DNA of 42,000 bases, from NCBI GenBank assembly GCA_012516935.1, contig JAAYVZ010000219.1, forward strand, positions 1 through 42,000, read 5' to 3'. A program made the position numbers and the translations under genes. The notes below the pieces were generated by a model. It was not told where the DNA came from and made no database searches. It saw only the letters and a list, made by a program, of their open reading frames with translations. This stretch comes from Holophagae bacterium (GTDB lineage: Bacteria > Acidobacteriota > Thermoanaerobaculia > Thermoanaerobaculales > Thermoanaerobaculaceae). Position 1 is the first letter of the stretch, and the number at the start of each line of letters is the position of its first letter. Below, one piece after another: positions 1 to 42,000 of the stretch.

Positions 1-403
<403 letters not shown>

Positions 404-471
404 ACACAATTTCCCGTTCTCATGCGTGTACAGCCCGTGGAAAACCCGTTCGAGTTGTGTGAGTGTGGCAG

Positions 472-594
472 TTTTTCCGGTGGCCATACCGAGGAGGAAA
501 CGCCCGTTCCCATTCCGAACACGGAAGCTAAGCTCCTCAGGGCCGATGGTACTTGGCTGGTAACGGCCTGGGAGAGTAGGTCGCCGCCGGGAAG
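472..594 (+). rRNA. rrf: 5S ribosomal RNA
   Basis: The region carries the conserved 5S core CCCATTCCGAACACGGAAG at 508-526 and the GGTAACGGCCTGGGAGAGTAGGTCGCCGCC-like 3' half. The ends at 473-483 and 584-594 pair to form helix I (CCGGTGG with CCGCCGG plus flanking U-A pairs). Total length of about 120 nt is normal. It sits in the canonical place directly after 23S and before a strong hairpin. The end positions come from the helix pairing. Confidence 0.96.
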
Positions 595-600
595 TATGAG

Positions 601-630
601 AGCCCCGTGGGAAACCGCGGGGCTTTCGCT
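601..630 (+). terminator. Terminator of the rRNA operon
   Basis: AGCCCCGTGG and CCGCGGGGCT (601-610 and 615-624) form a ten-base-pair stem closed by a GAAA tetraloop, followed by TTTCGCTT. It starts six bases after the 5S 3' end. The TTTCGCTT tail is the same as the one behind the glyA-side hairpin at 18179-18201, which supports both as terminators. Confidence 0.88.
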
Positions 631-683
631 TGTCCGGTGCACGTGCTGCCTGTCGTGTTTGCTCGAGGCCCCAGTGGCGCTCG

Positions 684-1088
684 TCAGGGGTTGAGCTGAG
701 CAATTCCGACTTGATGGAGGGTAGCCAGTGCCCGACCCAGAAGCGGCGCTGGAAAGAGAAGCAGCGTCTGCCCGGGCACGCTGGCCAGAGCGAGCGGCAC
801 GCCGGCGGCCTCCATAGCGGAACAGACTCTCCCTACCGCTCCGGGTGGCAGTAGCGTGCCGGTGTGAACGAGCGCCAGGCCCCGCCACGAGCTCGCTTCC
901 GTCGTGATCGGACGCTCATCCGAGCTGAGCGTGACCAAGGCGGTGCGATCTTCGAGCGCCAACTCAAGCGTCGGTACCGGTGACGTGGTTCCAGCAGTGG
1001 TGGAAGTGCCCGCTGGCGGGCTGATCCACTGGAAGAGCTGGGGACACAAGATCCAGCGTACTGATGAGGAGGGGCCGTCGGCCGTCAT
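684..1088 (-). CDS. Small ACT-like domain protein
   Basis: This 134-residue reading frame starts ten bases after the stop of the M23 peptidase gene, on the same strand. I do not recognise the first ~50 residues. The C-terminal half (GAVGRVCSAMEAAGVPLALASV, then LGRALATLHQ) resembles the C-terminal ACT repeat of aspartokinases, in which a short helix precedes a 'gene/alanine-rich AGVNV' strand and an 'RALxALH' helix ends the fold. No kinase domain is present, so if it is real it would be a stand-alone ligand-binding or partner domain. No clear Shine-Dalgarno precedes the ATG at 1088. The gene is plausible from position and domain resemblance but could be a chance open frame in GC-rich DNA. Confidence 0.45.
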   Translation of the reverse strand: MTADGPSSSVRWILCPQLFQWISPPAGTSTTAGTTSPVPTLELALEDRTALVTLSSDERPITTEASSWRGLALVHTGTLLPPGAVGRVCSAMEAAGVPLALASVPGQTLLLFPAPLLGRALATLHQVGIAQLNP

Positions 1089-1098
1089 CGTGGCCGCA

Positions 1099-1977
1099 CT
1101 AGTAGGCGTCGAGGATGTAGTGCAGGGGGTTTTGCTTCTCGCCGTCTTTCCAGACCTCGTAGTGGAGATGAGAACCGGTGCTCCGACCGGTTAGGCCCAC
1201 CTTGCCGATGACCTGGCCACGGGCCACTTTCTGGCCCGACTTCACCTCGAAGCGGTCGAGGTGGCCGTAGAGCGTCGTGAAGCCGTACCCGTGGCTGATC
1301 TTGATTAGCTTTCCAAAGCCGCTCTCACGGTCGGCGAACACCACCACGCCGTCAGCCGGCGCCAGCACGGGCGTGCCGATCGCCGCTGAGATGTCGAGGC
1401 CCTCGTGGAAATCCGGCTGGAGCGTGATCGGGTGGATTCGGGGGCCGAAGCCATCGGTGATCACCCCCACGACCGGGGCAAGCACGGGCGTGTGGGAGAT
1501 CATGACCGCCTGCTCGGAGAGCTTTTGCTCGACCTGCGCGATCTGACGATCGAGGGCTTCCTGGCGCCGCACGAGCGCCTCGGGGGCGGTGTCCAGAGGG
1601 TTAGACGGTCCGCCGCTGCCGGCCGCCCCGCGGGGCGCGTCGAGCTGAGCCACGAGGAGGTCCGGAATACCAGCGGCAAGTGCGAGCGACTTGGTGCGTT
1701 GCTCGAATTGGGAGAGCCGCCCCTGCACCTGGGTGACCGTTTCGGACAGGCGCTGGTTGGCTTTCTTGAGCTGCTTGTTCTCTCGTTGCAGCGCTTTGTA
1801 TACAGCTCGTTGCTGGATGAACGAGCTCGATCCGGCGAGTGAAACGAGCGTCAATAAGCCGGTCACGATACCGAGCGCAACCAGAGCCTTCAAGACCCGA
1901 GGGGAGAGGTGCAGCTTGTAGACCTTGCCGTGGGCATGGGGAACGATGATGATGGTGCTATGGCGCTTCTCAGCCAA
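1099..1977 (-). CDS. Membrane-anchored M23 metallopeptidase with coiled coil
   Basis: Peptidoglycan endopeptidase or NlpD/EnvC-like activator of 292 residues. A cytoplasmic stub (1-31) precedes one membrane segment (about 32-51), a charged coiled coil (about 54-98), a linker with a second short helix (about 134-158) and a C-terminal M23/LytM domain (about 165-290). The zinc ligands are visible: H191 and D195 in the HEGLD motif, and H272 of the HLH motif (H270 being catalytic); H239 is the other catalytic His. All catalytic residues are present, so it should be an active hydrolase rather than a degenerate LytM activator. The TTG start at 1977 is preferred because GGAGG lies just upstream; the frame extends to 2043 but those residues look non-coding. 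A TTGACA-N17-CAGCAT promoter lies at 2034-2062. The peptidase would act in the periplasm on cell-wall cross-links. Confidence 0.88.
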   Translation of the reverse strand: MAEKRHSTIIIVPHAHGKVYKLHLSPRVLKALVALGIVTGLLTLVSLAGSSSFIQQRAVYKALQRENKQLKKANQRLSETVTQVQGRLSQFEQRTKSLALAAGIPDLLVAQLDAPRGAAGSGGPSNPLDTAPEALVRRQEALDRQIAQVEQKLSEQAVMISHTPVLAPVVGVITDGFGPRIHPITLQPDFHEGLDISAAIGTPVLAPADGVVVFADRESGFGKLIKISHGYGFTTLYGHLDRFEVKSGQKVARGQVIGKVGLTGRSTGSHLHYEVWKDGEKQNPLHYILDAY

Positions 1978-2033
1978 CGACCAACCCCCTCCGAGACAAA
2001 ACGACCAGCTCGTCCCCGACGAGCCACGCGGCG

Positions 2034-2062
2034 ATGCTGTCACAAGCGAGGGAGCATGTCAA
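2034..2062 (-). promoter_or_regulatory. Predicted sigma70-type promoter of the M23 peptidase gene
   Basis: On the minus strand a perfect -35 TTGACA (2062-2057) is followed by a 17-base spacer and CAGCAT (2039-2034). Transcription would begin near 2027 and give a leader of about 50 nt before the TTG start at 1977. The -10 matches consensus in only three positions, so this is a candidate. Confidence 0.5.
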
Positions 2063-2070
2063 GGTTCCGG

Positions 2071-2098
2071 TTCACCGGTAGGGTGGTCTCCGTATGAT
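2071..2098 (+). promoter_or_regulatory. Predicted promoter of the addB-addA operon
   Basis: TTCACC at 2071-2076, a 16-base spacer and TATGAT (five of six consensus bases) at 2093-2098. The predicted start near 2105 leaves an untranslated leader of about 110 nt before addB at 2216. It overlaps back-to-back with the minus-strand promoter at 2034-2062, so the two divergent units share a compact intergenic control region. Confidence 0.5.
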
Positions 2099-2215
2099 GA
2101 CTTCCGTCGGCCGGCAAAGAAGCCCGGCGATCAGGGCGTGGTTGAGGCACGGCCGATCCGGAGGCGGTAGAGGCGTGGATATGTCGAGGGAGCTCGAGAT
2201 GGGCCGGCGGCGGTC

Positions 2216-5200
2216 ATGAGTGCCGAGCCCTCGGTGGTGCTGGTCCGCAGTGCTCGGCAGGCCGAAGACGTTGTCCTGAGTGAGATCGAGCGCCTGACAG
2301 CTGGGGCCGACGAGGGGTTGGAGTGCCCGATCAGGGTGGTGGTGCCGTCGAACACCCTGAAACGGCATATGAGCGCTCGGCTCGCCGGCCGTGGGCCGAG
2401 GTTGGGGGTCCAGGTGCAGACCCTCCGTTCCCTGGCGGCTGAGATCCTCGACCGGGCGGACGAGCCCCTGCCGCTGGAGCGAGCGTTGTTGGAGGTGTTC
2501 GCGGCGCGAGAAGGGGCGTGCCAACCGGTACTGGCGACGGCGCTGGCTGGGCTCGACGGCAGCTCAGGCGCACTTGCCGGCTCGGTGCGCGACTTGTTGG
2601 ATGCGGGGTTCGGACCGTCGCACCTCGAGGCGGTGGTCGACAGGCTCACCGAGCTCGATTCCTCCGCCAGCGGTGAGCTGGCGAGAGCAGGCGCCGTGGC
2701 GAGAGTCGCCGCTGCGGTCGCCAAGGTGCTCGACGACCTCGGTGCGGGTGGGAGCGCCCTTCTGTGGCGCCGGGCGGCGCACCATGTGGCTCTGGCCGGC
2801 CAGACGGTCCTCCCCTCACGCGGCGTGCTCATCCACGGTTTCGCCAACGCCACGGGCACGGCGGCTGACTTGCTCGAGGCGCTGGTGGTCGGGCTCGGGG
2901 CCAGGGCTGTGGTGGATGTGCCCGCGGATCCGGTGGATGCGACCCGAGGTGAGCGCGGAGAGGGCTTCACGAAAAGGCTCCGCGAACGTCTGGCCGGCTC
3001 CCGTGGAGAGACACCGGCGGCCCTGGATCTTCCGGAGCCGCCGCGGATCCGCTTGCTCTCTGCGGCCGGAGTCGATGGCGAGGTGAGAGGCGTCGCGGTC
3101 GAGATCCTCGCCCTCATCGAGCGCGGGGTGGTTCCGGAGTCGATCGCGGTCGTGGCCCGCCAGCTTGCGGGCTTCGAGCCGGCCCTTTTCGCCCACTTCG
3201 GCCGCCTTGGCATTCCGTTCTCGGTGCAGGGTGGGCGCGGCCTCGCGGGGACCGCGCGAAAGCACGTGTGCGCGTTCGTGCGGCTCCTGGAGCAGAGCCG
3301 CGACACACCGCTCGACACCTGGTTGGGGTTGCGTAGCGATCCGGAGGCGGACGAGGACCTGCGAGTCGGGCTTCGGTTCGCCGGCGCGGCGACGCTGGGC
3401 GAGCTCGCCGAGCTGCGCGTCGAGGAGCTGCTCGGTTCCACGGCGGCATGTCGCCTGCCCGTCCAGATTGGTCTCGAATCGACGCTCACACCCGAGCCCA
3501 GGCTCGCGGCTCGTCATCGGTACCTTTCGCGGGCGCTCCTCGAGCAGGCCGTCGATGACGCTCGGCAGCTATGCCGTGAGCTGGACGCACCTCCGACCGG
3601 TCCGGCCGCCCGCCATCTCTTGGTGGTTCGCACGCTGGCACAGAGGTTTCGGGGGCCGGAAGGGGGCCTGGAGGCGCTCGGAGCCGCGATCGACATGCTC
3701 GCCCAGGCGCTCCCGGACGAGCTCGAGCTCGGGTGGTCGGAGGTCCTGCTGCTGCTGAGGTGGGCGCTGGCTGCTGCCGGTTGGGAGACGCTCGGTGGCC
3801 TCGGAGGGGGGGTGCAGGTCCTGGGGGTCACGCAGGCTCGCGGCCTGACGTTCGAGCACCTGTTTCTGCTGGGCCTCAACCGCGACGTGTTCCCGCGTGT
3901 GGTGACCGAGGACCCGCTGCTTCCGGACCGGGTGCGGATGGCGCTCCTGCCGATCTTGCCTGACCTGCCGCTCAAGGCGCTCGGATACGAGGAGGAACGG
4001 TACCTGTTCGCCCACCTTCTGGGAGCCGCGCGCGAAGCGACGCTCTCGTGGCAAGCCGCCGATGACGACGGCAGGGCAATGCCGACCTCCCCGCTCGTCC
4101 AACGCCTTCTGCTTGCGCTCGGTGGGAAGGCCGGCCCCGACCGGGACCGCGAGGGGGGCACCTCGACACCACGGCCCGCCACCCTCCTGGAGCACGCGGT
4201 GAGAGCTGGGCTGCGGGGCGACCGAGACCTCTGGGAGCAGGTCATGGGTCTGGCCGTAGCGGAGACCAACGGCCCGCCTGCGCTGGCCGGGGTTCGGCGT
4301 CGGATTCTCGATGAGCTCGACCCCGATCTGCGAACACCGTCGGGTCGGCAAGTCGGTAGTGCGGCCGGCCCGTATCTCGGGACGCTCGGCGCGATCACCC
4401 CGTTCGGTGAGCTCGAAGGGCACCTGTACGTGACCACCCTGGAGGCGACCGCAGACTGCCCTTGGCACGCGTTCCTGTGCCGTCTCCTCAGGCTCGATCG
4501 AGCGCCCGACCCGGCGCAGGAGCTCGCGTCGCTGCCCCCCAGCCTGGTGGGCAACGTGGTCCATGCCGTGCTGGCCGAGATCGTCGGCAAAAGCAACGTC
4601 GGTGTTGGATGGGACGAGGTCGTTGAGAGCCCCTCGCGCGTGGTTGTGTGGCCCACCGCGTCGCAGCTCGAGTCGCTGACCGCGGACTTTGCGACCCGCA
4701 TCGGTCACCGCGCCGGCGTCACCTCTCCCGGGCTGCTGGCGGCGCTGGCACGGCGGGCACTGCCGGTGCTCGAAGTCGCACGGCGCCTCGAATGGCTGGG
4801 GGCAGGTCCCCCGGTGCTGGGCGTCGAGGTCGCCGGCAAGGTGGCGGTGAGCGACCTCGAGCAACGGGCTCGATGGCTTCGCTTCGCCTGTGATCGGGTC
4901 GACCGTCGACCGAGTGGGGAGGTCGTCGGGACCGACTACAAGACCGGCCGGCTCCATACCGTGGCCCAGCGAGACAAGGTTCGCCGAGACCACCTCCTGT
5001 CGGAGATCAGGCAGGGCAAAGCACTGCAGGCGGCGGCCTACGCCCGGGCTACCGGTGGAGACGGCTGGGGGCGGTACCTCTACCTGCACCCGTTGGCACC
5101 CGAGCATGCGCGGGAGCTGGCGGTCGAGGCGAACGACGAGGAGGCCGGCACGGCCTTCCGTGCGGTCGTCGAGGTCCTTCTCGGTATGTGGGATGGTGGG

Positions 5201-5407
5201 CTTTTCCCGCCGCGTCTGGTCGAGCCGTCGACGGGGAAGAGGCCGGAGTCCTGCGACAGATGTGAGGTCGTCAAGGCGTGCGTGCAGCACGATACGGGGG
5301 CCCGACAGCGACTGGCTCGCTGGGCCGCCAGCGCTCCGGTCTCGTCGGCGTTTGGACGGTGGTGGCGCCTGCGACCCGGCCGGACCACCGAGGGAGAGAG
5401 CTCGTGA
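2216..5407 (+). CDS. addB: AddB-like subunit of an AddAB/RexAB-type helicase-nuclease
   Basis: At 1063 residues this has the length and layout of AddB: a degenerate helicase-like body followed by a C-terminal RecB-type nuclease. The nuclease shows GTDYKTG (about residues 905-911) and a downstream Q-rich helix (QGKALQAAAYARATG). Four cysteines match the AddB iron-sulfur staple: one near residue 747 (DCPWHAF) and three in SCDRCEVVKAC near 1012-1021. The N-terminus (VVLVRSARQAED) occupies the place of the Walker A loop but lacks GKT, so this subunit should not hydrolyse ATP. The stop overlaps the GTG start of addA (GTGA), implying coupled translation of the pair. Known AddAB complexes resect double-strand breaks for RecA loading; that role is inferred from family membership. 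Confidence 0.85.
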   Translation: MSAEPSVVLVRSARQAEDVVLSEIERLTAGADEGLECPIRVVVPSNTLKRHMSARLAGRGPRLGVQVQTLRSLAAEILDRADEPLPLERALLEVFAAREGACQPVLATALAGLDGSSGALAGSVRDLLDAGFGPSHLEAVVDRLTELDSSASGELARAGAVARVAAAVAKVLDDLGAGGSALLWRRAAHHVALAGQTVLPSRGVLIHGFANATGTAADLLEALVVGLGARAVVDVPADPVDATRGERGEGFTKRLRERLAGSRGETPAALDLPEPPRIRLLSAAGVDGEVRGVAVEILALIERGVVPESIAVVARQLAGFEPALFAHFGRLGIPFSVQGGRGLAGTARKHVCAFVRLLEQSRDTPLDTWLGLRSDPEADEDLRVGLRFAGAATLGELAELRVEELLGSTAACRLPVQIGLESTLTPEPRLAARHRYLSRALLEQAVDDARQLCRELDAPPTGPAARHLLVVRTLAQRFRGPEGGLEALGAAIDMLAQALPDELELGWSEVLLLLRWALAAAGWETLGGLGGGVQVLGVTQARGLTFEHLFLLGLNRDVFPRVVTEDPLLPDRVRMALLPILPDLPLKALGYEEERYLFAHLLGAAREATLSWQAADDDGRAMPTSPLVQRLLLALGGKAGPDRDREGGTSTPRPATLLEHAVRAGLRGDRDLWEQVMGLAVAETNGPPALAGVRRRILDELDPDLRTPSGRQVGSAAGPYLGTLGAITPFGELEGHLYVTTLEATADCPWHAFLCRLLRLDRAPDPAQELASLPPSLVGNVVHAVLAEIVGKSNVGVGWDEVVESPSRVVVWPTASQLESLTADFATRIGHRAGVTSPGLLAALARRALPVLEVARRLEWLGAGPPVLGVEVAGKVAVSDLEQRARWLRFACDRVDRRPSGEVVGTDYKTGRLHTVAQRDKVRRDHLLSEIRQGKALQAAAYARATGGDGWGRYLYLHPLAPEHARELAVEANDEEAGTAFRAVVEVLLGMWDGGLFPPRLVEPSTGKRPESCDRCEVVKACVQHDTGARQRLARWAASAPVSSAFGRWWRLRPGRTTEGESS

Positions 5408-8400
5408 GTGCCGAGGGCTGGACCGAGCTCATCGCCAGGGATGCCGAGGCGCGCCGGCTGGCGCAGACGGAGTTCACGCGTCCTATCGTGCTCGAAGCGG
5501 GAGCCGGGACCGGGAAAACGGCGATCCTCGTCGCGCGCCTGGTTGCGTGGTTGCTTGGACCGGGCTGGGAGCGTGCGCGCGCGGAGCAGCTGGCCGAGCA
5601 TCCGCACGCAGTACCGGACGCAGAAGCCGTTGCGGTCAGGGCCCTCGGTGGCGTGGTGGCGATCACGTTCACGGAGCCGGCTGCCGGTGAGATGGCGCTG
5701 CGGGTCGGGCAGACACTCACCGCTGTAGCGGCCGGCGAGAACCCCGACTGGCTGCTCCCGGCGGCGCTGGCTGCCGCCTCCGGCGAGGCGCCACAGCGCG
5801 CGCTGGCGCTGGCGGGGAGCTTGGACCGGCTGGTCGTTTCGACGATCCACGCTTTCTGTCGGAGGCTTCTGGCAGCCCACCCGCTTGCGGCGGGCCTGCA
5901 CCCTTCGTTTGCAGTCGACGCCGACGGCACAGCAGTGGAGCAGGTGGTGCGGGAGGTGGTGGGCAAGGCGGCCGGAGAGGCGCTGGGTCCGAGGCCCGAC
6001 CCCGACTGGCTGGAGCTGGCCGTGGCCGGCCACGGGCCAGCCGAGCTCGCCGGGTGTGTCGAGGTCCTGATTGAAGCAGGGCTGCCGCCGGAGGCGCTCG
6101 AGACGGATCCCATCCCCTCGGGATGGCGAAATGCCGCGGTTGCGGGGCTCGCACGCGCCGCCGAAGCTGTAATTCAGGCCGGCGCCGGGTTCGAACGAGG
6201 CGCGCGCGTGATAGTCGCGCTGGCGGTTGTCGAAGCGGCCAAGCTGACCCGGGACCTCGCCCGACCGGGTGCGGGCGAGAGCCTGGAATCCCTGGACCAT
6301 TTGGGCAACGAGCTCCGTCAGGTGTGGGAGGAGCGTCTGCGGACGAGGCTGGCTGCCTGGGCCGGTGCGAAGCTCAAGGTCAGCGAGGAGAAGGCGGTCG
6401 GAGCGGCAGCGGAGTCCCTGGTTGCGGCGGCAGGGGCACTACACGCCCAGGTTGCGGTCCTGACCGAGCTGCAGCCGATGGTCCTGGAGCGGGCACGCCG
6501 GGTGGTCCGGCCGCTCCTCGCCACCGCACGGCAGCGGCTGCGCGCTCGAGGTTGGGTCACGTTCGGGGATCTGCTGCGAGGGGCGCGGGATCTCGTGCGC
6601 CGCGAGCCGACAGTCGGCGCTCGCTGGCGTCAGGAGGTCCGCCAGCTCCTCGTCGACGAGTTTCAGGACACCGACCGGTTGCAGTGCGAGATACTGGCGG
6701 CTCTCGTCCTCGACGCGCCGGAACGCTCACGCCCGGGGCTGTTCCTGGTCGGCGATCCCAAGCAGTCGATCTACGGCTGGCGCAGCGCCGATCTGGCGGC
6801 CTACCACGACTTCGTTTCCCGCGTCATCGACCGTGACGGAGGGCTTTTGGCCAAGCTCTGCGTCAGCTTCCGGTCGGTGCCGGTGCTGCTCGAGGCAGTG
6901 AAGACCTGGGTGGGGCCGCATCTCGTCGAGCGTCCCGGAGTCCAAGCGGGTTTCCAGCCGCTTGCGCCGTGCCCGCAGAACCAGGGAGAGGACGGGTTCC
7001 GGCAGGGACGGTGGGCACCGGTGGAGATCTGGATCTCCAGCGCCGACGAAGAACTCGAAGCCGCAGGAGGCCGTGGCGGTGGGAGCCGAGAGGCCAGCGA
7101 GCTCGAGGCAGCGAGGCTGGCCCGGGACCTCGTGGAGCTGCACAGCGCGAGCGGCACGCCCTGGAGCGAGGTTGGGATCCTGGTGCGGACCTCCTCCGAC
7201 CTCGACTTGGTCCTGGAGGCGCTGCGCGATGCTGGGGTGCCGTTCGTGGTCGAGCGCGACCGCTCCTACTATCAGCGGCGCGAGATCCTGGACGCGACGG
7301 CCCTGGTGGAGTCGATCGTGGACCCCACCGACTTCATCGCCCTCGTCGCCTGGCTTCGCTCTCCGGCGGTGGGGGTCCCGGACGCCGCCTGGCTGCCGTT
7401 GTGGAGGCGGGGTTTTCCGGGCCTGATCACCGACCTGAGCGAACCGGCACCGGCCATGCTGGCCGAGCTCTCGCAGCTGGTCGACGGGGTGGCTTCGAGC
7501 CTCCCGACCGACGTGCCTGGGCTCGACCGCATCTCCGGCTGGGCAGCAAGCCTCAAGGTCGCCCTCGCTGGTCTCGCCGAGCTGCGCGCCAGCTTCCGGC
7601 GTGATCCTGCGGTGCGGTTCGTCGAGCGGTTGCGCGAGACCACGCTGGTCGAGGCCACGGCCGCAGCGCGCTTTTTGGGACGGTTCAGGGTCGCCAACCT
7701 GCAACGCTTTTTCCGACGGCTGATCGCCGCTTTAGATGATGGCGAAACCGATGCTCACGAGATCCTGCGCCGGCTCCGCCGGGCCGTGCGGGCGGGCCGC
7801 GATGAGGAAGAGGCGCGCCCGACCACGGCGCTCGAGGACGCGGTCAGGGTCATGACCATACACCGCGCCAAGGGGCTCGATTTCTCCCATGTGTACCTGC
7901 TGCAGACGCACAAGCAGTCGCAACGCGGAGGCACCCCGCCGAACGCGGCGTGGGAGGGGCGCGAGGGTTGGGAGTATCGGCTGTTGGGTGTCCCGACCCC
8001 CGGTTGGCGGCTGGTCGTCGAGCAGCAACGTCGGGTTGCAGAGGCCGAGCTGGTCCGTACCCTGTACGTTGCCGCGACCCGCGCCAAGCGGCGCCTGGTG
8101 CTGGCAGGAAAGTGGCCCCGTCCCGGAGCCGCGGTGCCAGCGGGTAGCCATCTCGCGCTGCTGGCGGCGCACAGCGAGCTGCCCGAGCCGGGGATGGATG
8201 GCACTGCCGACACCGAGGCCGGGCGTTTCGTGTGGCTGTCGCGTCTGTCGATGTCCGACGTTGGCAGGAGCTGGCCCGATCGTGACGACGCTCGGGCGCT
8301 GCTCGAGCAGGCGCGGACAGACGCGCGGCGCCTCGCTGCGAGGCGGCGCGAGGCGGCGCTGCGGATGGCACTCCCGTTCTCGGTTGCGGCGTCGGCAGAG

Positions 8401-9036
8401 GCGCACCGCGCGCTCGAGGCGCTGCTGGCCGCCCGCTCGGCAGACGCCGATGAGGCCCCGACAGCGGTCGCTCTCCGGCCACAGTCGAACGCACCGGCGA
8501 TGCTCATCGGCTCGGCGGTGCACTGGCTGCTGGAGACGATCCCCCTCGACCGCGCGCTTGCCGAGGCGCTGGCCGGGTGTCTGGACCGGCTCGCGGGGTG
8601 GGTTCGGCGCCAGGCGCCCCCAGGCCACGCCGCGGCCGTACTGTCCGGGGCGCATGCGGTGCTGACGCGCTTCGCCGCCTCGCCCCTCGCCGAGCGCTGG
8701 GAGGAGGTCCGCCGGCACGTGATGGGAAGGGAGGTCCCGCTGCTGCTGCCGCCCGACGGCACCGACGCTGTCGGTTACGTCGCCGGGCAGATCGACCTGC
8801 TGTATCGCGACCCGCTGGACGGCTGTCCGGTGGTGGTCGACTTCAAGACCGACGAGGTGGCGACGCCGGAGGAAGTTGCCGCCAGGGCCTCGGCCTACGC
8901 GAGCCAGTGTGCGACCTACGCCCGAGGCGTCCAGGCGGCCCTCCGCCTACCGCTTGCCCCACGCTGGGAGCTGTGGTTTCTCCGCGTCGGTCTGGCCGTG
9001 AAGGGTGAGGTGCCCGACGGTGGTGCCGCGGGCTGA
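5404..9036 (+). CDS. addA: AddA-like UvrD/Rep helicase with RecB nuclease domain
   Basis: This 1210-residue protein is the motor of the AddAB-type complex. Superfamily 1 helicase motifs appear in order: Walker A EAGAGTGKTA (about 32-41), Ia ITFTEPAAGEM (about 88-98), II LLVDEFQDTD (about 415-424), III LVGDPKQSIYGWRSAD (about 449-464), V MTIHRAKGLDF (about 817-827) and VI LYVAATRAKRRL (about 888-899). The C-terminal nuclease has GQIDLLYRD followed by VVVDFKTDE (about 1129-1152), the catalytic D...DxK arrangement. The GTG start at 5404 overlaps the addB stop by four bases; earlier in-frame codons lie inside addB. Together the two subunits would have two nuclease sites and one helicase motor. 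Homology to RecB or PcrA alone is less likely, given the paired AddB. Confidence 0.9.
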   Translation: MSAEGWTELIARDAEARRLAQTEFTRPIVLEAGAGTGKTAILVARLVAWLLGPGWERARAEQLAEHPHAVPDAEAVAVRALGGVVAITFTEPAAGEMALRVGQTLTAVAAGENPDWLLPAALAAASGEAPQRALALAGSLDRLVVSTIHAFCRRLLAAHPLAAGLHPSFAVDADGTAVEQVVREVVGKAAGEALGPRPDPDWLELAVAGHGPAELAGCVEVLIEAGLPPEALETDPIPSGWRNAAVAGLARAAEAVIQAGAGFERGARVIVALAVVEAAKLTRDLARPGAGESLESLDHLGNELRQVWEERLRTRLAAWAGAKLKVSEEKAVGAAAESLVAAAGALHAQVAVLTELQPMVLERARRVVRPLLATARQRLRARGWVTFGDLLRGARDLVRREPTVGARWRQEVRQLLVDEFQDTDRLQCEILAALVLDAPERSRPGLFLVGDPKQSIYGWRSADLAAYHDFVSRVIDRDGGLLAKLCVSFRSVPVLLEAVKTWVGPHLVERPGVQAGFQPLAPCPQNQGEDGFRQGRWAPVEIWISSADEELEAAGGRGGGSREASELEAARLARDLVELHSASGTPWSEVGILVRTSSDLDLVLEALRDAGVPFVVERDRSYYQRREILDATALVESIVDPTDFIALVAWLRSPAVGVPDAAWLPLWRRGFPGLITDLSEPAPAMLAELSQLVDGVASSLPTDVPGLDRISGWAASLKVALAGLAELRASFRRDPAVRFVERLRETTLVEATAAARFLGRFRVANLQRFFRRLIAALDDGETDAHEILRRLRRAVRAGRDEEEARPTTALEDAVRVMTIHRAKGLDFSHVYLLQTHKQSQRGGTPPNAAWEGREGWEYRLLGVPTPGWRLVVEQQRRVAEAELVRTLYVAATRAKRRLVLAGKWPRPGAAVPAGSHLALLAAHSELPEPGMDGTADTEAGRFVWLSRLSMSDVGRSWPDRDDARALLEQARTDARRLAARRREAALRMALPFSVAASAEAHRALEALLAARSADADEAPTAVALRPQSNAPAMLIGSAVHWLLETIPLDRALAEALAGCLDRLAGWVRRQAPPGHAAAVLSGAHAVLTRFAASPLAERWEEVRRHVMGREVPLLLPPDGTDAVGYVAGQIDLLYRDPLDGCPVVVDFKTDEVATPEEVAARASAYASQCATYARGVQAALRLPLAPRWELWFLRVGLAVKGEVPDGGAAG

Positions 9037-9117
9037 AGAGCTGCTCGGCAAACCGCAAAGGCCCTACCGCTCGCGGTTGTGGGTCCCTAGAATGGCGATC
9101 AGGTGGAGGGTTCGCGG

Positions 9118-9993
9118 GTGAGCGACAGCGAAACGAGCCAGCAGTACAGGGGTGAGGTCTCGATGGGTGAGCTGCTCGACCGCTACGAGGTGCTCCTCTT
9201 GGACTCGTACGGGGTGCTGATCCACCAGCACGGACCGCTGCCCGGCGCCTTGGCCCTCGTCGGGACCATGAACGCGGTCGACAAACCCTACTACATCCTC
9301 ACCAACGACGCCTCTCGTTCCCCGGAGGCAGCCTCGCGCCGCTACCACTCCTTGGGTCTCGCCATCCCCCCCGAACGCATCATCACCTCGGGCTCCCTTA
9401 TCGCTCCCTACTTCGCGGCCAACGGCCTCCGCGGCGCCCGCTGCATCGTCCTCGGCCCCGCCGACTCGGAGCGCTACGTGCGCGAGGCGGGCGGTGAGGT
9501 CATCCCGGCGAGCAACGATGCCGAGCCGGACGTGGTGACGATCTGCGACGAGAGTGGGTTCCCGTACCTGGAGACGGTGGACGCGGTGCTGACGGCGGTT
9601 TTCCGGTGTCTGGATGCCGGCAAGGAGCTGCATTTGGTGCTGCCCAACCCCGACCTCATCTTCCTTCGCAGTGAGCACAGCTACGGGCTGACAGCCGGCA
9701 GCATCGCGCTCGTGCTGGAGGCGGCGATGGCGCTCCGCTATCCGGACGGGAAGCATCCGCGTTTCGTGCCCCTCGGCAAGCCGCACGCGCCGATCTTCGA
9801 GGAGGCGCTGCGTCGGAGCGGAACTCGCAGCATGGTCATGATCGGCGACCAGCTCAGCACCGACATCAAAGGCGCGCGCTCCTTCGGCCTGGACTCGGCG
9901 CTCGTGCCCACCGGGTTGACGCACATCGGCGCAGGTGGGCTGGGGGACAGCTATCCCACGTACGTGCTGCCAACCCTCGTGCGAGGCCGCTGA
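9118..9993 (+). CDS. HAD superfamily class IIA hydrolase (NagD-like)
   Basis: Predicted phosphatase of 291 residues. Motif I is LLLDSYGVL, with the nucleophile at D29; the usual second Asp at position +2 is Tyr31, as in the class IIA subgroup with D-x-W-G in place of D-x-D-G. Motif II is TNDASR, the motif III lysine is in LGKPHAPIFEEAL and motif IV is MIGDQLSTDIKGA, so the rest of the active site is complete. The sugar- or nucleotide-phosphate substrate cannot be told from sequence. The GTG at 9118 is chosen because GGAGG sits eight bases upstream (9105-9109); a GTG at 9103 and an ATG at 9163 are alternatives. A TAGAAT box lies at 9088-9093. The downstream glycosyltransferase starts ten bases after this stop, suggesting cotranscription. 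Confidence 0.85.
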   Translation: MSDSETSQQYRGEVSMGELLDRYEVLLLDSYGVLIHQHGPLPGALALVGTMNAVDKPYYILTNDASRSPEAASRRYHSLGLAIPPERIITSGSLIAPYFAANGLRGARCIVLGPADSERYVREAGGEVIPASNDAEPDVVTICDESGFPYLETVDAVLTAVFRCLDAGKELHLVLPNPDLIFLRSEHSYGLTAGSIALVLEAAMALRYPDGKHPRFVPLGKPHAPIFEEALRRSGTRSMVMIGDQLSTDIKGARSFGLDSALVPTGLTHIGAGGLGDSYPTYVLPTLVRGR

Positions 9994-10003
9994 GACCGAG
10001 GTC

Positions 10004-11116
10004 GTGAGCACGCTCCGTCTGGCTGTTTTCGTGACGCCCCACGGCTTCGGCCACGCCGCCCGGGCCTGTGCGGTGATGGAGGCGATCCGGAGCCTCAGGC
10101 CCGAGGTACGTTTCGAGGTCTTCACTTCGGTGCCGGGTTGGTTTTTCTCCGCTTCGCTGGAACACGGTTTCCGGCTTCACCCGCTGTTCACCGATGTGGG
10201 TCTGGTGCAACGGACGACCCTGCACGAGGATCCCGCGGCGACGGCCGCGGTTCTCGAGAGGTTCGTGCCGTTCGATTCGGCAGCCGTGTGCCTCCTCGCC
10301 GATCTGGTGGTGCGAGCGGGTTGTGATGGGGTGCTCGTGGACATCTCACCGCTCGGAATCGAGGTCGGCCGCGCCGCTGGGCTTCCCGTCGTGTTGGTCG
10401 AGAACTTCCTTTGGAGCTGGATCTACGAGGCCTACGTCGGCGAGGTGCCGGCCCTCAGGCGACCGATAGAGGTGCTGGCGGCGAGCTTCGCCCGCGCGAC
10501 CCACCGGGTACGGTGCGAGCCGGTGTGCGGCCCGGGCGACGCCGACCTCACCGTCGCCCCGGTGAGCCGGCGCGCCAGGGCTGGCAGGGATGCGACCCGC
10601 CGCGCGCTCGGCGTCGCTGAGAGCCGACCGCTCGTACTGGTGACGATGGGCGGTACACCCTGGCGCCCCTCGAGCCTGGCGCCGCTGGAACGCCGGCCGG
10701 ACATCACCTTCGTCATCCCAGGGGCCACCGACACCCATGTACGGCATGCGAACCTGGAGTTGCTCCCGCGTCACTCGCGCTTCTTCCACCCCGACCTGAT
10801 GGCGGCGGCGGACGTGGTGATCGGCAAAGTCGGCTATAGCACCGTCGCCGAGGCGTTCCGCGCCGGCGTGCCGCTCGGCTATGTGTCGCGGCAGCGCTTT
10901 CCCGAGTCGCCGGCGATCGAGCGGTTCATCGGCGAGCGTATGCAGGGCCTCGCCGTCACCACCGAGGAGGCCCAGACCTCGGGGTGGGTCTACCTGCTCG
11001 ACGCGCTGCTCGCGATGCCGCGCCGGGCGCGGGACGAGGACGGTGCAGGCGAGGTGGCGGCGTTCGTCCTCGCGGTCCTGGGGGCTGGGACGCGACCGGT
11101 GCGTGTGTCAAGATAG
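10004..11116 (+). CDS. GT28/MurG-like glycosyltransferase-fold protein
   Basis: This 370-residue protein has a GT-B layout. An N-terminal glycine-rich loop (TPHGFGHAARACAVMEAI, near residues 12-29) resembles the donor/acceptor loop of GT28 enzymes and of the N-terminal half of L-arabinokinase-like proteins. A second nucleotide-binding-like half contains VLVTMGGTPW and DVVIGKVGYSTVAEAFRAGVPLGYV, the signature that binds the sugar-nucleotide diphosphate in MurG-type enzymes. There is no signal peptide or membrane segment, so it should act in the cytoplasm or at the inner membrane face. It starts with GTG ten bases after the HAD phosphatase gene, and the two may act in one sugar pathway. The substrate is unknown. 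Confidence 0.75.
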   Translation: MSTLRLAVFVTPHGFGHAARACAVMEAIRSLRPEVRFEVFTSVPGWFFSASLEHGFRLHPLFTDVGLVQRTTLHEDPAATAAVLERFVPFDSAAVCLLADLVVRAGCDGVLVDISPLGIEVGRAAGLPVVLVENFLWSWIYEAYVGEVPALRRPIEVLAASFARATHRVRCEPVCGPGDADLTVAPVSRRARAGRDATRRALGVAESRPLVLVTMGGTPWRPSSLAPLERRPDITFVIPGATDTHVRHANLELLPRHSRFFHPDLMAAADVVIGKVGYSTVAEAFRAGVPLGYVSRQRFPESPAIERFIGERMQGLAVTTEEAQTSGWVYLLDALLAMPRRARDEDGAGEVAAFVLAVLGAGTRPVRVSR

Positions 11117-11122
11117 CTACCC

Positions 11123-11608
11123 GTGCCGACGTTCATGACGCCCGACGAGATCCTCCCCGCCGTCACGCCCGACCTTTTGAGAGAGGTACGCGCGCTCTTC
11201 AAGGAGTATGCGTCGTCCCTGGGTATCGACCTGTCGTTCCAGGACCTCGCGCACGAGATCGAGGGCCTGCCCGGGGCCTACGCGGCGCCCGATGGCGCCC
11301 TGCTGGTCGCCAAGGTGCAGGGGAAGGTCGCCGGCTGCGTCGGCGTCTGCCGGTTTGCCGGTGACGTCTGCGAGATGAAGCGGCTGTTCGTGCGCCACAG
11401 CTTTCGGAACCGAGGTGTGGGACGGCGGTTGGCTGTCGCGAGCCTTGACGAGGCGCGAGCTCTCGGCTTTCGGGTGATGCGTCTCGACACGGTTCCGTGG
11501 ATGCGCGAGGCGCTGGCGCTGTACCGGTCGCTCGGGTTCGTCGAGATCCCGCCCTACCGCTTCAGCCCCGTCGCCGGAGCGGTGTTCCTCGAGCGTGAGC
11601 TCGGCTGA
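11123..11608 (+). CDS. GNAT family N-acetyltransferase
   Basis: A 161-residue acetyltransferase of the GNAT fold. The acetyl-CoA-binding motif A is visible as MKRLFVRHSFRNRGVGRRLA (about residues 89-108), with the R/Q-x-x-G-x-G/A pattern in RNRGVGR, followed by the motif B helix and the ALALYRSLGFVEI segment. The substrate cannot be inferred; small GNATs of this type modify amino acids, amines or protein N-termini. The GTG start is six bases after the glycosyltransferase stop, so it belongs to the same transcript as the HAD and glycosyltransferase genes. No strong Shine-Dalgarno is present; an ATG at 11135 is the alternative start. It converges with spmB, with 15 bases between the two stops. 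Confidence 0.85.
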   Translation: MPTFMTPDEILPAVTPDLLREVRALFKEYASSLGIDLSFQDLAHEIEGLPGAYAAPDGALLVAKVQGKVAGCVGVCRFAGDVCEMKRLFVRHSFRNRGVGRRLAVASLDEARALGFRVMRLDTVPWMREALALYRSLGFVEIPPYRFSPVAGAVFLERELG

Positions 11609-11623
11609 CGGTCACTGCAGGGG

Positions 11624-12154
11624 TCAGACGAACAGCCACCGGCACACGAGCAGCGCGGCGCCGAGCCCGGTCAGATCGCCGATGAGCCCGGCAGCGACAG
11701 CGTGTCGGGTCCGGACCACGCCGACCGCGCCGAAGTACACAGCCAGCACATAGAACGTCGTCTCGGTCGAGCCGTACATGGTGGCGGCCAGCAGGCCGAT
11801 GAACGAGTCGGGCCCATGCGTCTTGGACAGCTCGCTCACGAGCCCGAGGGTGCCCGAGCCCGACAGCGGCCGCAGCAGGGCGACCGGCAGAACCTCGGCT
11901 GGGAGACCGATCGCGTCGGTCAGCGGGGAGAGCGCTCGCACCGCGAGGTCCAGCGCCCCCGAGGCACGCAGCATCGAGATGGCGACGAGGATCGCGACGA
12001 GGAACGGGATGATGCGCACTGCCGTCTCGAAGCCCTCCTTGGCGCCCTCCACGAAGCTCTCGTAGACCTTCACCCGCCGCACCGCGCCGACCCCCACCAC
12101 GAGCAGCAGCAGCACCGGGATCGCCCACGTCGAGACCGCCTGCAGCGCCGTCAC
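11624..12154 (-). CDS. spmB: SpmB-like nucleoside recognition (gate) domain membrane protein
   Basis: Integral membrane protein of 176 residues whose features match SpmB: a first helix (IPVLLLLVVGVGAV), then KVYESFVEGAKEGFETAVRIIPFLVAILVAISMLRASG, PLSGSGTLG and a conserved STETTFYVLAVYFGAVGV segment. The GTG start overlaps the spmA stop by four bases (GTGA), so the two halves are translated together. In Bacillus SpmA/SpmB affect spore-core dehydration, but homologues are widespread in non-sporulating bacteria with unknown transport substrates. No sporulation genes are visible in this window, so a sporulation role is not implied. Confidence 0.88.
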   Translation of the reverse strand: MTALQAVSTWAIPVLLLLVVGVGAVRRVKVYESFVEGAKEGFETAVRIIPFLVAILVAISMLRASGALDLAVRALSPLTDAIGLPAEVLPVALLRPLSGSGTLGLVSELSKTHGPDSFIGLLAATMYGSTETTFYVLAVYFGAVGVVRTRHAVAAGLIGDLTGLGAALLVCRWLFV

Positions 12155-12771
12155 GAGCCCGCCTCCGGGCCGGCCGGTCGGGCCGGGAGGCGAAAGACCG
12201 GGAGCCGGGCGAGGAGCCTGGCGGCGGTGGCCGCCACCGCGGTGGCGGTCGCGGAGGCCAAGATCGTCGGGCCGAGGATAGCCGTGGGGCTCGTCGAGCC
12301 GAGGGCCACCCGCACGCCGATGATCGTCGCTGGCACCAAGGTGATGCACGACGAGTTGAGGGCCAGAAACGTCACCATGGCGTCGGAAGCTGTGCCCGGG
12401 TGAGCATTGAGCGTGTCCAGCTCCGCCATCGCCTTGAGGCCGAGCGGCGTGGCGGCGTTGCCGAGCCCGAGCCAACTGGCGGCGAGGTTCATCACCATCG
12501 CACCGAGCGCCGGGTGGTCGGCCGGAACACCGGGAAAAAGGCGGCGAGCAAGGGGTCGGATGGCGCGAGCCAGCAGCTCGACCAAGCCGCCGCGCTCGGC
12601 AACCTTCATGACGCCGAGCCACAGCGCCATCACCCCGACCAGGCCGAGCGCGATGTCGACCGCGGTCGTGGCTCCATCGAACGCTGCCTTGGTGACCGCC
12701 TCGAGCCGGCCGTTGACCGCCCCGACCACCAGCGCGATGACCATCAGGCCGATCCAGATCCAGTTCAGCAT
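12151..12771 (-). CDS. spmA: SpmA-like nucleoside recognition (gate) domain membrane protein
   Basis: A 206-residue polytopic membrane protein, partner of SpmB. The start MLNWIWIGLMVIALVVGAVNG is typical, followed by the Gate domain with GLVGVMALWLGVMKVAERGGL and the NLAASWLGLGNAATPLGLKAM motif. The frame extends upstream to 12798, but the ATG at 12771 aligns with known family starts. It is divergent from the ClpX-like ATPase gene, with about 100 bases between the starts. The protein pair probably forms one membrane gate or transporter. Its substrate is unknown; the name 'nucleoside recognition' comes from a shared domain and does not show that nucleosides are carried. Confidence 0.88.
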   Translation of the reverse strand: MLNWIWIGLMVIALVVGAVNGRLEAVTKAAFDGATTAVDIALGLVGVMALWLGVMKVAERGGLVELLARAIRPLARRLFPGVPADHPALGAMVMNLAASWLGLGNAATPLGLKAMAELDTLNAHPGTASDAMVTFLALNSSCITLVPATIIGVRVALGSTSPTAILGPTILASATATAVAATAARLLARLPVFRLPARPAGPEAGS

Positions 12772-12875
12772 CACCACCCCCGTGTCTTCGCCGCGCATTG
12801 TAGGGCCGGCCGACGGGCGGATGCGGTACCATGACCGATCCTGCCGGACACGCTCCCGGCGGCGATGGAGGCAAC

Positions 12876-14015
12876 GTGAGCACGAGTGAAGGTTCGGGCC
12901 GGCCGCTGCGGCCGGTGGAGGAGATCACCCCACCGGAGATCCTCTCCGAGCTGCGACACGGGGTGCTGGGACAGGACGCGGCACTGCGCTACGTCTCGGT
13001 GGCGATCTACAAGCACGCCTCGGGCCGGGTCTCGGGAAACCTCCTCCTGATCGGCAACTCCGGCACCGGTAAGACGACCATCATCAACAACATCCAGCGT
13101 ATCTATCGGGAGGTTCCCGAATACCATCCACTGCGCGTGATGACGATCATCAACGCCAACCTGCTGGTCGACTCCGACCGCATGGAGTTCCGCCCCGAAC
13201 GGCTGTTCGTCGCCCTCGAGCAGCGCGCCCGGGCCGTCATCGGCCACGACCCGACGCCGGAGGAGCTCAAGGCGGCGATGGAACGGGCGACCATCTGCAT
13301 CGACGAGGTGGACAAGATGTCCGGCATCATCGCCGGCAAGCCGAACGCCCTCGGCGTGGTGCTCCAGCAGGGGCTGCTGACGCTCATGGAGGGCGACATC
13401 GTCCCGTTCACCGCCCACTTCGTGGAGGACGGCGTCGAGCGGGCGCGCGTCCTCGAGCTCGACACCTCGGGGATGATGTTCATCTGCGCTGGAGCGTTCG
13501 AGGGGCTGTACGACCAGGTCTACCTGCGAGTCACCACCCCCGGCAGCGGCGAGAAGCTCAAGTCCACGGCGATCCGCACCGCCGACGGGCAGGTCCGCAT
13601 CGAGACCCGCTTCGCGCTCGGCGACTACTTCAAGATCGAGGACCTTTTCACCTTCGGGATGGTGCCGCAGTTCACGGCCCGTTTCGATAACGTGGTGCTG
13701 CTGTCCGATCTCGGGGTCGACGTGCTGCGGCAGATCCTCCTCGGCTCCCTCGACTCGCCGTTCGTGCGCTCCCGCGACTTCTTCCGCATCATGGGGATCG
13801 AGCTGGAGATCGAGGACCTGGCCGCCAGCCTCATCGCCGAGCAGGCCGAGAAGCACTCCCGCACCGGAGCCCGGGCGCTGCGCACCATCTTCGGCCGCAT
13901 CGCCAACCCGCTCGAGTTCGACCCCAGTGCCAACGGCGCGCTGCAGACGGCGCCCGACGGACGCCGCCGCCTCGTGATCACGGCCGTGCAGGTGCGTCAG
14001 GTGCTGGGACTGTAG
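12876..14015 (+). CDS. ClpX-like AAA+ ATPase without zinc domain
   Basis: A 379-residue AAA+ protein clearly related to ClpX: TPPEILSELRHGVLGQDAAL, Walker A GNSGTGKT (60-67), Walker B CIDEVDK (141-147), LQQGLLTLMEGDI, MFICAGAFEGL, the FGMVPQFTARF box with R269, and the sensor-2 segment SRTGARALRTI with R333. It differs from ClpX in three visible ways. The N-terminal zinc-binding domain is missing. The GYVG pore-loop region is replaced by NLLVDSDRMEF. No IGF tripeptide occurs in the segment before the DLFTFG box, where ClpX docks on ClpP. It is therefore probably a ClpP-independent remodelling ATPase. The GTG at 12876 has GGAGG four bases upstream; an ATG at 12831 would add 15 glycine/proline-rich residues. 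No clpP is adjacent. Confidence 0.82.
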   Translation: MSTSEGSGRPLRPVEEITPPEILSELRHGVLGQDAALRYVSVAIYKHASGRVSGNLLLIGNSGTGKTTIINNIQRIYREVPEYHPLRVMTIINANLLVDSDRMEFRPERLFVALEQRARAVIGHDPTPEELKAAMERATICIDEVDKMSGIIAGKPNALGVVLQQGLLTLMEGDIVPFTAHFVEDGVERARVLELDTSGMMFICAGAFEGLYDQVYLRVTTPGSGEKLKSTAIRTADGQVRIETRFALGDYFKIEDLFTFGMVPQFTARFDNVVLLSDLGVDVLRQILLGSLDSPFVRSRDFFRIMGIELEIEDLAASLIAEQAEKHSRTGARALRTIFGRIANPLEFDPSANGALQTAPDGRRRLVITAVQVRQVLGL

Positions 14016-14024
14016 GAGCAGTGG

Positions 14025-14936
14025 TCATACCGCCGGCAGGAGGAGCTTCCAGACGAGGTAGGTAGCCAGCGAGGCGACGGTCGTCACCAGCACGCAGGCA
14101 CCAGCGAGGTCGGTGTCGCCGCCGAGATCAGCGGCGACGGAGTAAGAAGCGACGGCATCGGGAGCGGCGAGGAGCAGGACCCCGACGGCGGTCTCCAGCG
14201 GTGGTCGCCCCAGTGTCGTCAGAAGCCACAAACCGAGGGCCGGGAGCGCCACCAGCTTGAGGATTGCGGCGGCAAGAGCCGGTCGCCAGACGTCGTGAAG
14301 GCGCTGTGCTTGAAGCTGGGCGCCGAGGGCGAGCAGCGCGCCGGGCAACGCAAAGTCACCGAGGGTGCCGAGAGTCACCGCCAGCCACCGCCAGGGGTGC
14401 CAGGCGACCGCAGCTAGACCGAGTCCGACGAACGCCGAGGCGACCATTGGGTTGACCAGCGTGCCGAGGAGGGCGCGCGACATCCCTCGGTGTTGCGGTC
14501 GTGCGAGCTCCAACACCAACACACTCAGTACGTTCATCGTCGGGATCAGGAGCGAGGCCGTGAGAGCGGCCAGGCGCAGCCCGGGGTCGCCGTAGCTGGC
14601 AAGGATGAGGGGGAACGAGAGGTAGACGATGTTGCCACGCATGGCCGCCTGGGCCATCACTCCCAGCCGGGGTCCGGGGAGCCGTCCCACTCTGCCGGCA
14701 ATCCAGCCGACCACCGCGAAGAGCACCGTGGCACCTATCACCACGCCGACCAGCACCGGGGAGAGGTTCTTCTCGATCCTCGAAGTGCCGATCGTGGAGA
14801 GAAACAGAGCGGGCAACGCCAAGTTCGCGACCAACCGGTTGAGGCCGGTGGCCGCCGCCGTGTCGACGAGCCCCCAGCGGCGGGCTGCAAAGCCGAGGAA
14901 GAGCAGCAGGAAGGTGGAGACGAGGCCGGTGAGCAT
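14025..14936 (-). CDS. AEC family auxin-efflux-type permease
   Basis: A 303-residue membrane protein of the AEC (auxin efflux carrier) family, bacterial examples of which export malate or other organic acids. It has about ten hydrophobic helices in a five-plus-five arrangement. The first starts at MLTGLVSTFLLLFLGF, and the family motifs LVANLALPALFLS and GNIVYLSFPLILASYGDPGL are visible. The second half contains GALLALGAQL and LLLAAPDAVASYSVAADLGG, typical of the C-terminal repeat. ATG at 14936 is preferred on family alignment over the in-frame TTG at 14951. It converges with the ClpX-like gene, nine bases between stops, and is divergent from the SDR gene. The substrate is not predictable. 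Confidence 0.87.
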   Translation of the reverse strand: MLTGLVSTFLLLFLGFAARRWGLVDTAAATGLNRLVANLALPALFLSTIGTSRIEKNLSPVLVGVVIGATVLFAVVGWIAGRVGRLPGPRLGVMAQAAMRGNIVYLSFPLILASYGDPGLRLAALTASLLIPTMNVLSVLVLELARPQHRGMSRALLGTLVNPMVASAFVGLGLAAVAWHPWRWLAVTLGTLGDFALPGALLALGAQLQAQRLHDVWRPALAAAILKLVALPALGLWLLTTLGRPPLETAVGVLLLAAPDAVASYSVAADLGGDTDLAGACVLVTTVASLATYLVWKLLLPAV

Positions 14937-15085
14937 GCCCACGGCCGGCAAGTCTACGCGAGTCGATGGCGTTCTGCGAAGGTGCGTCGGGCGTGCTCAG
15001 CGCTCGGGGTACCGGCCACCGTCGGTGTCCCGCTTTCTCGCGGTGCGCCCGCCCGGCGTTGCCCGGCTGAGGTAGGCTTGGCTCG

Positions 15086-15886
15086 ATGACGAGGAGCAGC
15101 TTGCTCGGGGCGGTGGCGTTGGTGACCGGGGCCTCATCGGGGATCGGCGAGGCGGTGGCGCGTGAGCTGGCCCGCCGCGGCGCCGCGGTCGGGTTGCTCG
15201 CGCGCCGGCTCGACCGGCTCGAGGCGCTCGCCGACGGGATCCGCTCAGCTGGCGGTCGGGCTGTAGCCGCGGCTTGCGACGTGGCTCGGGATGGCGAGAT
15301 CGGCCGCGCCGTCCGGTGCGTCCGCGGTGAGCTCGGGCCGCTCTCGATGGTGGTGGCCAACGCCGGGTTCGGGGTGTCTGGAAAGGTCGACGAGGTCGGC
15401 GTCGAAGGGTTTCGCCACCAGTACGAGACCAACGTCTTCGGCGTGGTTCGGACCGTTGCGGCGACGCTCGAGGATCTGCGCTCGACCCGCGGCGTCATCG
15501 CCATCCTCGGCAGCGTCGCGGGCTATCTCGGGGTTCGCGGCCAGGCCCCGTACTGCTCGAGCAAGGCGGCAGTGCGCGTGATCGCCCAGTCGCTGTGGGC
15601 CGAGCTGCGCCGCGATGGTGTGGGGGTGGTGCTCGTCTCGCCGGGGTACGTGGCGAGCGAGATCCGCCGACACGGCGATGGCGGCAGTCTCGAGCCCGAC
15701 CCGGTGCCGACCTGGCTCATCATGCCGGCACACAAGGCGGCGCGGCGCATCGTGGACGCCATGGTTTGCCGGCGGCAGGAGGTCGTGCTGACCGCCCACG
15801 GCCGCCTCGGCGCCTGGCTCGCCCGGCTCGTTCCCGGTCTTCTCGTGCGCCTGCTCGCCCCGACCCGTTCCAGAGTCGAAAGCTGA
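15086..15886 (+). CDS. Short-chain dehydrogenase/reductase
   Basis: Classical SDR of 266 residues. The cofactor motif TGASSGIGEAVA lies at 14-25, and NAG at 92-94 stabilises the central sheet. The catalytic residues are S143, Y156 and K160 in the YCSSK arrangement. An Ala-Arg-Arg stretch after the second strand (LLARRLDRLEAL) favours NADP(H). The C-terminal tail carries a basic/hydrophobic helix (LGAWLARLVPGLLVRLLAP) that could attach to membrane, as in the DltE/YqjQ-like SDRs. The substrate is unknown. The last four codons (VES-stop) are supplied by a short repeat that recurs elsewhere in the window. A TAGGCT box seven bases before the ATG could make the transcript leaderless. Confidence 0.87.
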   Translation: MTRSSLLGAVALVTGASSGIGEAVARELARRGAAVGLLARRLDRLEALADGIRSAGGRAVAAACDVARDGEIGRAVRCVRGELGPLSMVVANAGFGVSGKVDEVGVEGFRHQYETNVFGVVRTVAATLEDLRSTRGVIAILGSVAGYLGVRGQAPYCSSKAAVRVIAQSLWAELRRDGVGVVLVSPGYVASEIRRHGDGGSLEPDPVPTWLIMPAHKAARRIVDAMVCRRQEVVLTAHGRLGAWLARLVPGLLVRLLAPTRSRVES

Positions 15887-15888
15887 AG
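15875..15888 (+). repeat. Copy 1 of the gene-end repeat GTCGAAAGCTGAAG
   Basis: GTCGAAAGCTGAAG overlaps the end of the SDR gene and encodes its last three residues (VES) and the TGA stop. Near-identical copies lie at 18202-18215 (minus) and 41803-41816 (plus), each at a gene 3' end. Confidence 0.6.
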
Positions 15889-15992
15889 CTCCAGGACCGA
15901 GTCTCGGGTGCTCGCCCGACCCCAAGGATTGCTTCTGACGCTCGGTCCTCGACCTCGGGCCGGGTGCGCAGGGGCCGGGGTATCATCAGCTC

Positions 15993-16625
15993 ATGCGTCT
16001 GCCCCGACCGCTCGACCCTGTGGAGCTGCGCGTCATGGGGAGCCTGCTCGAGAAGCAGCAGACCACCCCGGAGTACTACCCACTCACGCTCAACGCCCTG
16101 GTCGCCGCGTGCAACCAGAAATCCAACCGTGAGCCGACCATGGAGCTCACGTCCGAAGAGGTACGCGGGGCGCTCGAACGGCTGCGCGCCGATGTGCTGG
16201 TGTGGCCGGTGGAGGGCGCCCGGGCGGAGCGCTGGGAGCACAACGCCGACCGCTCGTGGGAGCTCGATCCACCGTCGCGGGCGATCGTCACCGAGCTGCT
16301 GCTGCGCGGGCCGCAGACTCCGGGCGAGCTACGCGGACGGGGCGAGCGGATGTATGCCTTCGGGAGCCTCGCCGAGGTGGAGTCGGTGCTGCGGCGGCTG
16401 GCCTCGGGCCCCGAGCCGCTCGTCGTCGAGCTGCCGCGGGCTCCCGGACAGAAGGAGAGCCGGTGGACGCACCTGCTGGGAGAGCCTCCGAACCTTTCGG
16501 TGGCGGCGGTCGCTGCGCCGCACGCGAGGAGCGACGAGCTCGCCGAGCGCATTGCCGGTCTCGAACAGCGGCTGGAGACGCTGGAGCAGCGGCTCGGGGC
16601 GCTGCTCGTTCGCCTGGAACGGTGA
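15993..16625 (+). CDS. YceH/DUF480 family protein
   Basis: A 210-residue YceH-family protein built of two tandem winged-helix-like domains. Family marks are PLDPVELRVMGSLLEKQQTTPEYYPLTLNALVAACNQKSNREP at 6-48 and the second-domain segment LLLRGPQTPGELRGR near residues 107-121. The C-terminus is a short coiled coil (SDELAERIAGLEQRLETLEQRL, about 179-200) that probably dimerises. The function is not established for the family; a DNA-binding role is suggested only by the fold. TATCAT sits six bases before the ATG, again compatible with a leaderless transcript. It is 106 bases downstream of the SDR gene and upstream of aroC on the same strand. Confidence 0.9.
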   Translation: MRLPRPLDPVELRVMGSLLEKQQTTPEYYPLTLNALVAACNQKSNREPTMELTSEEVRGALERLRADVLVWPVEGARAERWEHNADRSWELDPPSRAIVTELLLRGPQTPGELRGRGERMYAFGSLAEVESVLRRLASGPEPLVVELPRAPGQKESRWTHLLGEPPNLSVAAVAAPHARSDELAERIAGLEQRLETLEQRLGALLVRLER

Positions 16626-16918
16626 GCGCAGGCGGACCGCCCGGCGATCCGACGGGCGCACCCGGCAGGGGAGGGGCGATACCCAGCCACGGTGAGCCCA
16701 ATGGGCTGGCCGGCTGAGCCGCAGCACCACCGCCGGTGGCGCCGGCAGTGCGCCGCACGCGCAGCCCCCTGTCGGTTCGTTGGCGCGCTGATAGCGGTGG
16801 TGGCGGCCAGCGCCGCGGTCGGCGCGCGCCGTGCGGAGGTACTCGCGGCCGACCCGCAGCTCGGCGTCCGCGGTTCGAAGCTGTTCGTACGGACGCGTTT
16901 TCGCGCATAATGAGAGCG

Positions 16919-18064
16919 ATGGCGGGGAGCACCTTGGGGACGCTGCTGCGGGTCACGACCGCGGGAGAGAGCCATGGCCCTGGCTACGTCGTCATCGTTG
17001 ACGGGGTCCCGGCGGGGCTGGCGGTCGACCTGGAAGCGCTGCGGGCCGAGCTCGGGCGCCGGCGGCCCGGGCAAAGCCGGCTCGTCACCCAGCGGCGGGA
17101 GGAGGACGAGCCGGAGGTGCTCGCCGGCCTGCTCGACGGGCAGACCACGGGAGCGCCGATCGCCATCCTGGTGCGCAACCGCGACGCCCGCAGCGCCGAC
17201 TACGACGAGCTCGCCGGGGTCTGGCGCCCCGGCCACGCGGACGCCACGTTCGACCTCAAGTACGGCCTCCGCGATCACCGCGGCGGTGGACGGTCCTCGG
17301 CCCGCGAGACGGTGGCGCGGGTCGCGGCAGGCGCGGTGGCGAAGCAGCTCCTGGCCACGTTCGGGTGCCGGGTCGTGGGGTGGGTGCGGCAGGTGGGCGA
17401 GGTCGTCGCCGAGGTGCCCGACCCCGCTGCGGTGACACCCGGGCAGGTCGAGACTCTCCCCGACGGCTCGCCCAACCTCGTGCGCTGTCCCGATCCGGCG
17501 GCCGCGGCCGCCATGGCGGCGCTCATCGAACGGGTGCGCCGGGAGCGGGATTCGATCGGCGGGATCGCCGAGATCGTCGCCACCGGTGTGCCCGCCGGCC
17601 TCGGTGAGCCGGTGTTCGACAAGCTCAAGGCCGACCTCGGGAAGGCGCTGCTGTCGATCCCGGCGGTGATGGGGGTCGAGACCGGCGTGGGGTTCGGCTG
17701 CGCGGTGCTGCGCGGCAGCCAGTGCAACGACCCGTGGCTGTCGGCCGAGCCCCTGCGCACCGCTACCAACCGCCACGGCGGCACCCTCGGCGGGATCAGC
17801 TCGGGGATGCCGCTGGTGCTGCGCGCCGCGGTCAAACCCGCCTCGTCGATCGCCCGTGAGCAGGGCACGGTGCGCCGCGACGGCACCCCGACCACGGTAC
17901 GGGTGAAGGGCCGCCACGACCCCTGCCTGCTGCCCCGCTTCGTACCGGTCGGCGAGGCGATGGTCGCCCTCGTCCTCGCTGACCACTGGCTGCGCGCCCG
18001 CGCGGCGGCCCCGCTTTCGGCCAGTATGGGGGTCCGCAGTCCGGGGTCCGGCGAGGCCGAGTAG
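16919..18064 (+). CDS. aroC: Chorismate synthase
   Basis: Catalyses the last step of the shikimate pathway, converting 5-enolpyruvylshikimate-3-phosphate to chorismate, with reduced FMN as cofactor. The 381-residue protein contains TTAGESHGPGYVVIVDGVPAG near the N-terminus, RPGHADATFDLKYGLRDHRGGGRSSARETVARVAAGAVA in the middle, and HGGTLGGISSGMPLVLRAAVKP late in the protein, all core AroC signatures; length is normal. The ATG at 16919 is chosen (second of two in-frame ATGs; the other is 16910) because CATAAT at 16906-16911 would place transcription initiation at or next to it. The ~285 bases upstream hold no convincing gene. It converges with the glyA operon and no other aro gene is nearby. 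Confidence 0.97.
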   Translation: MAGSTLGTLLRVTTAGESHGPGYVVIVDGVPAGLAVDLEALRAELGRRRPGQSRLVTQRREEDEPEVLAGLLDGQTTGAPIAILVRNRDARSADYDELAGVWRPGHADATFDLKYGLRDHRGGGRSSARETVARVAAGAVAKQLLATFGCRVVGWVRQVGEVVAEVPDPAAVTPGQVETLPDGSPNLVRCPDPAAAAAMAALIERVRRERDSIGGIAEIVATGVPAGLGEPVFDKLKADLGKALLSIPAVMGVETGVGFGCAVLRGSQCNDPWLSAEPLRTATNRHGGTLGGISSGMPLVLRAAVKPASSIAREQGTVRRDGTPTTVRVKGRHDPCLLPRFVPVGEAMVALVLADHWLRARAAAPLSASMGVRSPGSGEAE

Positions 18065-18178
18065 AGCCAAGCAAGCGAAAGGCATCGGAGCCCCCGGTGC
18101 CGGGCTGCTGGCGCGGACCGAAAACCCAGGAGAAAAGGCCGCAGGGCACGGTTCCCGACCGGACGCAGGGAAGCGAAA

Positions 18179-18201
18179 GCCCCCACCGGGTAGGTGGGGG
18201 C
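18179..18201 (-). terminator. Terminator of the accD-folC-dgt-rpiB-glyA operon
   Basis: GCCCCCACC (18179-18187) and GGTGGGGGC (18193-18201) form a perfect nine-base-pair stem with a five-base loop. Read on the minus strand it is followed by TTTCGCTT, exactly the tail behind the rRNA terminator at 601-630. It lies 44 bases after the glyA stop. On the plus strand no T-tract follows, so it should act mainly on minus-strand transcripts. Confidence 0.8.
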
Positions 18202-18215
18202 CTCCAGCTTTCGAC
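18202..18215 (-). repeat. Copy 2 of the gene-end repeat (GTCGAAAGCTGGAG)
   Basis: On the minus strand this reads GTCGAAAGCTGGAG, one mismatch from the copy at 15875-15888. It lies between the glyA stop and its terminator hairpin and directly abuts that hairpin. Confidence 0.55.
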
Positions 18216-18244
18216 GCTCGACCGAAGAGGTGGGCGGCCGGCCC

Positions 18245-19522
18245 CTACGCCTCGCCGTACAGCGGGAACGCCCGCGTCAGCTCCTCGACCTCGGCCTTGA
18301 CCTGGGTCCACACCGCTTCGTCCTCGCTGCGCAGGACGCGGTCGATGAGGGCGGCGATGCGCTTCATCTCATCGGGACCCATGCCGCGGCTGGTGACTGC
18401 GGGGGTGCCGATGCGGACGCCGGAGCCGATGTACGGCTTGCGGGTGTCGAACGGCACGGTGTTCTTGTTGACCGTGATGCCGGCCCGACCGAGCCGCTCC
18501 TCGGCCTTCTTGCCGGAGATCCCGTCGGCCCCGAGGTTGAGCAGCATGAGGTGGTTGTCGGTGCCGCCCGAGACCATGTTCCAGCCCCGCGCCTGCAGCT
18601 CAGCGCACAGCGTGCGGGCGTTGGCGAGGACGCGGCCGATGTAGTCCTTGTAGGCGGGGGTGAGCGCCTCGGCAAAGGCGACGGCTTTGGCCGCGATGAC
18701 GTGCATGAGCGGGCCGCCCTGGACGCCGGGGAAGACTGCCTTGTCGATCGCCTCGGCGAACTGCGCCTTGCACATCACCATGCCGCCGCGCGGCCCGCGC
18801 AGCGTCTTGTGCGTGGTGGTGGTCACGAACTCGCAGCAGGGCACCGGCGAGGGGTGCATCCCCACCGCCACCATGCCGGCGATGTGGGCAATGTCGGCCA
18901 TGACCATGGAACCCGACTCGTGGGCGATGTCGGCGATGGTCTGGAAGTCGATGATGCGCGGGTAGGCCGAGGCGCCGCAGACGATGAGCTTGGGCTTGTG
19001 CGCCCGGGCGAGGTCACGCAGGGCGTCGTAGTCGATCGTCTCGGTGTCCTTGCGCACGAGGTATGGCACGATCTGGAACGTCTTGCCGGAGTAGTTGAGG
19101 GGGTGGCCGTGGGTAAGGTGCCCGCCGTGCGAGAGGTCCATGCCGAGCACCACGTCGCCCGGCTGGCAGGTGGCGAGGTAGACCGACATGTTGGCCTGGG
19201 CCCCGGAGTGCGGCTGGACGTTGACGTGCTCGGCGCCGAAAAGCTGCTTGGCGCGGTTGCGCGCGAGCTCCTCGGCCACGTCCACGAACTCGCCCCCGCC
19301 GTAGTACCGCTTGCCGGGGTAGCCCTCAGCGTACTTGTTGGTCAACACCGAGCCCAGCGCCGCGAGCACGGCCAGCGACACGAAGTTCTCCGACGCGATG
19401 AGCTCGAGCCCCTCGTTTTCGCGTCGGCGCTCGGCGCGCAGCGCCGCGGCCACCTCGGGATCGGTGGTGCCGACGATGTCCTCTTGGCGGGCGAAGTAGA
19501 TCTTGCGTTCCACCTGGTTCAT
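18245..19522 (-). CDS. glyA: Serine hydroxymethyltransferase
   Basis: PLP-dependent enzyme that interconverts serine and glycine and charges tetrahydrofolate with a one-carbon unit. The 425-residue protein has LIASENFVS (41-49), [16 protein letters not shown] (61-76), the D210/H213 cofactor region ([19 protein letters not shown]) and the Schiff-base lysine K239 in [14 protein letters not shown]. Length is normal. Its ATG overlaps the rpiB stop by four bases (ATGA), and it is the last gene of the five-gene operon before the hairpin at 18179-18201. Sharing a transcript with folC ties it to folate one-carbon metabolism. Confidence 0.97.
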
Positions 19523-19962
19523 TTCGACTCTCCTTTCGGCTCGATGGCCGCGACGCGGCCGGCATGCCGCCCGCCGTCAAAGGGGGTGGCGAGAAAGATC
19601 TCCAGTGCTTGCAGCGCCACCGCCGGGCCGATGGTGCGACCGCCCAGGCACAGCACGTTGGCGTCGTTGTGGCGGCGCGCCATCTCGGCGGTGAGGGCAT
19701 CGTGGCAGAGCGCAGCGCGCACACCGGGGTGGCGGTTGGCGGCGATCGACACGCCGATGCCGGTCCCGCACGCCAGCACGCCGCGCTCACCGTCCCCGGC
19801 CAGAAGCCGGGCCGCGAGGGCGTGGGCGAAGTCGGGATAGTCGACCGGCGCCTGGCCATGGGTGCCGAGGTCGATGACCTCGTGGCCGAGCCCGTGCAAG
19901 CGGGTGACGAGGAGCTGCTTGAGCTCGAACCCCCCGTGGTCGGACGCCACCAAAACCCGCAT
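19519..19962 (-). CDS. rpiB: Ribose-5-phosphate isomerase B
   Basis: A 147-residue RpiB/LacAB-family isomerase that interconverts ribose 5-phosphate and ribulose 5-phosphate. Conserved elements are the SDHGGFELK loop with D8 and H9, the catalytic C65 in [17 protein letters not shown], the CHD segment at 86-88, and [14 protein letters not shown] at 96-109. ATG at 19962 is fixed by the match to the RpiB N-terminus ([11 protein letters not shown]) and overlaps the dgt stop by one base (TGATG). Its own stop overlaps glyA (ATGA). Pairing of rpiB with glyA is common in bacteria. Confidence 0.95.
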
Positions 19963-21320
19963 CACAGCCTCCCGGCCCCCGCGCCGGACAGCGCGCTGTC
20001 GGGATGGTACAACGCCGCGTGTTCCTCGAGTGCGAAGCGGTCCGACATCCCGGCCAAATGGTCGGTGATGAGGCGCACGAAGCGCGGCTCCGTGTGGTAG
20101 TGGGCCTTGACCTCCTCCGGCATTCGCGGGATCGGCAGATCGCGCAGGTACGGCCGTCCGGTCTGCTCGTGGAAGCGCAGCAACGCGTAGGTTGGGAGCG
20201 TCAAGGGATTGGAGAAGTAGGCACGGAACAGCTCGCCCATGACGAGGTGGGCCCGGAAGTCCTGTCGGTTGACCTCTTGGTGGTTGATGATGAAGCGGTA
20301 GATGAACGCCTTGAGCTCGCCGAACAGCTCGTTGACGCGAGACGAGAACGCGGCGAGCGCGGGTGGCAGCTCGTCGGCATGCGCCTGCCACCCGGCGGCG
20401 TCGTTCACGTCGCGCGCCGCCGCCCACTCGGTGACGGCGCGCGAGGTGGTCTGAATGGCGTCGGTCACGAACAGGTGGATGAGCCCGCGCTGCAGCATGG
20501 CGGCGCGGCGCCAGCGCCGCCGCTCGTTGCGGTACTGCTCCCCGAGCTGGCGGATGACGGTCTGGGCGGCGGGGATGTGCTCGATCGCCTCGAGCGTCAC
20601 CGCCTCGGCGTGGAGGCCGTCCTCGAGGTCGTGTGTCTGCTGGGCGATCTCGTCGGCCAGCGCCACCACCTGCCCCTCGAGGTGGCAGGGCAGCCCCAGG
20701 CGCAGCCCCGCGGGCTCCGGCAGGGGGAAGTCGATCCCCGCCTTCTGCGAGGTGTGCTTGAGGATTCCCTCCCGTACCTGGTCGGTGAGGTTGAGCCCGG
20801 GCAGGTCGTAGCGCTGCTCGAGCAGGTCCACGACCCGCACCGACTGGTAGTTGTGCTTGAACGTCCCCACCCGGGGCAGCAGCTCGGCCGGGAGCTGGCA
20901 TTCCGGAGCCTTGCCGGCCAGGATGCGGGCCAGCGAGCGCTCGCCGGAGTGCCCGAACGGGGTGTGGCCGAGGTCGTGCGAGAGGGAGATCGCCTCGACC
21001 AAGTCCTCGTTGAGCCCGAGCGCCCGCGCGATCGTCCGCCCGAGCTGGGCGACCTCGAGGGTGTGGGTGAGGCGGGTGCGGGGGTGGTCGCCGGTGTGCG
21101 GCACGTAAACCTGAGTCTTGTGCTTGAGGCGGCGGAACGCCCGCGAGTGGAGGATGCGGTCGCGGTCGCGCTGGAACGCGGTGCGGTAGTCGAACAGCCG
21201 CCCCTCGGCGGCCAACTCCCGCCGTCGCGTCGCGGTTGTCGCACGGAAGCCGCAGAAGGCCAGCGACGCCTCCTCGCGCCGGTTGAGCTCCTCGTGGTCG
21301 CGGATCACTAGCTCAGCCAT
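19962..21320 (-). CDS. dgt: dGTPase-like HD domain triphosphohydrolase
   Basis: Predicted deoxynucleoside triphosphate triphosphohydrolase of 452 residues. The HD-domain ligands are H86 in RLTHTLEVAQ and H115/D116 in SLSHDLGHTPFGHSGE; the N-terminal RTAFQRDRDRILHSRAFRRLKHKTQV stretch is the other family hallmark. The family hydrolyses dNTPs to the nucleoside and inorganic triphosphate, usually as a hexamer; many members act on several dNTPs under allosteric control. It overlaps folC by eight bases at its start and rpiB by one base at its end, so it is translationally embedded in the accD operon. Substrate preference is not predictable. Confidence 0.92.
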   Translation of the reverse strand: MAELVIRDHEELNRREEASLAFCGFRATTATRRRELAAEGRLFDYRTAFQRDRDRILHSRAFRRLKHKTQVYVPHTGDHPRTRLTHTLEVAQLGRTIARALGLNEDLVEAISLSHDLGHTPFGHSGERSLARILAGKAPECQLPAELLPRVGTFKHNYQSVRVVDLLEQRYDLPGLNLTDQVREGILKHTSQKAGIDFPLPEPAGLRLGLPCHLEGQVVALADEIAQQTHDLEDGLHAEAVTLEAIEHIPAAQTVIRQLGEQYRNERRRWRRAAMLQRGLIHLFVTDAIQTTSRAVTEWAAARDVNDAAGWQAHADELPPALAAFSSRVNELFGELKAFIYRFIINHQEVNRQDFRAHLVMGELFRAYFSNPLTLPTYALLRFHEQTGRPYLRDLPIPRMPEEVKAHYHTEPRFVRLITDHLAGMSDRFALEEHAALYHPDSALSGAGAGRL

Positions 21321-22635
21321 CGAGCCCTCCGGTCAGACGCAACACCTCCCCGACAAGGTACAACGATCCGGTTACGAGGGTCGGCCGCGACCGATCACCG
21401 GCAGCGAGGGCCGCGGCCACGTCGGCTGCCACGGCCGCGCCGGGAAACGCCGCAGCGAGCTCGGCGACCGGCGCCGCGCGCGGCGAAGCGAGCGCCACCA
21501 CCGTCACCCGGCTCACACGGGGCGCAAGAATCGCCGCCATCTCGGCGAGCGGTTTGTCCTGGAGGCACGAGAACAGCAGATCGATCCGTCCGCCGAGCCC
21601 CATCTCGGCGAGCGCCGTCGCCACGGCCAGGGTCGCCTCGCGGTTGTGCGCCCCGTCGAGCAGCAGCGGGCGCCCTTCGTGCTCGACCCACTGCAACCGT
21701 CCCGGCCAGCACACCCCCTCGATGCCACGGAGCAAAGGCTGGTGCTCGAGCCCTGGCACCACCCCGTGCTTCGCCAGCGCCGCCGCTCCCGCCAGCGCCA
21801 GGCGGAGGTTGGGGAGCTGATGCGTCCCGGCCAAAGGCAGCGTCGCCTCGAGTTGGATCGACTCGACAGCGGCAGCGATCCGTGAGCCGGAAAGCGGGGC
21901 TCGGCGCCCGCCCCGCAGGTTGGGAGCTTCCCGATCGACGAATTGACGAGCGCCCCAGCTCGGGGTCTCGAGGTCCGGGCCGTGGGCCAGGAAAGCCACC
22001 TGCGCCCACTCGGAAACGCTGCTGGGCGGGGCTTCGGCATGGGCCCGGATCGCCGGCTCCACCTCGGCGTCCCAGGCAGCGACAATCGCCTCGCGGCCGC
22101 GCAAGGCGGCGGCTTTCTCGGCTGCGATGTGGGCGCGCGTGGGGCCGAGCCAGCCCTGGTGGTCGGTGCCGACGTTGGTGAGCAGCGAGACGATCGGCGT
22201 CACGGCGTTGACCGCGTCCCACCGCCCGCCGAGCCCCGCCTCGAGCACCGCCACCTGGACAGCAGACGCGGCGAAGTGTCGCAACGCCGCGACGGTGAGC
22301 GTCTCGAAGTACGAGAGCTCGGGGTGGGGCGCCAGCTCGCCGACGAGCCGAGCCAGATCGGCCGGGTCGATCGTCCGCCCGTCGACACGGATGCGCTCCT
22401 CGACCCGCACCAGGTGCGGCGAGGTGTACAGGCCGGTCCGGACGCCGTGGGCGCACAGGATGCTCGCCAGCCACGCCGCCGTGGCCCCCTTGCCGTTGGT
22501 GCCGACCACGAGGACCGAGGCGAAGCGCTCGTGGGGGCAGCCGAACGCCTTGAGCACCCGGTGCACGCGCTCGAGGCCGGGGATAATACGTTGCTCGAGG
22601 CGGGGGGCCAGCAGCTCGGCCGCGGAGATGGTCAC
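21313..22635 (-). CDS. folC: Folylpolyglutamate synthase / dihydrofolate synthase
   Basis: A 440-residue Mur-ligase-family enzyme that adds glutamate to (dihydro)folate or dihydropteroate. The ATP loop is VVGTNGKGATAAW and is followed by TSPHLVRVEERIRVDG, the folate-family signature. Further conserved segments are EAGLGGRWDAVNAV, NVGTDHQGWLG and LLLDGAHNREA. The GTG at 22635 overlaps the accD stop (GTGA) and is preferred over the longer frame from 22653. The accD-folC pairing is a recurrent bacterial arrangement. From sequence I cannot tell whether it has both activities or only one. Confidence 0.93.
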   Translation of the reverse strand: MTISAAELLAPRLEQRIIPGLERVHRVLKAFGCPHERFASVLVVGTNGKGATAAWLASILCAHGVRTGLYTSPHLVRVEERIRVDGRTIDPADLARLVGELAPHPELSYFETLTVAALRHFAASAVQVAVLEAGLGGRWDAVNAVTPIVSLLTNVGTDHQGWLGPTRAHIAAEKAAALRGREAIVAAWDAEVEPAIRAHAEAPPSSVSEWAQVAFLAHGPDLETPSWGARQFVDREAPNLRGGRRAPLSGSRIAAAVESIQLEATLPLAGTHQLPNLRLALAGAAALAKHGVVPGLEHQPLLRGIEGVCWPGRLQWVEHEGRPLLLDGAHNREATLAVATALAEMGLGGRIDLLFSCLQDKPLAEMAAILAPRVSRVTVVALASPRAAPVAELAAAFPGAAVAADVAAALAAGDRSRPTLVTGSLYLVGEVLRLTGGLDG

Positions 22636-23453
22636 AGCAACAGGCCGAGGCACCGGGCCAGGGTATCCTTGAGCTCCCGCCGCGGCACCACCAGGTCGAG
22701 CAGCCCATGCTCGAGCAAGAACTCGGAGCGCTGGAAACCCTCGGGGAGCTTCTGGCGAATGGTCTGCTCGATGACTCGCGGCCCGGCAAAGCCGATGAGC
22801 GCGCCCGGCTCACCGATGTTGATGTCACCGAGCATCGAGTACGAGGCGGTAACCCCACCGGTGGTCGGGTCGGTGAGGACCGAGATGTACGGCAGCCTCG
22901 CCTTGTGCAGCCGCGCCAAAGCTGCCGAGATCTTGGCCATCTGCATGAGGGAGAGCACGCCCTCCTGCATACGAGCGCCGCCCGAGCACGAGACGATGAC
23001 GAGCGGCAGGCGGAGCTTGACGCTGCGCTCGATGGCGCGGGTGAGCTTCTCGCCCACCGCCGAGCCCATCGACCCGCCCATGAACCCGTACTCCATGGCG
23101 CCGACGATCGCCTTGACCCCGCCGATGCGGCCCAACGCCACGACCACGGCATCATCGCGCAGCCCGCGCTCGAACAGGCCCTGGAGGCGGTCCGCATACG
23201 GCTTGTTGTCGACGAACTCCAGCGGGTCGGTCGAAAAGATCTTGGAGAACAGCTCCTTGTACGAACCGCCGTCGAAGAGCTGGCCGAGCCGTGTGCGCGC
23301 AGCGATGCGGTGGTGAAACCCGCACCTCGGGCAGACATGGAGGTGGTGCTCGAGCTCCTTGTGGTAAAGGGTCTCCTTGCACCCCGCGCACTTCACCCAC
23401 AGCCCCTCGGGGATACGGGACTCGTGGGAGCGATCCGAGCGCCAGAACCACAT
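22632..23453 (-). CDS. accD: Acetyl-CoA carboxylase carboxyltransferase subunit beta
   Basis: Beta subunit of the carboxyltransferase that transfers CO2 from carboxybiotin to acetyl-CoA in the first step of fatty acid synthesis. The 273-residue protein begins with a four-cysteine zinc ribbon (C22, C25, C41, C44) and continues with the crotonase-like domain, showing AMEYGFMGGSMGSAVGEKL, VSCSGGARMQEG and DPTTGGVTAS. It is the first gene of a five-gene operon with folC, dgt, rpiB and glyA. The promoter candidate at 23462-23490 ends only eight bases before the ATG. The divergent neighbour is the acyl-CoA ligase operon. Confidence 0.97.
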   Translation of the reverse strand: MWFWRSDRSHESRIPEGLWVKCAGCKETLYHKELEHHLHVCPRCGFHHRIAARTRLGQLFDGGSYKELFSKIFSTDPLEFVDNKPYADRLQGLFERGLRDDAVVVALGRIGGVKAIVGAMEYGFMGGSMGSAVGEKLTRAIERSVKLRLPLVIVSCSGGARMQEGVLSLMQMAKISAALARLHKARLPYISVLTDPTTGGVTASYSMLGDINIGEPGALIGFAGPRVIEQTIRQKLPEGFQRSEFLLEHGLLDLVVPRRELKDTLARCLGLLL

Positions 23454-23461
23454 GGTCGCCT

Positions 23462-23490
23462 ACTGTAGCGTTTGCCTTTGCGGCCAGCAA
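23462..23490 (-). promoter_or_regulatory. Predicted promoter of the accD operon
   Basis: On the minus strand TTGCTG (23490-23485), a 17-base spacer and TACAGT (23467-23462). The ATG of accD is eight bases past the -10, so a normal initiation distance would give a leader of zero to three bases, i.e. an essentially leaderless mRNA. No Shine-Dalgarno is seen, which fits. Confidence 0.55.
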
Positions 23491-23590
23491 CCGGCTCTCC
23501 CCGCGGCGTCGAACGGATCTGCTAGCATGACGCCGAGATAGTGGGCCGAACGGGTCCGGTAGCAGGGGTCCCGAAGGTCGGGAGCCAGCG

Positions 23591-25336
23591 ATGGCGAGGT
23601 GTGAGGAGAGCTCGAGAGCCAATGTCCGCGAAGTGCGGCCGTGGCTCGCCCACTACGAGCCGAGCGTCCGGCCTCACCTCGACTATCGCCAAGGTCGTCT
23701 CGGCGATTTGTTGCCCGAGGCTCGACGCCGTTTCCCAGCCCGGGTGGCAGTGGTGTTCTCGGTGGCCGCCGGCGGGAGGCTGTACTCGTCGTCCCTCAGC
23801 TACACCCGGCTGCAAAGGCTGGTGAACGGCTTCGCCGCCTCCCTGCAGCGCTTGGGCGTGCGCAAGGGCGACCGGGTCGCGCTGCTGCTTCCGAACTGCC
23901 CCCAGTTCGTTGTTGCCTACCTAGCGACCCTGGTGGTGGGTGGGATCGCCGTGCCGTTCAACCCTCTCTACTCGGCGCGCGAGGTCGGGTACCAGCTCCA
24001 GGACTGCGGCGCCAGGGTCGTGGTCGCGCTCAGTCAGCTCTACCCCCTGGTCCAGCAGGTGCGCGCCCAGACGGAGGTCGAAACCGTAGTCGTCACGCGC
24101 ATCAAGGAGTACTTCCCTCCGCTTTTGCGGCTGTTGTTCACCCTCACCCGGGAGCGAAGGCTGCCGTCGGCGCCGTTGGCCGCAGGAGATCTCGAGCTTG
24201 GGCCGTTGCTCCGCTCCTCGTCGCCGCAGCCCGTGGCGGTCGAGCCGGAGGACACAGCGGTTCTGCTCTACACGGGTGGGACCACGGGGGTGTCCAAAGG
24301 CGTCGAGCTCTCCCACCGCAACCTGCTGGTCAACGCCGAACAAAACCGCGTCTGGGCCCACCTCGCCGATGGAGCGGAGACGGTGCTGGCTGCGGTGCCG
24401 CTGTTTCACGCCTTTGGCCTGACGTGCTGCCTCAACCTCGGCCTCATGACCGGCGCCACGCTGGTGCTGGTGCCCAACCCGACCGACACGCGCGGCCTCG
24501 TCCGGTCCATCCACCGGCACCGGCCGAGCGTTTTTCCGGTCGTGCCGACGTTTCTGGTGGCGATCACGAGCCTGCCGGACCTCGACCGCTACGACCTACG
24601 CTCGATCCGAGTCTGCCCGTGCGCTGGCAACCCCCTGGCCCCGGCGGTGCAGCGCGGTTTCTGGGCCCGGACCGGCGTGCGGCCGGTCGAGGGGTATGGG
24701 CTCACCGAGGCGTCGCCGGTGGTCATGGGAAACCCGCCGTTCGGCGACGACCGCCAGGGCACGGTCGGTCTGCCGTACCCCGATACCGTGGCTCGGCTCG
24801 TCGATCTCGAGACCGGCCAGCGCCTCGTGCCGTGGCCCGAGGGCAGCGACTGGACCTCGCCCGGGGAGCTCGTCGTGCGCGGCCCGCAGGTGATGAAAGG
24901 GTATTGGAGGCGACCGGAAGAGACGGCAGCGCAGCTACGCGACGGCTGGTTGCACACCGGTGACATCGCGCAAATGCACCGGGACGGGTACTTCCGCATC
25001 GTTGACCGCAAGAAGGATATGATCATCCGTAGCGGCATGAACATCTACCCGGCGGAGATCGAGGCGGTGCTGCTCGAACACTCCGGGATCCTGGAAGCGC
25101 TGGTCATCGGCGTTCCGGACGAGACCCGCGGCGAGCTGGTGAAGGCGTTCGTCGTCCCGCGCCACGCGGTGACGCTCGCGGTCGAGGATATCCTCGCCTT
25201 TTGCCGGGAGAATCTCGCGCGGTTCAAGGTGCCGGCCACGGTCGAGATCCGGCGTGAGCTGCCCAAATCCGCGGTGGGTAAGCCGCTGCGGCGCGCGCTC
25301 CGCGACGAGGTGGCGGCACCGGCGGCCCAGCAGTGA
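23591..25336 (+). CDS. Long-chain acyl-CoA ligase (FadD-like AMP-binding enzyme)
   Basis: ANL-superfamily enzyme of 581 residues that would activate a carboxylic acid, probably a fatty acid, to its CoA thioester via an acyl-adenylate. Core motifs are LLYTGGTTGVSKGVELSH (about 226-243), VEGYGLTEASP, the LHTGDIAQMHRDGYFRIVDRKKDMIIRSG hinge region (about 454-482) and the catalytic lysine K564 in KSAVGKPLRR. The N-terminal PWLAHYEPSVRPHLDY opening and the NPLYSAREVGYQLQDCGA segment are typical of FadD-type ligases and less so of OleC beta-lactone synthetases. ATG 23591 is preceded by GGGAG. Its stop overlaps the next gene's GTG (GTGA). It heads a four-gene operon and probably supplies acyl-CoA to the condensing enzyme downstream. 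Confidence 0.9.
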   Translation: MARCEESSRANVREVRPWLAHYEPSVRPHLDYRQGRLGDLLPEARRRFPARVAVVFSVAAGGRLYSSSLSYTRLQRLVNGFAASLQRLGVRKGDRVALLLPNCPQFVVAYLATLVVGGIAVPFNPLYSAREVGYQLQDCGARVVVALSQLYPLVQQVRAQTEVETVVVTRIKEYFPPLLRLLFTLTRERRLPSAPLAAGDLELGPLLRSSSPQPVAVEPEDTAVLLYTGGTTGVSKGVELSHRNLLVNAEQNRVWAHLADGAETVLAAVPLFHAFGLTCCLNLGLMTGATLVLVPNPTDTRGLVRSIHRHRPSVFPVVPTFLVAITSLPDLDRYDLRSIRVCPCAGNPLAPAVQRGFWARTGVRPVEGYGLTEASPVVMGNPPFGDDRQGTVGLPYPDTVARLVDLETGQRLVPWPEGSDWTSPGELVVRGPQVMKGYWRRPEETAAQLRDGWLHTGDIAQMHRDGYFRIVDRKKDMIIRSGMNIYPAEIEAVLLEHSGILEALVIGVPDETRGELVKAFVVPRHAVTLAVEDILAFCRENLARFKVPATVEIRRELPKSAVGKPLRRALRDEVAAPAAQQ

Positions 25337-26349
25337 CGGCTCCTTCGCCCGGCACCACGGCGCTGGTCACCGGCGCGACCGGATTCGTCGGCTCCCGGGT
25401 GGTACGCGTGCTGGCCAGGCATGGCGTGCGGGTGCGGGTCCTTTCGCGCCGCCCGGACACGGCGCGGCGCCTGGCTCCGCCCGGGGTCGAGGTCGTAGCG
25501 GGCGATCTGGCCGATCCGGCGTCGCTGCGAGCCGCCGTCACCGCCCGGGAGCTCGTGATCCATGCGGCTGCCCGGGTCTCCGACTGGGGGCCGCGTAGCG
25601 CTTTCTGGGACAGTAACGTTGAGGGCGTGGCCAATCTCCTCGACGCCTGCCGCGAAGCCGGTGTGCGGCGGCTCGTTCACCTCAGCTCTCTCACCGTGCT
25701 GGGGCTGCCCCGCGACGGCAGGGTCGTCGACGAGTGCTCGCCGGTCGCCACTCCCGCACCGGGCGATCACTACAGCGCGAGCAAGCTTGCGGGCGAGCGC
25801 CTGGTGCAGGAGGCGCACGGCAGCGCCGGTCTCGAGACCACGGTGGTGCGCCCGGGTGCCATCTGGGGGCCCGGCGACCCCAACGTCCTGCCGCGGGTTC
25901 TCGCCCTGCTGCGACGCGGCACCATGCCGGTGATCGATCGCGGCGACAACGTGCTCGGTCTCTCGCACGTCGACAACCTCGCACCGGGGATCGTGCTCGC
26001 CGCCGGGGCGCCGGCGGCGGCCGGGCGGCTCTACCACCTTACCGATGGCGAGGAAGTCACCGCCCTGCAGGCGCTCACGATGCTGGCCGCGGCGCTCCGG
26101 GTACCGCCACCGCGGAGGTCGGTGCCGTACGGAGCGATCTACGCTGTGGCGGCGCTCGTCGAGGGCCTCGCGCGCCTGTTCCGACGCTCATCCGCGCCGC
26201 CTCTCTCCCGCTACGGTGTGCGCTTCGTCGCCTGCCACTGCCGGTACGATATCTCGAGAGCGCGCAGGGAGCTGGGATACGCGCCGAGGATCACGTTCGT
26301 CGACGGGGTTCGGGGCTTGCGACTCGCTTCCGCCGGGGGGCCGGAGTGA
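25333..26349 (+). CDS. OleD-like NAD(P)-dependent reductase (3-beta-HSD/epimerase family)
   Basis: Extended SDR of 338 residues. The dinucleotide motif is TGATGFVGS (13-21), and the active-site Y147 and K151 lie in HYSASK. HAAARVSDWGPRSAFWDSNVEGVANLLDACREAG matches the 3-beta-hydroxysteroid dehydrogenase/OleD branch. In olefin-type pathways OleD reduces the 2-alkyl-3-keto acid made by the OleA condensing enzyme; that role fits here because a KAS III-like enzyme follows directly. It overlaps both neighbours by four bases (GTGA at each junction), so the ligase, reductase and synthase are translated as a unit. An alternative is a sugar or sterol-like substrate, which the operon context makes less likely. 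Confidence 0.82.
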   Translation: MTAPSPGTTALVTGATGFVGSRVVRVLARHGVRVRVLSRRPDTARRLAPPGVEVVAGDLADPASLRAAVTARELVIHAAARVSDWGPRSAFWDSNVEGVANLLDACREAGVRRLVHLSSLTVLGLPRDGRVVDECSPVATPAPGDHYSASKLAGERLVQEAHGSAGLETTVVRPGAIWGPGDPNVLPRVLALLRRGTMPVIDRGDNVLGLSHVDNLAPGIVLAAGAPAAAGRLYHLTDGEEVTALQALTMLAAALRVPPPRRSVPYGAIYAVAALVEGLARLFRRSSAPPLSRYGVRFVACHCRYDISRARRELGYAPRITFVDGVRGLRLASAGGPE

Positions 26350-27401
26350 AGGTCAAGATCGAGAGCCTCGGGGTTTGTCTGCCGGAGAAGGCGATGACCA
26401 CCGAGGATCTCCTCTCGTGCTGTCGCCGGAGGCCCCGTCTCGACCTCGAGCGCATCACCGGTATCCGTGAGCGGCGCGTGGCGGAGGGGAAGTACGCCGT
26501 CGACCTCGCCGTCGCCGCCGCCCGACGGGCGCTGGCGATGTCGCGGTATCGGCCGGAGGAGCTCGGTGCCATCATCTGCACCAGCATCTCGAAGCACAAC
26601 CGGCCGGACGAGTTCGACCTCGAACCGGCCACCGCGGTGCGCATCGCCGGAGCGATCGGAGCCTCGCGGGCGCTGGCGTTCGACGTTGTCAACGCGTGCG
26701 CCGGGATGATCACCGGGATCTGGGTGCTCGAGGGGCTGATCAGAGCCGGGGTGGTGGCAACGGGGATGGTGGTGAGCGGCGAGCACAACCTCCCGGTCGT
26801 CTGGACCGCAACCCGGGAGGTTCGCCACAGCCTCGACCGCCAGCTCGCCGCCCTGACGCTCGGCGACGCGGGCGCCGCCCTCATCCTCGACCACTCGGAG
26901 GACGAGCGCGTGGGGTTCCACGTCCTCGACCTCGTGACCGGGGCCAAACACGACCACTACTGCACGTCGCGTCCCTCGGCGCGAGGACCCGGAGGCATGC
27001 TCCTGACCAAGGCCAGAGGTCTCCAGATCAAGGGGAACCAGCACTTCCCAGCCTACCTCAAGCAGGCTCTGGACCGCACCGGCTGGACGCTCGACGACGT
27101 GAACCACCTCATCCCGCATCAGGTCTCCGTGCGGGCGATCCGTAAGGGAGTCCAGGCGGTCGAGGCGTATCTCGGCCGCGAGCTTCCCGGAATCGTGCGC
27201 TGCCGGGCCGAGCGCTTCGGAAACACGACTTCGACCAGCCACTTCGTGGTCCTGCACGAGCTTTTGCGCACGGGGGAGGCGAAGGCGGGCGACAACCTGC
27301 TGCTGGTGGGCGGTGCCTCGGGGATCGTGATCGCACACGCGACCTTGACGCTCGACGATCTGCCGGAGCGGTACCGGGCAGGCCTCGACGGAGGACGGTG
27401 A
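26346..27401 (+). CDS. KAS III-like condensing enzyme with intact triad
   Basis: Thiolase-fold enzyme of 351 residues related to FabH/OleA. The catalytic set is complete: C118 in VVNACAGMITG, H258 in LIPHQVSVRAI and N293 in RFGNTTSTSHF. LTLGDAGAALIL near 170-181 is another FabH-type signature. It would take an acyl group from CoA or ACP onto the cysteine and condense it with a second acyl unit. The ligase and reductase upstream suggest an OleA-like head-to-head or a beta-ketoacyl condensation rather than ordinary fatty acid initiation. GTG 26346 overlaps the reductase stop. One base separates its stop from the next gene, a shorter homologue lacking the triad. Confidence 0.88.
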   Translation: MKVKIESLGVCLPEKAMTTEDLLSCCRRRPRLDLERITGIRERRVAEGKYAVDLAVAAARRALAMSRYRPEELGAIICTSISKHNRPDEFDLEPATAVRIAGAIGASRALAFDVVNACAGMITGIWVLEGLIRAGVVATGMVVSGEHNLPVVWTATREVRHSLDRQLAALTLGDAGAALILDHSEDERVGFHVLDLVTGAKHDHYCTSRPSARGPGGMLLTKARGLQIKGNQHFPAYLKQALDRTGWTLDDVNHLIPHQVSVRAIRKGVQAVEAYLGRELPGIVRCRAERFGNTTSTSHFVVLHELLRTGEAKAGDNLLLVGGASGIVIAHATLTLDDLPERYRAGLDGGR

Positions 27402-27402
27402 G

Positions 27403-28284
27403 ATGCGCCGGTGTCGAATCGAGAGCTTGGGCGTCAGTCTGCCGCGGCGCCGGTTGCGGCGGTGGGGCTCGGTGCGCCACGCGGTCGAGGCGGGGCGGCG
27501 TTGCCTAGCGGCTTCGCACTACCGTCCGGGCGATGTCGAGGTGCTGGTGAACACCGGGGTGTACCGCGACCGCCACACCTGCGAGCCGGCGATGGCCTGT
27601 TACATCCAGCATCGGCTCGGCATCAACGTCGAGTTCCAGGGGCGCCGGACGGCGTCGTTTGACCTCCTCGACGGTGGGGTCGGAATGCTCTCGGCGGCCC
27701 AGGTCCTGGCAGCGCTGGTGGCGAGCGGTGCGGCAAGCGTGGGGATGATCGTGGCCAGCGACGCCAACTCCGACCGGCAGCCTGATCCCGGATACACCTA
27801 CCCGGCAAGCGGGGCGGCGGCGCTGCTGGACATCTCACCCCGAGCCGACGTGGGGTTCGGCGGCTTCGCCTTCGAAACGCTGTCGGATCGCGCTGATCTT
27901 TACACCGGTGGGGTGTCGCTGGCCCACCGACGCGGGCGCGTCATGCTCCGCCGTCGCGCCGGGCTCGAGGAGGCCTTTCTCGAAGCCGCGACATCGGCGG
28001 TGGCGGCTGTTCTGGAGCGCGAGAGAACGCTTCGGAAAGACGTCGACTTCGTGGTGCCGGCCCAGATCTCACCGAGCTTCGTGGGGCGGCTCCCGGCAGC
28101 GATCTCGTTCCCGCGCCACAAGGTTTTGGACCTCACCGAGACGATGGCGGATACGCTATCCACCTCGCTCTTCCTGGCGCTGCACCAGGCCCTGCGCGGC
28201 GGGCTCGTCGAACCGGGGAAGGTGGTTTTGCTCGTCGCCTGTGGCTCGGGTATCACCGCTGGCGCAGCCCTCTACCGCGTCTGA
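27403..28284 (+). CDS. KAS III-like protein lacking all catalytic residues
   Basis: This 293-residue homologue follows the active synthase after a one-base gap. It opens with the same IESLGVSLPRR strand and keeps the FDLLDGGVGMLSAA, FVVPAQISPSF and TMADTLSTSLF segments that align to the three active-site blocks. At these positions Cys118 becomes Gly92, His258 becomes Ala220 and Asn293 becomes Asp250. It is about 55 residues shorter and lacks part of the N-terminal region. The frame is intact, with a good Shine-Dalgarno (GGAGG) upstream, so it looks maintained rather than decayed. By analogy with PqsB/PqsC and with KS-alpha/KS-beta pairs, it probably forms a heterodimer with the active enzyme and shapes its substrate pocket. 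That partnership is inference. Confidence 0.8.
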   Translation: MRRCRIESLGVSLPRRRLRRWGSVRHAVEAGRRCLAASHYRPGDVEVLVNTGVYRDRHTCEPAMACYIQHRLGINVEFQGRRTASFDLLDGGVGMLSAAQVLAALVASGAASVGMIVASDANSDRQPDPGYTYPASGAAALLDISPRADVGFGGFAFETLSDRADLYTGGVSLAHRRGRVMLRRRAGLEEAFLEAATSAVAAVLERERTLRKDVDFVVPAQISPSFVGRLPAAISFPRHKVLDLTETMADTLSTSLFLALHQALRGGLVEPGKVVLLVACGSGITAGAALYRV

Positions 28285-28345
28285 CGCCGCGCTCGCCCTT
28301 CACCGATCGCTGTCGCGTAGTTTTTTGGTGAGGCAACGCGGGCGC

Positions 28346-28374
28346 TTGACGGCGGTGGGCCTCGGGCGCAGAAT
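28346..28374 (+). promoter_or_regulatory. Predicted promoter upstream of the cobalamin riboswitch
   Basis: TTGACG (28346-28351), a 17-base spacer and CAGAAT (28369-28374). Transcription would begin near 28381, just before the first conserved riboswitch segment. It lies about 60 bases after the stop of the KAS operon, so the receptor gene has its own promoter. Confidence 0.6.
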
Positions 28375-28383
28375 GCACCGGCC

Positions 28384-28520
28384 CAGCCGAGGGAAGGGAG
28401 TGCGATGCTCCCGCCGCCCCGCGACTGTGATCGGGACGAAAGCCGCAGCGGTGCCACTGTCCGGATGGATGGGAAGGCGCGGCGAGTAGGACGAACGAGA
28501 GCCAGGAGACCTGGCTGGGC
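28384..28520 (+). promoter_or_regulatory. Cobalamin (B12) riboswitch
   Basis: Conserved B12-box elements occur in order: GGGAAGGGAGTGCGATGCTCC at the 5' side, CCGCCCCGCGACTGTGATCGGG (28422-28443 region), AAAGCCGCAGCGGTGCCACTGT, GGGAAGGCGCGGCGAGTAGGACGAACGAGAGCCAGGAGACCTGGC ending near 28516. A hairpin TTCCCC/GGGGAA (28539-28554) overlaps the Shine-Dalgarno (GGGAAAGGAGA) of the receptor gene, so control is probably at translation initiation, with B12 repressing expression. Boundaries are approximate. Confidence 0.93.
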
Positions 28521-28564
28521 GACACGGTTTTGCAGTGCTTCCCCGCGGGGGGAAAGGAGACCGC

Positions 28565-30412
28565 ATGAAGCCTTCGTTGCTGTTTCTCGCCATTTTGGCC
28601 GCCGGCGTCGTCACCGCCCAGCCGGTGCCTCCCACCAGGTCGCAGCCGTTCAGCGAGGAGATCGTCGTCACCGCCAACGCCGTGCCCACCGAGGCCACCG
28701 CCGTGGGCTCGAGCGTCACCGTGCTGACGCACGAGGACATCGTCGCGCGCGGCACCGCATCGGTGGTCGAGCTGCTGCGAGGTGTGCCCGGCCTCGAGAT
28801 CGTGCAGGGTGGCGGGCCGGGCTCCAACGCCAGCATCTTCCTGCGCGGCTCGAGCTCCTCGCACACGCTGGTGCTCGTGGACGGCGTGAGGATCAACGCC
28901 CCGACGAGCGGCGCGGTGGACTTCGCGGACCTGCGGGCGGACCAGATCGAGCGCATCGAGGTGCTGCGCGGGCCGCAAAGCTCGCTCTACGGCTCCGAGG
29001 CGATGGGCGGCGTGATCAGCATCATCACCCGGCGCGGGAGCCAGGGGCTCGGGGCCAGGGTCTCCGGCGAGAGTGGGTCGCTGGGTTTCGGGCGCTGGGG
29101 AGCGAGCGCGGAGGGCGGCGGCCAACGGCTCGACTGGCAGGTGAGCGGCGGACGCGAGCGGTGGGACGGGGTCTCGGTGGCCAGTGAGCGGGCAGGCAAC
29201 CGCGAGCGCGACTTCTACCGAAACGCCTCCGGCGCGGCGCTTGTCGGTGTCCGGCTCGGGGCGCACAGCCGCCTCCAGGCGTCGTGGCGGGGCCAGGACG
29301 CGACCGCCGCGCTGGATGGGTTCACCTGGGGCGTGGGACCGACCGACGACCCCAACTTCGAGCAGACGCGGCGCGCCCAGACGGTCGCGCTGTCGTTCGA
29401 GACCCAGGTCACCGACCGGTGGCGGCAGCTCGTGCGCACGGGGGCGTACGACGAGCGGCTGCGCGGCCGCGATCCCGACACCGAGTACAACCGCTACGAC
29501 ATCTCCAACCGCAACGTCGACCTCCTGCTGCGGTCCGACCTGCAGCTCGGACGCCACCATATGCTCTCCGCGGGCGCCAGTGCCGAGCGTCGCGACGGCG
29601 AGGTCGATGGCGGGTTCGACGAGAGGGTCGACTTGCGATCGGCGTTCGCCAGCAGCCAGTGGAGCTGGGGCGACCGGGGAGCGGTGACCGCCGCGGTGCG
29701 TTACGACCACCACTCCGTGTTCGGCGGCGCGACGACCTACCGTGCCACCGGTGTGCTGGGGCTCGGCTCGGGGGCGAGGCTGCACGCCTCGTGGGGTACC
29801 GGGTTCAAGGCCCCCACCTTCAACGACCTCTACTTCCCCTACTACGGCAACCCACACCTGGGAGCCGAGACGAGCCGAGGCTGGGACGCCGGCCTGGCCT
29901 GGGACGACCCCAAATCTGGGCTGAGCGCCGATCTGACGGTGTTCGGAAGCCGCTACGACGACCTCATCGCCTTCTCGTGGACGAGCTTCGTGGCCGAGAA
30001 CATCGCCCGCGCCGAGGCCCGGGGCTGGGAGGCCGCGGTCGGGCTCAGGACGGGGCCGACGGTGACATGGCGGGCAGCCTACACGCGCACCGAGAGCGAG
30101 GACCTCGAGAGCGGCTCCCCCCCGCCCCGGCGCCCGCGGCACCGGGGCTCGCTCGCCGCCACGGTGGGGGGTGACGGCCCTCTCTCGGGCAGCGCCACGT
30201 ACTGGGTGGTGCGTGACCGCGTCGAGTCCGACGGAACACCGATGGACGACTACGCCCGGCTCGACGTGGCGGCACGGTTCCGGCTCGCCCGCCGGCTCGA
30301 CGCCACGGTACGGGTGGAAAACGCCCTCGACGAGGACTACGAGGAGCTCACGGGCTACACCTCCCCTGGTCGCACCTTCGCGGTCGGAGTCATCGTGCAC
30401 CTGGAACGGTAG
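28565..30412 (+). CDS. btuB: BtuB-like TonB-dependent cobalamin receptor
   Basis: Outer-membrane receptor of 615 residues. The signal peptide is MKPSLLFLAILAAGVVTA (1-18), followed by a TonB box EEIVVTA (31-37). A plug domain follows with TASVVELLRGVPGLEIVQGGG, IFLRGSSSSHTLVLVDG and IERIEVLRGPQSSLYGSEAMGGVISIITRRG. The remainder is a 22-strand-type barrel with repeated amphipathic strands. B12 is the likely ligand because the gene is directly behind a cobalamin riboswitch. ATG 28565 is preceded by GGAAAGGAGA. No inner-membrane B12 importer (btuCDF) or tonB gene is in the window. The terminal residues (VGVIVHLER) are less aromatic than the usual barrel C-terminus. Confidence 0.92.
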   Translation: MKPSLLFLAILAAGVVTAQPVPPTRSQPFSEEIVVTANAVPTEATAVGSSVTVLTHEDIVARGTASVVELLRGVPGLEIVQGGGPGSNASIFLRGSSSSHTLVLVDGVRINAPTSGAVDFADLRADQIERIEVLRGPQSSLYGSEAMGGVISIITRRGSQGLGARVSGESGSLGFGRWGASAEGGGQRLDWQVSGGRERWDGVSVASERAGNRERDFYRNASGAALVGVRLGAHSRLQASWRGQDATAALDGFTWGVGPTDDPNFEQTRRAQTVALSFETQVTDRWRQLVRTGAYDERLRGRDPDTEYNRYDISNRNVDLLLRSDLQLGRHHMLSAGASAERRDGEVDGGFDERVDLRSAFASSQWSWGDRGAVTAAVRYDHHSVFGGATTYRATGVLGLGSGARLHASWGTGFKAPTFNDLYFPYYGNPHLGAETSRGWDAGLAWDDPKSGLSADLTVFGSRYDDLIAFSWTSFVAENIARAEARGWEAAVGLRTGPTVTWRAAYTRTESEDLESGSPPPRRPRHRGSLAATVGGDGPLSGSATYWVVRDRVESDGTPMDDYARLDVAARFRLARRLDATVRVENALDEDYEELTGYTSPGRTFAVGVIVHLER

Positions 30413-30650
30413 CGCCGGATGGGTGGGTGCGACCCCGGCTGTGGACGAGCATCGAGGGATAACCGTCCGGCGTTGTGGTCGGATCCTCTTCTGGGTCCTG
30501 GGTCGGGTGGGCTTGGGCGACCGGAGCGGGGGCGGGGGAAGCTCGCGGCTCGCGACCGGGCGGGCAGTTGTGAATCGCCGCACGGGGTGTTAGAACGGCC
30601 TCACCATCGAGGGCGACGGATCGCCACCATTGCCCCGCGGGGAGGACGAT

Positions 30651-32024
30651 ATGACGAACGAGCTGAGTGCGGGGATCAAGAGGTACGTAGAGCAGGCGAA
30701 AGAGCTCGGAGAGGCCCGCGCGGAGCTGCGCCGTCAGATGCGACAGCAGCACTTCGACACCATCGCGGTGCACGGGATGTACGGTGTCGAGGGAGCGTTT
30801 CACTGTGGCCAGGGGGGCATCATCGAACCGATGTTCCCGTCGACCTCGCAGGCGTACCGCGACGCCGACGAGATGGAAGCGGCGCTCGCCTACCTCATCC
30901 CTACCTGGTGTTACTCGCGGATCCACAACCCGACCGTCTTTTTCCTCGAGGAGACGTTGGCGCTGCTCGAGACGTACGGATGCAGCTTCGATGCCTCCGG
31001 GCTGTGTACCTCGGCTGGAATGGCGGCGATCAAGCAGGCCGTGGAGCCGTTGCTCGCCCGGACCCGTGACGGGCATGAAGAAATCAACTTCGTCTCGGCC
31101 GCTCAGGTCTACGGCGGCACCTTCCAGCTCTTCAACTTGCGGATGCGCGAGCGGGGGGCGGTGGTGCGCTGGGTCCGACACCCCTGGGACACGGCGTCCT
31201 GGGAAACGCTGATCGATGAGAACACGCGCTTTTTGTACGGCGAGATGCCGTCCAACCCGCAGCAGGCATGCTTCGACCTCGCGGCGGTGGCCGAGATCGC
31301 GCACCGCCACAGGATTCCGCTCATCGTCGACACCACGATCGCCACGCCGGCGCTGCTGCGTCCGCTCGCGTGGGGGGCGGATATCGTCGTCCACTCGCTC
31401 ACCAAGACCGTCGGCTCAGGCGGGTTCACCATCGGCGGCGCGATCGTGGCGCGGCATGGGTTGACCAGCAAGCACCTGCCCGATGAGGTCAAGGCGGACT
31501 ACGCCACCTGGCTCAAGCTATGGCCGTTTCGCGACTCCGGACCCTGTATGTCGGCCCACTCGGCGTTCTTCCTCCTCAACGACTTGCGGATGCTGCGCCT
31601 GAAGGTCGCGGCGTTCTCGGCCAACACCATGAAAGTGGCGCGCTTCCTCGAGGGGCATCCGGACGTCGAGCGGGTGGACTACCTCGGGTTGCCGAGCCAC
31701 CCCCTGCATGCGCTGGCCTCGCGTTACCTGCGGCTCGTGGATGACGGCACACCGGCGTTCGGTCACCTCATGTCGTTCGTGGTCAAAGGTGTCGCCACCG
31801 ACGCCCGGCGGGTGTTCGACGGTTTCCGGCGTATCTTCAGGGCCACCGACCTTGGGCGTGTCAAGTCGGTGGCGACCATTCCGGCGATCTCCACCCATCA
31901 GCAGCAGGGCGAGGAGGGGCGCGAGATGGCGGGGATCCCGCCGACGATGATCCGCCTGTGTGTGGGCGGCGAGCATCCGGACGACGTCATCGCCGACCTC
32001 GCGCAAGCGCTCGCGAGGCTGTAG
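30651..32024 (+). CDS. Cys/Met metabolism PLP-dependent enzyme (sulfhydrylase / gamma-synthase type)
   Basis: A 457-residue fold-type I PLP enzyme of the MetB/MetY/MetC family. The cofactor lysine is K252 in VVHSLTKTVGSGGF. The YSRIHNPT motif (88-95) and the VDTTIATPALLRPLAWGAD segment (226-244) mark the family. An N-terminal extension of about 35 residues forms a charged helix. The family includes O-acetylhomoserine sulfhydrylase, cystathionine gamma-synthase and methionine gamma-lyase; sequence alone does not separate them here. ATG 30651 has GGGGAGGA upstream; a TTG at 30630 is a poorer alternative. It lies 238 bases after the B12 receptor and ends at a terminator. A B12-methionine link (MetH) would make the neighbourhood sensible, but no metH is present. 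Confidence 0.85.
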   Translation: MTNELSAGIKRYVEQAKELGEARAELRRQMRQQHFDTIAVHGMYGVEGAFHCGQGGIIEPMFPSTSQAYRDADEMEAALAYLIPTWCYSRIHNPTVFFLEETLALLETYGCSFDASGLCTSAGMAAIKQAVEPLLARTRDGHEEINFVSAAQVYGGTFQLFNLRMRERGAVVRWVRHPWDTASWETLIDENTRFLYGEMPSNPQQACFDLAAVAEIAHRHRIPLIVDTTIATPALLRPLAWGADIVVHSLTKTVGSGGFTIGGAIVARHGLTSKHLPDEVKADYATWLKLWPFRDSGPCMSAHSAFFLLNDLRMLRLKVAAFSANTMKVARFLEGHPDVERVDYLGLPSHPLHALASRYLRLVDDGTPAFGHLMSFVVKGVATDARRVFDGFRRIFRATDLGRVKSVATIPAISTHQQQGEEGREMAGIPPTMIRLCVGGEHPDDVIADLAQALARL

Positions 32025-32054
32025 GCCGCAGGTGACAGCAGCGCCGAGAGGTGA

Positions 32055-32090
32055 CGGAGATCAGCGAGGCCGGAAGCCTCTCCGCTTTTT
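32055..32090 (+). terminator. Terminator after the PLP enzyme gene
   Basis: GAGGC (32066-32070) pairs with GCCTC (32076-32080) around a CGGAA loop. CGGA (32055-32058) and TCCG (32081-32084) can extend the stem across a bulge, and five Ts follow at 32086-32090. It lies between the convergent PLP-enzyme and phnE-like genes. Confidence 0.65.
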
Positions 32091-32109
32091 CGTGTCGCGC
32101 GCCTTTTGA

Positions 32110-33195
32110 TTACACGAGGCGCTCGCGGATCTTGGCCGACACGAGGTCCATCAGCCACACGGTGAGGGCGATGAGCAGCACCAGGGTGCCGACCTCGCCC
32201 CACTCGCCGAGATCGACGCGCGGCTTGAGAATGTAGCCGATGCCCCCACCGCCCACGAAACCGATGATCGTTGACATGCGCACGTTGATATCCCACCGGT
32301 AGATGGTGAACGAGAGGAACGGCGGGATGATCTGCGGTACCACGCCGTAGCGCAGCACCTGCAGGTACGAGGCGCCGGTGGCGGCGATGGCGTCCATGAG
32401 GCCGCTGTCGATGCTCTCGATCGACTCCGAGTAGAGCTTCACGAGGCTCGCGATCGAGGTGATCCAGAGCGCCAGCACGCCGGCGAACGGGCCGATGCCG
32501 ACCCAGGAAATGAAGATCAGGGCCCACACCAGCGGCTCGACGGCGCGCACGAAGTTCATGACCGTTCGGGTCACCGTGTAGGCGAGGCGCATCGCCGTCG
32601 ACTGGCGGGTGAGGTTGCGGGCCGCCAGGAACGAGATGAGAAACGCGGCAGGGATCGCGAAGGCCGTCGCCATGAAGGCGAGGAAGACGGTTTGGACGAG
32701 CAGAATCAACCCCTGCTCGAGGATCGATCCCGACGGGTACAGGAGGCCGCGGACGATGTCCCACGCTTTGCCGAACTTGGTCAGGAAGGTGCCGAGGTCG
32801 ACCTCGGTGATGAGCCAGCCGGTGAAGAACGAGAGCTCGATGAGGAGCGCAATGAACCAGCCCCGGAGGGTGTGCTGCCAGGGCAGGTCGCGCTCCCATT
32901 CGGGCTCCCCCCGCACCCACGCGCGCCCGGGAGAACAGCCGATGTCTCGGTAGAAGAGGTTCCAGGCGGTGGCGAGCACGAACGCCACGAGCGTGAGCGG
33001 CCCGTAGGAGAGGTCCTTGAGGATCTCCTCCGCGGTCATCAACAAGCCGGTTGCGCCGCGTTTGCCGGAGAACGCCACCCACTGGAGCTCGACCATGAGC
33101 AACAGCGTCGTAATCAGCGCGGTGTCGAGGAGAACGGTCTGCAGGCGGAGCGCGGCCACGCGGACCCTCGAAACGTCGCGTGCCTTGGTGCTCAT
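32110..33195 (-). CDS. phnE: PhnE-like ABC transporter permease
   Basis: Permease of 361 residues for the PhnCDE-type importer. The C-terminal half is a standard BPD-type permease with the EAA loop at about 269-289 (DAIAATGASYLQVLRYGVVPQ) and the GFVGGGGIGYIL stretch near 312-323. The N-terminal ~150 residues carry three additional hydrophobic segments (about 22-42, 65-81 and 111-130) beyond the roughly 270-residue length of simple PhnE proteins. ATG 33195 would overlap the phnC stop by four bases if the phnC frame were restored. With the phnD- and phnC-like genes it forms one minus-strand operon. The substrate is phosphonate-, phosphite- or phosphate-like by family; no C-P lyase genes are present. 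Confidence 0.88.
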   Translation of the reverse strand: MSTKARDVSRVRVAALRLQTVLLDTALITTLLLMVELQWVAFSGKRGATGLLMTAEEILKDLSYGPLTLVAFVLATAWNLFYRDIGCSPGRAWVRGEPEWERDLPWQHTLRGWFIALLIELSFFTGWLITEVDLGTFLTKFGKAWDIVRGLLYPSGSILEQGLILLVQTVFLAFMATAFAIPAAFLISFLAARNLTRQSTAMRLAYTVTRTVMNFVRAVEPLVWALIFISWVGIGPFAGVLALWITSIASLVKLYSESIESIDSGLMDAIAATGASYLQVLRYGVVPQIIPPFLSFTIYRWDINVRMSTIIGFVGGGGIGYILKPRVDLGEWGEVGTLVLLIALTVWLMDLVSAKIRERLV

Positions 33196-34003
33196 GGCGC
33201 CTCCTCGAGGCTCTGGGGGGGGCGGGCTCGGCGTCTTCGCCGTAGATCGCCTGGATCGTGGCGCCCTCGAGCTGATCGGGCGGCCCTCTCCAGACCAAGC
33301 GGCCGTCCTTGAGGGCGACGATACGCGTGCCGTAGCGCCGCACGAGATCGATGTCGTGCAGCGAGCAGATGACCGTCATCCCCTCCTCGCGATTGAGTGC
33401 CTCGAGGTGACGCATCACCGAGTGCCGCAGGGCGGGATCGAGCGAGGCCACCGGCTCATCGGCGAGGATGAGGCGCGGACGCTGCATGAGCGCGCGCGCG
33501 ATCGCTACCCGTTGCTGCTGCCCTCCGGAAAGACGATCGGCGCGCTCGCTGGCCCGCGAGTCGAGGCCGACCCGCGCCAGGCAGGCGCGGGCGAAAGCTA
33601 CCTCGTCCGGAGCGAAGGACAGGCACAACGAGCGCAGCAGGTGGCTGCGGCCGAGCGCGCCCGACAGCACGTTGTCGAGCACCGAGTGACGTTTCACCAA
33701 GTTGAACTGCTGGAAGATCATGCCGATCTCGCGTCGACTCGCCCTCAGGGCGCTTCCCGACAGCGCGGTGATCTCGGTGCCGAAGACGAAGACCCTGCCG
33801 GCAGTTGGGTCGATGAGTCGGTTGATACACCGCAGCAGCGTCGACTTGCCCGATCCGGACAGCCCCAGGACGACGAGGAACTCGCCTTCTCGGACCGTCA
33901 ACCAGACGTCGTCCAGCGCTCGCACGCCGGACGGGAAGGTCTTGCCGAGGCCGGTGATGCGAACCGCTTCCCGACCCCACGTCGACGGCGCTGCGGCGCT
34001 CAT
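33192..34003 (-). CDS. phnC: PhnC-like ABC transporter ATPase, frame broken near 3' end
   Basis: ATP-binding subunit with Walker A GLSGSGKST (47-55), Q-loop FQQFNLVKRHSVLDNVL, signature LSGGQQQRVAIARAL (158-172), Walker B LILADEP (178-184) and the switch histidine in CSLHDIDLV. The GEDAEPAPP tail then runs through eight Cs (33222-33215, minus strand). As given, the frame has no stop there and continues out of frame through phnE to 31898, which is biologically implausible. With one extra C it would read on for seven codons and stop at 33192 with an ATGA overlap of phnE, matching the phnD-phnC junction. I therefore annotate the gene to 33192, with a one-base deletion (sequencing, assembly or real slippage) assumed. 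All catalytic motifs lie upstream of the break. Confidence 0.8.
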
Positions 34004-35379
34004 CGCCGGTCTCCCGAGCTTTTCGCCTTGAGCTTGCTCTCCTCCGCTGCGAGCATCTGCGAGGCGCTGACACCGGCCTTGTGGAGAGCGTCCCGAAAGC
34101 CGTCGAAGACCCGGTCGTCGCACGGGGCGGCTGCCACGCCAGCGACCAGGTCGTGGTAGGCGGCAGGCCCGTCGGCCGTGGCGAGGAAGCGCTGGAGCGA
34201 CGCCTCGAAGCGCTCCCAAAGACGGCGGGGGAAGCCGCGCCGAACGCAGCAGACATCGTTGGGGATGGGGTCTGTGAGCGCGAGCAGCCGGACTTCCGAG
34301 ATGAAACGCATCCGCGCCTCGTCGTCCTGCATCCGCTTGGTGATGAGACGGCGGGCGTCGCCCACCAGCGTGTGGTCGCGGACTTCCTTCTCGGAGGGTG
34401 GCGAGTAGTAGGTGGCTCCGCCGGTGGCCTTGCCGTCGGCCACTGCCTGCACGACGTTGGGGTGGCTGCCGGCGAAGTAGACATGCCCCAGCCTGATGCC
34501 CTCCCGTTCGAGCAGCACGCGGGCGAAGATGTGGCCAGAGGTCGATGTCTCATCGGAGAAGGCGAACGGCTCGCCCGCGAGGTCGGCGAGCCGTCCGACG
34601 CCGCTATCGGTGCGAGCCAGGATGCAGCCATAGTAGGAGCTCGTCTGCTCGGCGACGGGCTCCTCCGTCCGATCGATGATGCGGGTCTCGCGAAGCGCTC
34701 CCGGTCGCGAGGCCGCGAGCTCCTTTCTACCGTCGCCGACGAGGTCGTTGGGACCGGAGAAGACATGGGTCGAAGCTGCCGCCTCGATGGCCTCTGGCTG
34801 CTCGAGCAGCATGCGCATGGCCTCGAGGTTCGAGGCCGCAGGAACCTCGGCCCATCCCGGGGCGAGGCGGTTCAGGCGCTCGATGAGGCGCTGCCTCAGC
34901 TCGCCACGGATCGTCGCCGGCACCGCGACCCGACGGCCCGTCAGCTCCTCCGGACGCTGCGGGGAGTGCGGTTCCACCCGGGCGACGATGATGGCGAAAA
35001 GGTCGACCTCTCGAACCACCTGCAGGCGTGCCTCGACGCCGTAGCGCTGGTTGGCGATGGCGTAGGCGAACGCGGGGGCCCACGCCACGTCGGCCTGGCC
35101 GGTCCCCAGGGCCTGGATCACCGCGGCGTAGGACGTGGGGACGGCCGTTCGGATCGACAACCCGGAGTCAGCGCGAATGAAGCGTGCCAGCTCGTCGCCC
35201 CGGCGCACCAGCGTCCCCTGCTCCACCGACGGGACGAAGAGCATGCGGATGACCTCCTCGCCGCCACGCTCGAGACGAGCCCGGTGCTGGAGACCCCACC
35301 CGAAGACGACGAAAACCAGGGCGATGACGGTGAAGCCACCGCGTGCCAGCCACTTCTTCGCTGGACTCACGCCGCTCAT
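34000..35379 (-). CDS. phnD: PhnD-like substrate-binding protein with internal insertion
   Basis: Periplasmic binding component of 459 residues, anchored or exported by a hydrophobic segment at about 14-30. PhnD signatures are AAVIQALGTGQADVAWAPAFAYAIA (85-109), RLADLAGEPFAFSDETSTSGHIFARVLL (263-290) and VYFAGSHPNVVQAVADGKATGGA (300-322). Compared with ordinary PhnD proteins of roughly 300-340 residues there is an extra stretch of about 110 residues (about 135-248) between the two lobes, beginning RPEELTGRRVAVP, which itself resembles the LADLAGEPFAF motif and hints at internal duplication. ATG 35379 is preceded by GGGAGG. The stop overlaps phnC by four bases (ATGA). Phosphonate or phosphite binding is inferred from family only. 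Confidence 0.85.
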   Translation of the reverse strand: MSGVSPAKKWLARGGFTVIALVFVVFGWGLQHRARLERGGEEVIRMLFVPSVEQGTLVRRGDELARFIRADSGLSIRTAVPTSYAAVIQALGTGQADVAWAPAFAYAIANQRYGVEARLQVVREVDLFAIIVARVEPHSPQRPEELTGRRVAVPATIRGELRQRLIERLNRLAPGWAEVPAASNLEAMRMLLEQPEAIEAAASTHVFSGPNDLVGDGRKELAASRPGALRETRIIDRTEEPVAEQTSSYYGCILARTDSGVGRLADLAGEPFAFSDETSTSGHIFARVLLEREGIRLGHVYFAGSHPNVVQAVADGKATGGATYYSPPSEKEVRDHTLVGDARRLITKRMQDDEARMRFISEVRLLALTDPIPNDVCCVRRGFPRRLWERFEASLQRFLATADGPAAYHDLVAGVAAAPCDDRVFDGFRDALHKAGVSASQMLAAEESKLKAKSSGDRR

Positions 35380-35898
35380 CGACCCCCGCCTCCCGGGAAG
35401 AGAGCATAGCAAGGAGGGCGAACGAGGCGGGTCCCGCCGGGGTCGTGGGGAAGCCGCAAATTGGGGTCGGTGGGTGAGGTAGTGCGGTGTCGGTGAGCGG
35501 ATCACAGGTGGGCGTGGGTGGCGCCAAGCGCGGCGCGAGCCAGGGTCCACCTCCGGACCGGGTGGTGGGGCGCTGGGCCAGGATCCTGATGCGGGGACGC
35601 GCATGTCCGTGGCGGCACTCCCGCGACGGCCGGGTGTGTGGCACCCCACCGCTAACCGCAGCCACCAGCTTTGCGCCGGCACCTCTTCCCGCCCGACCTG
35701 CTTCGACGGGCCACGCCTTCGTGTCTCCCACCCTCCGGCCTCACCTGACCCGCCTGAGCTTTAATGGCGACCGGGCGACGAGCCAAGCGACGGGCCACGC
35801 GCCGCTTGACACAGACGACGCCGAAGGGGTACTCTTCCCGGCCTTGCCTGTATGGGTGCGGTACGCCCGTACGCGTTCAGAGGCGCAGGAGAAGGTCG
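35380..35898. other. Intergenic region between phnD-like gene and rplM
   Basis: About 520 bases without a convincing gene. It holds the divergent starts of the phnD-like operon (minus strand, with GGGAGG close to the ATG and a TATGCT box at 35403-35408) and of the rplM operon (plus strand, promoter at 35806-35835). Short open frames here have no recognisable domain, no ribosome binding site and no overlap logic, so I treat them as noise. I see no tRNA or riboswitch. Confidence 0.6.
35806..35835 (+). promoter_or_regulatory. Predicted promoter of the rplM-rpsI operon
   Basis: A perfect -35 TTGACA at 35806-35811, an 18-base spacer and TACTCT at 35830-35835. The start would be near 35842, giving a leader of about 57 nt before rplM at 35899. 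The perfect -35 fits a highly expressed ribosomal protein operon. Confidence 0.65.
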
Positions 35899-36333
35899 AT
35901 GAAGACGTACATTCCGAAAAGCGGAGAGGTCAGCCGCGACTGGTACGTGGTCGATGCTACGGACGTGGTGCTGGGGCGGCTGTCGACCACTGTTGCCACG
36001 TTGCTCCGTGGCAAGCACAAGCCCGCGTACACACCGAGCCTGGACGTCGGTGACTTCGTTATCGTCGTCAATGCTGAGCGGGTGAAGCTCACCGGTGCCA
36101 AGTGGGACGATAAGCGCTACTACCGGCACTCGGGTCACCCAGGTCATCTCAAAGTGCTGACTGCCCGCCAGATGCGTGAACGAACGCCGGAGCGCATCAT
36201 CCGCTACGCGGTGTGGGGGATGCTACCCAAGAACCGGCTCGGTCGGGCGCTTCTCCGCAAGCTCAAGGTGTACGCCGGCGCGCAGCACCCGCATGAGGCG
36301 CAGCAGCCGCAGGCCGTCAAGGTGCGCGGGTAA
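35899..36333 (+). CDS. rplM: 50S ribosomal protein L13
   Basis: A 144-residue L13 that assembles early onto 23S r[45 protein letters not shown] and the [35 protein letters not shown] segment are textbook L13. The open frame extends upstream, but ATG 35899 has AGGAGAAGG immediately upstream and matches the family N-terminus. rpsI follows 11 bases later, the usual rplM-rpsI pair. Confidence 0.98.
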
Positions 36334-36344
36334 GGAGGACGAAA

Positions 36345-36737
36345 GTGGCGACGATCCAGTACTACGGCACTGGGCGGCGGAAGACCGCCGTGGCGCGCGT
36401 TTTCCTGCGCCCCGGCAGCGGTAAGATCGAGATCAATAGGCGTGACATTGAGACCTACTTCTCGAGTCGCGTGCTTAAGATGATTATTCGCCAACCGATG
36501 GCGATCACGGAGACGGTGGACAAGTTCGACATCCTCGTCAACGTTGTCGGTGGTGGCATGGCCGGCCAAGCCGGGGCGATCCGCCACGGGCTGTCGCGCG
36601 CGCTGCTGGCGTTCAACCCGGAGCTGCGGCCGCGCCTGAAGCAGGCCGGGTTTCTCACCCGCGACGCCCGTGAGGTGGAGCGCAAGAAGTACGGCCAGCC
36701 CGGGGCGCGCCGTCGCTTCCAATTCTCCAAGCGCTAG
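36345..36737 (+). CDS. rpsI: 30S ribosomal protein S9
   Basis: A 130-residue S9 whose C-terminal tail ([17 protein letters not shown]) reaches the P-site tRNA in the 30S subunit. [19 protein letters not shown] at the start and [19 protein letters not shown] in the middle are diagnostic. The start is GTG, with AAGGAGGA upstream overlapping the rplM stop. rpsB follows after 36 bases. Confidence 0.98.
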
Positions 36738-36773
36738 GTCGTACGTGTACGGGAGCAGAAAGGAGATACGCTC

Positions 36774-37610
36774 TTGGCTTCCATTTCCATGAAAGAGCTG
36801 CTTGAGGCTGGCGTCCACTTCGGTCACCAGACCCGGCGCTGGAACCCGAAGATGCGTCCGTACATCTTCGGCAAGCGCAACGGGATCTACATCGTTGACC
36901 TCCAGAAGACGCTGCAGCTCTTCGAAGAAGCCTCTACCTTCGTCCGTGAGCTGGTGGCCTCGGGTGGCACGGTGCTGTTCGTTGGCACCAAACGCCAGGC
37001 CCAGGACGTGGTGCGCGAGGAGACCGGGCGCTGCGGGATGTACTACGTGGCCAACCGGTGGCTCGGTGGCACCCTCACCAACTTCACGACCCTGCGCCGC
37101 TCGGTGGAGCGGTACAAGGACCTCGAGCGCCAGCTCGCCAACCCGGACGCCCAGATCACCAAAAAGGAGCGCGGGCAGCTCGAGCGCGAGCGGGCCAAGA
37201 TGCACAAGAACCTCGGCGGTATCCGCGATATGGAGTCGCTGCCCGATGCGCTGTACGTGATTGACACCAACCACGAGCACAACGCGGTGCATGAGGCGAA
37301 CCGCCTCGGTATCCCGGTGGTGGCGGTGGTCGACACCAACTGTGACCCCGACCTCGTCGACTATCCGATCCCCGGCAACGATGATGCGATCCGCGCTATC
37401 AAGCTGTTCACCTCCCGTATCGCCGACTCGGTGCTGGAGGGGCAGACAATGATCGAGGGACGCGGTCCGGAGAGTCTCGAGCCGGTGCGTCGCGAGGTTG
37501 TGACTCCCGAGGCGATGAGGCCGGCCGAGGGCGAGGAGGGGGCGCTGCCCTCGCTTGACGAGACGTTCGAGGAGTATGACGAGGACGCGGAGCTGTACGA
37601 GAAGCGCTGA
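36774..37610 (+). CDS. rpsB: 30S ribosomal protein S2
   Basis: A 278-residue S2. [29 protein letters not shown] and [26 protein letters not shown] are family signatures. The start is TTG at 36774: the preceding AAAGGAGA is correctly spaced and the residues match the family start (M-A-x-x-S-M). The C-terminal ~40 residues are acidic ([13 protein letters not shown]) and longer than in E. coli S2. tsf follows after an 86-base gap that contains a possible small hairpin (GAGCCGAG with CTCGG at about 37656-37678). Confidence 0.97.
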
Positions 37611-37696
37611 GGCACGTGGACCCGCAAGGTCCGACTGGAGCTAGTCCCGGGCCAGGAGCCGAGCGCATCCTGGCTCGGTTTGTGTGGAGGAAAGCG

Positions 37697-38548
37697 ATGG
37701 CGATTTCGGCAGCAATGGTCAAGGAGCTGCGTGAGAAGACGGGCGCTGGAATGATGGACTGCCAGCGGGCGCTGTCGGAGGCCGACGGCAACCTGGAAGA
37801 AGCGATCAAGATCTTACGCAAGAAGGGGTTGGCTGCGGCGGCCAAGAAGGCCGGGCGGACCGCCAAGGACGGCCTCGTGGTGATCGTCGGTGACAGCCGC
37901 GAGGCGGCGATGGCCGAGATCAACTGCGAAACCGATTTCGTGGCCCGCACCGAGGAGTTCCAGACGTTCGCGCGGGCGATTGCCGAGCAGGCACGGAGCG
38001 AGAAGCTCTCGGACGTGGCAACCGCGATGCTACGCCCGGCGGGCTTCGATCCGGGACAGACGATCGCGCAGGCACTGGCGTCGAAAATCGCCAAGATCGG
38101 CGAGAACATTCTCTTCTCGCGCGTCGCCTACCTTGCCGCCGGTGCCGACACGCAGCTCGGTACCTATCTACACATGGGCGGCAAGATCGGCGTCATCGTC
38201 GAGCTGTCGGCCAGCGCCGATGAGGAGACGGTCAAAGACGTCGCCATGCACATCGCCGCCGCAGAGCCACGCTGGGTCCGCCGCGACGAGGTCGCGGCCG
38301 AGGTGATCAACGAGGAGCGCGAGATCGCCAGGGCGCAGGCGGCGGCAGCCGGCAAGCCGGCGCAGGTGCTCGACAAGATCGCTGATGGCAAGGTCGGGAA
38401 GTTCTTCGAGCAGTTCTGCCTCGTCGATCAGGCGTTCGTCAAAGACCCGGCGCAGACGGTCGGTGCCATGCTGGCCGCCAAGGGGGGGGTGACCGTGACA
38501 CGGTTCGTCCGCTTCCGCCTCGGTGAGGGTGCGGCCGCTGCGCAATGA
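37697..38548 (+). CDS. tsf: Elongation factor Ts
   Basis: Nucleotide exchange factor for EF-Tu, 283 residues. The UBA-like N-terminus has MVKELREKTGAGMMDCQRALSEADGNLEEAI (7-37) and the EF-Tu-contacting TDFVARTEEF motif sits at 79-88. The core and the C-terminal module (IADGKVGKFFEQFCLVDQAFVKD) are complete. ATG 37697 follows GGAGGAAAGCG. Its stop overlaps pyrH by four bases (ATGA). rpsB-tsf-pyrH-frr is the standard order. Confidence 0.97.
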   Translation: MAISAAMVKELREKTGAGMMDCQRALSEADGNLEEAIKILRKKGLAAAAKKAGRTAKDGLVVIVGDSREAAMAEINCETDFVARTEEFQTFARAIAEQARSEKLSDVATAMLRPAGFDPGQTIAQALASKIAKIGENILFSRVAYLAAGADTQLGTYLHMGGKIGVIVELSASADEETVKDVAMHIAAAEPRWVRRDEVAAEVINEEREIARAQAAAAGKPAQVLDKIADGKVGKFFEQFCLVDQAFVKDPAQTVGAMLAAKGGVTVTRFVRFRLGEGAAAAQ

Positions 38549-39267
38549 GCCCGCAACCCGCGTATCGGCGCGTCCTGCTCAAGCTCTCGGGCGAAGTGCT
38601 GATGGGATCGCGTCCCTTCGGTATCGCCCCCGATACCCTGCCAACGCTGGCAACGGAGGTTGCCGAGGTTCGGCAGCTCGGCGTCGAGGTGGCGATCGTC
38701 ATCGGCGGCGGCAACATCATTCGCGGGATCGCCGCCACCGAACAGGGCCTCGATCGCATTACCGGCGACTACATGGGGATGCTGGCGACGATCATCAACG
38801 CCCTGGCGTTGCAGGACGCGCTCGAGCAGCGTGGGTGCTTCACGCGCGTGATGACCGCGCTCGAGCTGCGAGCGGTGGCTGAGCCGTTCATCCGGCGACG
38901 GGCAATCCGTCACCTCGAAAAAGGGCGGGTGGTGATCTTCGCGGCTGGTACCGGCAACCCGTTCTTCACCACCGACTCGGCGGCGGCGCTGCGGGCCGCC
39001 GAGATCCAAGCCGACGCGCTGCTCAAGGGCACCAAGGTGGACGGGCTTTACAATGCCGATCCGGCACGAGACGCGCAGGCGGTGCTGCTCAGGACCGCCT
39101 CGTACCAGCTCATGCTCGAGAACAGCCTGGGCGTGATGGACGCGGCCGCGGTCTCGCTCTGTCAGAACTCCGCGATCCCTATTCGCATCTTCAACATCCG
39201 AGTGCCGGGGAACATCCGTCGCGTGATCGTGGGCGACGACATCGGGTCGACGATCACCGCGGGTTGA
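38545..39267 (+). CDS. pyrH: UMP kinase
   Basis: Bacterial amino-acid-kinase-fold UMP kinase of 240 residues; phosphorylates UMP to UDP for nucleic acid and envelope precursors. Conserved elements are LLKLSGEVLMG at the N-terminus, IGGGNIIRG near residues 53-61, the GDYMGMLATIINALALQDAL stretch, RRAIRHLEKGRVVIFAAGTGNPFFTTDSAAALRA, and KVDGLYNADP. ATG overlaps the tsf stop. frr lies 129 bases downstream. Confidence 0.97.
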   Translation: MSPQPAYRRVLLKLSGEVLMGSRPFGIAPDTLPTLATEVAEVRQLGVEVAIVIGGGNIIRGIAATEQGLDRITGDYMGMLATIINALALQDALEQRGCFTRVMTALELRAVAEPFIRRRAIRHLEKGRVVIFAAGTGNPFFTTDSAAALRAAEIQADALLKGTKVDGLYNADPARDAQAVLLRTASYQLMLENSLGVMDAAAVSLCQNSAIPIRIFNIRVPGNIRRVIVGDDIGSTITAG

Positions 39268-39396
39268 CGGGGCTGGAAACGACGCCTCCGGGGCGGTTGC
39301 CGTGTGCCGCCCCTGTCATGGTGGGTGGGGCCACGCTACAATCCGAGGCCGCAACCAGCTCGCGGCCGGCAACGCAAGCCGCACGGGAGAACGACG

Positions 39397-39951
39397 ATGC
39401 GCGAGACCGTGAAGAAGACCAAGCAGCGGATGGACAAAGCCATCGAGGTGCTGCGCGATGAGCTGCGCACCCTCCGCACCGGGCGAGCTTCAATCGCCAT
39501 TTTGGACCCGATCCGCGTGGACTACTTCGGCACCCCGACGCCGCTCAACCAAGTGGCGAACCTCGGCGTGCCGGACGCCAGCCTCCTACTCATCCAGCCC
39601 TGGGACCCGACGCTCATACCGGCCATCGAGCACGCGATCCAGAAGGCCAACCTGGGCCTCAACCCGATGAACGACGGAAAGATCATCAAGCTCCCGGTGC
39701 CGGCACCGACGCAGGAGCGTCGCAAGGAGCTGGTGAAGGTGGCCCACGAGTATGCCGAGCGGGCGCGGACGGCGGTTCGCAATGTCCGCCGTGAGGCCAA
39801 CGACGAGCTCAAGGCAATGGAGAAGGGCAAGAAGATCTCCGAGGACGACATGCACCGCGGGTTCGAGGAGGTGCAAAAGCTCACCGACGAACACGTCGAG
39901 GAGATCAACAAGGCCCTGGCTGCCCGTGAGAAGGAGATCCTCGAGGTGTGA
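39397..39951 (+). CDS. frr: Ribosome recycling factor
   Basis: A 184-residue RRF that with EF-G splits post-termination ribosomes. The long N-terminal helix (KQRMDKAIEVLRDELRTLRTGRAS), the VDYFGTPTPLNQVANLGVPDA domain-II strand and ERRKELVKVAHEYAERARTAVRNVRREA are standard. ATG 39397 is preceded by CGGGAGAACGACG; an upstream in-frame extension to 39304 looks non-coding. The stop overlaps ispDF by four bases (GTGA). Confidence 0.97.
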   Translation: MRETVKKTKQRMDKAIEVLRDELRTLRTGRASIAILDPIRVDYFGTPTPLNQVANLGVPDASLLLIQPWDPTLIPAIEHAIQKANLGLNPMNDGKIIKLPVPAPTQERRKELVKVAHEYAERARTAVRNVRREANDELKAMEKGKKISEDDMHRGFEEVQKLTDEHVEEINKALAAREKEILEV

Positions 39952-41084
39952 GCGATCCGGCGCTCGTGGTGGTGGCGGCCGGCTCGAGCCGGCGTTTTGG
40001 GACAGACAAGTTGGCCCAGCCCCTCGCCGGGGCGACGGTGCTGGAGTGGGCGATACGCAGCGTTCGAGCGGCGTTCCCCGCCTCCCCGACCGTGCTCGTG
40101 GTGCATCCGGAGCGGGTGGCCGAGCACGAGGAGGTGTGGGCACCCCGGGGTGTCCGGGTCGTGGCCGGAGGTGCAAGACGCCAGGACTCGGTCCGCCGCG
40201 GCGTTGACGCGAGTGCGGCTGGGGATGACGCCGTTGTCCTGATCCACGACGGAGCGCGGCCGTTCGTGCCGGCCGCCGATGTACGCGCGGTTGCAGACGC
40301 GGCCGTGCGGAGCGGGGCCGCGGTCCTGGTTGCGCCAATCCCCGATACGGTCAAGCGTGTCAGCGAGGACCGGGTGGTGGAGGCGACGGTGTCGCGCCAG
40401 GGGCTCGTTCGTGCCCTCACGCCACAAGGCTTCCATATCGGCGTGCTGCGGCAGGCGTGGAAGGCGTTTCCCGAGGGCGAGTGGACGGACGAAGCGGCGC
40501 TCGTGGAAGCGACGGGAGCAAGGGTGGAGGCGGTGATCGGAGATGCCCGCAATGTCAAGGTGACCCGCCCGGCGGACCTCGAGCTCGTGGCCGGTATCTT
40601 CCCACGGCGGGTGCGGGTCGGACAGGGCGTCGACGTGCACCGCTTCGCCGAGGGGCGAGCGATGTGGCTGTGCGGCATCGAGCTGCCCGGAGAGACCGGT
40701 CTGGCCGGGCACTCGGACGCCGACGCGGCGTTGCACGCGGTGACCGACGCGATCCTCGGAGCGTGCGGTGCCGGCGACATCGGCCAGCACTTTCCGCCGT
40801 CGGACGAGCGCTGGAGAGGCGCCTCCTCGGCTGTGTTCGTGCGTCACGCAGTGGATCTGGCCGCGGCCAGGGGCTGGCGGGTGGTGCACTGCGACCTCTC
40901 GATCGTCGCCGAGCGGCCGCGCCTCGGCCCGTACCGGGAGGCGATGCGGGCCCGGCTCGCCGAGCTGCTGGATGTTCCCGAGGGCGACCTCGGGCTGAAG
41001 GCGACGACCTGCGAGGGGATGGGGTTCGTAGGCCGCCGAGAGGGCCTGCTGGCGATCGCGGTGGTGACCCTTGAGTCGGTCTGA
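39948..41084 (+). CDS. ispDF: Bifunctional IspD/IspF (MEP isoprenoid pathway)
   Basis: A 378-residue fusion of two MEP-pathway enzymes. The N-terminal IspD part (about 1-220) converts MEP to CDP-ME and shows VVVAAGSSRRFGTDKL, GARRQDSVRRGVDA and HDGARPFVPAADVRA. The C-terminal IspF part (about 221-378) forms MEcPP: GQGVDVHRF (D229 and H231 bind metal), LAGHSDADAALHAVTDAILGACGAGDIGQHFPPSD and KATTCEGMGFVGRREGLLAIAVV. Both halves keep their active-site residues, so neither is degenerate. The GTG start overlaps frr, and its 3' end overlaps the rlmB-like gene by 14 bases. IspDF fusions are known in several phyla. Confidence 0.95.
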   Translation: MSDPALVVVAAGSSRRFGTDKLAQPLAGATVLEWAIRSVRAAFPASPTVLVVHPERVAEHEEVWAPRGVRVVAGGARRQDSVRRGVDASAAGDDAVVLIHDGARPFVPAADVRAVADAAVRSGAAVLVAPIPDTVKRVSEDRVVEATVSRQGLVRALTPQGFHIGVLRQAWKAFPEGEWTDEAALVEATGARVEAVIGDARNVKVTRPADLELVAGIFPRRVRVGQGVDVHRFAEGRAMWLCGIELPGETGLAGHSDADAALHAVTDAILGACGAGDIGQHFPPSDERWRGASSAVFVRHAVDLAAARGWRVVHCDLSIVAERPRLGPYREAMRARLAELLDVPEGDLGLKATTCEGMGFVGRREGLLAIAVVTLESV

Positions 41085-41814
41085 GTGGGTCGTCGGGTTT
41101 CATGCGGTGCTGGCGGCCCTCGAGGCGCCGGCGTGCCGAGTCGAGGTCGTGTGGCTGGCTGCCGGTGTGGGAGGTTCCCGCGCCCAGCAGGTGCTCGCGG
41201 CGACCCGGCGGCGGGGGGTGCGGTACTCGAGCGTTCCCCGGCGGCAGCTCGACGAGGTGGCCGCAGGGGTGGCCCACAACGGGTTCGCTGCCCGCACCGC
41301 GCCGGCGCCACTGGCGGACGCCGGCGAGCTCCTCGGCCTGCCCTCACCGACGTGCCTGCTGGGTCTCGATGGCCTGGAGGACAGCCGCAACCTGGGAGCG
41401 GTCATCAGGGTTGCCGCTGGGCTCGCGCTTGGGGGCGTTATCGTCGCGGGGCCGCACCCGCCGCCGCTGGGTGGTGCCGCGGCGAAGGTGGCTGCTGGTC
41501 AGGTCGGTCGGGTCCGGGTTGCGCACGTCGGATCGCTCGGTGACTTCGCGCGGGCCGCGAAGGCGGAAGGGTTCTGGGTCCTCGGCGCCGCGCCCGAAGG
41601 CGACGACGTGACCCGCTTCAACCTCCCGGATCGACTGCTGCTGTGTCTGGGCGCCGAGGCGTCCGGTTTGCGGGCCAAGACCCGCACGGCGCTCGACGGC
41701 GTCGTCGCGATCCCCCTCGCTCCCGGTGTCGAGTCGCTCAACCTCTCAGTCGCAACGGGGATTCTCGTCTGGGAATGGCGGCGTCGCCACCCCTCCCTCC
41801 CGGTCGAAAGTTGA
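41071..41814 (+). CDS. rlmB: RlmB/TrmH family rRNA 2'-O-methyltransferase
   Basis: SpoU-class methyltransferase of 247 residues, likely forming 2'-O-methylguanosine in 23S rRNA. An N-terminal L30e-like substrate-binding part (about 1-80, VVGFHAVLAAL...GVAHNGFAAR) precedes the knotted SPOUT domain. Motif 1 is LDGLEDSRNLGAVIRVA, with EDSRNLGA in place of the commoner D-P-x-N-L-G; motif 2 is LLLCLGAEASGL; motif 3 is IPLAPGVESLNLSVATGI. The TTG start at 41071 lies inside ispDF, so the two are translationally linked. The final residues (PVES-stop) are encoded by the gene-end repeat. The exact rRNA or tRNA target is inferred from the family. Confidence 0.87.
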   Translation: MSRSEWVVGFHAVLAALEAPACRVEVVWLAAGVGGSRAQQVLAATRRRGVRYSSVPRRQLDEVAAGVAHNGFAARTAPAPLADAGELLGLPSPTCLLGLDGLEDSRNLGAVIRVAAGLALGGVIVAGPHPPPLGGAAAKVAAGQVGRVRVAHVGSLGDFARAAKAEGFWVLGAAPEGDDVTRFNLPDRLLLCLGAEASGLRAKTRTALDGVVAIPLAPGVESLNLSVATGILVWEWRRRHPSLPVES

Positions 41815-41872
41815 AGGCTGAAGGTTGAAGGTCCCCCCACCGGGTCGAAAGAAAAGGTCGAGAGTCGAAGGC
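41803..41872 (+). repeat. Copy 3 of the gene-end repeat plus degenerate tandem units
   Basis: GTCGAAAGTTGAAG (41803-41816) supplies the VES-stop of the rlmB-like gene. It runs into GCTGAAGGTTGAAGGT (41817-41832), a C-rich block CCCCCCACCGGGT (41833-41845) and a second GTCGAAAG...GTCGAGAGTCGAAGG unit (41844-41871). The region is a string of short, imperfect GAAGGT/GTCGAA units. Function is unknown. Confidence 0.6.
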
Positions 41873-41926
41873 ACTCCCCACCCGCCCGGCCTAGGGCGCT
41901 GCTGAGGGCAACTCGTCGCTTCGGGC

Positions 41927-41963
41927 GTTCGACCTCCGACCTTCGACCGGGTGGGTGGGGGAG
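41927..41963 (-). repeat. Inverted copy of the C-rich/GTCGAA block
   Basis: On the minus strand this reads CCCCCACCCACCCGGTCGAA followed by GGTCGGAGGTCGAA, the inverted counterpart of 41833-41872 with small indels. The two arms are about 70 bases apart and could fold into a long stem. The last 130 bases of the window otherwise show no gene. Confidence 0.5.
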
Positions 41964-42000
41964 AGGTCTTTGCGTTGTAGGGGTCGGGCGGGGTGGCGGA

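Follow-up and report, generated by a model that had tools for sequence, protein, structure and literature searches.

Organization of the cassette

The cassette comprises four open reading frames (ORFs) on the plus strand at 23591-28284 of the window, the 42,000-nucleotide stretch of DNA analysed here. The first gene, P0001 (23591..25336, 581 aa), encodes a FadD-type long-chain acyl-CoA ligase and is followed by P0002 (25333..26349, 338 aa, GTG start), an OleD/LstD-like SDR and presumed 2-alkyl-3-ketoacid reductase. The last two genes encode KAS III proteins, namely P0003 (26346..27401, 351 aa, GTG start), assigned as the LstA-type active subunit (A), and P0004 (27403..28284, 293 aa), assigned as its LstB-type partner (B). 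Genes 1 and 2 as well as genes 2 and 3 overlap by four bases (gtga), and gene 4 starts one base past the stop codon of gene 3 (tga g atg); the ORF check thus returned the same coordinates, overlaps and one-base gap as the initial annotation. Because the identical gene order recurs in other phyla, the arrangement is far above chance.

Upstream lies accD (22632-23453), on the strand opposite to the cassette and starting at 23453. Downstream there is a cobalamin riboswitch (28390-28512), directly followed by a BtuB-like TonB-dependent receptor (28390-30412 for the two together). With these flanks the cassette is limited to four genes and ends at 28284. Promoter and terminator scans at the operon gave nothing convincing. 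At its start (positions 1-592), the window holds the last part of a 23S rRNA gene together with a 5S rRNA gene.

Active site, constraint and fold of the KAS III pair

Both synthases belong to the ACP_syn_III family. P0003 has the complete triad of Cys118, His258 and Asn293, and in P0004 the same positions are occupied by Gly92, Ala220 and Asp250, exactly as first annotated; the positions align between the two proteins and with Escherichia coli FabH and Xanthomonas campestris OleA. Two features had not been mentioned before. P0004 lacks about 30 residues past the first strand, and an OleA-type Glu-Pro motif is retained in both subunits, as Glu93-Pro94 in P0003 and Glu61-Pro62 in P0004 (codons at 27583..27588, plus strand). 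Glu93 of P0003 falls on OleA Glu117, 26 residues ahead of OleA Cys143, in the phmmer as well as the MAFFT alignment, and Glu61 of P0004, the proposed cross-interface catalytic base, aligns with both OleA Glu117 and LstB Glu60. The Glu-Pro motif was kept in 18/18 A and 19/19 B proteins aligned, and all three triad residues were lost in every one of the 19 B proteins. The simplest reading of this pattern is that the partner has been retained to supply the base. Since P0003 keeps Glu93 too, an A homodimer is also possible by sequence.

Among close homologues, the dN/dS of B was 0.13-0.29, similar to that of A. This identifies the inactive member of the proposed active/inactive pair as a protein under purifying selection, and P0004 as a pseudogene or a gene under relaxed constraint was rejected on the same values. 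The predicted structure of P0004 alone (pLDDT 69.6) has a clear KAS III fold with a poor N-terminal part, and its VIA comparison with FabH2 gave a Z score of 23.4 and an rmsd of 3.1 over 247 residues. The VIA list also includes PqsBC chains (Z 22.2-22.6), level with FabH chains, and in PDB sequence searches with P0004 no PqsBC chain was found among the matches listed.

Relationship to known condensing enzymes

Lipstatin, a Streptomyces toxytricini product and the precursor of an anti-obesity drug, contains a reactive ring, and in a 2019 study LstA and LstB reportedly proved to be an obligate KAS III heterodimer. LstA and LstB of lipstatin biosynthesis form a KAS III heterodimer, and a ligase and a reductase are encoded in the same operon (PMC12141560, PMC7064751). 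LstA and LstB are each insoluble alone, the variants LstA C128A, LstA H271A and LstB E60A are all inactive, and LstA N305A gives no soluble complex (PMC12141560). LstB Glu60 probably acts as the base abstracting the alpha proton. The proposed heterodimer was called previously undescribed in the initial annotation, but LstA/LstB are already of the same kind.

The LstA-like protein of S. globosus has Cys128, His271 and Asn305 and the LstB-like one has Glu60; these residue numbers match exactly those reported for LstA and LstB. On Streptomyces and Rhodococcus plasmids the genes stand in the lipstatin-type order of A, B, CoA ligase, epimerase/reductase, NRPS and formyltransferase. In a maximum-likelihood tree the A proteins and LstA formed one group (96/92) and the B proteins and LstB another (100/99), with the X. 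campestris OleA fragment, E. coli FabH and two KAS III proteins of the same genome as the window outside both; some branches are long and the branching order between the groups is unsure. Identity to the lst-operon proteins is modest, 38-39% for the LstA-like and 27-32% for the LstB-like proteins. By sequence, the P0003/P0004 pair belongs to the LstA/LstB type, with which it shares adjacent genes, a large Cys-His-Asn subunit, a small triad-less subunit with the catalytic Glu and a reductase of the same family. The cassette differs from the lst operon in gene order (ligase-reductase-A-B vs. A-B-C-D-E-F), in having a FadD-type ligase where LstC is of the OleC class, and in missing the NRPS and the formyltransferase. 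It is a new combination of an LstAB-type pair, an OleD/LstD-like reductase and a FadD-type ligase without a lactone-forming enzyme, found in phyla far from Streptomyces.

The KS-alpha/KS-beta (CLF) enzymes of type II PKS are also an active/inactive condensing pair, but of the KAS II type, decarboxylative and acting on ACP-bound substrates, and their likeness to P0003/P0004 is an analogy only. PqsBC of alkylquinolone synthesis is closer, being a KAS III heterodimer in which one subunit lacks the triad. The initial comparison with these two systems was right about the active/inactive pair; it is looser than the match to LstAB, because here the "inactive" subunit keeps a catalytic Glu. PqsB lacks the entire triad and is described as a scaffold, PqsBC mimics a FabH homodimer, and PqsC has a Cys-His dyad and lacks the Asn (PMC4807248); by analogy, P0004 could be a mere scaffold and P0003 alone catalytic, perhaps decarboxylative, leading to a ketone or a signal molecule. 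We find this improbable in view of Asn293 in P0003, the OleA/LstB Glu kept in every P0004 homologue and the OleD/LstD-like reductase present in the operon. Membership in PqsBC, which also has other substrates and neighbours, was rejected on the same Asn.

In OleA, the active site of each monomer uses Glu117 of the other as its base, and Glu-Pro occupies this position in almost every OleA protein (PMC7064751). Shared with OleA and OleD of the head-to-head olefin pathway are this motif together with Cys-His-Asn in P0003, a ketoreductase and, as we infer, condensation without decarboxylation. OleA differs in being a homodimer from one gene; A of the window type has B beside it in every examined locus uncut by a contig end. 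By analogy with these enzymes P0004 most likely supplies its Glu61 as a base to the P0003 active site, an assignment that rests on the mutation data for LstB.

Ligase, reductase and the search for an OleC-class enzyme

The coupling of the KAS III pair to an acyl-CoA ligase as well as to a reductase of OleD-like type was borne out. P0001 contains AMP-binding domains (PF00501/PF13193), and its best NCBIfam match is PRK05605 (498 bits). It is 39% identical to E. coli FadD vs. 24-28% to LstC, and in the phylogeny suggested for comparing it with the OleC and FadD families it groups with FadD (clade support 98/98), separate from LstC. For P0002, which carries GATGFVG and YSASK motifs, the best NCBIfam model is OleD at 203 bits, under the equivalog cut-off of 580; LstD proteins, to which it is 33-42% identical, likewise score under this cut-off (209-228 bits).

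Against a cut-off of 478 bits in the OleC-class model, P0001 scored 127 bits and two LstC proteins 592-616 bits. No gene of the genome, which is 98% complete, scored above the cut-off, the best reaching 137 bits, in agreement with the absence of an OleC-type beta-lactone synthetase noted earlier. A beta-lactone step is therefore not expected, unless the gene lies in the missing part, which may be about 2% of the genome. In this respect, and in P0002 being below the OleD equivalog cut-off, the system differs from the OleABCD pathway. An Ole pathway elsewhere in the genome was rejected as a candidate, the OleC-class model having given sub-cut-off matches only.

Another cluster of the same genome (C123; L075, 1241-8924) comprises alpha/beta hydrolases, a thiolase, an acyl-CoA ligase, an SDR and a KAS III; this KAS III has the Cys, and Thr and Tyr replace His and Asn. 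Conceivably, an ole or beta-lactone pathway is complete and its missing enzyme is encoded elsewhere in the genome. In favour are the ligase of this cluster, which has its best score with the OleC-class model, and the hydrolases and KAS III beside it. Still, that best score is the 137 bits mentioned above, far from those of LstC, and the KAS III is without His and Asn, so that this scenario appears very improbable.

Linkage, natural fusions and distribution

Homologues of B with 51-61% identity lie directly behind A in two Myxococcota, four Aminicenantes, one Acidobacteriota and one Smithellaceae MAG (L054 and L061, 22978 bases each, look like one contig and were counted once), and further ones in additional genomes of Acidobacteriota. 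A survey of 396 acidobacterial genomes revealed A in five, with B beside A in 5/5; one genome had a full B without A, starting at base 4 of its contig, and another a fragment at a contig end. On plasmids, the same 13 records hold A and B (13/13). The proposed co-occurrence of the inactive gene directly after the active one was thus constant, as A and B were together in every examined locus uncut by a contig end. The distances of A and B are correlated (r 0.94-0.98), which fits joint inheritance of the pair, although a shared operon alone would give the same.

In the Smithellaceae MAG (L053, 4223-8669), A and B form a single ORF of 669 residues; an acetyl-CoA hydrolase/transferase family gene is found upstream of the reductase, where the ligase would stand. 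Genome G201 of the Acidobacteriota has a distant A-B pair as the C-terminus of an NRPS that also contains C, A and carrier domains, with a PKS ahead. The fusions are known from one contig each, so an assembly error is possible, but they support, indirectly, a physical partnership of A and B. The predicted model of a natural A-B fusion, P0005, has a pLDDT of 52.5 and a pTM of 0.46, its A half being without an alignment.

A search of the genus and family with P0004 gave only distant matches of the full-length KAS III type (about 30% or less). The glyA-dgt-folC-accD block (18245-23453 in the window) is conserved in the family, and the cassette sits at a break in this order; three relatives with enough sequence keep the block and do not have the cassette behind accD, and in a genome of the same genus the contig stops soon past accD. 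The lack of a cassette in the nearest relatives and its patchy occurrence across phyla suggest that it was gained by horizontal transfer. By GC content the operon is not set apart.

Proposed pathway and product

We consider it highly probable that P0003 and P0004 form an obligate heterodimer of the LstA/LstB type that catalyses an OleA-like Claisen condensation without decarboxylation, coupled to ligase supply and to reduction by P0002. P0001 would make acyl-CoA, from which P0003 would load one acyl chain on Cys118, and Glu61 of P0004 would reach across the interface to deprotonate an acyl group at its alpha position. Attack of the resulting enolate on a second acyl thioester would join two fatty acids head to head and yield a 2-alkyl-3-keto acid, to be reduced by P0002 to a 2-alkyl-3-hydroxy fatty acid. 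Without a beta-lactone synthetase, this acid, whether free, CoA-bound or esterified, would be the likely end product.

The same heterodimer could operate with the ligase last, activating the 2-alkyl-3-hydroxy acid as a CoA ester to be passed on to a lipid or glycan, much like mycolic acids, while acyl-CoA comes from general metabolism. The FadD-type nature of the ligase fits this order, and several loci keep A-B and the reductase without a ligase, so the latter seems dispensable for condensation. On the other hand, the cassette holds no acyltransferase, and the acetyl-CoA hydrolase/transferase in the ligase place in the Smithellaceae MAG fits supply as well as activation; we regard a ligase acting last as rather unlikely.

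If the LstA/LstB-type heterodimer with a supplying ligase is correct, a "dead" subunit bringing the catalytic base, so far detailed only for lipstatin, extends to uncultured lineages of several phyla, and the LstAB-type mechanism here stands apart from the making of a beta-lactone. How selection keeps a pseudoenzyme is open to direct mutational tests through the fused form and the conserved Glu, and the likely branched hydroxy fatty acid could be sought in lipid extracts. More speculatively, a horizontally moved cassette widespread in Acidobacteriota, Aminicenantes, Myxococcota and relatives might produce mycolate-like 2-alkyl-3-hydroxy structural lipids through an LstAB-type heterodimer. To our knowledge, mycolate-like fatty acids of this kind have not been assigned to these phyla.

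The product may vary between loci, as the ligase or the reductase is absent nearby in L049, L052, L053 and the Rhodococcus plasmids. In G201 (L057, 219-11502) a PKS with AT-DH-ER-KR-ACP domains precedes the NRPS, whose C-A-PCP module ends in the LstA-like and LstB-like didomain; the latter perhaps performs a chain-releasing head-to-head condensation. In L049 (5495-9937) the A-B pair is located beside ArsA-type ATPase genes, with neither ligase nor reductase in the locus, and on three Rhodococcus plasmids (L077, L080 and L081) A-B has no accompanying ligase or NRPS and lies close to genes for universal stress, CBS-domain and wax ester synthase proteins.
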